This document shows, one piece after another, positions 1 to 64,000 of a stretch of 64,000 nucleotides of DNA (position 1 is its first letter; each line of letters starts with the position of its first letter). The DNA lies in NCBI RefSeq assembly GCF_001646655.1, contig NZ_LPZN01000051.1, positions 21,510-85,509 of the forward strand, written 5' to 3'. A program made the translations under genes and the position numbers. Below the pieces are notes generated by a model. The model did no database searches and was not told the origin of the DNA. It saw only the letters and a program-made list of their open reading frames with translations. Source of the DNA: Rhodococcus gordoniae (GTDB lineage: Bacteria; Actinomycetota; Actinomycetes; Mycobacteriales; Mycobacteriaceae).

Positions 1-327
1 ACGACCCTCGACAGCATCGACAAGGCCCGCGAACAGAACGTCTCGCCGGTCGCGCTCCGCAACCGCGTGCACGACCAGATGCTGCGCGAAGCGCTGCTCA
101 CGGTGTCCAGCGACTGGGCGTTCATGGTCAGCAAGGACACCGCTGCCGCCTACGCCCGCGACCGCGCGCACAAGCACGCCCACGCACTGCGTGAGATCGC
201 CGAGGCCGTCGGCTCCGGACGCACCGAGACGGCGCGACGTCTGGCCGACGGATGGAGCCGCGCCGACAATCTCTTCCCGGGACTCGACGCCCGGCGACTG
301 CCCGGACGCCACGGAGGCCCGCGATGA
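1..327 (+). CDS. C-terminal end of a GH57/DUF1957-type alpha-glucan branching enzyme (partial)
   Basis: The window opens inside this gene; 108 codons in frame 1 are visible and end in TGA. The fragment is helical and includes SSDWAFMVSKD and YARDRAHKHAHALRE, which resembles the C-terminal helical domain of GH57 branching enzymes such as M. tuberculosis Rv3031. Such enzymes make alpha-1,6 branches in cytoplasmic glucans and methylglucose lipopolysaccharide precursors. The next gene overlaps by four bases (ATGA) and is a GT4 glycosyltransferase, as in the Rv3031-Rv3032 pair. That synteny is the main support, because the catalytic domain lies outside the window. Confidence 0.7.
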   Translation, partial: TTLDSIDKAREQNVSPVALRNRVHDQMLREALLTVSSDWAFMVSKDTAAAYARDRAHKHAHALREIAEAVGSGRTETARRLADGWSRADNLFPGLDARRLPGRHGGPR

Positions 328-1571
328 AGATCCTGCTCGTGTCATGGGAGTACCCACCCGTCGTCGTCGGCGGCCTGGGCAGACACGTCCACCATCTCGC
401 CACCGAACTCGCCGCGGCCGGCCACGAAGTGGTGGTGCTGTCGCGTCGTCCGACCGGCACCGATGCGTCGACCCATCCCACGGTCGGTCATATCGCCGAC
501 GGCGTGCTCGTGGTGGCCGTCGCGGAGGACGCACCCCACTTCGACTTCGGCGAGGACATGATCGCCTGGACCCTCGCGATGGGCCACGCGATGGTCCGCG
601 CCGGGATCGGACTGAGCCGCGGCGGTATCGGCGAAGGCTGGTATCCCGATGTCGTCCACGCCCATGACTGGCTCGTCGCCCACCCCGCGATCGCGCTGGC
701 CGAGTTCTTCGATGTGCCGCTCGTGTCGACCCTGCATGCGACGGAGGCGGGTCGCCACAGCGGCTGGCTGTCCGGCCGGATCAATCGGCAGGTGCATTCC
801 GTCGAATGGTGGCTCGCCAACGAATCCGACCGGCTCATCACGTGTTCGGTGTCGATGCACGACGAGGTGACGGAGCTGTACGGCCCGGACCTGCCGGAGA
901 TCTCGGTGATCCGCAACGGCATCGACATCACCACCTGGTCGTACCGGGACCGCGAACCGCGTCCCGGGCCGGCCCGGCTGCTGTACGTCGGCCGCCTCGA
1001 ATACGAGAAGGGTGTGCAGGACGCGATCGCCGCCCTCCCCCGCATCCGCCGATCGCATCCCGGCACGACCCTCGTGATCGCCGGCGAAGGCACCCAGTTC
1101 GAATGGCTCCGTGAACAGGCACGGGTGCACCGCGTCGCACGCTCGGTGAGTTTCCTCGGCAACCTCGATCACACCGAACTGCTCGGCTGGCTGCACGGCG
1201 CCGACGCGATCGTGCTGCCGAGCCGCTACGAACCATTCGGCATCATCGCCCTCGAGGCGGCGGCCGCGGGCACCCCGCTGATCGCGTCCACCGCCGGTGG
1301 CCTGGGCGAAGCGGTGGTCGACGGCGTGACCGGACTGTCGTTCCGGCCCGGCGACGTGGCGGGCCTCGTCTCGGCCGTGCGGGAGACCCTCGACGACCCC
1401 GAGGACGCACAGGTGCGTGCGCGGGCCGCCCGGGCGCGGCTGACCGACGACTTCGACTGGCGGCGCGTCGCCGAGGAGACCGTACAGGTCTACTCGTCGG
1501 CGAAACGGCGGGTACGTCACCCGCTGGCACGTCCCACGATCCCGCAACGCCCACTCCCGGATCGCGGATGA
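324..1571 (+). CDS. GT4 glycosyltransferase, Rv3032-like alpha-glucan/MGLP elongating enzyme
   Basis: 415 residues. The N-terminus MKILLVSWEYPP followed by a glycine-rich GGLGRHVHHL loop and a late EPFGIIALEAAAAG segment (the E-x7-E nucleotide-sugar site) are typical of GT-B family GT4 enzymes. M. tuberculosis Rv3032, of about the same length, extends alpha-1,4-glucan in methylglucose lipopolysaccharide and capsular glucan. An in-frame start 24 codons upstream exists, but ATG 324 has GGAGG at 313-317 and overlaps the preceding stop by four bases, so translational coupling is likely. The enzyme is presumably cytoplasmic and works with the upstream branching enzyme. The exact acceptor is inferred. 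Confidence 0.88.
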   Translation: MKILLVSWEYPPVVVGGLGRHVHHLATELAAAGHEVVVLSRRPTGTDASTHPTVGHIADGVLVVAVAEDAPHFDFGEDMIAWTLAMGHAMVRAGIGLSRGGIGEGWYPDVVHAHDWLVAHPAIALAEFFDVPLVSTLHATEAGRHSGWLSGRINRQVHSVEWWLANESDRLITCSVSMHDEVTELYGPDLPEISVIRNGIDITTWSYRDREPRPGPARLLYVGRLEYEKGVQDAIAALPRIRRSHPGTTLVIAGEGTQFEWLREQARVHRVARSVSFLGNLDHTELLGWLHGADAIVLPSRYEPFGIIALEAAAAGTPLIASTAGGLGEAVVDGVTGLSFRPGDVAGLVSAVRETLDDPEDAQVRARAARARLTDDFDWRRVAEETVQVYSSAKRRVRHPLARPTIPQRPLPDRG

Positions 1572-2107
1572 ACGGGCAGCACACCGCCGGGATCGAACGC
1601 CTCGAACCGCACCGATCCGACGTCGTCGCCGTCACCGGCCTGCTCAATGCCGTCTACGCGGTGGCCGAGGACGGCATGTGGGTGCCGGGCACCACGCGGA
1701 CCGACACGGACGAGATCACCCGGTACGCACGGGAAGGCAGTATCCGGATCGTCCGGTCGCACGGCCGGGTGGTCGGATGTATCCGCGTGACCCCGGTGGA
1801 CGGGACGACGGCCGAGTTCGGGATGTTCGCGTCCGACCCGGAGGTCCGCGGAACGGGCGTCGGCCGTCTCCTGATCGATGCCGTCGAGGCAGAGTGCGCG
1901 GAGCGGGGTTTCGAGACGGTGCAACTCGAGGTGATCCGGCCGCGCGGAACCTCGCACGAGTCGAAGGTGTTCCTCGACCGTCTCTACACCCGGCTCGGGT
2001 ACGTGCCGGACGAACCGGCGCCGCTCGATACTCGACATCCGGAACTCGTTCCTGCACTTGCAGTTCCGTGCGAGACGGTCGTGTACCGGAAGTCCTTGGC
2101 GTTCTGA
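1568..2107 (+). CDS. GNAT-family N-acetyltransferase
   Basis: 179 residues. The acetyl-CoA binding motif A is visible as EVRGTGVGRLLIDAVEAEC, the R/Q-x-x-G-x-G/A pyrophosphate loop followed by a helix, preceded by the strand FGMFASDPEV. Start ATG 1568 overlaps the stop of the glycosyltransferase by four bases, so the three opening genes form one operon. GNAT proteins acetylate amines of small molecules or proteins; nothing here fixes the substrate. The N-terminal part (about 20-60) lacks family-specific motifs I can recognise. The gene converges with the amidase at 2121. Confidence 0.8.
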   Translation: MNGQHTAGIERLEPHRSDVVAVTGLLNAVYAVAEDGMWVPGTTRTDTDEITRYAREGSIRIVRSHGRVVGCIRVTPVDGTTAEFGMFASDPEVRGTGVGRLLIDAVEAECAERGFETVQLEVIRPRGTSHESKVFLDRLYTRLGYVPDEPAPLDTRHPELVPALAVPCETVVYRKSLAF

Positions 2108-2120
2108 GTCGACTTCCGGC

Positions 2121-3623
2121 TCAGGAGGCGGCGGACAACTCGGCCGGAACGAGCGGCGGCTGCCGCTCGAACCACGGCCGGGCCTGTTCGAGTTCGCCGG
2201 CGAGCGCGAGGAGCACACCTTCCCCGCCGAGCGGCGCGACGAATTGCACCCCCAGCGGCAGACCGGAGGCCGTCCAGTGCAGCGGGACCGAGATCGCCGG
2301 TCGCCCGGTGATATTGGCCAGCTGCGTGTACGGGGTACGGCCCAGGTTGTCGTCCACCATCCGGTCGACGAAACCGGCACGCCCCGCGAGCCACGCCGTT
2401 CGGGTCCGCAGGAGAGCCTCGCCGGCGCGCCGCATCCAGCGCGGCGTGTCGAGTTCGCCGATGCGCGACGGCGGGAAAGCCAGAGTCGGCGTGAGCAGCA
2501 GATCGTAGCGCTCGTGGAACTGCGCGAGACCGCTCGCATACTCGGCCCAACGGGTATGGGCCGCAATGTAGTCCGATGCCGACGTCGCGGCTCCCATGGC
2601 GGCCATGATGCGAGTGTCGAATTCGAAGTCCTCCGCCCGTGCCCCGGTCCGGCGACGAGCGTCGGCGACCTCCGCGGCGGCCGTGGCGAACCACATCGTG
2701 AGGAAGTCCTCGGCCAGACGCCGTTCGTCGATACCCGTCGAGGCGGGTTCGACGTGATGACCGAGTTCCTCGAGCACCGCGACAGCACCGTCCACCGCGG
2801 CCATCGCCTCCGGGTCGACCGGCGTCCCGATCGGTGACGCGGTCTCGTACCCGATCCGCAGCCGCTTCGGGGCCGAGCGCGCGGCCTCCGCGTACGACTG
2901 CGCCCGCTCGGCGAGATAGGGGCCACCCGCATACGACCCGGCCATGACGTCGAGGACGGCCGCGGCATCGCGGACCGTCCGGCAGATCACCCCGTTGACG
3001 GCGGCCCCGTGCAGAGGCTCCCCGCCGCGCGGACCGGTGGGCACGAGCCCGCGTCCGGGTTTGAGTCCGAGGAGACCGCAACACGCGGCCGGAATCCGGA
3101 TCGAGCCGCCTCCGTCGCTCGCTCCGGCGACCGGAACGACGCCCGCCGCGACCGCGGCGGCGGATCCGCCCGACGACCCGCCCGGCGTCACCGCCGGATT
3201 CCACGGATTGCGGCTGGCACCGAAGGCCTCGGGCTCGGTGATGCCCTTCGCCCCGAACTCGGGAGTGTTCGTCTTCCCGAACGGGACCAGCCCCGCACCG
3301 AGCCACCGGTCCACGATCACCGAGTTCTCGTCCACCGGCAGGTTTGCGAGAACGCGGGAACCACTCGAGGTCGGCTCACCGGCCAGATCCTGCCCCAGAT
3401 CCTTGAGCAGGAACGGCACCCCCGCGAACGGGCCGGCGAGTGGTTCGCGGGCGCGGGCGCGGGCCCGGTCGTCGAGCCTGCGGACGACGGTGTTCAGTGT
3501 CGGTTCGACCGTGTCGAGCCGCGCGATCGCGGTCTCGAGCAGCTCACTCGCCGACACCTGGCCCGTTGCGACGAGTTCGGCGAGGCCGATCGCGTCGCGA
3601 CTGCGATACTCCGAGTACTCCAT
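2121..3623 (-). CDS. Amidase signature family hydrolase
   Basis: 500 residues, normal for the family. The Ser-cisSer-Lys catalytic triad is visible: Lys74 in FLLKDLG, Ser150 in PGGSSGGSAAA and Ser174 in SDGGGSIRIPA. The 24-residue spacing between the two serines is the family norm. Actinobacterial amidases of this kind hydrolyse aliphatic or aromatic amides, or act on peptide-like substrates; GatA function is unlikely because no gatB or gatC lies nearby. No signal peptide, so cytoplasmic. It stands alone on the minus strand, 33 bases downstream of the acyltransferase gene. The substrate is unknown. Confidence 0.85.
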   Translation of the reverse strand: MEYSEYRSRDAIGLAELVATGQVSASELLETAIARLDTVEPTLNTVVRRLDDRARARAREPLAGPFAGVPFLLKDLGQDLAGEPTSSGSRVLANLPVDENSVIVDRWLGAGLVPFGKTNTPEFGAKGITEPEAFGASRNPWNPAVTPGGSSGGSAAAVAAGVVPVAGASDGGGSIRIPAACCGLLGLKPGRGLVPTGPRGGEPLHGAAVNGVICRTVRDAAAVLDVMAGSYAGGPYLAERAQSYAEAARSAPKRLRIGYETASPIGTPVDPEAMAAVDGAVAVLEELGHHVEPASTGIDERRLAEDFLTMWFATAAAEVADARRRTGARAEDFEFDTRIMAAMGAATSASDYIAAHTRWAEYASGLAQFHERYDLLLTPTLAFPPSRIGELDTPRWMRRAGEALLRTRTAWLAGRAGFVDRMVDDNLGRTPYTQLANITGRPAISVPLHWTASGLPLGVQFVAPLGGEGVLLALAGELEQARPWFERQPPLVPAELSAAS

Positions 3624-3656
3624 GGCTGTCCCCCACCTGTGGTCCGGCCCGCGTCG

Positions 3657-4415
3657 CTACCGGTGCACGTCCGCGGGCGTGTCTCCCGACTTCTTCCGTG
3701 CGATGTCGGCGAGCGCCGCTTCCCTGGCAGCACGTTCGGCTGCGGCGCTCTCCCATGCCACCTTACGGTTCTTGACCACCTTGGCGGGCGAACCCACCGC
3801 GATAGCGAAATCGGGGATGTCGCCCTTGACGACCGCGTGCGCTCCGAGCACCGAACCACGGCCGACGCGGGTACCCCGGAGCACGGTGACCTTCGCGGCG
3901 ATCCAGGTGTCCGGGCCGATCCGGACGGGGCTCTTCACGATGCCCTGGTCCTTGATCGGATAGGTGATGTCCTCGGTGCGATGGTCGAAGTCGCAGATGT
4001 AGCACCAGTCCGCGACCAGCGTCGACGCGCCGATCTCGATGTCGAGATAGGTGTTGACCACGTTGTCCTTGCCGAAGACGACCTTGTCGCCGATCCGGAG
4101 CGAGCCCTCGTGGCAACGGATCGCGTTGCCGTCCCCGATGTGGACCCATCTGCCGATCTCGAGACGCGAGAGTTCCGGCGTCGCGTGGATCTCGACGTTC
4201 TTGCCCAGGAACACCATGCCGCGCAGCACCACGTGTGGATTGGCCAGTCGGAACTTCGCCAGGCGGTAGTACCGGACCAGGTACCAGGGCGTGTACGCCT
4301 TGTTGTCCAGCACCCACTTCAGAGAAGACAGCGTCAGGAATCGTGCCTGTTCGGGATCCCTGCGACGGGACCCGCGCCACCTCGCCGTCAGAGGTGCACC
4401 CCACATGCTCGTCAT
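3657..4415 (-). CDS. Left-handed beta-helix (hexapeptide) acyltransferase, Rv3034c-like
   Basis: 252 residues. The middle (about 75-215) carries imperfect hexapeptide repeats such as IGRWVHIGDGNAI, IGDKVVFG, IGASTLVA, IGPDTWIAAKVTVL and GRGSVLGAHAVV, ending in GSPAKVV, the signature of LbH acetyl- and acyltransferases. These trimeric enzymes transfer acetyl or succinyl groups from CoA to sugars or amino sugars. The N-terminal 70 residues are basic and may contact membrane or a glycolipid. Position next to the alpha-glucan genes matches Rv3034c, and I infer acylation of a cell-envelope glycan. It is divergent from the lipoprotein gene at 4506 across 90 bases. Confidence 0.8.
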   Translation of the reverse strand: MTSMWGAPLTARWRGSRRRDPEQARFLTLSSLKWVLDNKAYTPWYLVRYYRLAKFRLANPHVVLRGMVFLGKNVEIHATPELSRLEIGRWVHIGDGNAIRCHEGSLRIGDKVVFGKDNVVNTYLDIEIGASTLVADWCYICDFDHRTEDITYPIKDQGIVKSPVRIGPDTWIAAKVTVLRGTRVGRGSVLGAHAVVKGDIPDFAIAVGSPAKVVKNRKVAWESAAAERAAREAALADIARKKSGDTPADVHR

Positions 4416-4505
4416 AGGGGCAGCCTACGGTCCGCCTCGTTCGCGGCACACGACCCCCGGCCCGATACGCTGACACGTCGAATCGTTCGCCTGTGGAGGA
4501 GTTGA

Positions 4506-5822
4506 GTGATGCGGGGTGTCCTGCGGACCGCGGTCCCGGCGCTGACTGTGGTCTTCGCGCTGAGCGCGTGCGGTGGTGGCGGCACCGACGACGTGTTGTC
4601 CACGGGTGGCTGGCCGGGCCGTCACTCCGATGCCCGCAACAGCAACACCGCGACCGCCGACGGTGTCGACGATCTCACGGCCGGCTGGACCCGCCCGCTG
4701 GGTGGAGCGGTCGGCTCCCCCGCCGGCATCGCCGCCAACGGTCAGGTCTCGGTGACCGCCGCGACGGCGGCCGGATGCAATCTGTTCTCCTTCCAGATGG
4801 ATTCCGGTCGCAAGCGCTGGTGCACGCGTCTCGCACCGGCCGTCACGACGATCACACCGGTCTCCGACGCGGTCGCCAACATCTACGTCGGGGAGGACGG
4901 CGGGGTGCTGTCGTTCAACGAGCACGGTCAGCGTCGCTGGCGCCTTCCTGTGAGCGGCAGCCCGCGCAGTGCGCAGTTCACGTCCGACGGAAGTCTGCTG
5001 GTGGTCACCCACTTCGGTCAGGTGAATGTCGTCGATCCCCAGACGGGCCACCTCGAGGCGCCCTTGTTCGATCTCGTGCCGGTGCCGACCGTCGCGGACG
5101 GGCAGAATCTGCCGCGACTCGCGAGCGATCACGGTCTGCCGGCATGCTTCGGCGGCTCGGAGGACTGCCCGGTGGCCACCACTCCGGCCGTCGACACCGC
5201 CACCGATCGCGTCTTCGTCACCGTGTGGCGGCCGGGCGCCGACCGGTCCGCGCTCGTGGCGCTGCGCTACACGGGCGGCGACGACGCCGCGGTGACCGAG
5301 GAGTGGTCGGCGCCCGATCTTCCCGGGGGTGCGGTGACGAGTCCGGTGCTGTCCGCGGACGGTTCCACGGTCTACGTCCATGACGGGGACGGCACCCTGT
5401 GGGCGCTCGACACCGAGACCGGCGAGGCGCGGTGGAGCCACGAGACCGGTCGTCCCACGGCACTCGGTCCCGCCGTCACCGAGGACGGGCTGTTGCTCCT
5501 CGCGTCGGCCGACGGCAGCGCGCCGCTGACGGCGTTGCGCGACAACGGCGACGGTGCCGACGTCGAGTGGGAGCGGACGGATGTGAAGCCCTACGGTGCG
5601 CCGGCGGTGACCGCCGACGGCCGGGCCTACGTGGTGGTCGACGGCGACCGGGGTCTCGCTGCCGCGGTGCTCGATCTCGCGGACGGCGCGACCACCGAGA
5701 AGGAACCCCTCGAGCCCACCACCGGACTGCCGGTCGGCACCGGCATCGGCCCGGACGGGGAGTTCGTGATCACGACCGTCGACGGCGACGTGGTGGTGCT
5801 GCGCGCCCCGCAGTCGGTGTGA
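4506..5822 (+). CDS. PQQ-type beta-propeller lipoprotein, Rv3035-like
   Basis: 438 residues. A lipoprotein signal with lipobox LSAC (about residues 19-22) is followed by a glycine-rich linker. The rest has repeated blade motifs such as VYVHDGDGTLWALDTETG and FNEHGQRRWRLPV, typical of PQQ-like/quinoprotein beta-propellers. GTG 4506 and ATG 4509 are adjacent; GGAGGA at 4495-4500 suits either start. The protein should be anchored outside the cytoplasmic membrane. Family members act as scaffolds rather than true quinoenzymes. M. tuberculosis has a similar protein, Rv3035, in the same place. No catalytic residues are evident. Confidence 0.78.
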   Translation: MMRGVLRTAVPALTVVFALSACGGGGTDDVLSTGGWPGRHSDARNSNTATADGVDDLTAGWTRPLGGAVGSPAGIAANGQVSVTAATAAGCNLFSFQMDSGRKRWCTRLAPAVTTITPVSDAVANIYVGEDGGVLSFNEHGQRRWRLPVSGSPRSAQFTSDGSLLVVTHFGQVNVVDPQTGHLEAPLFDLVPVPTVADGQNLPRLASDHGLPACFGGSEDCPVATTPAVDTATDRVFVTVWRPGADRSALVALRYTGGDDAAVTEEWSAPDLPGGAVTSPVLSADGSTVYVHDGDGTLWALDTETGEARWSHETGRPTALGPAVTEDGLLLLASADGSAPLTALRDNGDGADVEWERTDVKPYGAPAVTADGRAYVVVDGDRGLAAAVLDLADGATTEKEPLEPTTGLPVGTGIGPDGEFVITTVDGDVVVLRAPQSV

Positions 5823-5837
5823 GGGTGTGCCGGCCGT

Positions 5838-6995
5838 TCAGCGTGAGGGGGTGCAGACGAACGCTTCGGGCGTCCGGCCGATGCGGGTGAGGACCACGCT
5901 GAGCGAGGCCGACCCGCGTAGCTTCAGCCGCGGACGCAGGACCGCCGGGTCGACGTCGACACCGCGCACGAGGATCTCGACCGCACCGCAGTCGTGGCGG
6001 GCGAGTGCCTGACGGAGCGTCTTCTCGCTGTACTTGAGACGTTCGACGATCCGGAAGCCCCGCACGCCGTCGGGCAGACGGTCGCCGGTGAGATAGGCGA
6101 TCCGCGGGTCGAGTTGCCACAGCCCGTGCGCGGCGGCGTAGTGGCGCACGAGACCGGCACGCACGACGGCACCGTCCGGGTCGACGATCCACTCCCCCGG
6201 CTCGCGCTCGGGGATGTCGTCGTCCGCGTCGTCGGTGATCTCGAAACCGGTTCCGTCGGAACGCAGTACAGCAGCACGGCGCCGCACGCCCGGTGCGCTC
6301 AGGCCCGGCGAGTACAGGCATGCCTCGCGGACTCCGCCGTCGAGCGAGACGACCTCGACCTCGCCGGCCCAGCCGAGTGAGTCGAAATCCAGTCCCGGCG
6401 CGCACTTCACGGCGAGATCGCGGCCCGCGTAGGCGTCGAGGAGATCGGGTAGCGGTGGTTGCAGCGCCGCCGGATCGTGGGTGCGCCGGCCGCCCGACCG
6501 GCGTGCGGGATCGGCGACGACGGTGGTGCCTTTGGTGACCGGACGCAGGGCGTCGGCGCGTACCAGATACGCCCCGGGGACGTTGTGCGCGGCCATCGCC
6601 AGGCGCACGTCGTCGAGGTCGCTGCCGATCACGGTCTCGGCGACCCCGACGAGTTCGGTGAGTTCGGCGCCGATCGAACACGTCACGTCGTGCACGGTGC
6701 GGCCGCGCAACCGCCGGGCACGGTGTGCCGCGACGCGGGTCGGCGTGGACTGCTGCAGGGCGTCGTCGGTGAGAACCCACTCGGTGCCACCGGCGATCTT
6801 CGTCTCCGCCTTGCGTCGCAACATGACGGTTTCGACGAGCATGCCGACGCGATCACCGAAATGCGTACGCGCCCAGCCGATGTCGGCGAGGCGCGTACGC
6901 GTCGACAGTTCGCGGCCGGCGACACGTGCGAGAGCGTCGCGGCCGTCGCCCGACGTCAGATACGCGACGTCGGCGAGGGTGAAGTCGTAGCCCAA
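5838..6995 (-). CDS. Class I methyltransferase-like protein with THUMP-like C-terminus, Rv3037c-like
   Basis: 385 residues starting at TTG 6995, which directly abuts the TAG of the upstream methyltransferase gene, so coupling is likely. Residues about 95-200 form a Rossmann-like SAM-binding region (VHDVTCSIGAELTEL, then VIGSDLDDVRLAMAAHN and VVADPARR). The C-terminal 90 residues (from GLVRHYAAAHGLWQLD) resemble the THUMP-like domain found in these actinobacterial proteins. The family is predicted to act on RNA. It is the last gene of a minus-strand run with Rv3038c-, echA17- and Nudix-like genes, an order matched in M. tuberculosis. Confidence 0.8.
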   Translation of the reverse strand: MGYDFTLADVAYLTSGDGRDALARVAGRELSTRTRLADIGWARTHFGDRVGMLVETVMLRRKAETKIAGGTEWVLTDDALQQSTPTRVAAHRARRLRGRTVHDVTCSIGAELTELVGVAETVIGSDLDDVRLAMAAHNVPGAYLVRADALRPVTKGTTVVADPARRSGGRRTHDPAALQPPLPDLLDAYAGRDLAVKCAPGLDFDSLGWAGEVEVVSLDGGVREACLYSPGLSAPGVRRRAAVLRSDGTGFEITDDADDDIPEREPGEWIVDPDGAVVRAGLVRHYAAAHGLWQLDPRIAYLTGDRLPDGVRGFRIVERLKYSEKTLRQALARHDCGAVEILVRGVDVDPAVLRPRLKLRGSASLSVVLTRIGRTPEAFVCTPSR

Positions 6996-7973
6996 CTACT
7001 TGCCGGGCTTCACACCGGTGATCATGACGTTGTAGAAGAAGCTGCGGGGAACGACGTGCTTGAGCACGTTCTCGTCGACCCAGCTCAACGCCTTCCATCC
7101 GCCGAAGGCGAACTTCGCCCAGTTCCAGCCGAGCTTCTCCTGCGGCACCGCGGCCTCGAAGGTACGCACCGGCCAGCCGAGCAGTGCCGCGGCGAATTCC
7201 TCACTCGACGCTTTCACCTCGACGGCACCGGCCGACGAGGCCAGCTTCTCGAGATCCGAGGGGTCGAAGGTGTGCAGGTCGACGACGGCCTCGAGAGCGG
7301 CCGCCCGGGAGGACTCGTCGAGTTCGGTCTGCGGACGACGCCAGTCGCGCAGGAAGGGCAGCCGGGTGATACTGGTGGTGGCCTCCCAGGTGACCCGGCC
7401 GAGCAGGCGCGCATAGGCGTTGCCGATCGTGCTGGGTTCACCGGCGAAGACGAACCGGCCACCGGGCTTCAGCACGCGCAGCACCTCGCGGAGAGACTGC
7501 TCGACGTCCGGGATGTGGTGCAGCACAGCATGTCCGACCACGAGGTCGAAAGTGTCGTCCTCGTAGGGAATGGTCTCGGCGTCGGCGACGCGGCCGTCGA
7601 CGTCGAGACCGAGATTCTCGGCGTTGCGCAGCGCGACCTTCACCATGCCGGGCGACAGATCGGTGACCGACCCGCTCTTCGCGACCCCGCCCTGCATGAG
7701 GTTGAGGAGGAAGAAGCCGGTGCCGCAACCGAGTTCGAGAGCACGCTCGTAGGGCAGGGGCTGGTCGCCCGCAGCGGCGACGAACCGGCCCTTGGCGTAG
7801 TCGATGCAGCGCTCGTCGTACGAGATGGACCACTTCTCGTCGTACGTCTCGGCTTCCCAGTCGTGGTAGAGCACCTGGGCGAGCTTGGTGTCCTCGAGGG
7901 CCGCTGCGACCTCTTCGGCCGTGGCGTACGGATTCGGCGCGGGGTCGGCCCCGTCGGTCCTGCTGGCAGTCAT
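6996..7973 (-). CDS. SAM-dependent methyltransferase, Rv3038c-like
   Basis: 325 residues. Motif I is LELGCGTGFFLLNL (about residues 82-95), followed by LSPGMVKVALRNAE, the post-I acidic region DGRVADAETIPYEDDTFDLVVG and LHHIPDVEQSLREV, all standard for the methyltransferase-11/UbiE-like fold. The C-terminal third is specific to this group and may bind a lipid-like substrate (FFYNVMITGVKPGK at the end). It is immediately upstream of the THUMP-like gene with no intergenic base. The substrate is unknown. Preserved linkage to echA17 in mycobacteria suggests a lipid-related role, but this is inference. Confidence 0.82.
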   Translation of the reverse strand: MTASRTDGADPAPNPYATAEEVAAALEDTKLAQVLYHDWEAETYDEKWSISYDERCIDYAKGRFVAAAGDQPLPYERALELGCGTGFFLLNLMQGGVAKSGSVTDLSPGMVKVALRNAENLGLDVDGRVADAETIPYEDDTFDLVVGHAVLHHIPDVEQSLREVLRVLKPGGRFVFAGEPSTIGNAYARLLGRVTWEATTSITRLPFLRDWRRPQTELDESSRAAALEAVVDLHTFDPSDLEKLASSAGAVEVKASSEEFAAALLGWPVRTFEAAVPQEKLGWNWAKFAFGGWKALSWVDENVLKHVVPRSFFYNVMITGVKPGK

Positions 7974-8025
7974 GCGGTGATCCTACTCGTCGGTAAGCTG
8001 TGGACAAGTGTGCGTGCCGGTCGCG

Positions 8026-8805
8026 TCATTCGCCGACGAACTGCGCCTTGCCCGGCCCGTTCTCGACGAACGATTCGAGGCCGATCGTGCGATCCTTCGT
8101 GGCGAACAGGGCAGCGAAGACGTGCTGCTCGATCTTCAGACCCGTGTCCAGATCGGTGTCGAGCCCCTGGTCGATCGCGGCCTTCGCAGCGGCGAGCGCG
8201 CGCGAGGCCGCGCCGGTGAACTGCCCGGCCCAGCGACGCGCCGCCTCGTAGACGTCGTCGGGTGCGACGACCTCGTCGACGAGACCGATCGACAGGGCTT
8301 CGTCGGCACCGACGAAGCGACCCGTGAAGACGATGTCCTTGGCCTTCGCCGGACCGACGAGCCGGGCCAGTCGCTGGGTGCCGCCGCCACCGGGGATGAT
8401 CCCCAGCAGGATCTCGGGCGTACCGAGCTTGACGTTGTCGCCGACGATGCGACGGTCGGCACCGAGCGCGAGTTCGAGGCCGCCGCCGAGGGCGTAACCG
8501 GTGATCGCGGCGACGGTGGGCTTGGGGATGTCGGCGATCGAGCCGAGGGCCGACTGCAGGTCGCCGACGATCTCGCTCATCTGCACGAAGTTCAGGTCGG
8601 CCAGTTCCTTGATGTCGGCGCCGGCCGCGAACACCTTCTCGCCGCCGTACACGATCACCGACTTCACGTCGGAACGCACGGTCGCCTGCCGCGCAGCCTC
8701 CCGGATCTCCTCCTGGAGCTGACGATTCAGGGCGTTCATCGGGGGTCGATCGAGACGGATGGTGCCGATCCCGTCGGAGACGTCGAGGGTCACGAATTCA
8801 GCCAT
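8026..8805 (-). CDS. echA17: Enoyl-CoA hydratase, EchA17-like
   Basis: 259 residues, the usual crotonase length. Oxyanion-hole segments are visible: EKVFAAGADIKELADL (about 57-72) and ITGYALGGGLELALGAD (about 97-113). ILLGIIPGGGGTQRLARLVG is the catalytic loop. Crotonases hydrate trans-2-enoyl-CoA to 3-hydroxyacyl-CoA in beta-oxidation or related acyl-CoA chemistry, in the cytoplasm. Neighbours (Nudix upstream, methyltransferases downstream) match the Rv3037c-Rv3040c order, which is why I use the echA17 symbol. Distinguishing hydratase from isomerase activity is not possible from sequence alone. Confidence 0.88.
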   Translation of the reverse strand: MAEFVTLDVSDGIGTIRLDRPPMNALNRQLQEEIREAARQATVRSDVKSVIVYGGEKVFAAGADIKELADLNFVQMSEIVGDLQSALGSIADIPKPTVAAITGYALGGGLELALGADRRIVGDNVKLGTPEILLGIIPGGGGTQRLARLVGPAKAKDIVFTGRFVGADEALSIGLVDEVVAPDDVYEAARRWAGQFTGAASRALAAAKAAIDQGLDTDLDTGLKIEQHVFAALFATKDRTIGLESFVENGPGKAQFVGE

Positions 8806-8815
8806 GCCGTTCAGC

Positions 8816-9649
8816 CTAGATGTCGGAGCGCCGGGCCCACGGATGAGTACCGGCCTCGTAGTAGGCCTCCTCCCCGTCGAACGTGATGTGGACCGCGCCG
8901 TCGCGGCGGCTCATGACGGGCAGGATCGGCTCGATGACCGGATCGGCTGCCATGAGGTCGGCGACCGTGGTGAAGCCCGACAGGATCGACAACTGGCTCC
9001 ACGTGGGCGGAAGCAGGAGGCACCGGCCCGAACGCCAGTCGGCGAGGGCTTCCTCCACCGTTTGCCACTGCACCAGATCGGTCTCGGTGGTGTTCCCGTC
9101 CGCCCGCTGTCCTTCCGGCACCGCGGCGACGAAGAAACGCGTGTCGTAGCGGCGCCGCTCCCCCAGCGGGGTGATCCAGTTCGCCTGCGGACGCAGCAGG
9201 TCGGCGCGCAGCACGAGTCGCTCCTTCTCCAGGAAGTCGCCGAACGACAACTCGCGCGCCTCGAGCAGGCGCCGCGCCTCGGCGTAGTCGGTCGTGTCGG
9301 CCACCACGGAATCCGGGGTCGGGCCGGCGAGCAGCACGCCGCATTCCTCGAAGGTCTCGCGCACGGCCGCGAGCACCAGCGCGCGGGCCTGCGCTTCGTC
9401 GATACCGAACTTCTCGGCCCACCACGCCACGTCCGGGCCGGTCCAGCACACCTCGGCGTCGGTGTCCGAGGGGTCGACACCACCGCCGGGGAAGACGGTC
9501 ATGCCGCCGGCGAAGTCCATACCGACGACGCGGCGCTGCAGGAACACCTCGACACCGCGCGCGGAGTCGCGCACGAGCATCACGGTGGACGCGTCGCGGA
9601 TGGGCACCGCGGTGGGATCGAAGGTGGATGCCGAGCGATCGATAGCCAT
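8816..9649 (-). CDS. Nudix hydrolase with split Nudix box (NUDT19-like), Rv3040c-like
   Basis: 277 residues. The glycine-rich start of the Nudix box (VFPGGGVDPSD, about 56-66) is separated by roughly 35 residues from its catalytic half AVRETFEECGV (about 97-107). This split is described for NUDT19-type proteins, many of which hydrolyse CoA or acyl-CoA. The spacing to the enoyl-CoA hydratase gene is 10 bases, consistent with a CoA-related function. A diphosphatase acting on CoA derivatives is the most likely activity; other nucleoside diphosphate derivatives are possible. Confidence 0.82.
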   Translation of the reverse strand: MAIDRSASTFDPTAVPIRDASTVMLVRDSARGVEVFLQRRVVGMDFAGGMTVFPGGGVDPSDTDAEVCWTGPDVAWWAEKFGIDEAQARALVLAAVRETFEECGVLLAGPTPDSVVADTTDYAEARRLLEARELSFGDFLEKERLVLRADLLRPQANWITPLGERRRYDTRFFVAAVPEGQRADGNTTETDLVQWQTVEEALADWRSGRCLLLPPTWSQLSILSGFTTVADLMAADPVIEPILPVMSRRDGAVHITFDGEEAYYEAGTHPWARRSDI

Positions 9650-9693
9650 GGCCTCAACCTAACCGATCGGCCCCGGCACCACCCGACCCGGAG

Positions 9694-10524
9694 TTACCTG
9701 CGGTGCCGGCCCGGCCGGCGGGTGCGGCGGGCGAAGAAGCGGTCGTCGACCTTGTCGAGCGAGATCGACTGGCTGAACGCCGCACTGAGGTTCTCGGCGG
9801 TGATCACGTCGTCCAGCAGACCCTGAGCGACGACACCGCCCTCCTTCAGGAGCATCGCGTGTGTGAAGCCGGGCGGGATCTCCTCGACGTGATGGGTGAC
9901 GAGCACGATCGCAGGCGCGTCCGGATCGGCCGCGAGGGCTCCGAGCCGGGCCACGAGTTCCTCACGACCACCCAGATCCAGACCCGCTGCCGGCTCGTCG
10001 AGCAGCAGCAGCTCCGGGTCGGTCATCAACGCCCGGGCGATGAGCGCGCGCTTGCGTTCGCCCTCCGACAACGTCCCGTACAGACGATCGGCGAGATGCT
10101 CCGCTCCGAGGCTCTCGAGCATCTCCACCGCCCGGCTCGTGTCGATGTCGTCGTACCGCTCACGCCACCGGCCCAGCACGCCGTAACCCGCGGAGAGCAC
10201 CAGATCGGTGACCTTCTCGTCGTTGGGCACGCGGTTGGCCAGCGCCGCGGAGGACAATCCGATCCGGGGTCGCAACTCGGACAGATCGGTCCGGCCGAAC
10301 GTCTCTGCGAGGACGTGCGCGGTACCGGAGGTGGGGAACGTCTCGGCCGCCGCGACCCGCAGCAGCGAGGTCTTTCCCGCCCCGTTGGGTCCGAGAACCA
10401 CCCAGCGTTCGTCGAGTTCCACCTTCCAGGTCACGGGACCGACGAGGACGTTCCCGCCGCGTCGGACCACTACGTCGTCGAATTCGATGAGCAAATCGGG
10501 ATCAGGTTGTGCCACGACGACCAT
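9694..10524 (-). CDS. ABC transporter ATP-binding protein, Rv3041c-like
   Basis: 276 residues. Walker A is GPNGAGKTSLL (about 46-56), the ABC signature LSEGERKRALIARAL (about 140-154), Walker B ELLLLDEPAAGLD, and the H-loop VLVTHHVEEI. All nucleotide-binding motifs are intact. No permease is encoded next to it, so it either pairs with a membrane component elsewhere or acts in a soluble role. Synteny with Rv3041c supports the family. It is divergent from glgX with only 43 bases between starts, so the promoters must be very close. Confidence 0.88.
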   Translation of the reverse strand: MVVVAQPDPDLLIEFDDVVVRRGGNVLVGPVTWKVELDERWVVLGPNGAGKTSLLRVAAAETFPTSGTAHVLAETFGRTDLSELRPRIGLSSAALANRVPNDEKVTDLVLSAGYGVLGRWRERYDDIDTSRAVEMLESLGAEHLADRLYGTLSEGERKRALIARALMTDPELLLLDEPAAGLDLGGREELVARLGALAADPDAPAIVLVTHHVEEIPPGFTHAMLLKEGGVVAQGLLDDVITAENLSAAFSQSISLDKVDDRFFARRTRRPGRHRR

Positions 10525-10567
10525 CTTCTCTTACGCCCGAGCCCGAAACGCGGCAGGATCGGTTCCC

Positions 10568-12730
10568 GTGTCGTCCTCCGCATCCGAACCTGCCGTCGTG
10601 TCCGACTCGGTCGCGCTCCCCGACCGGGCCGCCTTCCCGCTCGGGCCCACACCGGTGGACGGCGGGACACGCTTCGCCGTCCACGCCCCGCACAGCGACC
10701 GCGTCCAGGTCTGCCTCGTCGACGACGACGGGGACGAGCATCGCGTGGACCTGCCGGACCGCACCTACGGGGTCTGGCACGGGGTCGTTCCCGGCGTCGG
10801 CGCCGGGCAGCGGTACGGCTACCGCGCCCACGGGCCGTGGCAACCCCGATGGGGGCTGCGCACGAATCCGCACAAGATCCTGCTCGATCCGTGGGCACGG
10901 CGGATCGTCGGGGACGTCGGCGACCCCGGCCGCCTGCTCCCCCATCAGGGCGACCCCTTCGGGACGATGTCGACCGTCGACTCCCTCGGTCACACGCCTC
11001 TGTCGGTGGTGACCCCCGTCCTGACACCGATGCACGACAAACCCCGGGTGCCGTGGGAGAACACCGTCGTCTACGAACTGCACGTCGGCTCGTACACGGC
11101 CCGCCATCCGCTCGTGCCGCCGGAACTGCGCGGCACCTATCTCGGACTCGCACATCCGTCGGTGATCGACCATCTGGTGGGCCTGGGAGCGACCACCGTC
11201 GAGCTGCTTCCCGTGCAGGCCTTCGTGACCGAGCCGTCGGTCCGTGCGCGGGGGATGCGCAACCACTGGGGCTACTCGACCGCCTCGTACTTCGCGCCGC
11301 ACCCCGCCTACGCCGTGACGCCGGGCAACGAGATCGCCGAGTTCCGCACGATGGTCGACGCCTTCCACAGTGCCGGGCTGGAGGTGATCCTCGACGTCGT
11401 CTACAACCACACCTGCGAAGCGTCGGTGGACGGCCCGAGCCTGTCCTGGCGCGGTCTCGACGCTCCCGGCTACTACCTGCTCGACACGCACGGGCGGGAC
11501 GTGGATCTGACCGGATGCGGCAACACCGTCGACGCGTCCTCCCCGATCGTGGTGCGCATGGTGTGCGACAGCCTCCGGTACTGGGCGGACGTGATGGGTG
11601 TGGACGGCTTCCGCTTCGATCTCGCGAGTGCGCTCGCGCGCCCGCGCGGCGGGGCGTTCGATCCGCGAGCGGCACTGCTCACCGCGATCGTCACCGATCC
11701 CGTCCTCAGCGACGTCAAGCTCGTCGCCGAGCCGTGGGACGCCACCGCGCACGGTTATCAGCTCGGGAACTTCGGGGCTCAGTGGGCGGAATGGAACGAC
11801 CGGTACCGCGACACGGTGCGCCGCTACTGGGCCGGACGTTCCGGCATCCGCGAGGTCGCGTCGCGGCTCACCGGTTCGGAGGACCTCTACGACAGGAACA
11901 TCCGGCAACCGTGGATGTCGATCAACTTCGTCACCGCCCACGACGGTTTCACCCTCGCCGATGCCGTGTCGTACGAGCGCAAGCACAACGACGAGAACGG
12001 TGAAGAGGGTCGCGACGGGTCGAACAACAACGAGTCGGTGAACCACGGTGTCGAGGGTCCGACCGACAATCCCGATGTCCTTGCCGCCCGCGACCGTCAC
12101 GTCCGGGCCGTGCTGGCGACGCTCCTGCTGTCGACGGGCACCCCGATGCTGCTCGCCGGTGACGAGTTCGGCCACACACAGCACGGCAACAACAACGCCT
12201 ACTGCGTTCCCGAGGACGTCGCGGTCCGCGACGCGTGGCCGTTGGACTGGGAGCACGCCGACCGTGCGCGAACGGATTACGTGCGCGAACTGCTCCGCCT
12301 GCGCACACGCGTCCCTGTGCTGCGGCAGCGACGCTTCTTCGAGGGGCGCGCCCGGTCCGTGGGGTATCCCGACCTGGTGTGGTTCGGCATCGAGGGGGTC
12401 GAACTCGACGACGAGGCCTGGCACGACGACAGCCGCCGCACGCTGCAGGGCTGGGTCGACGGCTCGCAACTCGGCACGGTCACCCGCACCGGCGTCACTC
12501 TCGAGGACAGCAGCGGCCTGTTCGTTCTGCATTCGGGGAATGCCGCCACGGTGACACTGGCCGGGCCCGAGTGGTATCGCGGCGACATCGCGTGCGTGTT
12601 CGATTCGAGCGCCCCCGACGGCCGGCCCGCGGACACCTCACCGATGCGGGTGGGAAGTTCGTACCCGGTCGACGGACCGACGGTGCTGATCTTCCGGATC
12701 GCGGACGGCGAAGAGGTCGAGCAAGGATGA
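10568..12730 (+). CDS. glgX: Glycogen debranching enzyme GlgX
   Basis: 720 residues from GTG 10568, about the length of M. tuberculosis GlgX. The open frame runs further upstream, but that part is antisense to the ABC gene. An N-terminal CBM48 domain (FAVHAPHSDRVQVCLVDDDG) is followed by the GH13 barrel with VILDVVYNHT (region I), GVDGFRFDLASAL (region II, nucleophile Asp), KLVAEPWD (acid/base Glu) and NFVTAHDGF (region IV His-Asp). Isoamylase-type GlgX removes alpha-1,6 branches from phosphorylase-limit glycogen in the cytoplasm. This gene is not part of the mycobacterial Rv3041c-serB2 order, so it appears to be an insertion in this lineage. It fits the alpha-glucan genes at the left end of the window. 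Confidence 0.93.
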   Translation: MSSSASEPAVVSDSVALPDRAAFPLGPTPVDGGTRFAVHAPHSDRVQVCLVDDDGDEHRVDLPDRTYGVWHGVVPGVGAGQRYGYRAHGPWQPRWGLRTNPHKILLDPWARRIVGDVGDPGRLLPHQGDPFGTMSTVDSLGHTPLSVVTPVLTPMHDKPRVPWENTVVYELHVGSYTARHPLVPPELRGTYLGLAHPSVIDHLVGLGATTVELLPVQAFVTEPSVRARGMRNHWGYSTASYFAPHPAYAVTPGNEIAEFRTMVDAFHSAGLEVILDVVYNHTCEASVDGPSLSWRGLDAPGYYLLDTHGRDVDLTGCGNTVDASSPIVVRMVCDSLRYWADVMGVDGFRFDLASALARPRGGAFDPRAALLTAIVTDPVLSDVKLVAEPWDATAHGYQLGNFGAQWAEWNDRYRDTVRRYWAGRSGIREVASRLTGSEDLYDRNIRQPWMSINFVTAHDGFTLADAVSYERKHNDENGEEGRDGSNNNESVNHGVEGPTDNPDVLAARDRHVRAVLATLLLSTGTPMLLAGDEFGHTQHGNNNAYCVPEDVAVRDAWPLDWEHADRARTDYVRELLRLRTRVPVLRQRRFFEGRARSVGYPDLVWFGIEGVELDDEAWHDDSRRTLQGWVDGSQLGTVTRTGVTLEDSSGLFVLHSGNAATVTLAGPEWYRGDIACVFDSSAPDGRPADTSPMRVGSSYPVDGPTVLIFRIADGEEVEQG

Positions 12731-12757
12731 TCCACGGCGGCACGACGCCGGTGGAGG

Positions 12758-14984
<2,227 letters not shown>

Positions 14985-16745
14985 TCAGGCGCGCGGATGG
15001 TCGCCGGGGGTACGGTCGGCACCCTCGAGGACATTGACGTTGTGCTTGTCGCTACCCGGGCCGACGTGCGCCTCGGCGCGCATCTTCTCGACCATGTGCG
15101 GGTAGTGCAGCTCGAAAGCAGGGCGTTCCGAGCGGATCCGCGGCAGCTCGGTGAAGTTGTGCCGCGGCGGCGGGCAGCTGGTGGCCCACTCGAGCGAGTT
15201 GCCGTAGCCCCACGGGTCGTCGACCGTGACGACCTGGCCGTAGCGGTAGCTCTTGAAGACGTTCCACAGGAACGGCAGCGTCGACGCACCGAGCACGAAC
15301 GCACCGATGGTGGAGATCGTGTTCAGGGTGGTGAACCCGTCGGACGGCAGGTAGTCGGCGTAGCGGCGCGGCATGCCCTCGTTACCGAGCCAGTGCTGCA
15401 CCAGGAAGGTGGTGTGGAAGCCGATGAAGGTCAGCCAGAAGTGCCAGCGGCCGAGCTGCTCGTCGAGCATGCGTCCGGTCATCTTCGGGAACCAGAAGTA
15501 GATGCCGGCGTAGGTCGCGAACACGATGGTGCCGAAGAGCACGTAGTGGAAGTGCGCCACCACGAAGTACGAGTCGTGCAGGTGGAAGTCCAGCGGCGGG
15601 CTCGCGAGGATGACACCGGTCAGACCCCCGAAGAGGAAGGTCACGATGAAGCCGACCGAGAACAGCATCGGCGATTCGAAGGTGATCTGGCCCTTCCACA
15701 TCGTGCCGATCCAGTTGAAGAACTTCACACCGGTGGGGACGGCGATCAGGAAGGTCATGAACGAGAAGTACGGCAGCAGCACCGCGCCGGTGGCGTACAT
15801 GTGGTGCGCCCACACGGCGATGGACAGCGCCGCGATCGCCATCGTGGCGTAGACCAGGCCGGTGTACCCGAAGATCGGCTTGCGGGAGAAGACCGGGAAG
15901 ATCTCCGAGACGATGCCGAAGAACGGCAGTGCGATGACGTACACCTCGGGGTGACCGAAGAACCAGAACAGGTGCTGCCACAGGAGCACGCCGCCGGTGG
16001 CGGGGTCGTAGATGTGGCCACCGAGGTGACGGTCGACGAACAGGCCCATGAAGGCGGCGGTCAGCAGCGGGAACACGAGCAGGATCAGCAGGCTGGTGAT
16101 CAGGATGTTCCAGGTGAAGATCGGCATCCGGAACATGGTCATGCCCGGTGCACGCATGCACACCACGGTGGTGATGAAGTTGACGGCACCGAGGATGGTG
16201 CCCAGACCCATCACGCCGAGGCCGAGGATCCAGAAGTCGGCACCGACACCCGGGGAGTGGATTTCACTGGTGAGCGGCGTGTAGGCCGTCCAGCCGAAGT
16301 CCGCGGCGCCGCCGGGGGTGACGAAGCCGAGCATCACGATCGTCGCGCCGAACAGGTACAGCCAGTAGCTGAAGGCGTTCAGGCGCGGGAAGGCGACGTC
16401 GGGAGCGCCGATCTGCAGCGGCAGGATGTAGTTCGCGAAGGCGAACACGACCGGCGTCGCGTACATCAGCAGCATGACCGTGCCGTGCATCGTGAACAGC
16501 TGGTTGAACTGCTCGTTCGACAGGAACTGCAGGCCGGGGACCGCGAGCTCGGTGCGCATCAGCAGTGCCATCAGGCCGCCGATGAGGAAGAAGGCGAACG
16601 AGGTGACCATGTACATGATCCCCAACATCTTGGGATCTGTGGTCGTGATCATCTTGTGGATGAACGAACCCTTGGGTCCCTGCCGCGGCGGGTACGGCCT
16701 TGCTGCAGCTATCTCTGGGACTGGCTGGGGCGCTACGGCAGTCAC
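14985..16745 (-). CDS. ctaD: Cytochrome c oxidase subunit I (aa3 type) CtaD
   Basis: 586 residues from GTG 16745, preceded by AGGAGG. Subunit I signatures are all present: [11 protein letters not shown] (low-spin heme ligand), [11 protein letters not shown] (CuB histidine with cross-linked Tyr), VWAHHMY (two CuB histidines) and [11 protein letters not shown] (heme histidines). Twelve hydrophobic segments are expected; TGPKGS-like text ([19 protein letters not shown]) precedes the first. It is the catalytic core of the aa3 oxidase of the supercomplex with cytochrome bcc, reducing oxygen and pumping protons. Other subunits are encoded elsewhere, as in mycobacteria where ctaD (Rv3043c) is separate from ctaC/ctaE. 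Confidence 0.96.
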
Positions 16746-17016
16746 TAATCCTCCTGAATGCGCGCTCGACCTCGGGCTGGAGGCGAACGGTCTCTGGCTT
16801 GCGCTCATCGAATCGTAGACCCTCCCCGAAACGGTCGCCCTCCGGGTCCTACTCGCTGTCGTACTCGACTCGCGAGGCTACCTGGAGCGGAGCCGACAAC
16901 CACACTCGACTGCTGTGCCACACCTCACATCCCGGACCGGGGGACGTGACTCCACCACGGGCGAATAGCGCGAGTTAGGGTGCACTTACCCCCCTCGCAA
17001 TACAGAAGGACGACCC

Positions 17017-18024
17017 GTGCTTGTTCTCCCCTCCCGTCCCGTCCGGCTCGCTGCGGCCCTGCTGACCACCGGACTCCTCGTCACCGGTTGCGGTGCGGCC
17101 GACGCAGCCGACGAGTCTTCCGCTGCGGCCGGCGCCGACGCGACCGGCTTTCCCCGGACCGTCGAGCATTTCCGCGGTTCCACCACGATCGAGAGCGAAC
17201 CGACCCGTATCGTCGCGCTCGACACGAGTTACGCGGATGCCGTGCTGCTCCTCGAAGCACCGCTCGTCGGACACGTCGACTACCGGACCGAAGGTTTCCC
17301 CGACTATCTCGGCGACTCGCGTGAGTACGCGGCCGACGCCGTGTCGGTCGGGAAGACCGCGGACGTGAGCCTCGAACAGGTGGCCGCGCTCGAGCCGGAT
17401 CTCATCCTCTCGGCAGAGGTGCGTGACGGGGAGAACTACGAGGAACTGTCCGCTATCGCCCCGACCGTCTTCTCCCAGTCGACCGGGCCGACGTGGAAGG
17501 ACAACATCCGGCTCGTCGCGCAGGCCATCGGCAAGGAGGACCTCGCCGAGCAGAAGATCTCCGAGTACGAGGAACGCGCCGCAGCCATCGGTGCGGACAT
17601 CAACGCCACGGCAGGCAACCCGACGATCTCGATCGTCCGCTTCGCCGGTGAGCCGACGGCCCGGCTGTACCGCACCAGTTCGTTCAGCGGCGTCGTACTC
17701 GAGGACGCCGGTCTCGCCCGCCCGGCGAGCCAGGGCCCCGATCCGTCGGATCCGTCGAGCATCATGAACGCTGTCAGCCCCGAACTGATCACCGAGGCCG
17801 AGGCGGACGTCATCTTCGTCACCACCTACGACCTCGGCGACGGCAAGGCACAGGTGGCCGCCCAGCCGTTCGTCACCAATCCCCTGTGGCAGAACCTGCA
17901 GGGGCGGAAGGTCGAGGTGGACGACAGCGTGTGGATGATGCCGGTGAGCATCCAAGGAGCCCACCGCATCCTCGACGACCTTGCGGACACCTTCGGAGTC
18001 GACCGCCACGACCGGATAGCCTGA
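17017..18024 (+). CDS. FecB-like iron-siderophore substrate-binding lipoprotein (first copy)
   Basis: 335 residues starting at GTG 17017, with AGAAGGA upstream. The lipobox LVTGC (about residues 21-25) predicts lipid anchoring. A two-lobed type III periplasmic binding fold (Peripla_BP_2) is indicated by RIVALDTSYADAVLLLEA, QVAALEPDLILSAE and ISIVRFAGEPTARLYRTS. The order ctaD/fecB matches Rv3043c-Rv3044. No siderophore permease or ATPase gene follows, so it must pair with components elsewhere or have a separate role; mycobacterial FecB has been linked to cell-envelope integrity. A weak iron-box-like sequence lies at 16975-16993. Confidence 0.85.
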   Translation: MLVLPSRPVRLAAALLTTGLLVTGCGAADAADESSAAAGADATGFPRTVEHFRGSTTIESEPTRIVALDTSYADAVLLLEAPLVGHVDYRTEGFPDYLGDSREYAADAVSVGKTADVSLEQVAALEPDLILSAEVRDGENYEELSAIAPTVFSQSTGPTWKDNIRLVAQAIGKEDLAEQKISEYEERAAAIGADINATAGNPTISIVRFAGEPTARLYRTSSFSGVVLEDAGLARPASQGPDPSDPSSIMNAVSPELITEAEADVIFVTTYDLGDGKAQVAAQPFVTNPLWQNLQGRKVEVDDSVWMMPVSIQGAHRILDDLADTFGVDRHDRIA

Positions 18025-18064
18025 GCCGTCCGATCCGAGCAGCGTCCTACAGGAGTGGTCCGAC

Positions 18065-19123
18065 GTGATTTCCGTGCACCGGTCACGAGCAGTGCTCGTC
18101 GCAGCCGTCGCTGCGGTGACGACAGCCCTGGCCGGGTGCTCCACCCCGCCCGACGACGACGCCTCCGAGATCGTGCGCACCACCACGCGTATCGCCGGAG
18201 CGTCGGTCGTGGGTATCGACCGGGACACGTCGACCGCATGCCCGCTCCCCTCCCCGCCCGATCCGGGGCAGCCCAGCAACGGCACCCGGCCGGTCCTGCA
18301 CACCGCAGGCCGGTCGGATGTGCCCGCCGACCCGCAGCGCATCGTCGTTCTCGACTCCGCGGCGCTCGACGCGGTGTGCGCCCTGGGTCTGTGGGAGCGC
18401 GTCGTGGGAGCGAGCGCCGAGATCTCCGGACGGCCGGAATATCTCGGCACCGGGATCGGCGAGTTGCCGGCCGTGGGAGCTGCCGGCGCTCCGGACGTCG
18501 CGGCGATCGAGCGTGCGCAGCCGGATGTGATCCTCGGGTCCTCCGCCGCTCCCGACGTCTACACCTCGCTGAGCGCTGTCGCACCCACCGTGCTGGTCGG
18601 GTCCGATCCGGTGTTCTGGAGAGAACAGTTCGTGCGCGTCGGTGAGGCGCTCGGGCGCACGGAGGCAGCCCGTCGCGTCCTCGACGACTACGCGACGGCG
18701 GCACGCGATCTGGGCCGCGAGCTGGTCTCCTCCCAGACCCAGGCGTCCATCGTGCGGTTCACCGCCGACGGTCCCGGGGTGGAGGGCACCGCATCGTTCG
18801 CGGGGCAGGTGCTCGGCGACGTGGGAGCGGCCCGTCCGCCGGCCCAGCGGTTCGCGGTGGTCGACGGACAGCCCTGGCAGGCCGTCGACACGGAGGACCC
18901 GGCTGCCGCCGACGGCGACGTGATCTTCGTCCGCTTCGCCGGTGAGGACGGACTCGGGGCCGGCACCGACTACATGCAGACCGACGAGTGGCTCGATCTC
19001 GGGGCCGTTCGCGACGGCCGTCTGTTCTCCGTGAGCGACGACGTGTGGTCGACCCCCGGACCGGTCGCCGCGCGGGCGATCCTCACCGATCTGACCTACA
19101 CCCTCAACGGCTACTCGAACTGA
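18065..19123 (+). CDS. FecB-like iron-siderophore substrate-binding lipoprotein (second copy)
   Basis: 352 residues starting at GTG 18065. Lipobox LAGC (about residues 21-24) follows a hydrophobic segment. The same binding-protein fold as the preceding gene is seen: RIVVLDSAALDAVCALGLWERVVGAS, IERAQPDVILGSSA and ASIVRFTADGPGVEGTASFAG. It differs from its neighbour by a 60-residue N-terminal extension with two cysteines (TACPLPSP). A 40-base gap suggests an operon and a tandem duplication followed by divergence. A candidate ligand is a ferric siderophore; the sequence does not show which. Confidence 0.83.
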   Translation: MISVHRSRAVLVAAVAAVTTALAGCSTPPDDDASEIVRTTTRIAGASVVGIDRDTSTACPLPSPPDPGQPSNGTRPVLHTAGRSDVPADPQRIVVLDSAALDAVCALGLWERVVGASAEISGRPEYLGTGIGELPAVGAAGAPDVAAIERAQPDVILGSSAAPDVYTSLSAVAPTVLVGSDPVFWREQFVRVGEALGRTEAARRVLDDYATAARDLGRELVSSQTQASIVRFTADGPGVEGTASFAGQVLGDVGAARPPAQRFAVVDGQPWQAVDTEDPAAADGDVIFVRFAGEDGLGAGTDYMQTDEWLDLGAVRDGRLFSVSDDVWSTPGPVAARAILTDLTYTLNGYSN

Positions 19124-19172
19124 CCGCCGGCTCGCCCGGCGGCAGCCCGCCCGCCGGTATACAAACGATGGC

Positions 19173-19646
19173 GTGCCGATACCCGATTTCGTCGTCCAGC
19201 TCCGCTCACACGTAGGAACCGCTCCCCTGTGGCTGCCGGGGGTGAGCGCGATCGTCACGGACGAGCACGGTCGCGTCCTGCTCACCCGCCGCGCCGACAA
19301 CGGGATGTGGGCGGTGGTCTCCGGCATCCTCGAACCCGGCGAGGAACCGGCGGTCGCCGCGGTCCGCGAGGTACTCGAGGAGACGGGTGTCACCGCCGAG
19401 ATCGTCCGGTTGACGAGCGTCGACGTCACGGCGCCCATCACCTATCCCAACGGCGACGTCGCGCAGTACCTCGACGTGTGCTTCCTGCTCCGCGCGACCG
19501 GCGGGGACGCACGTGTCGCCGACGACGAGAACCTCGAGGTGGCGTGGTTCGCGCCGGACGCGCTCCCCGAACCGCTCACCGAGACATCACGCCTGCGGCT
19601 CGGGAAGGCGCTCGCCGGTCGTGCGGAGGCCTGGTTCCGTCAGTAG
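19173..19646 (+). CDS. Nudix hydrolase, MutT-like
   Basis: 157 residues from GTG 19173. The complete Nudix box GILEPGEEPAVAAVREVLEE plus TGV (about 51-73) fits G-x5-E-x7-REUxEExGU. The N-terminal WLPGVSAIVTDEHGRVLLTRR strand is typical of small MutT-like enzymes that hydrolyse nucleoside diphosphates linked to another moiety. It follows the fecB pair by 49 bases. Its stop overlaps the stop of the arabinosyltransferase gene on the other strand by seven bases. Substrate cannot be assigned. Confidence 0.88.
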   Translation: MPIPDFVVQLRSHVGTAPLWLPGVSAIVTDEHGRVLLTRRADNGMWAVVSGILEPGEEPAVAAVREVLEETGVTAEIVRLTSVDVTAPITYPNGDVAQYLDVCFLLRATGGDARVADDENLEVAWFAPDALPEPLTETSRLRLGKALAGRAEAWFRQ

Positions 19647-22600
19647 GCGGTGTTGATCGGACCCGGGCTCCACAGCCCGCTGCGCGTGACGGTGGTGGTG
19701 TCGAGTTCCGCGGTCTCCGTGGCCGAGTCGATCGGTGTGTACTGTTCGATCGCTCCCCAGTCGCGGTCCCAGTCGTGATCGAGATACGACGGGATCGTGC
19801 GCGCCCGCAGCAACTGGTCGGTCCAGCCGAGCGGACCACCACCGTGGTGGTCCTGCCACAGATCGGTGGAGATGGCACCGACCCGGTCCGGCAGGATGCG
19901 GTACTCGGGAATCTCGGCGATGCCGTTGCGGTGCACCATCTGACGCTGGCACGGGAAGTTGAGACCGACCGCCCAGTCCAGCAGGACCGGTGTGTCGCTC
20001 CCGACGACCTGCTGCAGCGTCCGGGTCTGCGGCACGCGCGGCGGGGTGAACGCGAGCCACTGCTCCGGCGCCAGATCGTTGTCCGAGGCGACGATCCGCA
20101 CCGCGTCGGCCTCGCCGGGCAGCGTCTCCATCGGGACCCGCAGATTCCTCCACGACGGCGCCGGACCGATGTCGATCGGCAACGCCCGTCCCAGCGCGAT
20201 GACACCGCCGTCGGCGCCGGTGGTTCCGTATTCGAGTTCGAGTCGCTGGCCGTAGGTCTCGGTGCCGTCGGCGTCGACCGAGAAGATCCGTCCGGCCGCA
20301 GCGATGGTGACGAGATCCCCGCGGGAGCCGTTCGCGTCCGGCTCGGGCAGCCGGAACCAGGCGCTCGTGACGTCGCCGAGGGTCGACCCGTGGCTACCCA
20401 GCACGGGGGTGGTCGCCGGGTCGAGACCGAACGGCATTGCGACGGTGCTGCCGTTGATCCCGACGCTGCCGGTGCCGCCGCCGGTGCCCCCGGTGCCCCC
20501 CGTCGAGCTCTGATCGTTGTTCGTGTCGACGGTGTTGGCGGTACCGGCAGACGCCGAGTCGTCGTCCGGGGTGAGATCGAGCGCGACCCCGCCCGGAGTG
20601 AACCCGTCCCCTCCTCCGGCGTCGAGGGAGGTCGCCGCGTCGGCGCCGATGGGAGTGAGTACCGAGGCGTTCGGATCCGTTTCGAGCAGCACGTCGTTCG
20701 CCAGGGCACACGAGTTGCCGGTGAGCGTGTCGAGATTGGATCGTGCCACCGAATAACCCGGATACTGCGCGATCGCACCCTTGGCCAGTGACAGCACCTC
20801 GAACACCACCATCGCGGCGGCGGCGACGGTCAACGGCGGCACCGCCCACCAGCGCGCCGGAGAGTCGGTGCGCGTCGAGGCGACGGGATGGATGTGCCAC
20901 CACGCGGCGAGCAGCAAGGCCGCGACCGTCACCGCGAAGAAGACGGTGGAGAAACCGAATCCGGCGACCGACGGCGGCTTGTCCCACCACGGCACCCCGT
21001 AGCTCGAGACGTACCACCAGCCGTTGGGGCCGATGAACGACATGGTCACCACGAACGACACCGCCGCGGCGAACAACGCCCGGTTGCGTCGCGAGCGCAG
21101 CACAGCGGGACCGGTGGCCACGGCGGCGAGCATCGCCACCGCAGCCGCGAGACCGGCGTAGATACCGAAGTGGTGGGTCCACTTCGTCGGCGCGAACATC
21201 ATCAGCACCAGCGCACCGAGGGTGATGCCGACGATGCGCCGGGAGGGACCCTGCGCGGTGCCCGGGATGTGCCCACCGCGGCGCAGCATGGCGACGACCG
21301 CCACCGCCAGGCACAGCACCAGAGTGAAGACCGCGAACCTGCGGGCCAGAGAGCCGTCCACGGTGATCTGCAGTAGGTACTGGTAGCGCAGGTACTCCTG
21401 GAACCACGGCACGTTCGGACCGACCTCGTGCGCGTGCTGCATTTCCAGCACTGCCGCGAGGGTCTGGTCGGCGAAGACCGGTACCAGGATCACCAGTCCG
21501 GCCGCGACCAGCGGAGCGAGAACCGGCAGCCATCCCAGGCTGCGCGCGCGTCGATGGAGGATGCGGGCGATCGGGCGGGCACCGGCGATCAGCGCGGCGA
21601 AGCAGATGATGCCCGACGGTCCGGCGGTCACGGTGAGCGCAGCGACGAGGATCGCCGCCGCCGCCGGCAGCAGACGCCGGGTGGCGATCGCGCGTTCGAG
21701 CAAGCACCAGGTCAGCACGACACCGGTCGCGACGATCGGCTCCGGACGCAATCCGTTGTTCAGCGGCAGCCAGAACGCCAGGAACACCAGGGCCCCGGTC
21801 CACAACGGGAGCCGGTTGCGGCGTAGCGCCACGCCGAGACGCGGAGCGACCTCGCGGCTGAGCACCCACCAGCACAGGATCCCGGCGGTCAGGGCCGGTA
21901 GCCGCATCCAGAGGCTCGCCGTCGAGATCTGGGTCATCGCGGCGAGGACGTCGTAGAAGGGTGTGCCGAACGGTGCTTCGGGCACACCGAACCACCGGAA
22001 GTAGTTCGCCATGTACCCGGCCTCCCCCGCAGCGCGGGCCATTCCGAGCTGGTAACCGTCGTCGGCGGTGTTCGCCCCGATGACGTGCCAGAGAAGCAGG
22101 GTTCCGACGACCAGCGCGTCGATGCGGGTGAACGACCACCACGACGCCGGCAACAGGCGGCGGTGGCGGCGGCCGTCGGTGCGGTCGAGCCGGGCCAGCG
22201 TCCACAAGGCCAGTGCTGTGGCCACCACCGCGACGATCATCGCGACGATCTTCAGCATCGTCGGAGACGTCGTGAACCGGGTGTCGACGGTCGCGGTGAC
22301 CGAGACGCCGTCGAGCGCGGGACCGGGCAGGTCGGTGAAGACGCCGACCAGCTGAGGTCGCAGGTCGCGGTCGACGGTCCGCTCCCCCGCCGCGGCCGAC
22401 CCGGTGATCGTGGCGACGGTACGTTCCGAGTTCGAGGACAGGGTGACCGCACAGTCCCCGGACAGCTCGTCCACCGGTGCCGCCGCAAGCATCGTGTTGC
22501 GGGAGATCACCTCGAACATCGCCGGTCCGACGTCACCGGCAGACCGGACCCGGACGATCAGCCCGTAGCGCTCACGATCGGGAGCTCCTTCCGGGAGGGT

Positions 22601-22912
22601 GGAGAACACGGTGCCGCCGTCCGGCAGCGCTTCGCGCACGGACCGGCACTCGATCGTGGCGTCGAGATCGACCGGCGCGTAGGACACCAGCGGAGCCGAG
22701 ATACCGGTCTTGCTCTCACTCTGCGGCCATTCGAGGGTTGCGGTGGTCTGCGTCACGGGCAAGAGCGGTATCGCGATCGATGCGACGATCCCCACCACGG
22801 CGGCGAGTACCGCCCACAGCCGGGTCCGCTGCTCGACCACCCGTCTGCCGGACTGCGAGCGTTCCGATGTCACCGGCCGAGGCGAGCCCGACGCTTCTCT
22901 TGTCTCGGTCAC
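19640..22912 (-). CDS. Emb-family arabinosyltransferase (GT53)
   Basis: 1090 residues from GTG 22912. Emb signatures: the N-terminal TM followed by LLPVTQTTATLEWPQ, the periplasmic catalytic loop GANTADDGYQLGMARAAGEA with the paired aspartates, YMANYFRWFGVPEAPFG, about a dozen further TM helices up to residue ~690, and a C-terminal periplasmic carbohydrate-binding region ending around GLWSPGP. These enzymes polymerise arabinan of arabinogalactan or lipoarabinomannan from decaprenyl-phosphoryl-arabinose and are the ethambutol targets. The frame stays open to 22969, but that extension lies inside the nrdF terminator. Which of EmbA, B or C it resembles most I cannot tell. A Gly/Thr-rich linker (residues about 810-835) is unusual. 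Confidence 0.9.
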   Translation of the reverse strand: MTETREASGSPRPVTSERSQSGRRVVEQRTRLWAVLAAVVGIVASIAIPLLPVTQTTATLEWPQSESKTGISAPLVSYAPVDLDATIECRSVREALPDGGTVFSTLPEGAPDRERYGLIVRVRSAGDVGPAMFEVISRNTMLAAAPVDELSGDCAVTLSSNSERTVATITGSAAAGERTVDRDLRPQLVGVFTDLPGPALDGVSVTATVDTRFTTSPTMLKIVAMIVAVVATALALWTLARLDRTDGRRHRRLLPASWWSFTRIDALVVGTLLLWHVIGANTADDGYQLGMARAAGEAGYMANYFRWFGVPEAPFGTPFYDVLAAMTQISTASLWMRLPALTAGILCWWVLSREVAPRLGVALRRNRLPLWTGALVFLAFWLPLNNGLRPEPIVATGVVLTWCLLERAIATRRLLPAAAAILVAALTVTAGPSGIICFAALIAGARPIARILHRRARSLGWLPVLAPLVAAGLVILVPVFADQTLAAVLEMQHAHEVGPNVPWFQEYLRYQYLLQITVDGSLARRFAVFTLVLCLAVAVVAMLRRGGHIPGTAQGPSRRIVGITLGALVLMMFAPTKWTHHFGIYAGLAAAVAMLAAVATGPAVLRSRRNRALFAAAVSFVVTMSFIGPNGWWYVSSYGVPWWDKPPSVAGFGFSTVFFAVTVAALLLAAWWHIHPVASTRTDSPARWWAVPPLTVAAAAMVVFEVLSLAKGAIAQYPGYSVARSNLDTLTGNSCALANDVLLETDPNASVLTPIGADAATSLDAGGGDGFTPGGVALDLTPDDDSASAGTANTVDTNNDQSSTGGTGGTGGGTGSVGINGSTVAMPFGLDPATTPVLGSHGSTLGDVTSAWFRLPEPDANGSRGDLVTIAAAGRIFSVDADGTETYGQRLELEYGTTGADGGVIALGRALPIDIGPAPSWRNLRVPMETLPGEADAVRIVASDNDLAPEQWLAFTPPRVPQTRTLQQVVGSDTPVLLDWAVGLNFPCQRQMVHRNGIAEIPEYRILPDRVGAISTDLWQDHHGGGPLGWTDQLLRARTIPSYLDHDWDRDWGAIEQYTPIDSATETAELDTTTVTRSGLWSPGPINTAY

Positions 22913-22947
22913 GAGGAGCGATGCTATAGGTGAGCGGCCGGGCCGCG

Positions 22948-22998
22948 AAAAACACGCGATCCCGTACACGGGCGCTCCGGCGCCGGTGTACGGGATCG
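22948..22998 (-). terminator. Intrinsic terminator of nrdF
   Basis: A perfect 13-bp stem (CGATCCCGTACAC at 22957-22969 with its complement at 22986-22998) encloses a 16-base loop that can itself pair. On the minus strand it is followed by five Ts (22948-22952). It lies 20 bases beyond the nrdF stop and separates the nrd operon from the arabinosyltransferase gene. Confidence 0.88.
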
Positions 22999-23017
22999 AT
23001 GCGTGCAGCGTGCCCGG

Positions 23018-24022
<1,005 letters not shown>

Positions 24023-24071
24023 TTACCTACCTGAATTGTGTGCTGATGCAAGGACTGTCACGAAGTGCGGG

Positions 24072-26237
24072 TCACAGCATGCAGGAGACGCAACCCTCCA
24101 CCTCGGTCCCCTCGAGCGCCATCTGCCGCAGACGGATGTAGTACAGGGTCTTGATTCCCTTGCGCCACGCGTAGATCTGGGCCCTGTTCACGTCGCGGGT
24201 GGTGACGGTGTCCTTGAAGAACAGCGTCAGCGACAGGCCCTGGTCGACGTGCTGCGTCGCGGCGGCGTAGGTGTCGATGATCTTCTCGTAGCCGATCTCG
24301 TACGCGTCCTGGAAGTACTCGAGGTTCTCGTTCGTCATGTAGGGCGCCGGGTAGTAGACACGCCCGATCTTGCCCTCCTTGCGGATCTCGATCTTCGACG
24401 CGACCGGGTGGATCGAGCTCGTCGAGTGGTTGATGTACGAGATCGAACCGGTGGGCGGAACCGCCTGCAGGTTCTGGTTGTAGATGCCGTGCTTCTGCAC
24501 GGACTCCTTCAGCTCGCGCCAGTCCTGCTGCGTGGGGATCGCGATGTCCGACTCGGCGAACAACTGACGAACCCGCTCGGTGGCCGGCTCCCAGACCTGA
24601 TCGGTGTACTTGTCGAAGAACTCACCCGAGGCGTACTTCGACTCCGGAAAGCCCTTGAAGTACGAGCCACGCTCGATCGCGATCTTGTTCGACGCGCGCA
24701 GGGCGTGGAACAGAACCGTGTAGAAGTAGATGTTCGTGAAGTCGACGCCTTCTTCGGACCCGTAGAAGATGTGCTCACGGGCGAGGAAGCCGTGCAGGTT
24801 CATCTGGCCGAGGCCGATGGCGTGGGATTCGTTGTTGCCCCGCTCGATCGACGGAACGGACGAGATCGTCGTCTGGTCGGAGACCGCCGTCAGGCCGCGG
24901 ATGGCGACCTCGATGGTCTGCGCGAAGTCGGGAGAGTCCATCGTCTTCGCGATGTTCAGCGAGCCGAGGTTGCACGAGATGTCCTTGCCCACATGGCTGT
25001 AGGACAGGTCGTCGTTGAACTCCGAGGGCGTCGAGACCTGCAGGATCTCCGAGCACAGGTTCGAGTGCGTGATCTTGCCGGCGATCGGGTTGGCCCGGTT
25101 CACCGTGTCCTCGAACATGACGTAGGGATAGCCCGACTCGAACTGCAGCTCGGCGACGGTCTGGAAGAACTCGCGCGCCTTGATCTTCGACTTGCGGATG
25201 CGCTTGTCGTCGACCATCTCGTAGTACTTCTCGGTGACATCGATGTCGGCGAAGGGCTTTCCGTAGACGCGCTCGACGTCGTACGGCGAGAACAGGTACA
25301 TGTCCTCGTTCTTCTTCGCCAGCTCGAACGTGATGTCGGGGATGACGACGCCCAGCGAGAGGGTCTTGATACGGATCTTCTCGTCGGCGTTCTCGCGCTT
25401 GGTGTCGAGGAAGCGGTAGATGTCGGGGTGGTGCGCGTGCAGGTAGACCGCGCCGGCACCCTGACGGGCACCGAGCTGGTTGGCGTAGGAGAAGGAGTCC
25501 TCGAGCAGCTTCATGATCGGGATGACGCCGGAGGACTGGTTCTCGATCTTCTTGATGGGTGCGCCGTGCTCACGAATGTTGCTGAGCAGCAAGGCGACAC
25601 CGCCACCACGCTTGGACAGCTGCAGCGCGGAGTTGATGGAGCGGCCGATCGACTCCATGTTGTCCTCGATACGGAGCAGGAAGCACGAGACGGGCTCGCC
25701 GCGCTGCTTCTTGCCCGAGTTGAGGAAGGTCGGGGTGGCCGGCTGGAAGCGGCCGGAGATGATCTCGTCGACGAGGTGCCGGGCCAGGATCTCGTCGCCG
25801 TCGGCGAGAGTCAGGGCGACCATGCACACCCGGTCCTCGAACCGCTCGAGGTAACGCTTGCCGTCGAACGTCTTGAGCGTGTACGAGGTGTAGTACTTGA
25901 ACGCACCGAGGAAGGTCGGGAACCGGAACTTCTTCGAATACGCATGGTCGAACAGCGATTTGACGAACGAACGCGAGTACTTGTCGAGCACCTCGGGCTC
26001 GTAGTAGTTCTCCTCGACGAGGTAGTCGAGCTTCTCGTCGAGGTTGTGGAAGAAGACCGTGTTCTGGTTGACGTGCTGCAGGAAGTACTGGCGGGCGGCG
26101 GCCACATCCTTGTCGAACTGGATCTCGCCGTTGGGGCCGTACAGATTCAACATCGCGTTGAGCGCGTGGTAGTCGAGATCCTTGATCGAATCGTCGAGGG
26201 GTGCGCTCGTGGCGGGAGCGGGATCGGTAATGGTCAC
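24072..26237 (-). CDS. nrdE: Ribonucleotide reductase class Ib large subunit NrdE
   Basis: 721 residues, the usual NrdE size. Visible signatures: [15 protein letters not shown], the [14 protein letters not shown] active-site cysteine region, [29 protein letters not shown] and, near the C-terminus, [17 protein letters not shown]; the end CVSCML supplies the cysteine pair reduced by NrdH. No N-terminal ATP cone of the class Ia type is evident, consistent with class Ib. It makes dNDPs from NDPs in the cytoplasm with NrdF, activated through NrdI. It lies 83 bases downstream of nrdI in the same transcription unit. Confidence 0.97.
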
Positions 26238-26320
26238 AGTGCTGTCCCCACTTGTCGGAGTTAGGAAACGGCCGCGCAGTCACGTCCGCGACGCGCGTCG
26301 AATACGGATACGGATGTGGC

Positions 26321-26773
26321 TCAGGCGTTCTGGAGAACGGACTCCCAGAATCGGGCGAGACCGTCGCGGACACGTTCCACGTCGTCGGTCGTGCCCATCA
26401 ACTCGAATCGGTACAGATACGGCACCTTGCACTTGCGCGCGACGATGTCGCCCGCGAAACAGTACGAGTCGCCGAAGTTGGTGTTACCCGCCGCGATGAC
26501 ACCGCGGATCAGGCTCCGATTGTGCTCGTTGTTGAGGAACCGGATGACCTGCCGGGGAACGTAGCGGGTATCGCGACCGGTGGCGGTCGTCCCGCCACCG
26601 TAGGTCGGCACGATCAACACGTACGGTTCGTGGACCTCGAAAGTGCCCTCCCGATCGTGCAGGGGGATCCGGCTGGCCGGAATCCCGAGCTTCTGCACGA
26701 ATCGGTGGGTGTTCTCGGATGTACTCGAGAAGTACACCAGCGACGTTCCCTGGATCGACACCAGCGAAGCCAT
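26321..26773 (-). CDS. nrdI: NrdI flavodoxin-like protein
   Basis: 150 residues. The FMN-phosphate loop [19 protein letters not shown] and the flavodoxin-like middle [10 protein letters not shown] (about 53-62) are diagnostic, as is the [13 protein letters not shown] segment. NrdI donates oxidant to assemble the dimanganese-tyrosyl radical of NrdF. It is between nrdH and nrdE, the canonical order. Confidence 0.95.
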
Positions 26774-26812
26774 CGGTAGTCACCACTCTTCATTCGATTG
26801 CGAAGACCGGCC

Positions 26813-26877
26813 CGGGCGGACACGGCGCATTTCCGCCCGGAGACGACGACGATCGGGCCGCTGCGAACGCGGCCCGG
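26813..26877 (-). promoter_or_regulatory. Two intercistronic hairpins between nrdH and nrdI
   Basis: Immediately after the nrdH stop the minus strand can form an 8-bp stem (26855-26862 with 26870-26877) and then a 9-bp stem (26813-26821 with 26833-26841). Neither has a U-tract. They could partly terminate, or stabilise or process the nrdH end of the transcript. The effect is inferred; only the inverted repeats are seen. Confidence 0.45.
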
Positions 26878-26879
26878 GC

Positions 26880-27110
26880 TCAGGCAGCGACGGTGAGCGC
26901 CTTGATGCGGTCGGGGCGGAAGCCCGACCAGTGGTCGTCGCCGGCGACGACGACGGGCGCCTGGAGGTAACCCAGGGCCATGACGTAGTCGCGGGCCTCG
27001 GGGCTCTCGCTGATGTCGACGACGTCGTACTCGATGCCGGCCTTGTCGAGGGCACGGTAGGTGGCGGTGCACTGGACGCAGGCAGGCTTGGTGTAGACGG
27101 TGATGTTCAT
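26880..27110 (-). CDS. nrdH: Glutaredoxin-like protein NrdH
   Basis: 76 residues from ATG 27110, preceded by AAGGGG. The redox motif CVQC is at residues 11-14 after MNITVYTKPA, and the C-terminal WSGFRPDRI segment is the NrdH signature. NrdH reduces NrdE disulfides and is itself reduced by thioredoxin reductase. An upstream in-frame extension to 27218 is rejected because the ATG has a ribosome binding site and gives the standard length. First gene of nrdHIEF. Confidence 0.96.
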   Translation of the reverse strand: MNITVYTKPACVQCTATYRALDKAGIEYDVVDISESPEARDYVMALGYLQAPVVVAGDDHWSGFRPDRIKALTVAA

Positions 27111-27485
27111 GAATGCCCCTTTTCCGACGGCCGTGGGCGGCCTGACGACTGACTGCTGTGCGTTACCCGGAAACCCACGAATCCGTCCGATCCCGCTTCC
27201 CCGAGAGATCGTCGGCACTTGTGGCCTTCCAGCGGTCTAGACACTACACCTTGTGCCCACCGGATACACAGAACCCAGGATGTTGTGACTTACAAAGGTG
27301 ATATTCCCAGGTCGCAACCCTCCCTCCACGGCGTTTCGGGCGCGTCTCGGCGTGTCGTCGCGAGGCGCCCGGGAGAGACCTCGAGCACAAGTGTGGCGGG
27401 TGCCACCGACAACTTCGGGCCGTCACCGCGGGAACCTCTCCGGACCGCCTGCGCGGAGGGCTGCGGGCAGGAAGAATGACTCCTC
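27111..27485. other. Divergent intergenic region between nrdH and the GH26-like gene
   Basis: 375 bases without a gene. It must hold the nrdHIEF promoter on the minus strand and the promoter of the exopolysaccharide operon on the plus strand. The candidate NrdR boxes occupy its middle. The part nearest 27241-27310 is AT-richer than its surroundings. No RNA gene or further strong repeat was seen. Confidence 0.6.
27241..27288. promoter_or_regulatory. Candidate NrdR box pair upstream of nrdH
   Basis: Two 16-mers, 27241-27256 and 27273-27288, match the published NrdR consensus acaCwAtATaTwGtgt at 12 and 11 of 16 positions by my count. They are separated by 16 bases, i.e. 32 bases centre to centre, the spacing expected for NrdR boxes (three helical turns). 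A further TTGTG half-site sits exactly 32 bases upstream (27219-27223). They lie about 130 bases before nrdH. NrdR represses RNR genes when dATP is abundant. Binding is inferred. Confidence 0.55.
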
Positions 27486-28460
27486 GTGTTCCCGGTTCGC
27501 GCGATGGCCGCCACCCTCCTGGCACTGTCCCTGTGCACCGCCTGCGACCCGCGCCGCACATGCGAACCGATCGCCGCCCCGCTCGACGAGACGAGCACCG
27601 CGTGCCCCCGCTTCGGCATCAGCACCCCGGGTGGCCCGGTGGCCGTCGACGAGTACCGCGCGGTCGCCGAGGCCGTCGGCACGGCGCCGGGCGCGGTGTT
27701 GTGGTTCGTCGACTTCCCTTCCCCTCCCCCCATCGGCGCCCTCGACATCGTGCGGGCCTCGGGCGCGGACCCGATCGTCACGTGGGAACCCTGGATACGC
27801 CGCGACCACGACTACGACCGGACGTCCGTGACGATGAGCGACATCGCCGCCGGCGTCCACGACGACCACCTCTACCGCTGGGCCGACGAGCTCGCCGCCT
27901 GGGGTGGGAAGGTCTATCTGCGATTCGCCCACGAACCGAACGGGGACTGGTACCCCTGGAGCCCTGCGGCAGGGACCCCGCCGGAGACGTATGTCGCCGC
28001 GTGGCGGCATGTGCACGATCTGTTCGCATCGAAGAACGTCGAGAACGTGCGCTGGATCTGGACGGTCAACGTCCCGCACGAGGGCAGCAGTCCCATCGCC
28101 CCCCTGTATCCGGGTGACGAGTACGTCGATGTCGTCGGAGTGGACGGCTACAACTGGGGCACCACCCGGCCGTGGAGTCGGTGGCAGTCCCCCGAGGAAT
28201 TGTTCGGACCGACGTTGGACGAACTCGGCCGGCTCGCTCCGGGGCGTCCCGTCGCTGTCACGGAGGTCGCGAGCGCGGAGGCCGGTGGATCGAAGCCGGA
28301 CTGGATCCGGGATCTGGTGGGTTACTTGGACAGTCACCCGGCGGTCACAACATTCGTGTGGTTCCATCACAACAAAGAAACCGATTGGCGCTTGACCAGC
28401 ACGCCCGAGTCCGCGGGGGCGCTGAGCGACGCTCTGCACAGGAGACACATCGCACGATGA
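27486..28460 (+). CDS. GH26-like glycoside hydrolase lipoprotein
   Basis: 324 residues from GTG 27486. Lipobox LCTAC (about residues 16-20) indicates surface anchoring. The GH26 clan-A barrel is suggested by VYLRFAHEPNGDWYPWS (the acid/base Glu in the HE-x-N-G motif, about residue 149) and RPVAVTEVAS (putative nucleophile Glu, about 261). GH26 enzymes are mostly beta-mannanases; others cut beta-glucans or xylans. The gene overlaps the next by four bases and opens a five-gene operon with a BcsA-like synthase, so it may trim or release the polymer, as BcsZ does for cellulose. Substrate is inferred. Confidence 0.78.
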   Translation: MFPVRAMAATLLALSLCTACDPRRTCEPIAAPLDETSTACPRFGISTPGGPVAVDEYRAVAEAVGTAPGAVLWFVDFPSPPPIGALDIVRASGADPIVTWEPWIRRDHDYDRTSVTMSDIAAGVHDDHLYRWADELAAWGGKVYLRFAHEPNGDWYPWSPAAGTPPETYVAAWRHVHDLFASKNVENVRWIWTVNVPHEGSSPIAPLYPGDEYVDVVGVDGYNWGTTRPWSRWQSPEELFGPTLDELGRLAPGRPVAVTEVASAEAGGSKPDWIRDLVGYLDSHPAVTTFVWFHHNKETDWRLTSTPESAGALSDALHRRHIAR

Positions 28461-29698
28461 CAGCCGAGGCGTCGCTCCTCCCCGAACATCTCGAGAACGA
28501 ACGCATGCGTGACGTGGAGCTGCTCGAACTGCTCGACACCCCCCACGAAGAACGGTTCGACAAGATCACCCGCATCGCGTGCCGCGTGTTCGGTGTCCCG
28601 ATGGCTTCGCTCTCGCTGATGGATCGCGATCGGCAGTGGTTCAAATCGATCCTCGGACTGGAGCTCTCCGACGTACCGCGCGAGAGGACGGTGTGCCGCA
28701 CCACGATCGCCCGGGCCTACGCGCAACCCGAGGATCCCGTACTCGTCCTCCCGGATGCCGCCTCCGATCCCGCTTTCGCGGACATCCCCGGTATCGGCGG
28801 AAAGGGGGGCATCCGGTTCTATGCGGGCTATCCCCTGTACGGACCCAACGGTCACCCCGTGGGCACCTTCTGCATCTACGACACCGAGGAGCGGAACCTC
28901 GACGCGGATCAACTCGACACCTTCGCCGAGCTGGCCGAGTGGGCCCAACGTGAACTCGATCGCGCCGACGAACTCGACCGCGCCGCCGAGATCCAGAACC
29001 AGCTCCTCCCCCGGCCGCTCCCGGACCTTCCCGGTTACGAGATGGCCACGATCTGCCTGCCCGCCTTCATGGTGGGCGGTGACTTCTACGACCACTACCG
29101 GCTCCGCGACGGGATCGTGATCACCGTCGCCGACGTCATGGGCAAGGGCCTGGGCGCCGCCATCCTGTCGTCGGCCGTGCGCTCCTCGATGCGGGGGGTC
29201 GCGCGGGTGCTCGAGCGTTTCGGGACTCGTCCGGTCGGCGTCCTCGACACCGGGATGACTCTGACCGTCGGCGCCGAACACCTCGCCGACGACTTCGAGC
29301 ACACCGGGACGTTCGTCACCTCCTTCCTCGCCGCGCTCGAGTTCTCCACGGGAGACATCGATTATGCCGATGCCGGGCACGGGCTGGCCGCGATCCGCCG
29401 CGCCGACGGTACGGTCGAGCCACTGACGAGCGGTGGTGGTCCTCCGCTGGGGATCTTTTCCGCGACCACCTGGAGGTCCGAGGCCGCGCGGCTCGATGCG
29501 GGCGACATGCTCGTGATCTGCTCCGACGGCCTGCTCGACCTGCTCGACGAACAGAGCGACCCGGCGGCTCTGTGCCGTTTCGTCGCAGACCGGGCCGACC
29601 CGGAAGAACTGGTGGCCGCCGCGCGTGCGCTGGCCGAGAGCAATCCGCCGCTCGACGACGTCACGGTGGTCGCGCTACGCCGGGAGACGGCGTCGTGA
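28457..29698 (+). CDS. GAF-PP2C (SpoIIE/RsbU-type) serine phosphatase
   Basis: 413 residues from ATG 28457, overlapping the preceding stop by four bases. A GAF domain spans about 25-165 (FDKITRIACRVFGVPMASLS to YGPNGHPVGTFCIYD). A short helix with IQNQLLPRPLPDLPGYEM links to the PP2C-type domain with VGGDFYDHY, VADVMGKGLGAAIL and ICSDGLLDLLD, which contain the metal-binding aspartates. RsbU-like enzymes dephosphorylate STAS proteins in partner-switch systems. A STAS gene and an RsbW-like kinase gene lie two and three genes downstream. The GAF ligand is unknown; no membrane segment. Confidence 0.9.
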   Translation: MTAEASLLPEHLENERMRDVELLELLDTPHEERFDKITRIACRVFGVPMASLSLMDRDRQWFKSILGLELSDVPRERTVCRTTIARAYAQPEDPVLVLPDAASDPAFADIPGIGGKGGIRFYAGYPLYGPNGHPVGTFCIYDTEERNLDADQLDTFAELAEWAQRELDRADELDRAAEIQNQLLPRPLPDLPGYEMATICLPAFMVGGDFYDHYRLRDGIVITVADVMGKGLGAAILSSAVRSSMRGVARVLERFGTRPVGVLDTGMTLTVGAEHLADDFEHTGTFVTSFLAALEFSTGDIDYADAGHGLAAIRRADGTVEPLTSGGGPPLGIFSATTWRSEAARLDAGDMLVICSDGLLDLLDEQSDPAALCRFVADRADPEELVAAARALAESNPPLDDVTVVALRRETAS

Positions 29699-31650
29699 AG
29701 GCCGTCACGAAGGAGGGCTACCCGTCCCCCTTCCTGCGCGTCCTCATCGTCCTCACGGTCATCGTCGGGTTGAACTACATCGTCTGGCGCTGGCTGTTCT
29801 CCGTGAACTGGGATGCGTGGTGGATCGCGGTCCCGCTCGTTCTCGCCGAGACGTACAGCCTGATCGATTCGCTGCTGTTCGCGTTGACGATGTGGCGGTT
29901 GAGGAGACGTCCCGAGCCGCCCATCGCACCCGCCGGCATGACGGTCGACGTCTTCATCACCACCTACAACGAACCGGTCGATCTGGTGTTGCGCACGGCA
30001 GCAGCCGCGCAGCGCATCCGCTATCCGCACCGCACGTGGATCCTCGACGACGGAGCCCGGCCCGAACTCGCCGCGGCCGCAGCCGAACTCGGCGTCGACT
30101 ACATGACGCGGTCGGCGAGCTGGACGAACAAGCCCCGTCACGCCAAGGCCGGCAATCTCATCAACGCCCTGCTGCACTCCGACGGCGAGTTCCTTCTCAT
30201 CCTCGACGCCGACCAGATTCCCGAACCCGAGATCCTCGACCGCACACTCGGATACTTCACCGACGACAGCATGGCACTGGTCCAGACGCCGCAGTACTTC
30301 ACCAATGTGCCCGACTCCGATCCGCTCGGCAGTCAGGCGCCGTTGTTCTACGGGCCGATCCAGCAGGGCAAGGACGGCTGGAACGCGGCCTTCTTCTGCG
30401 GGTCCAATGCGATCCTGCGACGTGAAGCACTCATGCAGCTCGGCATCGCCGGCTATGTCCAAGCCGTCGAGGACGGTGTGGAACGCACCCTGCGCACCGC
30501 GGGAAGGGTGGTCGACCGGGCACGCCGGAAAGTGCCCGCCGACCAGCCGGACGTGGCCGCGGCACTCGACTCGGTGCGCCGTGCCGTGCGCACGGCACGC
30601 GGCGAACTCCGGACCGGCGCGGCACTCGCCGACGTCACCTTCCGTTTCCAGCAGACGGTCGACGCCGCCGCGCGCAGCATCGTCGACGCCGACTTCGGCA
30701 GCATCCGGGCCGATCTCGAGGAGATCGCAGCGCTCGACGCGCACGGCACCGATGCGCTCACGATCGACGACACCGTCCTCGAACGCCTCGCCGACCGCGA
30801 GTGGTCACCGCTCGGCGCGCTCGAATCGATCCGCGCGATGATCCGCGCCGTCGATGTCGACCGTGCAGAGGAGGCCGAGCCGATGCTCGCGTTGGCCACG
30901 ATCTCCGTGACCGAGGACATGGCCACCTCGATGCGCCTGCACGGCGCCGGCTGGAAGTCCGTCTACCACCACGAGATCCTCGCCTACGGGCTCGCCCCGG
31001 AGGATCCGAAGACGATGGTCACCCAGCGACTCCGGTGGGCACAGGGCACGATCCAGGTGATGCTGCGGGAGAACCCGCTCGTTCAGAAGGGCATGACCGT
31101 ACCCCAGCGCCTGATGTACTGGTCGACGATGTGGAGTTATCTTTCCGGCTTCGCAGCGCTCGCCTATTTCGCGGCGCCGGTGATCTATCTCGTCTTCGGG
31201 ATCCTGCCGGTCGAGGCGTTCAGTCTCGACTTCTTCTCGCGACTGGTCCCGTTCCTCATCCTGAGTCAGTTGCTGTTCTTCATCGTGGGCCGCGGGACTC
31301 CGACCTGGCGGGGCCAGCAGTACAGCCTCGCGCTCTTCCCGGTGTGGATCAGGGCGTGCTGGACGGCCTTCCTCAACGTGTACTTCGACAAGCCGCTGGA
31401 CTTCGCGGTCACGCCGAAGACACGCCAAGGGGGCGAAGGTGTCCCGTGGTATCTGTTCCGGCAGCAGCTGCTCGTCATGGCGCTGCTGGTGGTGGCGGCG
31501 GTCATCGGCACCGTGCGGCTGTTCCTCGGCGACATCTCGGTGCTGGGAGTCACCGCGAACCTCGTCTGGGTCGTGTTCGACCTGTTCATTCTCTCGGTGG
31601 TGATCCAGGCAGCTCGCTACCGTGGACCCGAAAGCGAAGGAGATCGATGA
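29695..31650 (+). CDS. BcsA-like membrane polysaccharide synthase (GT2) with internal insertion
   Basis: 651 residues from GTG 29695. Two N-terminal TM helices (about 14-62) precede the processive GT2 domain: FITTYNEPVD, WILDDGARPE, LILDADQIPE (DxD), FFCGSNAILRRE, SVTEDMATSMRLHGAGW (TED, about 406-408) and TQRLRWAQG (QxxRW); four or five TM helices follow. Such enzymes polymerise beta-linked sugars from UDP- or GDP-sugar and extrude the chain. Unusually, about 145 mostly helical, charged residues (about 256-402) separate the GSNAILRRE segment from TED, where cellulose synthases have only a few residues. There is no recognisable C-terminal PilZ domain. Confidence 0.88.
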   Translation: MKAVTKEGYPSPFLRVLIVLTVIVGLNYIVWRWLFSVNWDAWWIAVPLVLAETYSLIDSLLFALTMWRLRRRPEPPIAPAGMTVDVFITTYNEPVDLVLRTAAAAQRIRYPHRTWILDDGARPELAAAAAELGVDYMTRSASWTNKPRHAKAGNLINALLHSDGEFLLILDADQIPEPEILDRTLGYFTDDSMALVQTPQYFTNVPDSDPLGSQAPLFYGPIQQGKDGWNAAFFCGSNAILRREALMQLGIAGYVQAVEDGVERTLRTAGRVVDRARRKVPADQPDVAAALDSVRRAVRTARGELRTGAALADVTFRFQQTVDAAARSIVDADFGSIRADLEEIAALDAHGTDALTIDDTVLERLADREWSPLGALESIRAMIRAVDVDRAEEAEPMLALATISVTEDMATSMRLHGAGWKSVYHHEILAYGLAPEDPKTMVTQRLRWAQGTIQVMLRENPLVQKGMTVPQRLMYWSTMWSYLSGFAALAYFAAPVIYLVFGILPVEAFSLDFFSRLVPFLILSQLLFFIVGRGTPTWRGQQYSLALFPVWIRACWTAFLNVYFDKPLDFAVTPKTRQGGEGVPWYLFRQQLLVMALLVVAAVIGTVRLFLGDISVLGVTANLVWVVFDLFILSVVIQAARYRGPESEGDR

Positions 31651-31982
31651 GCCACTACGAAACCCGCCAGGTGGGAACGAGCACGGTCGTGCAACCCACC
31701 GGTCGCCTGAACATGGTTGCGGCACCGCGCCTGCGCGAGCAGTTGCGCGATCTCGTCGAGAACGGATCCCACCGGCTCGTGGTCGACCTGAGCACAACCG
31801 ATTTCATCGACTCCTCCGGGCTCGGCGCACTCGTCTCCGGGTTGAAGGCGGCCCGTCAGGCCGGCGGCGACCTGCGGATCGCCGCACCGACCGCCCAGGT
31901 ACAGAGCGTGCTCGCGCTCACCCGGCTCGACCGGGTGCTGACGACACACGATTCCGCGGATGTGGCCTTCGATGGCGACTGA
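31647..31982 (+). CDS. STAS-domain anti-sigma-factor antagonist-like protein
   Basis: 111 residues, a single STAS domain. The phosphoacceptor serine lies in FIDSSGLGALVSGLKAARQ (about 55-60), as in SpoIIAA and RsbV. ATG 31647 overlaps the synthase stop by four bases after an AAGGAG site. In the usual scheme it is phosphorylated by the RsbW-like kinase encoded next and dephosphorylated by the PP2C protein encoded upstream. Placement inside a polysaccharide operon, without a sigma factor gene, suggests it reports on or controls synthesis. That role is inferred. Confidence 0.9.
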   Translation: MSHYETRQVGTSTVVQPTGRLNMVAAPRLREQLRDLVENGSHRLVVDLSTTDFIDSSGLGALVSGLKAARQAGGDLRIAAPTAQVQSVLALTRLDRVLTTHDSADVAFDGD

Positions 31983-32439
31983 CCGGTCACCCGAAGCGCA
32001 ACCGGCCGAGGGCCCTTCGGGGCGGTGGGAGCTGTCCGCCACGACGAGTGAAGGCACCCTCGACCGGATCATGGATCTGGTCGCCGAGATGTTCGCCGCC
32101 GAGGAGCTCGACGATTCGGATCGCATGCAGTTCGAGATCGCGGTCGCCGAGATCGGCGCGAACATCATCGAGCATGCCGGCCGGGGAGACGCGGTCTCGG
32201 TGGCGCTGACCCTGGAACTCCATCCGGATCGTCTCGAGGCCGTGTTCGTCGACGACGGCGCCCCGGCCCGGGTGGATCTGCGTTCGGTCGAGCTCCCCGA
32301 CGCACTCGCCGAACGCGGCCGAGGGCTCGCCATCGCCCTCGCCGCGCTCGACGAACTCCGGTACCGCCGTCAGGCGGGCATCAATCGCTGGACACTCGTC
32401 TGTTATCGATCCGAGGGGTCAGGGCAAGCCGACCAGTAG
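31972..32439 (+). CDS. RsbW-like ATP-binding anti-sigma factor/serine kinase
   Basis: 155 residues from ATG 31972, overlapping the STAS gene by 11 bases. The GHKL fold is shown by the N box FEIAVAEIGANIIEHA (about 49-64), VFVDDGAPAR (G1 box) and ERGRGLAIALAALDEL (G2 box). RsbW/SpoIIAB-like proteins phosphorylate STAS partners or sequester a target such as a sigma factor. It is the last gene of the five-gene operon, and its 3' end overlaps the convergent hydroxylase gene by 21 bases. Target unknown. Confidence 0.88.
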   Translation: MATDRSPEAQPAEGPSGRWELSATTSEGTLDRIMDLVAEMFAAEELDDSDRMQFEIAVAEIGANIIEHAGRGDAVSVALTLELHPDRLEAVFVDDGAPARVDLRSVELPDALAERGRGLAIALAALDELRYRRQAGINRWTLVCYRSEGSGQADQ

Positions 32440-34542
32440 GTCGTCGAGCCGGGCGGGCAGGTGCCGCACCCGCACCCCGGTCGCGTGCCACAGGGCGTTG
32501 ACGACCGCGGCGGCGCTGCCGACGATCCCGATCTCACCGATCCCCCGCGAACCCATCGGCGTGGCGTGCAGATCTTCGTCGTCGAGCCACTCCGCTTCGA
32601 TCCCACGGATGTCCGCGTGGGTCGGCACGTGGTATTCGGACAGGTCGTGGTTGACGACGTGCCCGAAGCGCGCGTCGCGGATGCTCTCCTCGAACAAGGC
32701 CATCGAGATCCCGAACGACATCCCCCCGATGAACTGCGAACGTGCCGTCCGCGGATTGATCACCCGTCCCACGGAGAACAGGCCGAACATCCGGGGCACC
32801 CGGATCTCCCCGGTGTCGGCGTCGACGTGTACTTCGGCGAAGTGCGCGCCGAAGGACTGCGCGGTGTAGTGCTCGAGTTCGCGGTTCTCGGCTGCCGACG
32901 CGGACAGCTCCGCGCCCACCGGCGGGTCGCCACCGAAGCGCTTGCCGAATCGCTCTGCGGCCGTGACGATCGCGGTGCCCCAGGACGAGGTACCCGAGGA
33001 GCCACCGGCCACGGTGCCGTGGGGCAGCGCGCTGTCGCCGATCTCGAGGTCCACGTCCTCGGGCCGGCATCCGAGGGCGTCGGCGGCGATGAGCGTCAGC
33101 GCCGTCCACGCACCGGTGCCGAGGTCGGTCGCTCCGATGCGGACGGAGTAGCGGCCCTCCCCCAGATGCCGGATGTGTGCCTCCGAACCGGGATTGACCA
33201 TGTGCGGATAGGTCGCGACCGCCACGCCGGTACCGATGAGCGTGGTGCCTCGCCGACGGGTGCCGGGTTCGCGATCCGACGGATTCCATCCGAATCGCTG
33301 TGCCCCCTCGCGGAGACATTCGACGAGACGCCGCGACGACCACGGCTTCCCCGTCTCGGGATCGGCCTCGGGTTCGTTGCGGATGCGCAGTTCGATCGGG
33401 TCGATGCCGAGTTCGGCGGCGAGTTCGTCCATCGCGACCTCACCGGCGAACATGCCGGGGGCCTCACCGGGAGCGCGCATCCAGAAGGGCGCCGGGACGT
33501 CGAGTGTGATCGCGCGGTGGGATGTACGGACGTTGTCCACGGCATAGAGATTGCGCAACGGCACCGCCGCCTGTTCGACGAACTCGGTGACCCGGGACGA
33601 CTGTGCGAACACCTCGTGCACCAGGCCGGTGACCCTGCCGTCGCGGTCGGCCGCGAGCCGGACCCGCGACGCCGTCGGCGACCGGTAGCCGACATAGGCG
33701 AACATGTCCGGCCGGGAAACCGCGAACTTGACCGCCCTCCCGGGGAGGGCCCGTGCTGCCAATCCGCCGAGCACGTCGTGCGCGTGGGGGCCACCCTTCG
33801 AGCCGAATCCCCCACCGATGTACGGACAGACCACCCGCATCCGGTCGGCGTCCAGGCCGAACACCGGGGCGAGGGTCTCGACAACACCGTGCGGGTGCTG
33901 CGTCGAGGTGTACAGGGTCAGGGTGTACGCATCGGCCGTACCGTTCGACGGAACCACGTCGCTCCGCCACACTGCAACGACGGTGTGCGGTTCGAGCGGG
34001 TTGTTGTGCTCCTCGGGTGTGGAATACCACTGGTCGACCACAGTGTCGGCACGGGCGAACGCAGCGTCGACATCGCCCCGCTCGGAATCGGGCTCGTAGC
34101 CACCGTTGACCGTCTCGGGCGTGTAGGCATCGGGATGGTCGGCGCGGAAGAGGGCGTCGTGTGGTTCCTCGCTGTATTCGACCTCCAGCAGAGAGCATGC
34201 CTCGCGGGCGATCTCGAGACTCTCCGCGACGACCGCTCCGATGATCTGCCCTCGGTACAGCACGTCGGGTGTCTGCAGGACGGAATACTCGCCTTCGGCC
34301 TCGTCGGTGAGCCTCGGAGCGTTCCAGGGCGTGAGCACCTTCAGCACCCCGGGTACCGCTTCGGCGGCGGCCGTGTCGATCCGGTCGACCCGACCCCGGG
34401 CGACGGTGGAGGTGAGCGGCACGAGGAAGACCGGATCGTCGACCGGGTGCTCGTAGGCGTACGGCGCCGTCCCGGCGACCTTCGCCGGTCCGTCGATTCG
34501 CGCGGTGGAGCGTCCGCCCGCTCGGATCGGCTCGGGGCTCAT
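32419..34542 (-). CDS. Molybdenum hydroxylase, molybdopterin-binding large subunit (PaoC/XdhA-like)
   Basis: 707 residues. The aldehyde oxidase/xanthine dehydrogenase fold is visible: RIDGPAKVAGTAPYAYEH, LYRGQIIGAVVAES, EEHNNPLEPHTVVAVW, CPYIGGGFGSKGG (Moco contact), MRAPGEAPGMFAGEVAMDELA and the C-terminal SRGIGEIGIVGSAAAVVNALW with the catalytic Glu. It oxidises an aldehyde or N-heterocycle at the Mo centre, probably in the cytoplasm since no signal is seen. It forms an operon with the FAD and 2Fe-2S subunits, joined by four-base overlaps. Substrate is not predictable. Confidence 0.9.
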   Translation of the reverse strand: MSPEPIRAGGRSTARIDGPAKVAGTAPYAYEHPVDDPVFLVPLTSTVARGRVDRIDTAAAEAVPGVLKVLTPWNAPRLTDEAEGEYSVLQTPDVLYRGQIIGAVVAESLEIAREACSLLEVEYSEEPHDALFRADHPDAYTPETVNGGYEPDSERGDVDAAFARADTVVDQWYSTPEEHNNPLEPHTVVAVWRSDVVPSNGTADAYTLTLYTSTQHPHGVVETLAPVFGLDADRMRVVCPYIGGGFGSKGGPHAHDVLGGLAARALPGRAVKFAVSRPDMFAYVGYRSPTASRVRLAADRDGRVTGLVHEVFAQSSRVTEFVEQAAVPLRNLYAVDNVRTSHRAITLDVPAPFWMRAPGEAPGMFAGEVAMDELAAELGIDPIELRIRNEPEADPETGKPWSSRRLVECLREGAQRFGWNPSDREPGTRRRGTTLIGTGVAVATYPHMVNPGSEAHIRHLGEGRYSVRIGATDLGTGAWTALTLIAADALGCRPEDVDLEIGDSALPHGTVAGGSSGTSSWGTAIVTAAERFGKRFGGDPPVGAELSASAAENRELEHYTAQSFGAHFAEVHVDADTGEIRVPRMFGLFSVGRVINPRTARSQFIGGMSFGISMALFEESIRDARFGHVVNHDLSEYHVPTHADIRGIEAEWLDDEDLHATPMGSRGIGEIGIVGSAAAVVNALWHATGVRVRHLPARLDDLLVGLP

Positions 34543-35540
34543 GCGGATTCACCTCGTTCCCGTCGTTCGTCGAGTTCGCGCAGGGTCGCCACCACGGTTC
34601 GGCGCAGCAACGGGATCTTGTAGGCGTTGCCGTCGAGGGGGCTCGCGCCGGCGAGTTCGGCCTCGGCCGCGGCGGCGAAGACCTCGCCGGAGGGCTGCTG
34701 CCCGAGAAGTGCGGCTTCCGCTCGATGCGCCCGCCACGGACGGTGCGCCACCCCTCCGAACGCGAGGCGGCAACCGGTGATCGTCCCGTCCGCCACGGTC
34801 ATCTCGGCCGCCACCGAGACCAGCGCGAAGGCGTAGGACGCACGGTCGCGCACCTTGCGGTAGGTGGACAGCGAACTCTGCGATGCCGGGATCCGCACGC
34901 CGACGACGAGGTCGTCGCGTTCGAGCACGGTGTCGCGCTCGGGAGTGCCGCCGGGAAGCCGGTAGAAGTCCTCCACCGCGATCGCACGTTCACCGTCCGG
35001 GCCGAGAACGAGGACTTCGGCGTCGAGCGCGAGCAAGGCGACCGCCATGTCGGACGGGTGGGTGGCCACACAGTGCTCCGACGCACCGAGTATCGCGTGG
35101 TAGCGGGTATATCCGCCGATGGCGGAGCAACCGGTGCCGGGTTCGCGCTTGTTGCAGGGGGTGGTCACATCCCGGAAGTACGAGCAGCGCGTGCGCTGGA
35201 GCAGGTTGCCGCCGGTGGTCGCGGTGTTCCGGAGTTGGGGCGAGGCACCGGACAGCAGTGCGCGCGACAGCATCGGATAGTTGCGCCGCACGAACGGATG
35301 GGCGGCGAGGTCGCTGTTGCGGACGTTGGCACCCACCCGGATTCCTCCGTCCGCCGACTCCGCGACGGTGTCGAGAGGCAGATGCGAGACGTCGACGAGG
35401 AGCTCGGGGGTCGCGACGCCGAGTTTGAGATGGTCGACCAGATTCGTTCCGCCCGCGAGGAAGACCGCGCCCGGGTTCTCGTGCACGACGGCGACCGCAG
35501 CGGCGGGATCGGCCGGTCGCTCGTACCGGAGGGAGCTCAC
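34539..35540 (-). CDS. Molybdenum hydroxylase, FAD-binding medium subunit (PaoB-like)
   Basis: 333 residues. FAD-binding FLAGGTNLVDHLKLG (about 28-42) and TTGGNLLQRTRCSYF (about 108-122) identify the family. Cysteines in RCSYFRDVTTPCNKREPGTGC match the insertion that carries a 4Fe-4S cluster in PaoB (YagS)-type subunits, so a PaoABC-like aldehyde oxidoreductase is more likely than a xanthine dehydrogenase. It transfers electrons from the 2Fe-2S subunit to FAD. Four-base overlaps on both sides. Confidence 0.9.
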   Translation of the reverse strand: MSSLRYERPADPAAAVAVVHENPGAVFLAGGTNLVDHLKLGVATPELLVDVSHLPLDTVAESADGGIRVGANVRNSDLAAHPFVRRNYPMLSRALLSGASPQLRNTATTGGNLLQRTRCSYFRDVTTPCNKREPGTGCSAIGGYTRYHAILGASEHCVATHPSDMAVALLALDAEVLVLGPDGERAIAVEDFYRLPGGTPERDTVLERDDLVVGVRIPASQSSLSTYRKVRDRASYAFALVSVAAEMTVADGTITGCRLAFGGVAHRPWRAHRAEAALLGQQPSGEVFAAAAEAELAGASPLDGNAYKIPLLRRTVVATLRELDERRERGESA

Positions 35541-36109
35541 CGTGTGTCCTCCCTACCGACTCGACTGTCTCCGCTCGCGACGGTGCGGATCGCCGCGACG
35601 ATGTTGGGATAGGCGGCGCAGCGGCACAGATTGCCGCTCATGCGTTCGCGGATCTCGTCGTCGTCGAGGTCCGGCGCGTGCTCGAGGTCCGCCGTGACGT
35701 GGCTCGGTGCCCCGTCGGCGAATTCGTCGAGCATCCCCACAGCGGAGCAGATCTGGCCGGGAGTGCAGTAGCCGCACTGGAAGGCGTCGTCCTCGATGAA
35801 CTGTGCCTGGAGGGGGTGCAGTTCCCCGTCGGCGAGTCCGGCGGCGGTGACGATCTCGGCGCCGTCGTGCGAGACGGCGAGGGCAAGGCACGAGAGGGCA
35901 CGACGGCCGTCGATCAGCACGGTGCATGCTCCGCACTGACCGAGATCGCAGCCCTTCTTCGGGGAGGTGATCCCGAGTCGGTCGCGCAGCGCGTCGAGCA
36001 CGGTGGTGCGGACGTCGATCGGGACGCGACGCTCCACCCCGTCGACGTGAAGAACGATGTCGAGATCGGGTCGGTGGCCGGTATCGGTTCTCGTGTCCCC
36101 GGTTGTCAT
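35537..36109 (-). CDS. Molybdenum hydroxylase, 2Fe-2S small subunit (PaoA-like)
   Basis: 190 residues from ATG 36109, preceded by GGAGG. Two 2Fe-2S clusters are marked by CDLGQCGACTVLIDGRRALS with its fourth cysteine, and by FQCGYCTPGQICSA plus SGNLCRCAAYPNI. It relays electrons from the molybdenum site to the FAD subunit. E. coli PaoA has a Tat signal; none is seen here, so the complex is probably cytoplasmic. First gene of the three-gene operon. The chaperone gene (paoD/xdhC) expected for such enzymes is not in the window. Confidence 0.92.
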   Translation of the reverse strand: MTTGDTRTDTGHRPDLDIVLHVDGVERRVPIDVRTTVLDALRDRLGITSPKKGCDLGQCGACTVLIDGRRALSCLALAVSHDGAEIVTAAGLADGELHPLQAQFIEDDAFQCGYCTPGQICSAVGMLDEFADGAPSHVTADLEHAPDLDDDEIRERMSGNLCRCAAYPNIVAAIRTVASGDSRVGREDTR

Positions 36110-36226
36110 GGGCAAACCTCCGAACGGTGGGCTGTGTTCGGGGCATTCCCGCTGCAGGCCGCATCGAACCGTCGAGAACACGACGCGCCGAACTTCCGGC
36201 GGTGCGACGGACCCGCAGAGACGCGG

Positions 36227-36273
36227 ACACCCGCGGTGCCGGAGACCTCGGGAGTCTCCGGCACCGCGGGTGT
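36227..36273 (-). terminator. Strong hairpin between flavin reductase and molybdenum hydroxylase genes
   Basis: A perfect 20-bp inverted repeat (36227-36246 with 36254-36273) closes a seven-base loop (CTCGGGA). It lies downstream of the flavin reductase gene and upstream of the hydroxylase operon on the same strand, so it likely ends the former's transcript. It has no U-tract, as is common in actinobacteria. Confidence 0.82.
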
Positions 36274-36310
36274 CGGGGTCGGTCGGCCCGCCGGAGGGCG
36301 GACGTTCCGA

Positions 36311-36868
36311 TCAGGCGTTCGCGAGCACCTTGGTGGCGTCGGCGAGTGCAGCGACGACCGCAGCGACCTGCTGCGCGGTCTCGGCGTGCTCCTTGGCGTG
36401 GACGCCGGAGAACTTACCGAAGGTCTCACCGACGGACAGCGAACCGCCGTCGACGATCGTGCCGCCGGCGATTCCGACGGTCTTGACCGTGTCCTCGAGG
36501 GCCCACTTCGCGGCGTTCCGGCTGGGCGACTGACTGACGACGGCGACGGGCTTGCCGCTCAGCGCGCCGGCCCCGTAGGGACGGGACAGCCAGTCGACGG
36601 CGTTCTTGAGCACCGCGGAGACGGTGCCGTTGTACTCGGGCGTGACGATCAGCAGCGCATCGGCGTCGGCGGCAGCGTCACGCAGGGCCACGGCAGCAGC
36701 GGGAGCCGCATCGCCGTCGAGGTCCTCGTTGTAGAAGGGAACGTCGGCGAGGCCCTCGTAGAGGGTCACCTCGACGTTCTCGGCGGCGGTCTCGGCGGCG
36801 GTCTCGGCGAGCTGTCGGGAGACGGAGCCGTCGCGCAGGCTGCCGACGAGGGCGAGAACTCGGGTCAT
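36311..36868 (-). CDS. NADPH-dependent FMN reductase-like flavoprotein, Rv3054c-like
   Basis: 185 residues from ATG 36868, with GAGGAT upstream; the frame stays open further, but that part is antisense to the TetR gene. VLALVGSLRDGSVSRQLAE binds the FMN phosphate, and LLIVTPEYNGTVSAVLKNAVDWLSR is the signature of the NADPH-dependent FMN reductase/quinone reductase family. It probably reduces quinones, azo compounds or flavin. M. tuberculosis Rv3054c is nearly the same size, and its TetR neighbour Rv3055 is also preserved. Regulation by the divergent TetR is likely. Confidence 0.88.
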   Translation of the reverse strand: MTRVLALVGSLRDGSVSRQLAETAAETAAENVEVTLYEGLADVPFYNEDLDGDAAPAAAVALRDAAADADALLIVTPEYNGTVSAVLKNAVDWLSRPYGAGALSGKPVAVVSQSPSRNAAKWALEDTVKTVGIAGGTIVDGGSLSVGETFGKFSGVHAKEHAETAQQVAAVVAALADATKVLANA

Positions 36869-36906
36869 GGGAACATCCTCGGGTCGAAGTGGTTGACTAC
36901 GCAATG

Positions 36907-36930
36907 TTAAACGGACCGCGGTCCGCTTTA
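36907..36930. promoter_or_regulatory. Candidate TetR operator
   Basis: A perfect 14-bp palindrome, CGGACCGCGGTCCG at 36912-36925, with partly symmetric A/T flanks, sits between the divergent flavin reductase and TetR genes, 32 bases before the TetR start. Its form is typical of TetR-family operators. Binding is inferred from position and symmetry. Confidence 0.6.
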
Positions 36931-36957
36931 TTCCCCGCCCCGCTAGTGTGTGACCTT

Positions 36958-37641
36958 GTGAACACCCGCCCCCTCCCGCACGCGGACGGTCGAGCACTGC
37001 CCCTGGCGAACGATCGGGTGCTGCCCCTGGCGGAGGAGCAACTCTCCGAACGGGGTGACGCTGCGCGTAACCGGTCCCGCCTCCTCGACGCCGCCACCCT
37101 GCTCGTCGCCGAACGCGGCGTCGACGCCGTGACGATGGATGCCGTCGCAGCGCGTGCCGGGGTCGGTAAGGGCACCGTCTTCCGCAGGTTCGGTTCCCGC
37201 GCCGGCCTCGTCCGCGCACTGCTCGACCACAGCGAGCGCGAGTTCCAGCACGGTTTCCTGTTCGGCCCGCCGCCGCTCGGCCCGGACGCCGAACCCCTCG
37301 ACCGGCTGATCGCCTTCGGCCGTGCCCGCATCGAACTCGTCGAGGTACAGGGCGAACTTCTCCGCGCAGCCGAGGCCGCCGGGGATTCCCACTACTCCGC
37401 CCCCGCCCACCTGGTCTCGCTCGCCCACGTCGACGCCCTGCTGCGCGCCGCCGACGTCGGCGGCGACACCCGATTGCTGGCGACCTCGCTGGTGGCGTCG
37501 CTCGAGGCGACGCTCGTACTCCACCAGTGGCGCGAACTCGGCTACCCGCTGCGCCGACTCGCCGACAACTGGGCCGAACTGGCACACCGCGTCGTCACGG
37601 GCCGAGGTAGCCGCAAATCCGGGTCGAGCGCCGTACCGTAA
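36958..37641 (+). CDS. TetR-family transcriptional regulator, Rv3055-like
   Basis: 227 residues from GTG 36958. The helix-turn-helix is ARNRSRLLDAATLLVAERG (about 36-54) then DAVAARAGVGKGTVFRRFGS (about 60-79), which fits TetR N-terminal DNA-binding domains. The C-terminal ligand domain is not assignable. It is divergent from the flavin reductase gene, with a palindromic operator between them, so it likely represses both genes. An in-frame start at 36889 would cross the palindrome and is less likely. It is followed after four bases by a META-domain lipoprotein gene. Confidence 0.88.
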   Translation: MNTRPLPHADGRALPLANDRVLPLAEEQLSERGDAARNRSRLLDAATLLVAERGVDAVTMDAVAARAGVGKGTVFRRFGSRAGLVRALLDHSEREFQHGFLFGPPPLGPDAEPLDRLIAFGRARIELVEVQGELLRAAEAAGDSHYSAPAHLVSLAHVDALLRAADVGGDTRLLATSLVASLEATLVLHQWRELGYPLRRLADNWAELAHRVVTGRGSRKSGSSAVP

Positions 37642-37645
37642 CGGC

Positions 37646-38434
37646 ATGTCTCGTACATTCCGGGTATGCGCGCTGGTCTGCCTGGCTGCCGTGGCCGCCG
37701 CGTGCAGCACCGAGCCGGATCCGGCCGGCAACTCCGCAGACGACCTCACCGGTCGCACCTTCGTGTCGACGAACGTGACGGGCACCCAGATCCCCGGCGA
37801 CGGACCGCTGGTGGTCGCGTTCCCGGAGGACGGACGCATCTCGGCGACCGCCGGATGCAATCGCTTCGTCGGCGGCGTGGACCTGTCCGACGGCACGGTG
37901 AAGACATCGGACCTCGCGAGCACGATGATGGCCTGCCCACCCGAGCGAGAGAGCGCCGACGCCTGGCTCACCGCCCTGTTCGGAGCGGAACCCCGCTGGT
38001 CGCTCGACGGGAACTCCGTCACCCTGACCGGCGACGACATCACCGTCTCCCTCGAGGACGAGAAGGTCGTCGACCCCGACCGTCCGATCGCCGGCACCGA
38101 ATGGGTCGTGACGTCGCTGCGCACCGCCGACGCCGTGACCACCTCGACGGCACTGGAGAACGCTGCGCCGACGCTCGTGTTCTCCGAGGACGGCACCGTC
38201 ACCGGCAACACGGGCTGCAACGAGTTCGGCGGCACCGCGGAAGTCGGTGACGACGTCGTCCTGTTCGAACCGCTCACCATGACCCGCGCCGCCTGTGCCG
38301 ACCCCGAGGTCACCACCATCGAGACACATATCCTCGAGGTGCTCGCAGGTGAGACCACCTACAGCATCGAGGGTTCGTCGATGACGCTCACCGCGCCGAA
38401 CGGCACCGACGGACTGGAGTTCACGGCCCGCTGA
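37646..38434 (+). CDS. Lipoprotein with two META/HslJ-like domains
   Basis: 262 residues. Lipobox AAAC (about residues 17-20) precedes two META-type repeats: one with ISATAGCNRFVGGVDL and MMACPPERE (about 65-105), one with VTGNTGCNEFGGTAEV and RAACADPEV (about 188-222). Both retain the GCN-F-G and late cysteine of the family. META (HslJ) domains occur in secreted, heat-shock-linked proteins and their exact function is unclear. It begins four bases after tetR and is followed by a one-domain paralogue. Confidence 0.82.
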   Translation: MSRTFRVCALVCLAAVAAACSTEPDPAGNSADDLTGRTFVSTNVTGTQIPGDGPLVVAFPEDGRISATAGCNRFVGGVDLSDGTVKTSDLASTMMACPPERESADAWLTALFGAEPRWSLDGNSVTLTGDDITVSLEDEKVVDPDRPIAGTEWVVTSLRTADAVTTSTALENAAPTLVFSEDGTVTGNTGCNEFGGTAEVGDDVVLFEPLTMTRAACADPEVTTIETHILEVLAGETTYSIEGSSMTLTAPNGTDGLEFTAR

Positions 38435-38449
38435 TCCGTTCTCGGTACC

Positions 38450-38875
38450 GTGAGACGCATGCCGGGAGCAGTCCGCATCGTCGCCGTCCTCGCTCTGGGG
38501 GCGGTACTGTCCGGATGCGGAATCGGAGGATCGCCGTCCGATCCGATCGGCCGCCGCTACGTCTCCACCGAGGTCACGGGTCGGCCGATCCCCGGGGGCG
38601 GCCCGCTGGAATTGTCGTTCCCCGCCCGGGAGCGGCTCGCCGCATCCGCCGGATGCAACCGGTTCACGGGCACCGCCGACCTGTCCGGAGGACGGATCCG
38701 AGCCGGAACCCTGGCGTCCACGAGGATGGCGTGCCCATCCCCACGCGACGGCGCCGACGACTGGGTACGGACGCTGTTCGCGGGCACACCCCGGTGGGCT
38801 CTCGACGGGGAGGTGCTCACCCTGACCACCGGCGCGGTGACCGTCACCCTCACCGAACGTACGGACGGGCGCTGA
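38450..38875 (+). CDS. Lipoprotein with one META/HslJ-like domain
   Basis: 141 residues from GTG 38450, with ATG 38459 as an alternative start. Lipobox LSGC (about residues 20-23). The single META repeat (RRYVSTEVTGRPIPGGG, then SAGCNRFTGTADL and RMACPSPRDGADDW) closely matches the first domain of the preceding protein, indicating tandem duplication. Probably surface-anchored. Function unknown. Confidence 0.78.
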   Translation: MRRMPGAVRIVAVLALGAVLSGCGIGGSPSDPIGRRYVSTEVTGRPIPGGGPLELSFPARERLAASAGCNRFTGTADLSGGRIRAGTLASTRMACPSPRDGADDWVRTLFAGTPRWALDGEVLTLTTGAVTVTLTERTDGR

Positions 38876-38896
38876 GATCGTTCGTCAGCGAATCGT

Positions 38897-39445
38897 TCAG
38901 TAACGCTCGACGAGCCAGCGGGCGAGTTCCTGCGCGCTGCGGTCGACCTGCTTCGGCCAGTCGAGCGCCGAATCGTCGGCCCGGTCGCTCACGTGCTTGA
39001 CGAGCCGGCACCGCGCGCCCATGCGGCGGGCGGCATAGGCAACCGCGAAGCCCTCCATGTCGACGAGATCGGCGCGCGCGGACAGCGCGTCGCGGATCTG
39101 GGCGTCCGAGACGAACGAATCACCGGTGGCGAGCACGCTGCCGTCACCGTCGTCGATCTGCACGACGTCCTGCACGGGATGACCGAGGCTCTTCAGGATC
39201 TCGCTGCTGATGTCGTGGTTGAGCACGGCGGACGGGAGGAACAGTCCCGAGTGGTGGGTGCGCAACGCGCCGGCAGTCCCGATGTTCACGACGAGCGGAC
39301 GTGCGTCCGCCGGATACGCCGCGAGCGCCGCCGTGACGGCGACCGCCGCGTCCACCTTGCCGATCCCGGTGATCACCGTCTCGTAGCGCTCGGGCACGTG
39401 CGCCGCCTCGGCGCGGGTTGCGGACACGACGAGGATTCCGTTCAC
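38897..39445 (-). CDS. Nucleosidase of the MTA/SAH nucleosidase-purine phosphorylase fold
   Basis: 182 residues from GTG 39445, with GGAGG upstream. Features: VVSATRAEAAHVP, VITGIGKVDAAVAV, VVNIGTAGALRTHHSGLFLP and LVDMEGFAVAYAARRMGA, the ME-x-x-A/G ribose-binding segment of the PNP_UDP_1 superfamily, plus VKHVSDRADDSA with the catalytic aspartate. Such proteins hydrolyse N-glycosidic bonds of nucleosides or methylthioadenosine. It is slightly shorter than canonical MTA nucleosidase. It overlaps the upstream kinase-like gene by four bases. Confidence 0.85.
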   Translation of the reverse strand: MNGILVVSATRAEAAHVPERYETVITGIGKVDAAVAVTAALAAYPADARPLVVNIGTAGALRTHHSGLFLPSAVLNHDISSEILKSLGHPVQDVVQIDDGDGSVLATGDSFVSDAQIRDALSARADLVDMEGFAVAYAARRMGARCRLVKHVSDRADDSALDWPKQVDRSAQELARWLVERY

Positions 39446-40218
39446 GTACTGCCTCCGAGTTCGAGGGTCGCGAGTGCCGCCCGGTGCAGCTCCCGCCCGT
39501 ACCCGGCACCGTATCCCGCGGCATGGACCGCCAGTGGATGCAGCTGGTGCACGGGCACCCGCCGCTCCCACCCGACGCGCAGCGGATGCGCCGAGTCGTA
39601 GCCTTCGACGACCCGGCCCAGATGCGGGCAGCCGAAGAGCGCGAGCATCGCCGGATCCGTTTCGCGGTGGCCGCCGTGCGCGGCGGGATCGATCAGGACC
39701 ACTCCCTGTGGGGACCACAGCACGTTGCCGTTCCACAGGTCTCCGTGCAGCCGCGCGGGTGGATCGTCGTCGTCGAAGGCTCCCGCCGCGACGAGATCGC
39801 AGGCGGCGTCGATGTCGCGGCACTGCCGGCCGGTGACGCTCCCGGCGTCGACCGCGATGCGCAGGAAGGGCAGCACCCGTTCGGTGACGTAGAACGAGCC
39901 CCAGGTGTCGTGCACGATGCGGCTCATGGGACGGCGCCCGATGAACAGCTGCCCGTCGTAACCGTCGGGTGCCGCGCCGAAGCCGGCTGCACCGGCGTCG
40001 TGCATCCGGGCGAGTGCCGCACCGAAGTTCCGGGCGGCCTCGGCGGAGGGAGCCGCCTCGGCGACCCGGTCCAGTTCGATGTGGTGCTCGCCCACCGACC
40101 GCACGGCCGCCACCGGAATACCGGTCTCGGCGAGCCACGCCAGACCGGCCGCCTCGGCACGGAAGAAATCCGGGTGCGCGTGCGGATCGTGTTTGCGGAA
40201 GAGCTCTCCGGTGCTCAC
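39442..40218 (-). CDS. Fructosamine kinase/phosphotransferase-like protein
   Basis: 258 residues from GTG 40218; an in-frame start eight codons upstream is possible. The aminoglycoside-phosphotransferase-like core is visible: ARLHGDLWNGNVLW (catalytic HGD-x-x-x-x-N) and VVLIDPAAHGGHRETDPAM (metal-binding Asp), which is the fructosamine kinase signature. These enzymes phosphorylate ketosamines for protein deglycation, or small molecules. The N-terminal ATP-binding region is reduced (FRAEAAGLAWLAE). Translationally coupled to the nucleosidase gene. Divergent from nadE. Confidence 0.85.
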   Translation of the reverse strand: MSTGELFRKHDPHAHPDFFRAEAAGLAWLAETGIPVAAVRSVGEHHIELDRVAEAAPSAEAARNFGAALARMHDAGAAGFGAAPDGYDGQLFIGRRPMSRIVHDTWGSFYVTERVLPFLRIAVDAGSVTGRQCRDIDAACDLVAAGAFDDDDPPARLHGDLWNGNVLWSPQGVVLIDPAAHGGHRETDPAMLALFGCPHLGRVVEGYDSAHPLRVGWERRVPVHQLHPLAVHAAGYGAGYGRELHRAALATLELGGST

Positions 40219-40307
40219 GCCGAAGAGTCTGCCCGACCGCATTCTTCGCCTCCGCCCTCTTCGCTGTTGTATCGCAGCAGTAACGCGGGAACGCTAGTGT
40301 CGTGCAG

Positions 40308-41144
40308 ATGACGAACCTTCGCGATCGGATCATCGAAGAACTCGGGGTGAAGCCCTCCATCGACCCACGCGCCGAGATCGACGCGCGGGTGCAGTTTCTC
40401 GCCGACTACCTCCGAAGCACTCCCGCGAAGGGATTCGTGCTCGGCATCAGCGGCGGGCAGGACAGCACGCTCGCCGGCAAGCTCTCCCAGCTCGCGGCGG
40501 AGAAACTCCGCGCCGAGGGCCACACGGCGGAGTTCGTCGCGGTCCGTCTGCCCTACGGCAAGCAGGCCGACGAGCACGACGCCCTCGTCGCACTGGAATT
40601 CATCGGCGCCGACCGCACGCTGGGCGTCGATGTCAAGCCCGGCGCCGACGCGACGGCCTCGGAGGCGGCCCGCGCGCTGTACGGCACCGAGACGCGTCTG
40701 CGCGACTTCGTGCGCGGCAACATCAAGGCGCGCGAGCGCATGATGATCCAGTACGCGATCGCCGGCGAACTCGGCCACATCGTCGTCGGCACCGATCACG
40801 CCGCCGAGGCGGTGACCGGCTTCTACACCAAGTACGGCGACGGCGGCGTCGACATCACTCCCCTGTCCGGTCTGACGAAGCGGCAGGGGGCGGCGCTGCT
40901 GCGCGAGCTCCGGGCGCCCGAGAGCACCTGGGTCAAGATCCCCACCGCCGACCTCGAGGACGACCGCCCCGCGCTGCCCGACGAGGAAGCGCTCGGCATG
41001 ACCTACAGCGAGATCGACGACTACCTCGAAGGCAAGGACGTCACCGACGACCTCGCCGAGCGGCTCGAGGCGAAGTTCCTCGACACGCGGCACAAGCGCA
41101 CGATGCCCGTGGCGCCCTCCGATACCTGGTGGCGCAACGGTTAA
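40308..41144 (+). CDS. nadE: Ammonia-dependent NAD synthetase NadE
   Basis: 278 residues from ATG 40308 (a GTG two codons upstream is also possible); [19 protein letters not shown] aligns with E. coli NadE from its start. The ATP pyrophosphatase loop is [15 protein letters not shown], and [20 protein letters not shown] plus [13 protein letters not shown] are family signatures. It converts nicotinate adenine dinucleotide to NAD using ammonia. It lacks the glutaminase domain of mycobacterial NadE, so it is the E. coli-type short form; a second, glutamine-dependent NadE may exist elsewhere. Convergent with moaD, overlapping by four bases. Confidence 0.94.
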
Positions 41145-41419
41145 CCACCCGCGAAGGGCGGCAGGACGTCCACTCGGGACCCGGCCGGGCGGCCGAGGTC
41201 CCGGGTGAGTTCGCCCGTACCGCCGTCGCCGGGCTCGAGCAGGAAGGCGGCCACCGACAGGACGCGCTCCATGCCGGGTCCGTAGCGGTCGACGAGGACG
41301 GCGCGCAGCGCGCCGAGATCGGCGTCCACCGGCAGGTCGATCGTGTCCTTCTCCCGTCCGGCCGCGTCCGCCGCCGCGGCGAAGTACCGCACCTCGATCC
41401 CGGTCGTCGCCTCAGCCAC
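41141..41419 (-). CDS. moaD: Molybdopterin synthase small subunit MoaD
   Basis: 92 residues from GTG 41419. The ubiquitin-like fold is suggested by [14 protein letters not shown] and the C-terminus PPFAGG, whose terminal Gly-Gly is adenylated and thiocarboxylated. With MoaE (44778) it forms molybdopterin synthase. Its start overlaps the moaA stop by eight bases. The separated moaD and moaE are part of one divergent Moco gene group. Confidence 0.9.
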
Positions 41420-42470
41420 CGATAGCTCCCATGCTCCGCTGCGGCGGCGCGAAGTCCGCCGCGTCCATGCCGTGTCCGGCCCACTTGTTCCACATCGCCC
41501 CACGCCACACCGCGGCGAGTTCGTCGTCGGTGGCGCCGCCCCGCAGGGCCGCGCGCAGGTCGGTCTCCCGGTCGCTGAACAGGCAGGACCGGACCGTTCC
41601 CTCGGCCGTGAGGCGCGTACGGTCGCAGTCGCCGCAGAACGAACGGGTGACCGACGCGATGATCCCGACGGTCGCCGGGCCGCCGTCGACGAGCCAGCGT
41701 TCGGCCGGCGCGGACGGATCCTCCCGTTCGGTCTCGGTGAGCGTGAACCGTCGGCCGAGCACGTCGAGCAACTGCTGGGCCGGCACCATCCGCGAACGCG
41801 CCCAGGTGTGATCGGCGTCGAGGGGCATCTGCTCGATGAACCGCAGCTCGACGCCCTCGTCCAGGCACCACGCCAAGAGGTCTGCCGCGCCTTCGAGCGT
41901 CTCCGGCATCAGGACGGCGTTGACCTTCACCCGTCCGAACCCGGCGGCCACCGCAGCCCGGATACCGTCGAGCACCGAATCGAGCCGGTCGCGGCGCGTG
42001 AGCCGCGCGAAGTGCTCGCGGTCGATGGTGTCGAGGGAGATGTTCACCCGGGTCAGTCCGGCGTCCGCCAGCGCCCGTGCACGATGCCGGAGACCGACCG
42101 CGTTGGTGGTCAGTGCGATCGGCAGGCCCGGCGTCTGCTCCGCGCATCCGGCGACGATGTCCTCGAGATCGCGGCGCATGAGCGGTTCCCCGCCGGTGAA
42201 GCGCACCTCGTGGACACCGAGCCGACCGGTGGCGATGCCTACCAGACGCACGATCTCGGCGCTCGTGAGCAGTTTGTCGCGGGGGATCTCTGGAAGTCCC
42301 TCGGCGGGCATGCAGTAGGTGCAGCGCAGCGAGCACTTCTCGGTGAGGGATACCCGCAGGTCGCGGGCGATGCGACCGAAACGGTCGAGAAGCTCGGGCA
42401 CGTCGGGCCGATCGGACACGTCGTCTGCGCGATCGCGCACGACCGGGATGCCCATGTCCACCGCTGTCAT
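41412..42470 (-). CDS. moaA: GTP 3',8-cyclase MoaA (radical SAM)
   Basis: 352 residues from ATG 42470. The radical-SAM cluster is [13 protein letters not shown] (C-x3-C-x2-C), the SAM-binding GGEP is in [11 protein letters not shown], the C-terminal cluster is [11 protein letters not shown] plus RSCLF, and the chain ends in the functional GG (GAIGG). MoaA converts GTP to 3',8-cH2-GTP, the first step of molybdenum cofactor synthesis with MoaC. The frame is open further upstream but overlaps moeA on the other strand. Divergent from moeA across 129 bases. Confidence 0.96.
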
Positions 42471-42599
42471 ACGACCATCGCTTTCATACAGCCCAGTATG
42501 CCTACAACCTATGGTCGTGACACCGCATCGGGACAGACGGGGCACACGCGGCGCATCGTCGACGGTGGGGCACGCCACTCGTGTGCCTAGGATGGCGGC

Positions 42600-43790
42600 A
42601 TGACGAGCGGCAGGCGGTCCGTGGAGGAACACGAACAGCACGTGGCGGAGTTGCTCGGCCCGTTGCGGGAGAAGAGCCCGCTGCGGGTGCCGCTCGCCCA
42701 CGCACTGCACCGCACACTCGCGGAGGACATCGAGTCCCCGCTGGACCTGCCGCCCTTCCGCAACTCCCAGATGGACGGTTACGCCGTACGCGCGCACGAC
42801 CTCGCGTCCATCCCCACGGATCTGCCCGTGCAGGGAGTAGTAGCCGCGGGCGACACCGTCGCGGTGCTCGAACCGGGTCACGCGCTGAAGATCATGACGG
42901 GCGCACCCGTCCCGGACGGCGCCGACGCCGTCGTCCCGGTCGAGGACACCCTCTCCCCCGACCCGGACACCGTCACCGTCGAGCGCAGCGTGACGCCCGG
43001 AACCTACGTGCGTGAGGCGGGCACCGACGTCCGCAAGGGCGATCTGCTGCTCCCCGCGGGCACGGTCCTCGCCGCCCGTCACATCGCCGCGCTCGCCGCC
43101 GTCGGTCTCACCTCGATCCCTGTCCGTGCACGGCCGCGGGTCGCGATCATCTCGACCGGCAGCGAACTCGTCACGGCCGGGAGCGAACTCGGCCCCGGCC
43201 AGATCTTCAATTCCAACGGGCCTGCGCTGGCCGCGAGCGCGACGGCCAACGGCGCAGACGTCGTGACCATCGACCATTGCCACGACGATCCCGAGGAGTT
43301 CGTGACGATGCTCCGACACGCCGTGGGTGTCGCCGACGTCGTGTTCACCTCGGGTGGGGTGTCGAAGGGCGACTTCGAGGTCGTGAAGGACACGCTCGGG
43401 CCTCGGGGCGGGCAGTTCGTGTCGGTGGCGATGCAGCCGGGCGGACCCCAGGGCACCGCGGTGGTCGACGGTGTCCCGATCCTGACCTTCCCCGGCAATC
43501 CCGTCAGCGCCCTCGTCTCGTTCGAGGTGTTCGCGCGACCGGCACTGCGGGCCGCCGCCGGTTATCCGCCCGTCGTGTGCGAGAAACTACCGCTCACCAC
43601 CGATCTCACGTCGATCCCGGGTCGCCGGCAGTTCCTGCGGGGACGGCTCGACGAGAACGGGGTGACCCCCTTCCGCGGGCACGGGTCGCATCTCGTCGCC
43701 GGACTCGCCGCCGCCGACGTGCTTCTCGACATCCCCGCCGACACCACCTCCCTCGAAGCCGGAGACCTCGTGAAAGTACGGATCCTGTGA
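42600..43790 (+). CDS. moeA: Molybdopterin molybdenumtransferase MoeA
   Basis: 396 residues. [17 protein letters not shown] (about 51-67), [54 protein letters not shown] and [17 protein letters not shown] are the standard MoeA landmarks. It inserts molybdate into adenylated molybdopterin. First gene of the plus-strand Moco operon moeA-moaCB-moaE, overlapping the next gene by four bases. Confidence 0.95.
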
Positions 43791-44785
43791 CCGATCTCAG
43801 CCACCTGGACAACCAGGGACGTGCCCGCATGGTGGACGTCTCCTCGAAGACCGATACCACCCGGATCGCCGTGGCGGCAGGCGAACTCGTCACCACCCCG
43901 GAGGTGATCGCGCTCGTCCGGGCCGACGACATGCCCAAGGCCGACGTCCTGGCGACGGCGCGCATCGCGGGTATCGCCGCGGCGAAACGCACCTGGGAAC
44001 TCATCCCCCTGTGTCATCAGCTGGCGCTGTCGTCGGTGAAGGTGATGTTCGGTTTCACCGACACCTCGATCACGATCGAGGGCACCGCGAAGACCAAGGG
44101 TCCGACCGGAGTCGAGATGGAGGCACTCACCGCGGTCGCCGTCGCGGGCCTGACCCTGCACGACATGGTCAAAGCCGTCGATCCGGCCGCCGTTCTCGAC
44201 GGCGTGCGATTGATCTCCAAGGAGGGCGGCAAGCGCGGCCACTGGACCCGCGACGACGCTGCCGACCGGGACGGGCAGCCGGTGCCGGAAGAGCAACTGC
44301 CGGAACAGTCGGGGCGCTCCGCCACGGTGGTCGTCGCATCGACCGGTGTCGCCGCGGGCACCCGCGAGGATCGCACCGGACCACTCATCCGATCGTGGCT
44401 CGTGGACAAGGGATTCGCTGTCCGCGGCCCCCTCGTCCACGCGGACGCCGACATCGCCGCCGGTCTCGCCGACGCGGTCCGTCCGGGCCCGGCCCTCGTC
44501 GTCACGACCGGCGGTACCGGAGCTTCGCCCACCGACGCCACCCCCGAAGCGACTCTCGCGCTGCTCGATCGCGAACTGCCCGGTATCGCGGAGTCGATCC
44601 GGCAGCGCGGACTCGCGGCCACCCCGCACGCGGTCCTCTCACGGGGGGTCGCCGGTCTCGTGGGCCGCACGGTCGTCGTGAACCTGCCCGGCTCGCCCGG
44701 CGGGGTGAAGGACGGTCTCGCCGCTCTCGACCCGATCCTCGACCATCTGTTGGCCCAAGTCGCAGGAGGCGGCGCTCATGAGTGA
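43787..44785 (+). CDS. moaCB: Bifunctional MoaC-MoaB/MogA fusion protein
   Basis: 332 residues from GTG 43787, overlapping the moeA stop. Residues about 1-155 are MoaC: ARMVDVSSKTDTTRIA, KRTWELIPLCHQLALSSVKV and KGPTGVEMEALTAV, which makes cyclic pyranopterin monophosphate. After a short linker, residues about 170-332 are a MogA/MoaB domain: VVVASTGVAAGTREDRTG, LVVTTGGTGASPTDATPEA and VVNLPGSPGGVKDGL, which adenylates molybdopterin. The fusion is known in actinobacteria. Both active sites look intact. Confidence 0.94.
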   Translation: MTDLSHLDNQGRARMVDVSSKTDTTRIAVAAGELVTTPEVIALVRADDMPKADVLATARIAGIAAAKRTWELIPLCHQLALSSVKVMFGFTDTSITIEGTAKTKGPTGVEMEALTAVAVAGLTLHDMVKAVDPAAVLDGVRLISKEGGKRGHWTRDDAADRDGQPVPEEQLPEQSGRSATVVVASTGVAAGTREDRTGPLIRSWLVDKGFAVRGPLVHADADIAAGLADAVRPGPALVVTTGGTGASPTDATPEATLALLDRELPGIAESIRQRGLAATPHAVLSRGVAGLVGRTVVVNLPGSPGGVKDGLAALDPILDHLLAQVAGGGAHE

Positions 44786-45191
44786 ACTACTGGCCCGGAT
44801 CTCGTCGGAGCCACTGGATCCCGCGGCGGTGGACGCCGCGGTGGCCGGTGCCGAACACGGTGCCGTGGTGGTCTTCACCGGCGTCGTCCGCAACCACGAC
44901 GGCGGGCAGTCGGTGACCGCGCTGCAGTACCAGGCACATCCCGATGCCGAAGCCTTCCTGCGGCGGTGCTGCGAGGACGTCGCAGCGACATCGGGACTGC
45001 CGGTCGCGGCGGTGCACCGAGTGGGCGATCTCACCATCGGCGATCTCGCGCTGGTCGCGGCCGTGGCCGCCCCACACCGCGCGGAAGCCTTCGCCACCTG
45101 CGCCGAACTGGTGGAACGCATCAAATCCGAGGTGCCCATCTGGAAACGTCAGCACTTCACCGCGGGACTGTCGGAGTGGGTGGGCCTGTAG
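44778..45191 (+). CDS. moaE: Molybdopterin synthase large subunit MoaE
   Basis: 137 residues, overlapping moaCB by eight bases. FTGVVRNHDGGQSVTALQYQ (about 33-52), HRVGDLTIGDLALVAAVAAP (about 80-99) and VPIWKRQHF (catalytic Lys region) are characteristic. It dimerises with MoaD to make molybdopterin from the cyclic precursor. It ends the plus-strand Moco operon; an inverted repeat begins at the next base. Confidence 0.95.
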   Translation: MSELLARISSEPLDPAAVDAAVAGAEHGAVVVFTGVVRNHDGGQSVTALQYQAHPDAEAFLRRCCEDVAATSGLPVAAVHRVGDLTIGDLALVAAVAAPHRAEAFATCAELVERIKSEVPIWKRQHFTAGLSEWVGL

Positions 45192-45268
45192 CCACGACGG
45201 CGGGCGGCACTCGGCACATGCGGTAGGGTGACATGGTTCGGGTGTCACGACGACACCCACCGTCGTGG
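45192..45268 (+). promoter_or_regulatory. Nested inverted repeats after moaE, in the leader of the helicase gene
   Basis: An outer 9-bp inverted repeat, CCACGACGG (45192-45200) with CCGTCGTGG (45260-45268), encloses an inner 7-bp hairpin, GGGTGTC (45240-45246) with GACACCC (45252-45258). It could terminate moaE or form a structured 5' leader for the DEAD-box gene at 45415. No U-tract. A 13-base direct repeat (45302-45314 and 45317-45329) follows. Confidence 0.45.
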
Positions 45269-45414
45269 GATACCGGCGGCCCGGGATCGTGCCCGGCCCG
45301 CACGCACAGATGCAGTACGCACAGATGCACCGGCTTTCCTTGCGGCGATCGCACAGCACCACGGGCACGGCCCGTCGAGTGCACACACGCCGCATCGAAA
45401 GGCAGCGCTGTTCC

Positions 45415-46848
45415 ATGACCACATCCTTCTCCGATCTCGGGGTACCCCGCCCGCTCGTCGCCACGCTGAACGACGCCGGGATCACCAGCCCCTTCCCCAT
45501 CCAGGTGGACACTCTCCCCGACACCCTCGCCGGTCGCGACGTGCTCGGCCGCGGACGCACGGGCAGCGGTAAGACCCTGGCCTTCTCGATCCCGCTCGCC
45601 GCTCGTCTCGCCGGCAGGAGCACCCGGGCGGCCGGCCGGCCGCGCGGCCTGATCCTGGCACCCACCCGCGAATTGGCGACCCAGATCGCCGCGGCGATCG
45701 AACCGCTCGCGCATTCGTCCGGACTGAAGGTCACCACGATCTTCGGTGGCGTGTCGCAGAAGCGCCAGGTCGAAGCCCTGCGTCGCGGTGTCGACATCGT
45801 CATCGCCTGCCCGGGCCGCCTCGAAGATCTCATGCGCCAGAAGTTCGTCGCGCTCGACGACGTCGAGGTCACGGTGCTCGACGAGGCCGACCACATGGCC
45901 GACCTCGGATTCTTGCCGGGCGTCACCCGCATCCTGACGGCGACACCGAAAGACGGTCAGCGGCTGCTGTTCTCGGCCACCCTGGACAACGGCGTCGACA
46001 AGCTCGTCAAGCGGTTCCTGAAGAACCCGGTCATGCACTCGGTCGACGAGGCCACCTCCCCCGTCGCCGCGATGACCCACCACGTCTTCGATGTCGCGGG
46101 CATGGAGGCGAAGAAGGACCTCGTCCGCACCCTCGCGTCGGGTACCGGTCGCCGAATCCTGTTCATGCGCACCAAGCATCAGGCCCGCAAGCTCGCCAAG
46201 CAGCTCACCGACTCCGGTATCCCGGCGGTGGACCTGCACGGCAACCTCTCGCAGAACGCCCGCGACCGCAATCTCGCCGCGTTCTCGTCGGGTGAGGCCC
46301 GAGTGCTCGTCGCGACGGATGTCGCGGCGCGCGGTGTCCACGTCGACGACGTCGAACTCGTCGTGCACGTCGATCCTCCGGCCGAGCACAAGGCATACCT
46401 GCACCGCTCGGGCCGTACCGCCCGCGCCGGCAGCACGGGCGACGTCGTGACCGTCGTGCTGCCCGACCAGCGCAAGGATCTCGCGGCCATCATGCGCAAG
46501 GCCGCGATCGACGTCACCCCGGTGAAGGTGACAGCGGACTCCGAGCACGTGCTCGAGCTCGTCGGCGAGATCGCGCCGCATGTTCCGCCGGCTCCGAAGC
46601 AGGCTGCCGCGCCGTCGCGTCCGCAGCGCAACGGCGGCGGTCGGCGGACGTCGGCTCCCCGTCAGGGTTCCACCCAGCGCTCCGGTTCGGGGCAGCGCTC
46701 CTCCTCGAGCGGACAGCGTTCCGCGGATGGACAGCGCTCCTCGGGAGGACAGCGTGCGACCGGCGGTCAGCGTTCGGCCGGTCAGGGCGCCGCAGCCGCA
46801 ACCGGTGGCCGCCGCCGCCCCCAGCGCCGCACCTCCGCTGCACGCTGA
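45415..46848 (+). CDS. DEAD-box RNA helicase with basic GQR-repeat tail
   Basis: 477 residues from ATG 45415; a longer in-frame extension lacks helicase homology. Motifs in order: Q motif (FPIQVDTLP), GRTGSGKTLAF (I), APTRELATQ (Ia), VLDEADHMADLG (II, DEAD), LLFSATLDNG (III), TDVAARGVHVDDVELVVHVD (V) and YLHRSGRTARAG (VI). The last ~90 residues are Gln/Ser/Gly/Arg-rich with repeated GQR units, a likely RNA-binding tail. It probably remodels rRNA or mRNA structures, as RhlE/CsdA do. A leader of more than 200 bases with inverted repeats precedes it. Confidence 0.93.
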   Translation: MTTSFSDLGVPRPLVATLNDAGITSPFPIQVDTLPDTLAGRDVLGRGRTGSGKTLAFSIPLAARLAGRSTRAAGRPRGLILAPTRELATQIAAAIEPLAHSSGLKVTTIFGGVSQKRQVEALRRGVDIVIACPGRLEDLMRQKFVALDDVEVTVLDEADHMADLGFLPGVTRILTATPKDGQRLLFSATLDNGVDKLVKRFLKNPVMHSVDEATSPVAAMTHHVFDVAGMEAKKDLVRTLASGTGRRILFMRTKHQARKLAKQLTDSGIPAVDLHGNLSQNARDRNLAAFSSGEARVLVATDVAARGVHVDDVELVVHVDPPAEHKAYLHRSGRTARAGSTGDVVTVVLPDQRKDLAAIMRKAAIDVTPVKVTADSEHVLELVGEIAPHVPPAPKQAAAPSRPQRNGGGRRTSAPRQGSTQRSGSGQRSSSSGQRSADGQRSSGGQRATGGQRSAGQGAAAATGGRRRPQRRTSAAR

Positions 46849-46863
46849 GTCCGACCGCCCGCG

Positions 46864-47886
46864 TCAGCGGGGTGTGAACCGGTGTATCGCGTACATCGCG
46901 TCCGCGGACACCGGTTCGGTCGGCACACAGCGCCGTAATCGCTCCCGTACGTCGTCGGCGTCGAGATCGGCGCCGATGACGACGAGTTGCGTCCCGTCGG
47001 GCACATCGTCCCGTCGGCCCACCGTGTCGAACCGGATGTGGTCGCCCACGGTGTGCACCAGATAGTCGGCGGTGTGCAATCCGGCGGTGACACGCACATA
47101 TCCCTTGATACGGAACACCCCTGCGGGCTGGTTCTCGAGGAAATCGACCAGCACGCGGGGGTGCAGTGCATCTGCGGCCTCGAAGGTGATCGCGTCGTAG
47201 CCCTCGTGCAGATGGGTGTGGTCGTGCTCGTCCTGCTCGTAGAGCAGTTCGTCGAGGGTGAGCTGTTCCCCGGGCCGGGGATCCGGACGCTCCGGGATGT
47301 CGAACAACAGCGCCGGGTCGATGCGGCCGTGGTCGGTGGAGACGACCGCCGCGCGGGAATTGAGCCGGCACAGGCGGGTCAGCAGATCGTCGTGAGCGTC
47401 ACCGTCGATGCGGTCGGTCTTGTTGACCAGCACCAGATCTGCGAGAGCGACGTGTTGTTCGAGTTCGGGATGCTGCGCTGCGGTCGCGGCGAACTCCACC
47501 GCGTCGACGACGAGCACGAGGCCGCCGTAGGTGACGTATTCGTTCTCCGAGCCGGCGACGAGCCGGATCATGTTGCGGGGCTCGGCGAGTCCGCTGGCCT
47601 CGACGACGATGACGTCGAGATCGGACGAGCGGTGGGCGAGCTTGTCGAGCATCGCGTCCATGTCGCTGACATCGACTGCGCAGCACAGGCATCCGTTGCT
47701 GAGCGAAACCATCGAGTCGACCTGCCCGGCGACCATCATGGAATCGATGTTGACCGAGCCGAAGTCGTTGACGATCACGCCGATCCGCGCACCGCGGGTA
47801 TTACGCAGAAGGTGGTTGAGCAGCGTCGTCTTCCCCGCGCCGAGAAATCCGGCCACCACGATCACCGGGATCTGCTTCTTCGCCAT
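46864..47886 (-). CDS. CobW/COG0523-family GTPase (metal chaperone-like)
   Basis: 340 residues. Walker A GFLGAGKTTLLNHLL (about 13-27), the metal-binding GCLCC (about 65-69) with the CxCC motif, VIVVEASGLAEP, VLVNKTDRID (G4) and a His-rich stretch DEHDHTHLHEG (about 219-229), followed by the CobW C-terminal domain. COG0523 proteins deliver zinc or other metals in a GTP-dependent way. No zinc-enzyme paralogue or clear Zur box is adjacent. It is the gene after the mscR-MBL terminator. Confidence 0.9.
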   Translation of the reverse strand: MAKKQIPVIVVAGFLGAGKTTLLNHLLRNTRGARIGVIVNDFGSVNIDSMMVAGQVDSMVSLSNGCLCCAVDVSDMDAMLDKLAHRSSDLDVIVVEASGLAEPRNMIRLVAGSENEYVTYGGLVLVVDAVEFAATAAQHPELEQHVALADLVLVNKTDRIDGDAHDDLLTRLCRLNSRAAVVSTDHGRIDPALLFDIPERPDPRPGEQLTLDELLYEQDEHDHTHLHEGYDAITFEAADALHPRVLVDFLENQPAGVFRIKGYVRVTAGLHTADYLVHTVGDHIRFDTVGRRDDVPDGTQLVVIGADLDADDVRERLRRCVPTEPVSADAMYAIHRFTPR

Positions 47887-47910
47887 GAAGGTGAGACTAG
47901 CGGTGTGCGC

Positions 47911-47950
47911 GTGCGCGGTTCCGGTAGCCGCCGCTACCGGAACCGCGCAC
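47911..47950 (-). terminator. Strong hairpin terminator after the MBL hydrolase gene
   Basis: A perfect 18-bp stem (47911-47928 with 47933-47950) and a four-base loop (CGCC), nine bases past the stop of the MBL gene. It separates the mycothiol detoxification pair from cobW on the same strand. Confidence 0.88.
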
Positions 47951-47958
47951 CGGCGGCA

Positions 47959-48594
47959 TCAGCTGCCGCGCTTGATCCACTCCTCGAGATGCGGCGACTC
48001 GGTACCGATGGTGGTGCCGTCGCCGTGACCGGTGTGGACCGTGGTCTCCGCGGGCAGGACGAAGAGCTTGTCGCGGATCGACCCGATGATGGTCGGGAAG
48101 TCCGAGAACGAGCGGCCCGTCGCGCCCGGCCCGCCGGAGAACAGGGTGTCGCCGCTGAACAGCTCACCCGCCTCCGGCAGGTACAGGCAGGTCGAGCCCG
48201 GTGAGTGACCCGGTGTGGCGATCGCCTGGATGTCGGTGCCGGCAACCCGGATCCGCTCCCCGTCCTCGAGCGTGCCGTGTGCGACACCCGGATGGGTCAT
48301 CTCCCACAGCATGTCGTCGGCCGGGCTGAGCAGGATCGGCGCGTCGAGCTTCTCCGACAGTTCGGGCGCCACCGTGATGTGGTCGTTGTGGGCGTGCGTG
48401 CATACGATCGCCACGACCTTCCGCCCACCGACGGCGTCGATGATCGGCTGCGCGGTGTGCGCGGCATCGATGACGACCACCTCGGAGTCGTCGCCGACGA
48501 GCCAGATGTTGTTGTCGACCTCCCATTCGCCGCCGTCGAGCTCGAAGGTGCCCGAGGTGACGACGCGGTCGACGCGGATCGGAGAGGTGCTCAC
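47959..48594 (-). CDS. Metallo-beta-lactamase-fold hydrolase, Rv2260-like
   Basis: 211 residues. The metal-binding motif is [15 protein letters not shown] (HxHxDH, about 75-80), with [15 protein letters not shown] and [10 protein letters not shown] as further ligands and [13 protein letters not shown] near the end. Coupling by four bases to the mycothiol-dependent dehydrogenase gene, as in Rv2259-Rv2260, suggests a thioesterase step: hydrolysis of the formyl- or acyl-mycothiol made by the dehydrogenase, in analogy to S-formylglutathione hydrolase. This role is inferred from context. Confidence 0.87.
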
Positions 48595-49676
48595 AGGACC
48601 ACCACCGAACGCAGCACCTCACCGCGGTGCATCGTCTCGAAGGCCTTCTCGACGTCGTCGATGCCGATGCGCTCGGTGACGAACTTCTCGAGCGGCAGAC
48701 GCCCCTGCTGGTAGAGGTCGACGTAGGTCGGGAAGTCGCGCTCGGGCAGGCAGTCGCCGTACCACGAGCTCTTGAGCGAGCCGCCGTGCGAGAAGAAGTC
48801 GATCAGCGGCATCTCGAGGGTCATGTCCGGGGTGGGCACACCCACGAGGACGACGGTGCCGGCGAGATCGCGGGCATAGAAGGCCTGCTTGTAGGTCTCC
48901 GGACGGCCCACGGCCTCGATGACGACGTCGGCACCGAAACCGCCCGTCAGTTCCTTGATCGCCTCGACCGCGTCGACCGAGGTGGAGTTGACGGTGTGGG
49001 TGGCGCCGAGATCGGTGGCCCACTCGAGCTTCTTGTCGTCGCGGTCGACGGCGATGATCGTGCCTGCGCCCGCCAGACGCGCCCCCATGATCGCGGCGTC
49101 GCCGACACCGCCACAGCCGATGACCGCGACGGACTGGCCACGCGACACTCCGCCGGTGTTGACGGCGGCGCCGAGACCGGCCATGACACCGCAACCGAGC
49201 AGGCCCACGACGGCCGGATCGGCACTCGGGTCGACCTTGGTGCACTGGCCGGCGTGCACGAGGGTCTTGTCGGCGAACGCGCCGATGCCCAGCGCCGGGG
49301 TGAGCTCGGTGCCGTCCTCGAGCGTCATCTTCTGCGTGGCGTTGAAGGTGTCGAAGCAGTACTGCGGCTGACCGCGCTTGCACGCGCGACACTGTCCGCA
49401 CACCGCGCGCCAGTTCAGGACGACGAAGTCGCCCACGGCGACGGAGTCGACACCCTCACCGATGGACTCGACGACACCGGCGGCCTCGTGGCCGAGCAGG
49501 AACGGGAACTCGTCGTTGATGCCACCCTCGCGGTAGTGCAGATCCGTGTGGCACACCCCGCACGCGGCGATCGCGACGACGACCTCACCGGGTCCGGGAT
49601 CGGGGATCACGATGGGCACGACCTCCACAGGCGCTCCCTTCGAGCGAGCGACGACTCCGCGGACTGTTTGCGACAT
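48591..49676 (-). CDS. mscR: S-(hydroxymethyl)mycothiol dehydrogenase / S-nitrosomycothiol reductase
   Basis: 361 residues from ATG 49676, preceded by GGAGA. Zinc-dependent alcohol dehydrogenase: catalytic zinc ligands in [15 protein letters not shown] and [11 protein letters not shown], structural-zinc cysteines in [15 protein letters not shown], and the NAD-binding [21 protein letters not shown]. The long mycothiol-type family match (e.g. [20 protein letters not shown]) agrees with AdhE2/MscR of mycobacteria. It oxidises the formaldehyde-mycothiol adduct and reduces S-nitrosomycothiol. A 15-base tandem repeat lies upstream (49709-49739). Confidence 0.92.
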
Positions 49677-50006
49677 GGTGTCTCCGTTTCGTGATGCGAC
49701 CGGCTGTGTCCGGTGATTCCGACTTCCGGTGATTCCGACCCTAGCCACTCCCGCGACGCTCTGCTCCTGATCGTTCGACGGGTCCGACCCCGCCGAACGG
49801 CCAGGAGGCCATCCGACTTCCCCATTGCCCGATTGGCGTATTTCCCTCGGATTCCGCGTCCGGTGCTCACAGAAGTGTTCACCGCCGCCACCTCGGAAAA
49901 GCCGTCTCCATGTAACGCTCCGACCGGCCTTCACGAAATCCGTTACGACCCGTCGCACTTCGGCGGACCGGCAATTCCTCGGTGAGAAACGGATTGGTAG
50001 AGGCCC
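49677..50006. other. Divergent intergenic region between mscR and the cutinase-like gene
   Basis: 330 bases with no convincing gene. It contains the tandem repeat at 49709-49739 and must carry both promoters. A short inverted pair, GTAACG (49912-49917) and CGTTAC (49941-49946), lies before the cutinase-like gene. Short open frames here lack codon bias. Confidence 0.5.
49709..49739. repeat. Tandem direct repeat upstream of mscR
   Basis: TCCGGTGATTCCGAC occurs twice, at 49709-49723 and 49725-49739, with a 16-base period, 33-63 bases upstream of the mscR start. It could be a regulator binding site or overlap the promoter. Confidence 0.6.
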
Positions 50007-51782
50007 ATGGCACTTCGAAAGTCGCTGTCGCGTCGGAGAATTCTCGCCGGCGTCTTCGCTCCCACCGCACTCGGAGTCGTGGCAGCGGCCGCGATCGTGC
50101 TACCCCAGCAGGACACCCCCACCGTGGCCGACCCGTATCTCGCCGGCCTCGCGAAGACCACCGAATGTCACGACATGGTCAGCCTGGGCATCGGCGGTCG
50201 CGGCGACATCCCTCGCGACGAGTCGAAGATGCTCGTCGACGAGAACGGCAAAAGGCTTCCTGCCGGCCAGCAGGGCGCCTACAACAGTATGTGGGTGGAT
50301 CCGGTGATCAACGCCCCGATGGGAGAGCACGCGAACGGCGAGGGCTACGCGGCCATCTACATCGAGTACCCGGCCGACCTCGCCAGCTACGAGAACGCGG
50401 TGGACAAGGGCGCCGAGAACACCATCGAGGTCATGAAGGCCATCCGGCGGTCCTGCCCCGACACCCAGTTCGCCATCGTCGGCTTCAGTGAGGGCGCCGA
50501 CGTCGCGCGCCGCGCCGCGATGCAGATCGGTGCGCAGGAGAAGGGCGAGGACGGTTCCTGGGACATCATCGATCCCGACGCCGTCAGCGGCGTCGTCATC
50601 CTCTCCGACGCCGGCCGCAAGGAAGGCGAAGGATTCTTCCCGGGTTCGCAGAACGGCACGAACCCCGACGGCTTCGACCGTCCGTACCAGCCGGGTGCAG
50701 ATCCCGTCCCCGGCCGCGGAGTGCTTCCCGGTACCAGCGGCGACTTCGGCAAGCTCGCCGGCAAGGTTGCGTCGTTCTGCTCCGAGGGCGACTTCACCTG
50801 TTCGGCACCCGAGAACATCGCGCTGATCGAACTGCTCGCGAACGTGGGCCGTCAGGTCAACGGTGATGCGCTCGAGCGCGAGGGTCTCACCCCCGCGACG
50901 GGCGCCGACCTGGCCCAGGTCATGGGCAGGGTCGCGCTGCTCGCCCTCGCCGACATCTCGGCGAACCCGGACTGGATGCGTTCGGACGAGACCTTCCTCG
51001 AGGTGCTGATCAAGGTCTCCGACCCCAGCTACGACCCCGCCACCGCACGCCCCACCACGCCTGTGGCCTCCGACGCCACCGGCGAGAGCGGTGCCGAGGC
51101 CCCGATCCCCGCGGAGCGTCTGTCGAACCTCGCGTACCTGCCGGAGAAGATCGTCAAGGAGGTCGTCGGGTTCATCAGGAGCAACCAGAACACCCTCGCG
51201 GTGGTGCTCGCCGACCCCTACGACCAGACCTTCGGCTACAACGAGGAGACCCGGGACCACTACGGTCACCACTTCGACTACTGGGACGACGACATCGACG
51301 GTAAGGGCACGTCCACCGTCGAGTACGCCGCCGCATGGCTCGAGCACCTGGCCAAGGAGGCCAAGGACGGCAAGAAGGTCGACCCGAAGAAGGTCGACCA
51401 GGCCGCAGTCCTCCTGATCGCCGAGGAGACGGCGAAGGCCGAGACGGCCGAGGCGTCCACGACACCGGAAATCTCGCCGTCCGCGACCGAGACCGACGGT
51501 GCGGCGGTCGTCGACAGCAGCGTGCCCGCCTCCGTCGACGGCGTACCGGCACCCGCAGGCGATCCCGCCGCGCCGGTGGCCCCGCTCGCACCCGAAGCCG
51601 GTGCGCCGGCAGCCACGCCCACCCCGGTGACCACCACGGCCCCGGCCCCGGCACCGGCACCGTCGGAGAGCACGACCCCGGCGACGGGTGAGACCACCAC
51701 GGGAGCCGGGGAGACCACCTCCTCCGGAACGCCGACGACGACCGTCGCTCCGACGACGACGTCGATCCGGCCGGCTGCCTGA
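50007..51782 (+). CDS. Secreted cutinase-family protein with Pro/Thr/Ala-rich tail
   Basis: 591 residues. The N-terminus [19 protein letters not shown] is a signal sequence with an arginine cluster (Sec, possibly Tat), cleaved around residue 34-40. The cutinase/serine-esterase motif is [15 protein letters not shown] (G-x-S-x-G, Ser161), with an Asp in CSEGDFTCS and a His around GHHFDYW as possible triad members. The last 150 residues are low complexity, rich in Ala, Thr, Pro and Ser, perhaps a wall-spanning or glycosylated tail. Rhodococcal and mycobacterial relatives hydrolyse lipids or polyesters. GAG-rich ribosome site before ATG 50007. Confidence 0.85.
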
Positions 51783-51820
51783 CCCACCTCGGGTAGTCGA
51801 CGACGACCGAGCACTCGGCG

Positions 51821-53098
51821 TCAGCCCGCGGCGCGGACCCCGGCCTCTGCACCGAGAGCCGCGGCCTCACCGCGAGTGCTGACGCCGAGCTTTCGTAGTA
51901 CCCCCGCCACGTGGAATTTCACCGTCGACTCGCTCACGCCGAGACGTTCGGCGATGACGCGGTTGCGGCGTCCCGCCACCAGATGCTCGAGCACCTCGAT
52001 CTCGCGCGGCGCGAGGGCGGCGAGCGCATCGAGCGTCTGCCCGTCCGTCGCAGCGACCGGCAGGTCGAGCGGGAAGCTCACCGCGAGCCGCGTCCCCCAG
52101 CCGGGAGTCGATTCGGATTCGATACTTCCGCCCAGGGTTTCGACGCGATCACGGAGCTGACGTTCGAGTTCGGCGACCTCGATCTCGCCGGTGCCGTCGT
52201 CGCGCACGTCCACCAGCAGAGTCGAGTTGTCGCAACTCCACGCGACCCGGACCCGTGTCACGTCGGTCTGCCCCGACATCGCCAGCACCGCACCCCGGGC
52301 GATCGCGCGGGCCGCATGCGCCACCTCGCCCGGCAGTCCCCGTCCACCCACCTGCGGGGCGACCATCTGCAGGTCGAGCCGACGGTGGCGCACCAGCTCG
52401 CGCAGTTCGCCGTGCAGTCGGGCGAACGCGGTGGTCAGCGCCTCCTCCGCGAGTTCGCGGTGCAGGTCCACCGCCGACCGCAGACCGATCAGCGCCTCGG
52501 TCGCCGTCTCCCGCGCCGTGGTCCGGGCGCGGGTGTCGTCGAGATCCTTCGACCGCAGGGTCGCGAGGATCGTCTCGAGGGTCACGGCGTGCGACTCGGT
52601 GAGTTCGGCGACGGTGCGGGCCCGCTCGGCCGAAGCGGCCCTCGATTCCGCAAGATATGCCGGGCTCGCGGTGTGCACCTGGAGCCGGATCCCGGTGGCG
52701 ACCACGCCGAACGCCGCTCGCACGAGTTCGAGCGCCGAGGCGGTCGCCCGCGCGCCACGCGGCACGAACAGCAACAGCGTGTCCGTACTGTCGAGGATCG
52801 CGCACACCTCGCGATCGCGCCCCGCGACGCGGAAGCTGCCGCGACGGATCTCCCCCACGGTGAGTTCGCTCCGCACCCGGTCGAGTTCGGCGATGGTCAC
52901 CCGGTCGACGATCGACGGGTCACCGGCCACCTTCCGTGGTCTGCCCGTGCATTCCCTCGTGAAGATCACCATGGCGCTGTGCGGAGCGAGGTCGGCGACG
53001 TAGGTGGAGAAGCGCTGTGCGATCTCCGCGAGCGGACCGGTGAGGACGTCGCGCAACTCGGCGATCAGGACCTCGGGACGACGGGCGGTGGGACTCAC
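51821..53098 (-). CDS. LuxR-family regulator with GHKL-like ATPase domain
   Basis: 425 residues. The C-terminal HTH is LAPREIEVLEHLVAGRRNRV followed by AERLGVSESTVKFHVAGVLR (about 350-410), a GerE/LuxR DNA-binding domain. The middle (about 280-345) looks like a HATPase_c domain: VDVRDDGTGEIEVAELERQL and TPGWGTRLAVSFPL. The N-terminal ~150 residues may be a sensor, and a helical segment (about 155-235) takes the place of a histidine-kinase dimerisation domain without an obvious phospho-accepting histidine. So it combines kinase-like and regulator parts in one chain. Convergent with the cutinase gene; divergent from the acyl-activating enzyme gene. Confidence 0.82.
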   Translation of the reverse strand: MSPTARRPEVLIAELRDVLTGPLAEIAQRFSTYVADLAPHSAMVIFTRECTGRPRKVAGDPSIVDRVTIAELDRVRSELTVGEIRRGSFRVAGRDREVCAILDSTDTLLLFVPRGARATASALELVRAAFGVVATGIRLQVHTASPAYLAESRAASAERARTVAELTESHAVTLETILATLRSKDLDDTRARTTARETATEALIGLRSAVDLHRELAEEALTTAFARLHGELRELVRHRRLDLQMVAPQVGGRGLPGEVAHAARAIARGAVLAMSGQTDVTRVRVAWSCDNSTLLVDVRDDGTGEIEVAELERQLRDRVETLGGSIESESTPGWGTRLAVSFPLDLPVAATDGQTLDALAALAPREIEVLEHLVAGRRNRVIAERLGVSESTVKFHVAGVLRKLGVSTRGEAAALGAEAGVRAAG

Positions 53099-53237
53099 GT
53101 GCCCACGATATCGGCGCCCGTGTACTGCGCACTTGCGCCCCTCGGGGTTCGAGCGGCGGTAAGATGTGCGACACCCGGCAACGCGCCCGTCGGCACCGGG
53201 CGGCGTCGATCCTCGTCCGCGGGAGGTGCTGCGAACA

Positions 53238-54815
53238 GTGGCGGACCGCCGAGCGGCAACGGGAAGCGCGACCGCGGTCGGCGGCCGCGACGGGTTCCCG
53301 GCGACCGTGCCGGGTCTGCTGCTCGACCGGGTGTCCCGCTCCCCCGATTCCGTCGCCTACCTGCGTCCCGACGGGGAACGGTGGCGCCCGTCCACATGGT
53401 CGGAGGTACGACGGGAGGTCGTCGAGCTCGCGGCGGGCTTGATCGCTCGCGGTGTCGAACCCGGGATGCGCGTCGCGATCTGCGCGACCACCTGTTACCG
53501 GTCCGTCGTCGCCGACCTCGCCGTGGCGTGCGCGGCCGGTGTCTCCGTGCCGATCTATCCGGCGACACGCGACGACGAGGCGCGGGACCAGATCCGCCGC
53601 GCACATGCCGTGCTGGCGATCGCCGATCGACCGGTGCTCGAGACCTCCCTGCAGCGACTCGACCGTCTCGACGAGCTCGCCGCCGAAGGGCGCAGTCTGT
53701 TGCACACCACGCCCGACGCCGTCGGGCGACGGATCGCGGCGCTGTCACCGGACGATCCGGCCGCGCTGATCTACACCGCGTGCGAGGACGGCCGCACCAA
53801 AGGCGCGTGCCTGACCCATCGGAGCACGACCTACGGTGCCCGAGCCGTCGCGCAGACCGGGATGATCTCGTCCTCCGACCGCCAACTGCTGTGGCTTCCG
53901 CTCGCGCACGTGTTCGGCCGGTCGCTCCTGCTCATGGCGATGCACGCGGGCGTGAGCACCGCCGTCGACGGCCGCGCCGACCGGGTCACCGCGAATCTGC
54001 GAACGGTCCGTCCGACCTTCCTCGGCTCGGTCCCGCACGTCCTCGAGAAGATCGCCCGGCTCGAGCGGGACGAGCTCGGAGGCCGGTTGCGCTTCGTCAT
54101 CTCCGGTTCCGCGCGGCTGTCCGATGCGATCGCCGAGCGGCTCGAACGGCTCGGTGTGCCGGTGCTCGAGGGGTACGGGATCACGGAGACGTCCGGGCCC
54201 TCGTGTGTGAACCTGCTGGGCTCGCACCGTCCCGGCACCGTCGGCCGGCCACTGCGTGGCACCGAGGTTCGGGTCGCAGACACCGGCGAACTCCTCATCC
54301 GTAGTCCCGGGGTGATGACCGGGTACCACGACGATCCGACGGAGACCGCTGCCGCACTCGACGCCGACGGCTGGTTCCACACGGGCGACCTCGCCGAGAT
54401 CGACGCCGACGGCTTCGTCACCGTCACCGGCCACCGCAAGGACACGTTCAAGACCAGCACCGGCAAGTACGTCGGGCCGACCGCGCTCGCCGTCCGCTGG
54501 CGGCGGGTCTGCCCCGGCAGCGAACTCGTCGTGGCCGGGGAGATGCGCCCCTACTGTGTCGGCCTCGTGTTCACCACGGCACCGGAGTCGGTCGTCGCGG
54601 CCGCGCTGGAGCAGCTCAACGCCCGATCGGACCCGTGGGAACGCATCCGCCGGTTCACTACGGTGAGCACACCTCCGGACGCGGACGATCTCGACCCGGC
54701 CGGGCGCCCGATCCGCGATCGCGTGCTCGCCCGGTACGCCCGTCTCGTCGACGAGCTGTACGCGAACGGTCGCCGTGCGGGTCAGGACGGGTCGAGGCAA
54801 CCGAAGGCCGTCTGA
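53238..54815 (+). CDS. AMP-binding acyl-CoA synthetase-like enzyme with altered P-loop
   Basis: 525 residues from GTG 53238, with GGGAGG eleven bases upstream. Landmarks of the adenylate-forming family: STWSEVRREVVELAAGLIA, PVLEGYGITETSGPS, GELLIRSPGVMTGYHDD, DGWFHTGDLAEIDADGF and TSTGKYVGPTALA with the catalytic lysine region. Long-chain FACS-type order is clear. However, the ATP P-loop, normally YTSGTTGxPKG, reads YTACEDGRTKG (about 201-211), losing most Ser/Thr/Gly residues. It may be catalytically weak or act in a non-catalytic role. Divergent from the LuxR-ATPase gene. Confidence 0.83.
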   Translation: MADRRAATGSATAVGGRDGFPATVPGLLLDRVSRSPDSVAYLRPDGERWRPSTWSEVRREVVELAAGLIARGVEPGMRVAICATTCYRSVVADLAVACAAGVSVPIYPATRDDEARDQIRRAHAVLAIADRPVLETSLQRLDRLDELAAEGRSLLHTTPDAVGRRIAALSPDDPAALIYTACEDGRTKGACLTHRSTTYGARAVAQTGMISSSDRQLLWLPLAHVFGRSLLLMAMHAGVSTAVDGRADRVTANLRTVRPTFLGSVPHVLEKIARLERDELGGRLRFVISGSARLSDAIAERLERLGVPVLEGYGITETSGPSCVNLLGSHRPGTVGRPLRGTEVRVADTGELLIRSPGVMTGYHDDPTETAAALDADGWFHTGDLAEIDADGFVTVTGHRKDTFKTSTGKYVGPTALAVRWRRVCPGSELVVAGEMRPYCVGLVFTTAPESVVAAALEQLNARSDPWERIRRFTTVSTPPDADDLDPAGRPIRDRVLARYARLVDELYANGRRAGQDGSRQPKAV

Positions 54816-54817
54816 AG

Positions 54818-54831
54818 TAAGGTTCGCCTAA
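54818..54831. promoter_or_regulatory. Candidate IdeR/DtxR iron box
   Basis: TAAGGTTCGCCTAA at 54818-54831; read on the minus strand it matches 12 of the 14 right-hand bases of the 19-bp IdeR/DtxR consensus. It lies 73 bases upstream of the siderophore-interacting protein gene, so iron repression of that gene is plausible. It starts three bases after the preceding stop codon. Confidence 0.55.
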
Positions 54832-54903
54832 GAGCTGGTCGCCGCATGCCGGAAGGCCCGGTCGTCCCGCCGTCCACGATCCCCGGTCCAGGAGAACGCA
54901 CAC

Positions 54904-56748
54904 ATGGCTCGTAGCCTTCGCCCCATCGAGGTCTTCCCGATCACCACGCGGTACCTGACGGTGCTCCGCGTGACGGACGTGAGCCCCGGGATGCGGCGGG
55001 TGACCCTCGGAGGCGAACAGTTGCAGGCCCACGTCGCACCGAACGGATATCCGGTCGAGGCGTTCCGGTCGGACGGTGTGGACGACGAGTTCAAGTTGAT
55101 GTTCAAGCATCCCGACCTCGACGAGGCCCTCGGCCCTACCCAGGCCGACGGCGTGGTGAACTGGCCGCGCGATCCGAAGCTGCTCATGCGCACCTACACC
55201 GTCCGGCGCTGGGATCCGGTCGCCGGCGAGATCGACGTGGACTTCGTGCGCCACGGCGTGGGTCCCGCGTCGAGCTGGTCGTACCGCGCGGAGCCCGGTG
55301 AGACGATCCAGATCGCCGGACCGAAGTCGTCGGCAGGACACCCGCAGGGCGTGGACTGGACGCTCGTGGCGGGCGACGAGACGGCGCTGCCGGCCATCGG
55401 GCGCTGGCTCGAGAACTGGCCGGCCGGAGCACGTGGTCAGGTCTTCGTCGAGATCGCCGACGACACCCACCGTCAGGATCTGCCCGTCCCCGACGGGGTG
55501 GAGCTGACCTGGCTCGGCCGCGACGGCGCCGAACCGGGCACGACGACGCTGTTGTTCGATGCCGTCACGAACGCCGAGTGGTGGGACGGGAAGGTCTTCG
55601 CGTGGGTGGCCGGTGAGGCTCTCACGCTCACCCCGATCCGGCGGTGGCTGCGCAACGAGAAGGGCCTTCCCAAGGAACAGGTGGAGGTCACCGGATACTG
55701 GCGGCGCCAGGAGGTCGCGGTATCGGAGGCCGACGCCTCCCTGCCCGATTTCGAGGCGACCGAGGACGAGCGCGACCGCTTCGACGAATTGGCCGAGATC
55801 GCACCGGGTTTCGCACTGCGGGTCGCGGCGACCCTCGGCCTGGCGGCAGCCTTCGACGCCTCGCCGCGCACCGTCGACGAACTCGCCGTCAAGACGGGGG
55901 CGGACCGCACCGGCCTGGGCAGGCTGCTGCGCTATCTCGTCGCCCTCGGGGTGGCCGAGGACCTCGGCGAGGGCCGGTTCCGGCTCACCGGCGTCGGCCG
56001 CGAACTCGAGGACGACCACCACATCGAGGAACTCCGCCTCGACGGCGTGCACGCGCAGCGGGAACTGGCGGGCATGCTCGCGCTGCTCGCCGCCGTCCGT
56101 ACGGGCCACGGGGACGACGCTGAGCGGTTCGGGAAGAGCTTCGCGCAGCGCGTCGCGGACGACATCGCTCTGTCGGCGGACCGGTACGAGCAGGAAGCGG
56201 AGATGGCGGCGTACTTCGCCGGCGCCCTCGTCGCGAAGGTGCCCACCGACGTCTCGACCATGGTGATCGCCGGTGAGGCGGCGGGTTCCTACGCCCACGC
56301 CTTCGTCACGGCGAACCCGTCGGCACGAGCGACCGTGGTGGCCGCGCCGTCGGAGATCGAGGTGCTGCGCCGCGTCCACGGCGAGCACGAGCGGGTCGCG
56401 TACGCGCCGGGCAGCATGCTCGAGGCCCGACCCGAACCGGTCGACGCGGTGCTGCTGACCGGGCGGCTGAACGAACTGCCCGACGCCGATGCCGGGCACG
56501 TGCTGCAGCAGGCGGCGGCCGGACTGAACCCGGGCGGCCGGATCCTCGTCTTCGGCAACGTGCTCGACGAGAACGCCGGTGAACACGACTACGAGGACGA
56601 CCTCGTCGACTTCGCGCTCAGCGGTGGTGGGGGTCGTACGCACGAGGACCACGTGGCGCTGTTCGAGGCGGCCGGCCTCGCGGAACCCGAGCGCACGACG
56701 GTGGGATGGGGAATGACGTTGTACACGTCCGCCGGCTCGACGCACTGA
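54904..56748 (+). CDS. Siderophore-interacting protein fused to a methyltransferase-like domain
   Basis: 614 residues. Residues about 1-270 are a SIP/ViuB-type ferredoxin-reductase-like domain: MRTYTVRRWDPVAGEIDVDF (FAD binding), VAGDETALPAIGRWLEN and the end VEVTGYWRRQ. It should reduce ferric siderophores in the cytoplasm. Residues about 285-614 resemble O-methyltransferases: a winged-helix part (FALRVAATLGLAAAFDASPR to GRFRLTGVGRELE) and a SAM-fold part, where the usual DVGGG-x-G loop reads MVIAGEAAGSYA and is degenerate. The fusion is not one I recognise. ATG 54904 is 88 bases after the previous gene, behind a candidate iron box. Confidence 0.85.
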   Translation: MARSLRPIEVFPITTRYLTVLRVTDVSPGMRRVTLGGEQLQAHVAPNGYPVEAFRSDGVDDEFKLMFKHPDLDEALGPTQADGVVNWPRDPKLLMRTYTVRRWDPVAGEIDVDFVRHGVGPASSWSYRAEPGETIQIAGPKSSAGHPQGVDWTLVAGDETALPAIGRWLENWPAGARGQVFVEIADDTHRQDLPVPDGVELTWLGRDGAEPGTTTLLFDAVTNAEWWDGKVFAWVAGEALTLTPIRRWLRNEKGLPKEQVEVTGYWRRQEVAVSEADASLPDFEATEDERDRFDELAEIAPGFALRVAATLGLAAAFDASPRTVDELAVKTGADRTGLGRLLRYLVALGVAEDLGEGRFRLTGVGRELEDDHHIEELRLDGVHAQRELAGMLALLAAVRTGHGDDAERFGKSFAQRVADDIALSADRYEQEAEMAAYFAGALVAKVPTDVSTMVIAGEAAGSYAHAFVTANPSARATVVAAPSEIEVLRRVHGEHERVAYAPGSMLEARPEPVDAVLLTGRLNELPDADAGHVLQQAAAGLNPGGRILVFGNVLDENAGEHDYEDDLVDFALSGGGGRTHEDHVALFEAAGLAEPERTTVGWGMTLYTSAGSTH

Positions 56749-56847
56749 GATCGTGCTTCGCGGTGGCCTCGCGATCGACGGGGCCGCCGCAGAGCTGCAA
56801 GAAGAGCCGCTGCGAGGAGAGCCGCGGGGAGGATAATGTCCGAGGGG

Positions 56848-56920
56848 TGGAGCTAAGGGGACTCGAACCCCTGACCCCCACACTGCCAGTGTGGTGCGCT
56901 ACCAGCTGCGCCATAGCCCC
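56848..56920 (-). tRNA. tRNA-Ala (anticodon GGC), copy 2
   Basis: 73 nt on the minus strand. Acceptor GGGGCTA pairs with TAGCTCC, D arm GCGCAGCTGGTAGCGC, anticodon stem-loop CCACA-CTGGCAG-TGTGG with anticodon GGC, T arm with GGTTCGAGT. No encoded CCA; discriminator A. Identical in sequence to the copy at 56994-57066. Confidence 0.97.
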
Positions 56921-56953
56921 TTGCACGGCCCTGACGGGGACCGCCACCGAAGA

Positions 56954-56985
56954 CTACAGGCGAGAGCGTGAACTCTCGCCTGTAG
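56954..56985 (-). terminator. Hairpin between the two tRNA-Ala genes
   Basis: A perfect 13-bp stem (56954-56966 with 56973-56985) and a six-base loop lie just downstream of the first-transcribed tRNA (56994-57066). It suggests separate termination or processing of each tRNA. Confidence 0.75.
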
Positions 56986-56993
56986 CGATCTTG

Positions 56994-57066
56994 TGGAGCT
57001 AAGGGGACTCGAACCCCTGACCCCCACACTGCCAGTGTGGTGCGCTACCAGCTGCGCCATAGCCCC
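56994..57066 (-). tRNA. tRNA-Ala (anticodon GGC), copy 1
   Basis: 73 nt on the minus strand with the same cloverleaf and sequence as the downstream copy, anticodon GGC in the CTGGCAG loop. The two copies lie 73 bases apart with a terminator hairpin between them, indicating recent tandem duplication. Confidence 0.97.
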
Positions 57067-57210
57067 GTATTCGGTTGTACCGTTGCGCTCCGGTGACTCC
57101 TTCGCGCTGACAGAAAACTACACCATCGCGCTCGACGCCAACAAATCGCCTGGTAGACGGCGCGATGGTGACGGGAGCACGTGCCCGACGCGCTCCCGTC
57201 ACCGTGCGAT

Positions 57211-57960
57211 CTATCCGACGAGTTCGGTCACCCAGTTCTCGTTGCCGAGGGCGTCGACGACGGTTCCCTCGTACACGACGGCCGGGGTCCCGGCCGCTCC
57301 GGTCGTCGCGAGCAGCTGACGTCCCGCCTCCGCGTCGGCCGAGGCCTCCTCGACCCGGGTGCCGTCGGTGATGCACTGTGCGACGTCCTCGGAGGCACCG
57401 GCGTCGCGGGCCATCTGCGCGAGACCCGCGTTGTCGATGTCGCCCTTGCCACCCTCGGCCGGTTGGTTGTCGGGCGACAGCACGGCGTTGTGGAATGCGG
57501 AGAACGCGCGGGCATCCCCGCTCTCGGCGACACACTGCGCCGCAGCCACCACCCGGGTCGAGTAGTCGCCGCTGCTCGACGCCCGGTCGAGGAAGGCGAG
57601 CATCCGGTACCGGACCGCCAGCTGCCCGTCGTCGATCGCCTGGGCGAGCTCCTGCGAATGCTTGTGTTCGAGTTCGGCGCAGTACGGGCACATCGGGTCC
57701 TCGAACAGGTCGACGGTCCGCGGGGCGTCGGGGCGGCCCAGCAGGATCGCACCGTCGTCCTCGATCGACACCTCCACCGCGGCGTTCTGCACGGAGCCGT
57801 AGTCGTCGTTGCGGGGACCGCTGCCACCCGAGGACCACAGCACACCGCCGACGACGAGCACACCGATCACCAGGATGGCGATGCCGCCGAGAATGTAGGT
57901 GAACCTGTTCGATGTCTGCTCCGGTGTGTACTTGCCGGATGGGACCTTCTTCGCGCTCAC
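57211..57960 (-). CDS. Membrane-anchored DsbA-family thiol oxidoreductase
   Basis: 249 residues. A cytoplasmic basic N-terminus is followed by one TM segment (about 21-43, FTYILGGIAILVIGVLVVGG). The thioredoxin-like domain has the redox motif FEDPMCPYCAELE (CPYC, about 90-93) and the cis-Pro GTPAVVYEG. It should form or shuffle disulfides in exported proteins. Similar to M. tuberculosis Rv2969c, which works with a VKOR. Here the next gene encodes a MauE/DoxX-like membrane protein instead, spaced 41 bases, which could re-oxidise it. Confidence 0.88.
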   Translation of the reverse strand: MSAKKVPSGKYTPEQTSNRFTYILGGIAILVIGVLVVGGVLWSSGGSGPRNDDYGSVQNAAVEVSIEDDGAILLGRPDAPRTVDLFEDPMCPYCAELEHKHSQELAQAIDDGQLAVRYRMLAFLDRASSSGDYSTRVVAAAQCVAESGDARAFSAFHNAVLSPDNQPAEGGKGDIDNAGLAQMARDAGASEDVAQCITDGTRVEEASADAEAGRQLLATTGAAGTPAVVYEGTVVDALGNENWVTELVG

Positions 57961-58001
57961 GGATTCTGCCCTCTACTGCTCGTCGGTGGGGAAGGACGAT
58001 C

Positions 58002-58493
58002 TCACTCTGCCATCGACGGCTGAGTGGCCGCTGAGAGGGACATCCGCGAACCCGGACCGAGCGCGAACCAGGTGCGCGGTCGGACGATCAGCCACATCGA
58101 CATCGCCAGAAAGCCGACATCCCGGGCAATCTCGATGGCGTAGTCGCGGCCGTCGACACCCTCGACCACGCCCCCTCCCCCGAAACAGCCACAGTCGATC
58201 GACAGACCACGCGCCCACGCCGAGGCGATCGCGGCGACGAGCGCGACCAACCCGAGTGCGCTGAGGAGCGCTGCGGGGCGGGTCGCCGATCCCACCAGCA
58301 GGACCAGCCCGAGGACCAGTTCGAGCACGGGAAAGACCGCGGCGAACGGCCGCACCCAGTCGGTGGGCAGAATGTGGTACGCCCGAACCGCGACGACGGT
58401 TTGTGTCGGGTCCGAGAACTTCACCCAACCGGAGACGAGCCACACCGCTGCCAGACCGAATCGGGCGAGCGTGGAGACGAGACCGACCCACAT
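58002..58493 (-). CDS. MauE/DoxX-like redox-associated membrane protein
   Basis: 163 residues from ATG 58493. Four TM helices: about 5-25, 45-68, 74-95 and 121-143. GLSIDCGCFGGGG (about 98-110) has a CxC pair with a following glycine run, typical of MauE, which is thought to help form disulfides. Upstream of the DsbA-like gene in the same direction, so the two probably act together in envelope disulfide chemistry. The frame is open upstream, but that part is antisense-like to nothing and lacks homology. Confidence 0.8.
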   Translation of the reverse strand: MWVGLVSTLARFGLAAVWLVSGWVKFSDPTQTVVAVRAYHILPTDWVRPFAAVFPVLELVLGLVLLVGSATRPAALLSALGLVALVAAIASAWARGLSIDCGCFGGGGVVEGVDGRDYAIEIARDVGFLAMSMWLIVRPRTWFALGPGSRMSLSAATQPSMAE

Positions 58494-58519
58494 GCCGGCG
58501 ACAGTACCCGGCAGTCGAC

Positions 58520-59737
58520 TCACCGCGCTGTGTCGCCGGTCACCGGTGCCGCCTGCTCGGCGACGCGGGTGCGCCCGGCCAGGAACCACGGCAGGGTTGC
58601 CGCGAGCATGATCACACCCGTGACCGCGAAGGCCGTCGAGTACGACACCCGGTCCGCGAGGAAACCGGCCGCGATCGGACCGATCACCGCGCCGACGTCG
58701 GCGACCATCTGGAATGCGGCGAGCACAGGCCCGCCCCGGGCCTTGCTGCCCACGACGTCGGCGACCGCCGCCTGCTGCGAGGGGTTCGACAGTCCCGAGC
58801 CCATGCCCGCCACGAACGAGGTGATGAGGAACCACACGACGCTCTCGGTGAATCCCATCGCGATCGTGCTGACCCCGCACACCAGCAGACCGGCCAGGAC
58901 GAAGGGGCGCCGCCCGAACCGGTCGGACAGCTTGCCGGACTTGATGAGGACGAGTGCGTTGCCCACTGCGAACGCCGTCAGCGCGACACCCGCGAAGGCC
59001 TCCCCTTCGTCGAGGGCCTCGACGACGAACAGCGGCACCATCGCGACGCGGACCCCGAACACCACCCAGCCGTTGGCGAAGTTCGATCCGAGGGCCGCGC
59101 GGTAGACGGGCGAGCGCAGCGCGTCGCGCAGGCGCATGACGGGCACGCCGTCCCCCTTGTCGGGACGGGCGAGATCCGACGAGCGCAGGCTGATCCCCAC
59201 GACCGAGGCCGCCACGAGCAGCGCCACGGCGTAGATCAGGAAGGGTGCGCGCAGACCCAGCCCGATCAGCGCACCACCGACGAGCGGGCCGAGAATGTTG
59301 CCCATGAGGAAGCTCGTCGCGTACAGGCCCGAGACACGGCCGCGGGCGTCGGCGGGCGCGATCCGCACGAGCAGCCCGAGCGCCGACACGGTGAACATCG
59401 TCGACCCGATACCGCCGAGGGCCCGGAAGACGAGCAGCTGCCAGTAACTCGCGGCGAACGCGCACGCCCCCGTCGACAGGGCGACGATGAGCAGGCCCGT
59501 GATGTAGACGGGCCGCTCCCCCAGCTTCTGCACCAGCGAACCGCTCGCGGGTGCGAACAGCAGTCGCATCGCCGCGAACGACGACACGACGACGGTCGCC
59601 GCCGTGACACCGACGTCGAAGCTGCGCGCGAATTGCGGCAGCGCGGGAGCCACGAGACCGAAGCCGAGCGCGATGACGAAACTCGCGACGACCAGAACCC
59701 AGATTTCACGCGGCAACGCCGCGTCACGTGTCCGCAT
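58520..59737 (-). CDS. MFS transporter (drug/solute exporter-like)
   Basis: 405 residues from ATG 59737; an in-frame GTG nine codons upstream is possible. Twelve TM helices are predicted. The loop 2-3 motif A appears as SGSLVQKLGERPVYITGL and again as SGKLSDRFGRRPFVLAGL in the second half, and motif C-like GNILGPLVGGALIG follows. Motif C suggests an antiporter/exporter, as in DHA1-type drug:H+ transporters. The substrate is unknown. It follows pgm by 57 bases on the same strand and precedes the MauE gene. Confidence 0.87.
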   Translation of the reverse strand: MRTRDAALPREIWVLVVASFVIALGFGLVAPALPQFARSFDVGVTAATVVVSSFAAMRLLFAPASGSLVQKLGERPVYITGLLIVALSTGACAFAASYWQLLVFRALGGIGSTMFTVSALGLLVRIAPADARGRVSGLYATSFLMGNILGPLVGGALIGLGLRAPFLIYAVALLVAASVVGISLRSSDLARPDKGDGVPVMRLRDALRSPVYRAALGSNFANGWVVFGVRVAMVPLFVVEALDEGEAFAGVALTAFAVGNALVLIKSGKLSDRFGRRPFVLAGLLVCGVSTIAMGFTESVVWFLITSFVAGMGSGLSNPSQQAAVADVVGSKARGGPVLAAFQMVADVGAVIGPIAAGFLADRVSYSTAFAVTGVIMLAATLPWFLAGRTRVAEQAAPVTGDTAR

Positions 59738-59794
59738 GATGCCCACGATGTTAGCGAGGCGCACGACCTCGCCGGGGCGCGGTGGCGGCCGCGC

Positions 59795-61423
59795 TCAGGA
59801 CAGGACGGACGAGACGAGTTCGCGCGCCGCCTGCTGGACCTCGGCGAGATGGTCGGGGCCCCGGAACGATTCGGCGTAGATCTTGTACACGTCCTCGGTG
59901 CCGGAGGGACGGGCGGCGAACCACGCGTTCTCGGTGGTCACCTTCAGGCCACCGAGCGCGGCGCCGTTGCCGGGTGCCGCGGTGAGCGTCGCGGTGATCG
60001 GTTCGCCGGCGAGTTCGGTGGCACCGACCTGCTCGGGCGACAACTTCGACAGCACCGCCTTCTGCTCCCGCGTCGCAGGGGCGTCCACGCGCGCGTAAGC
60101 GGGGTCGCCGTACCGGTCGACGAGTTCGGCGTAGTACCGGGACGGGCTCTTCTCCGTCACCGCGGTGATCTCCGCCGCGAGCAGCGCGAGCACGATGCCG
60201 TCCTTGTCGGTGGTCCACACCGAGCCGTCTCGCCGGAGGAAGGAGGCACCGGCACTCTCCTCCCCACCGAAGCCCAGCGAACCGTCGCTCAGGCCGGGCA
60301 CGAACCATTTGAAGCCCACGGGCACCTCGAGCAGGTCGCGGCCCACTCCGGCGGCGACCCGGTCGATCATCGACGAACTCACCAGCGTCTTGCCCACCTT
60401 GCTCGACTCCGCCCAGCCCGGCCGGTTGCGGAACAGGTAGTCGATCGCGACGGCGAGGTAGTGGTTCGGGTTGAGCAGACCAGCGTCGGGGGTCACGATG
60501 CCGTGCCGGTCGGCGTCGGCGTCGTTGCCGGTCGCGAGGTCGAAGGCCTCCCGGTTGCCGATCAGCGACGCCATCGCATTCGGGGACGAGCAGTCCATCC
60601 GGATCTTGCCGTCGGTGTCGAGTGTCATGAACCGCCAGGTGGCGTCGACGAGCGGATTGACGACGGTGAGGTCGAGCGCGTGCCGTTCGGCGATCTCGCC
60701 CCAGTAGTCGACGCTCGCACCGCCCATCGGGTCCGCACCGATCCGTATCCCTGCGGCACGGACGACGTCGAGGTCGACGATGTTCGGCAGGTCGTCGATG
60801 TAGGCGGCGAGGAAGTCGTGCCGTCCGGCGGAGGCGAGGGCGGAGGCGAGCGGCACCCGCTTCACCCCGTCGAGTCCGGCGGCGAGCAGTTCGTTGGCGC
60901 GGGCGGCGATGGTCGAGGTCGCATCGCTGTCGGCGGGTCCACCGGACGGCGGGTTGTACTTGAAGCCGCCGTCGCGCGGCGGATTGTGCGAGGGGGTGAC
61001 CACGATGCCGTCGGCACGGGCCCCGGATCCGGCGTTGTGCTGCAGGATCGCGTGACTGACCGCGGGAGTCGGGGTGTAGCGGTCGCGGGAGTCGACCACC
61101 ACCTCGACACCGTTCGCGACGAGCACTTCGAGTGCGCTCGCCCAGGCCGGTTCGGACAGCGCGTGTGTGTCGCGGCCGAGGAACAGCGGGCCCGAGGTGC
61201 CCTGCTGCGCGCGGTACTCGACGATGGCCTGGGTGGTCGCGAGGATGTGGTGTTCGTTGAAGGCACCGTCGAGGCTCGAGCCGCGGTGACCGGAGGTGCC
61301 GAATGCCACCTGCTGGGAGACGTTCTCGGGATCGGGCTGCACGGTGTAGTAGGCGGTGACCAGATGTGCGAGGTCCTCGAGATCCGCTGCCGTGGCCGGC
61401 TGTCCCGCTCGTTCGTGCGCCAT
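59795..61423 (-). CDS. pgm: Phosphoglucomutase, alpha-D-glucose phosphate-specific
   Basis: 542 residues. The catalytic phosphoserine loop is [18 protein letters not shown] (about 138-155), the metal loop is [12 protein letters not shown], the sugar loop [12 protein letters not shown], and the phosphate-binding loop [14 protein letters not shown] at the C-terminus. It interconverts glucose 1-phosphate and glucose 6-phosphate, supplying glycogen, trehalose and UDP-glucose synthesis. The N-terminal [13 protein letters not shown] is the family signature. This short form lacks mammalian-type insertions, as in M. tuberculosis PgmA. Confidence 0.95.
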
Positions 61424-61803
61424 GTGTTCTCCTCGTCGATGGTGGTGCCCTCATCTTGCCCGCCGGTCCAGCGGTATGTGCGGGATGAGTACCCGGATCC
61501 GGGCGTCGACACGGCTGGTCGCCGCAAAGGTCACTACTCCGTAGAGACCAAAGTTTCCGACCCCAGAGTCATATTGTTAGCTCACGATATAATCGACTAC
61601 TTTCACCGAGTGGAATGAAGGCCATGCCGGGGAGGACATCCTTCGTTTCGCTCCGCTGTCCCGGCATCGTCTCCGATGTCCTCCGGGCCGACAGCGCGAC
61701 CGTGCCCGTCGCCGAGAAACTCACACCCGAGTCTCGGCGGCGGGCATTGCCGTTCTCCGCGCCGATCCGTTGACCTCCAGTCCGGGATCCCGAAACGACG
61801 AAA
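61424..61803. other. Intergenic region between pgm and the ssrA terminator
   Basis: 380 bases. 61535-61612 is AT-rich compared with the surroundings and contains a perfect TATAAT at 61588-61593 on the plus strand. A 52-codon open frame with strong G/C at third positions starts at ATG 61615 and ends at 61773; it also contains a 10-bp inverted repeat (61631-61640 with 61675-61684). No homologue is recognised. The pgm promoter must lie here. Confidence 0.5.
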
Positions 61804-61840
61804 CCCGGGTAGGTGATCGAGTGTCGATCTCCTACCCGGG
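61804..61840 (-). terminator. Probable native ssrA terminator
   Basis: A 17-bp stem with one mismatch (61804-61820 with 61824-61840) and a three-base loop, followed on the minus strand by TTTCG. It starts five bases beyond the last base of the tmRNA end, so it is the expected terminator of ssrA. Confidence 0.8.
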
Positions 61841-61844
61841 CCGT

Positions 61845-61870
61845 TGGTGGAGCTGCCGGGAATCGAACCC
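61845..61870 (-). other. attL/attR: 3' end of ssrA (tmRNA) at the border of an integrated element
   Basis: Read on the minus strand, 26 bases equal the 3' end of actinobacterial tmRNA: GGGTTCGATTCCCGG, CAGCTCC and ACCA (T arm, acceptor and CCA). From memory this matches the M. tuberculosis ssrA 3' end base for base. Upstream of it (higher coordinates) the sequence no longer resembles tmRNA, and no 5' tmRNA end is found within 400 bases. This is the signature of an element integrated into the 3' end of ssrA, leaving this duplicated att core. The intact ssrA should lie at the far end of the element. Confidence 0.8.
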
Positions 61871-61928
61871 GTTTCGGGTGTTTCTCCTACCAGGCGGTAG
61901 GCAGATATTCGCAGCTCACGCCAGTTTT

Positions 61929-61992
61929 CAGAGTCGACCAGAGTCGATGAGAACAGCCTAGATCTAGGCGGATTGTGGGCAATTTGTGGGCA
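61929..61992. repeat. Repeat cluster beside the att site
   Basis: Three patterns are packed in 64 bases: CAGAGTCGA-type direct repeat (GAGTCGA at 61931-61937 and 61941-61947), a 14-bp palindrome GCCTAGATCTAGGC (61956-61969), and TGTGGGCA twice (61974-61981 and 61985-61992, period 11). Helically phased direct repeats next to an att core are the form of integrase arm-type or excisionase sites. Function inferred. Confidence 0.5.
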
Positions 61993-62102
61993 CGCCACGG
62001 GCAGCGCCACCGATTCACACCCCCCTCAGCGCCTCCACTCGAAATGACCTGACGACCGCTGTCGCCGATTCCATTCGCTCTTCCCCGGAGGAATCCTTAC
62101 CA

Positions 62103-63002
62103 ATGAAACGCGTCCACAGCACCGACGCATACCTCACCATCGGCATCGCCGCACTCGCGTTCCTTCTCTCGTACACCAAGCTCGTCGACCTCGCGTTGCG
62201 TGCCGGCTACGGCGAGTACGCCGCCCACATGTGGCCACTCGACGTCGACGGGCTCATGATCGTTGCCACTCGCGGCGTTCTCCAACTGAGCGGGCCACGT
62301 CGCTACGCCTGGACCCTCCTCGGGGCTGGCACCGGAGTGTCGATGATCGCCGCCGTCGGAAGCCAACTCTTTCCGCCGGGCCCACTCCCCCCGCTCGCGG
62401 CCGCAGCAGTCTCGGTGGTGCCACCCCTGTGCCTCCTCGTCGCACCGCACCTCGCAGTGCAACTGTCGCGGAACGTCCAGGTGCAACCCGAAGACGAGGA
62501 GGTCGCACCCGTCGAGGTCGAGACCGCAGAGATAGTTACCCCTCCCGTCGCACCCGAGCGCACGGTCGACGAAGCTCAAGATCGCAGAGCTCGGGCACTC
62601 GAACTCCTCGCCACGACAGACATGTCCCTACGCGCTGTCGCCAAAGAAGTCGCAGTCACCGACACATCGGTCCGTCGATGGCTGAAGGCCTCAATACCAA
62701 GGGCATGTAACAAAAAAACCAACCGACCGGATAGTCGACTGGAGACATGCGGCGTGACCGCCGCCATGTCTGGCGCCTCGACAGTAGACACTTGGAACGG
62801 ACCCGCTCATGACCAACCCTTACGATCAGCCGAATCCCGTCCCTGCGCAGAAGAAGCGCAAGAAGTGGCCCTGGATTCTCGGTGCGATCATTCTCGTCAT
62901 CATCATCGCTGCGGTTGCAGGCGGAGGCGGGGACGAAACCGAGAACACCGCGACGACGCCGTCCAGCGCCCCCGCAGGGGCACCGGCAGCGGCACCGGCT
63001 GA
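62103..63002 (+). CDS. DUF2637-like membrane protein with C-terminal HTH; 3' end uncertain
   Basis: 299 residues from ATG 62103, with GGAGGA upstream. Four hydrophobic segments (about 9-26, 38-57, 63-83, 92-113), the DUF2637 pattern seen in actinobacterial mobile elements, then an acidic linker and a C-terminal helix-turn-helix (MSLRAVAKEVAVTDTSVRRW, about 179-198). Beyond an A7 run at 62712-62718 the frame becomes Arg/His-rich, with unnatural composition, and overlaps the next gene by 194 bases. Shifting by one base at A7 gives a stop at 62734 or 62757. So a frameshift, real or from sequencing, is likely and the true end is probably before 62760. Confidence 0.65.
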   Translation: MKRVHSTDAYLTIGIAALAFLLSYTKLVDLALRAGYGEYAAHMWPLDVDGLMIVATRGVLQLSGPRRYAWTLLGAGTGVSMIAAVGSQLFPPGPLPPLAAAAVSVVPPLCLLVAPHLAVQLSRNVQVQPEDEEVAPVEVETAEIVTPPVAPERTVDEAQDRRARALELLATTDMSLRAVAKEVAVTDTSVRRWLKASIPRACNKKTNRPDSRLETCGVTAAMSGASTVDTWNGPAHDQPLRSAESRPCAEEAQEVALDSRCDHSRHHHRCGCRRRRGRNREHRDDAVQRPRRGTGSGTG

Positions 63003-63333
63003 GAATGGCGACACCTCAACGATCCCGCCGCTCACTGCTGCACCGCAGACCGGCGAGGGCAAGACCATCGTCTACGAGGTCATCAGCGACAGTGGCACCC
63101 TGAACAGTGTCACGTGGTTCGACGAGAACTCTGCGATGCAGCAGGACACCAGCGTCCCGGCCCCGTGGTCCTTGACAGTGAACAACCGGTCGAGTTTCGT
63201 CACCGCCGGCGTCACCGCGCAAACCGACGGCACCTCGGTGACGTGCCGAGTGATCGTCGACGGCGAGGTCGAAGCAGAAGAGACCGCGACCGGCCAGTAC
63301 GCCGTCGTGAACTGCACCGCACCGGTCTTCTGA
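62809..63333 (+). CDS. MmpS-like membrane protein
   Basis: 174 residues. One TM helix (about 20-40, WPWILGAIILVIIIAAVAGG) after a basic N-terminus, an Ala/Pro/Thr-rich linker, then an MmpS-type beta domain: TIVYEVISDSG, SLTVNNRSSFVTAGVTAQ, VTCRVIVDGEVEAEETATG and YAVVNCTAPV. MmpS proteins assist MmpL lipid exporters in mycobacteria, but no mmpL gene is adjacent. Small MmpS-like proteins of this type are common in actinobacterial elements. It ends before a strong terminator. Start chosen at ATG 62809. Confidence 0.75.
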   Translation: MTNPYDQPNPVPAQKKRKKWPWILGAIILVIIIAAVAGGGGDETENTATTPSSAPAGAPAAAPAENGDTSTIPPLTAAPQTGEGKTIVYEVISDSGTLNSVTWFDENSAMQQDTSVPAPWSLTVNNRSSFVTAGVTAQTDGTSVTCRVIVDGEVEAEETATGQYAVVNCTAPVF

Positions 63334-63353
63334 CCTGTTACTGCGATACGGCC

Positions 63354-63390
63354 AAACGCCCCACTCCCATGCGTGGAGTGGGGCGTTTTC
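63354..63390 (+). terminator. Intrinsic terminator after the MmpS-like gene
   Basis: A perfect 14-bp stem (63354-63367 with 63375-63388) and a seven-base loop, followed by TT to give a run GTTTTC. It can serve the convergent small gene on the minus strand as well, which ends at 63394. Confidence 0.9.
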
Positions 63391-63393
63391 GTG

Positions 63394-63594
63394 TCACGAC
63401 CATTGCACCCCGAACCAGACATCCCCTACATGCGGGGGGCTTTCGATCACCTCGTCGCATTCGCGGCACCTGTACGTGCGGTGGCCGGTGACGCCGGGAG
63501 CGCAGGTGCAGGGGGTCCATCCGACGACGACGCAGTTCGGTCCGAGGCGGTGCCCGTTCGGGCAGGTTTTCGGGGCGCGCTTGTAGGAGGCCAC
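63394..63594 (-). CDS. Small zinc-ribbon-like hypothetical protein
   Basis: 66 residues from GTG 63594. Cysteine and histidine pairs are spaced like a zinc ribbon: CPNGH near the start, CTC in WTPCTCAPG, and YRCRECDEV near the end. No catalytic motif. Small proteins of this kind are found in actinobacterial phages and elements. No good ribosome binding site is seen, so the start is uncertain. It converges on the terminator at 63354-63390. Confidence 0.6.
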   Translation of the reverse strand: MASYKRAPKTCPNGHRLGPNCVVVGWTPCTCAPGVTGHRTYRCRECDEVIESPPHVGDVWFGVQWS

Positions 63595-63889
63595 GCGGAA
63601 AGCTTCGCACGTATGTTCGACTCAAGTTAAAGTTCGGAGTGCGGGTGGTGGGGTTTCGGCCCGGGAAGCACTACCCGCATTCCTTCCCCAGGAATGACGA
63701 GATCGCCAGCTCGCAATGAGGAATTATCTTTGGCGTGGGAGCATCCCCGGTCGAGTCGCGACAGTCATGCGACTGGCGTTGCCACACCACTCAGCGCTGC
63801 GCCGTCCCATTCGTAACGTTCAGTCTCGCTCTCCCGATTGTGCAGAAGGTAGGGCCTTAAATTTGCCATGAAATGACGGCGGGAAGTGG
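63595..63889. other. AT-richer non-coding stretch in the element
   Basis: 295 bases without a convincing gene on either strand. The composition is lower in GC than the chromosome to the left, with short runs such as TTAAAGTT and AATTATCTTT. It should carry the promoter of the gene that begins at 63890. No repeat of note was found. Confidence 0.5.
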
Positions 63890-64000
63890 GTGGCGGTGAC
63901 CGCAGAAGCGGTGGTTATGAACAAGTCGGCAGTCGCACTGGCAGCTGACAGTGCGGTCACTATCTCAGGCGGAAGACGGGGGGTGAAGACATATGAAACC
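63890..64000 (+). CDS. Start of a gene resembling proteasome/HslV-like (Ntn-hydrolase) N-termini, cut by window end
   Basis: 37 codons visible from GTG 63890 (GTG 63896 or ATG 63917 also possible), open to the end. The text VVMNKSAVALAADSAVTISG resembles N-termini of proteasome-type and HslV-type proteins, where a strand is followed by an A/G-D-S/G-x-A/V-T turn. The match is short; only the N-terminal strand-turn is seen. A defence or proteolysis role within the element would be speculation until the rest is read. Confidence 0.4.
   Translation, partial: MAVTAEAVVMNKSAVALAADSAVTISGGRRGVKTYET

Follow-up and report, generated by a model that had tools for sequence, protein, structure and literature searches.

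Partner switches are textbook regulators of sigma factors, and a few of them act on diguanylate cyclases. In the window, that is the whole 64,000 nt-long stretch of Rhodococcus gordoniae DNA considered here, the three regulators of such a switch share an operon with a cellulose-synthase-like enzyme, and the question is which process they control. On the basis of sequence comparisons, we consider it rather probable that the STAS protein, depending on whether it is phosphorylated, directly sets the activity of the BcsA-like synthase, in a four-gene unit of partner switch and synthase accompanied by a GH26 hydrolase. Many actinobacteria encode a cellulose-synthase-like enzyme with its own three-protein switch, which is predicted to turn polysaccharide synthesis on or off directly. 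Searches of the open-licence literature (PMC) turned up no account of these genes together. If true, the proposed control would be a c-di-GMP-independent gating of a BcsA-like enzyme, and a direct control of polymer synthesis by serine phosphorylation that involves neither a sigma factor nor a second messenger.

Gene content of the operon

The five genes (27486-32439) lie on the same strand (+), in the order hydrolase, phosphatase, synthase, STAS protein and kinase. The features are the following:

27486..28460, +, GH26-family hydrolase with an N-terminal signal segment, possible lipoprotein (start GTG; Pfam Glyco_hydro_26 6.2e-13)
28457..29698, +, GAF-SpoIIE (PP2C/PPM) serine phosphatase (start ATG; Pfam SpoIIE 5e-32, GAF 3e-11)
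29695..31650, +, BcsA-like membrane GT2 synthase without PilZ (start GTG; Pfam Cellulose_synt 1.5e-16, Glycos_transf_2 3e-16)
30445..30891, +, helical insertion of about 150 residues (synthase residues 251-399), putative docking site (gap in the BcsA alignment, model)
31647..31982, +, single-domain STAS protein of the anti-sigma-antagonist type (start ATG; Pfam STAS 7e-19; TIGR00377 75.3 bits)
31815..31817, +, predicted phosphorylation site Ser57 in the DSSGLG motif of the STAS protein (homology to SpoIIAA/RsbV)
31972..32439, +, RsbW/SpoIIAB-like serine kinase, HATPase_c_2 (start ATG; Pfam 5e-15)

As a preliminary description had stated, the genes overlap by 4 to 11 bases (successive overlaps of 4, 4, 4 and 11, read directly), and the gene coordinates place the synthase between the phosphatase and the STAS protein. 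The absence of a sigma gene, claimed there too, holds for the five operon proteins searched with Pfam, the neighbours being judged by eye only; in the same search, limited to the operon, none of the five belonged to a BcsB-like family. The first gene had been called a GH26-like lipoprotein, of which the GH26 part was borne out by Pfam and the lipoprotein call is weak, because the putative lipobox (LCTAC) has a Cys at -3.

The promoter scan gave no sigma-70-like site, and terminator-like sites numbered 4 against 1.7 expected, all of them within genes. As for the flanks, the translations read by eye are nrd-like upstream, on the minus strand, and xanthine-dehydrogenase-like downstream, in convergent orientation.

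The synthase and its insertion

Classical BcsA carries a C-terminal PilZ domain that binds c-di-GMP. Unlike it, the synthase of the window has no PilZ, carries a helical insertion, has no BcsB-like family beside it in the operon and stays below the cut-off of the curated CelA equivalog (339.9 against 699.1 bits). Precisely, Pfam found no PilZ in the whole window synthase, and none was found in the 20 matched stretches of module synthases; at most 54 residues follow residue 642 in 81 synthases. The GT2 motifs DD, DxD, TED and QxxRW and the gating loop FxVTxK are invariant in 20 aligned synthases, and the structure match agrees. Two features, the missing PilZ and the insertion that accompanies the module, are absent from the preliminary description.

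BcsA aligns to the synthase in two pieces, at residues 15-250 and residues 400-637, which a single BcsA residue separates, so that the insertion sits directly before the catalytic TED motif. It is present in 81/81 aligned synthases, in which 152-164 residues separate residue 250 from residue 403 (numbering of the window protein); this uniformity is partly a matter of selection, because the related loci were the best 80 of 417, ranked by similarity to an insertion-bearing query. The model built from 88 sequences predicts the insertion as helical, with pLDDT values of about 72-89 as far as residue 330 and of 51-75 beyond it; it superseded a poor one from 20 sequences (pLDDT 66). Modelling and fold search were both run on the complete synthase, and the GT core filled the lists of similar folds, so we make no statement on the fold class of the insertion. 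Its sequence varies more than that of the synthase core (mean distance 0.50 against 0.26). The class-specific region of plant CesA is also an insertion, set beside this one by description only.

For comparison we took 40 insertion-less stretches. A match was obtained in 36 other genomes, and 34 of these supplied the stretches (G088 and G248 were left out, as were three further matches in G222, G153 and G192). The module was adjacent to the insertion-less synthase in 0/39 cases. We counted as non-adjacent both L131, a PilZ-bearing case with a lone STAS 2.5 kb off and no match to the module kinase or phosphatase, and L147, with a weak kinase match 5.9 kb off; L132 and L148 had little flanking sequence. 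PilZ was detected in 13 of the 26 insertion-less relatives scanned (26 of the 39; E 0.01), L116 having a match only at E 0.016; hence half of those scanned likewise have no detectable PilZ. A GH26-like gene occurs somewhere in 10/39 of these stretches (E < 1e-40).

Insertion-bearing synthases are monophyletic, with support 0.999 in FastTree (58 rows) and 100 in IQ-TREE (69 rows), the values being read on unrooted trees. Only this monophyly is firm. FastTree places the clade beside PilZ-bearing relatives with a low support of 0.28-0.38 and IQ-TREE places it elsewhere (UFBoot 37-79); because these placements disagree at weak support, an exchange of PilZ for the insertion is unproven as a direction. 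Since there is one insertion clade, the link between insertion, module and missing PilZ may reflect few events.

Distribution of the module

The gene order that the preliminary description proposed to look for among relatives does recur: among the best 80 of 417 loci, all five genes keep it in 29 and the four genes phosphatase, synthase, STAS and kinase in 72, which is more than chance, and the module is also found outside Mycobacteriales (Arthrobacter, Nocardioides, Clavibacter, Geodermatophilus, Aeromicrobium). In the same 80 loci a GH26-like gene lies upstream in 31, two further loci keep synthase, STAS and kinase, which brings the linkage of STAS and kinase to 74, and six keep the insertion with no adjacent module. 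The genomes of four module-less loci (L050, L066, L074 and L078) carry the STAS elsewhere.

We then considered as members of the STAS subfamily the matches of at least 116 bits, a line drawn at a gap in the scores (the next best has 99). The synthase was found in 23 of 394 genomes of the class and the STAS subfamily in 21, all among those 23 and all at most 161 nt from the synthase (aligned ends); at this threshold it was found in 0 of the 371 synthase-free genomes. In the two synthase genomes without the STAS, the stretch ends 26 nt past the synthase (G425) or the synthase is a fragment (G644). Of 4675 homologues 120 were listed, and no synthase-STAS fusion was seen in these. Sets of phosphatase, STAS and kinase with no neighbouring synthase exist (L176, L177 and L181), and therefore the STAS may have other targets. 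One STAS-kinase fusion was seen, in L183.

Regulators, targets and precedents

The features of an RsbUVW-type switch that we looked for are present in the window, that is the Asp sites of the SpoIIE phosphatase, the Ser of the STAS DSSG motif and the N, G1 and G2 boxes of a GHKL kinase. Out of 94 aligned phosphatases, 91, 92, 92 and 90 keep the metal-site Asp 209, 226, 357 and 401, respectively; the other rows have gaps there, except for one Arg. The STAS protein exceeds the TIGR00377 cut-off of 53.5 bits, and Ser57 is found in 98/98 aligned module rows (the window protein counted twice), against a Thr in 9/9 STAS proteins from outside the module. In the kinase, E60 and N64 of the N-box are kept in 96/97 aligned proteins, H68 in 95/97 and both G116 and G118 in 97/97; Asp94 of the G1-box is present in the window protein and in 77/97, and lost in 20/97. 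The STAS protein is likely the phosphorylated effector of the switch, and the phosphatase likely its activator, responding to a GAF ligand.

In the mechanism that we propose, the RsbW-like kinase would phosphorylate the STAS at Ser57 and turn synthesis off, and the GAF-SpoIIE phosphatase, once its GAF domain meets a signal, would strip the phosphate. Once unphosphorylated, the STAS would probably dock next to the TED motif, on the helical insertion, and turn the synthase on, so that insertion and switch may stand in for the c-di-GMP-binding PilZ of BcsA. We infer the STAS phosphorylation, the docking and the sign of control, as well as the polymer identity and the GAF ligand. As a broader reading, which we put forward tentatively, a processive polysaccharide synthase may have had its PilZ sensor swapped for a helical receptor, inserted close to the catalytic base, on which a phospho-STAS switch would dock, a polymer control free of sigma factor and second messenger that would have spread through actinobacteria. 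The gene of the probable target stands between those of the phosphatase and of the STAS, the presumed substrate, and the insertion marks a possible binding place; therefore direct STAS control of the synthase is testable with few proteins.

The kinase could instead be the effector, binding and inhibiting the synthase until the unphosphorylated STAS pulls it off, which would be the canonical logic of a partner switch with the synthase in place of the sigma factor and agrees with the conserved N- and G2-boxes. We regard this as unlikely: mean pairwise distances over 53 loci are 0.35 for the STAS, 0.53 for the phosphatase and 0.55 for the kinase, and since the STAS is the least divergent regulator and the kinase the most, the STAS is favoured as the part touching the conserved synthase; moreover, SiaC and SypA, the switch proteins of the two precedents, stand downstream in their systems, according to the works cited below. 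The congruence of distances (r 0.79-0.91) shows only co-inheritance.

A little less likely still is ordinary sigma control in trans, with the kinase as anti-sigma factor and the switch governing a SigB/F-type sigma elsewhere that drives envelope or polysaccharide genes. The three regulators do resemble the RsbU/RsbV/RsbW families of the B. subtilis SigB system, from which the module differs in having no sigma factor in the operon and, in Dietzia, none of the SigB class found. Our search covered only the SigB/F/G-type factors. In the own genome it gave a SigF-type factor of 310 bits, yet with a HATPase gene of its own upstream, and two further factors, of 135.5 and 134.3 bits, which we read as primary-type. 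In 16 module genomes, 7 were above the cut-off, 8 others reached 197-230 bits and Dietzia 138.8; this last match is only at the level of the two factors of the own genome read as primary-type. No match over the cut-off was found in 21 Dietzia genomes (best 138.8 bits), yet 3 of them hold the synthase, and the same 3 the STAS; these three operon-bearing genomes yielded neither a SigB/F/G-type sigma that scored higher than primary sigma factors nor a GGDEF protein. GGDEF proteins occur in 14 of 24 module genomes, including the window's own (one protein), and were not found in the other 10 (E <= 1e-10). Also against sigma control, the STAS subfamily tracks the synthase.

Mere co-travelling of synthase and switch, with the switch controlling another process (envelope stress, the hydrolase, export), would suit the single clade of insertion-bearing synthases and the synthase-free sets, and is very improbable in view of the 4-11 base overlaps in the window, the STAS subfamily in 21/23 synthase genomes against 0/371 others, and the linkage of STAS and kinase, which 74 of the best 80 of 417 loci preserve.

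The comparative evidence thus supports the claim of the preliminary description that the switch is aimed at polysaccharide synthesis rather than at a sigma factor, because the STAS near-obligately co-occurs with the synthase and the operon is present in genomes that gave us no sigma of the SigB/F/G type; the direct control by the STAS, the other part of that claim, is what we infer beyond this.

The closest precedents for such a way of working are SiaABCD and SypA/SypE. SiaABCD of Pseudomonas aeruginosa likewise combines a phosphatase, a kinase and a switch protein with their target enzyme in one operon. According to the relevant passages of PMC8457831, the switch protein, when unphosphorylated, activates the enzyme and is bound to a helical stalk of it. 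There the target is SiaD, a diguanylate cyclase, and a DUF1987 protein serves as the switch, whereas here the neighbour is a polymerising synthase and the switch a classical STAS; neither DUF1987 nor GGDEF was found among the five operon proteins, and the phosphatase gives no more than a weak match to the NCBIfam SiaA model (4.8e-5; 22 bits, the cut-off being 700). The STAS proteins of HsbA-HsbD and BgrV-BgrR also control a diguanylate cyclase (same passages of PMC8457831), that is a c-di-GMP maker and not a polysaccharide synthase.

Vibrio fischeri Syp had been named as a precedent for the principle and not for the gene set, and this agrees with what the cited parts of the sources report: SypA, a STAS protein that is phosphorylated on a serine, promotes a biofilm that depends on polysaccharide, and does so below transcription, through an unknown target (PMC10120452), or on transcription, the target being likewise unknown, according to a review (PMC8256260). 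SypE is one bifunctional kinase/phosphatase, whereas kinase and phosphatase are separate proteins here, and syp is an 18-gene locus with no known STAS-synthase link. Likened to the module by description only are two cyanobacterial cases in the passages of the same review (PMC8256260), the partner switch HmpU/V/W within a motility and polysaccharide locus of Nostoc, and Anabaena all4160, in which a STAS domain is fused to a glycosyltransferase.

Operon structure and gene order in related loci

The preliminary description had claimed five overlapping genes, and these were recovered with successive overlaps of 4, 4, 4 and 11 bases; by Pfam, their products are as follows.

27486-32439, + strand: GH26 hydrolase; GAF-SpoIIE phosphatase; GT2/cellulose-synthase-like protein (the synthase); STAS protein; HATPase_c_2 protein (the RsbW-like kinase)

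The end of the kinase gene overlaps the end of a convergent xanthine-dehydrogenase-like gene by 21 bases (32419-32439). Among the matches listed, the nearest named relatives of the synthase were from Rhodococcus, with 94% identity (R. phenolicus in one search, R. pyridinivorans in another). The metal Asp residues were kept in 90-92 of 94 aligned phosphatases, the N-box Glu and Asn in 96 of 97 aligned kinases, and Ser57, the residue of the STAS DSSGLG motif predicted by homology to be phosphorylated, in 98/98 module STAS rows (the window protein being counted twice).

We considered as related loci the best 80 of 417 confirmed by the synthase search, ranked by their likeness to a query that itself carries the insertion, a selection that we count as a caveat. 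Among these 80, the order phosphatase-synthase-STAS-kinase was found in 72, synthase-STAS-kinase without the phosphatase in 2, and no module adjoining the synthase in 6. In the proposed search for the same five-gene order elsewhere, the full order with GH26 upstream was present in 29/80. In two of the six loci (L063, L081) the STAS, kinase and phosphatase genes lie elsewhere in the same locus; for the other four (L050, L066, L074, L078), STAS was found elsewhere in their genomes. Three of these four genomes hold a phosphatase-STAS-kinase set of the same subfamily (L176, L181, L177), with no synthase within the fetched flank (~1.5 kb) and an insertion-bearing synthase elsewhere in the genome; such synthase-free sets weigh against a switch dedicated to the synthase. 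In two of the four genomes, a further synthase comes with STAS and kinase (L174, L178).

Locus L014, labelled Kitasatospora arboriphila, has gene coordinates and length identical to those of the Williamsia muralis locus L018, and its record is possibly contaminated or mislabelled.

Association of the switch with the insertion-bearing synthase

In 394 genomes sampled from the class (synthase threshold E 1e-60, at most 12 STAS candidates scored per genome), the synthase was found in 23 and the module-type STAS in 21, all of them among the 23 and adjoining the synthase. A score gap (116 vs 99 bits) separated the module-type STAS from the next STAS proteins, and Thr replaced Ser57 in all nine proteins examined below it. 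As for the two synthase genomes without STAS, one stretch ended behind the synthase and one held a synthase fragment. On sequence evidence, we take the switch to belong to the insertion-bearing synthase. The congruence of distances (r 0.79-0.91) indicates co-inheritance and nothing beyond it.

Locus L205, in a 1.6 Mb genome (G644), held fragments of synthase and phosphatase and gave no STAS or kinase match, so the genes of the module may decay together. In each of two STAS copies (L178, L218), the genome search flagged one TGA within the matched region, which we count against the proposed switch.

Of 296 phylum genomes searched, 37 had a synthase-related match at E 1e-10, and 40 stretches were fetched. 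The insertion, the helical segment of ~150 residues just before the catalytic TED motif, was absent from 39; L112, the sole stretch with it, also has the module. Module-protein profiles (E 1e-3) placed a phosphatase, STAS or kinase beside an insertion-less synthase in 0/39. GH26-like genes occur in 10 of these 39 stretches and the module in none, which suggests that the hydrolase accompanies the polymer and the switch the insertion. PilZ, the c-di-GMP-binding domain of classical BcsA, was found in 13 of the 26 insertion-less relatives scanned and was not detectable in the other half, which counts against the proposed control of the synthase by the switch. GGDEF proteins (E 1e-10) were present in 14/24 module genomes, the window's own having one, and were not found in 10, the three module-bearing Dietzia genomes included.

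Insertion-bearing synthases form a single clade in two trees (support 0.999 and 100). The trees disagree or are weak on its place among PilZ-bearing and PilZ-less relatives, monophyly alone being firm; the link among insertion, missing PilZ and module may thus be one inherited event. Pfam TraB/PrgY/gumN weakly matches 7 of the 20 synthases of alignment A1 (best 6.6e-4).

A sigma factor as possible alternative target

That the switch controls a SigB/F-type sigma factor in trans appears unlikely to us. The own genome does encode a SigF-type factor, but a separate HATPase gene lies just upstream of it; a further RsbW-like gene, C18, has a STAS and a phosphatase-like sequence of its own nearby. 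Dietzia is a natural test of this reading. Synthase and STAS occur in the same 3 of 21 Dietzia genomes, with the module order intact in all three and the operon on a multi-megabase contig in two, yet across the 21, of unstated completeness, no SigB/F/G match exceeded 138.8 bits (cut-off 234, the search covering this class of sigma factor), a score that two factors outside the SigF type attain in the own genome. The top three HATPase_c_2 matches in the Dietzia sample were the module kinases; genome G309 has a second short HATPase frame besides.

Proposed action of the STAS protein

For a switch acting on the synthase itself, we settle on STAS as the protein that would do so: it is the least divergent regulator (mean pairwise distance over 53 loci 0.35 vs 0.53-0.55 for the other two), and in both closest works-like systems, SiaABCD and SypA, it is the switch protein that acts downstream. 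Unphosphorylated SiaC binds a helical stalk of SiaD (PMC8457831), and SypA targets an unknown protein at a step below transcription (PMC10120452); a review describes SypA as transcriptional (PMC8256260). The helical insertion beside TED would be a natural landing place for STAS, a putative docking site, and unphosphorylated STAS would turn the synthase on, the sign of control being borrowed from SiaC and SypA. We infer all the functions assigned to the module proteins. No description of the gene set was found in open-licence PMC papers, and the module is a variant of partner switching with familiar protein families and a probable new class of target.

The G1-box Asp is lost in 20/97 aligned kinases (those of the Arthrobacter group and a handful more), which argues against the proposal; these would be either pseudo-kinases or kinases with a changed nucleotide pocket. 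Module kinases without this Asp keep the N- and G2-boxes (L040, L048, L051, L057, L058, L061-L063, L065, L067-L069, L071, L072, L076, L077, L081, L082, L193, L195). At L183, in a mycobacterial MAG genome, STAS and HATPase domains are fused in one 332-residue frame.
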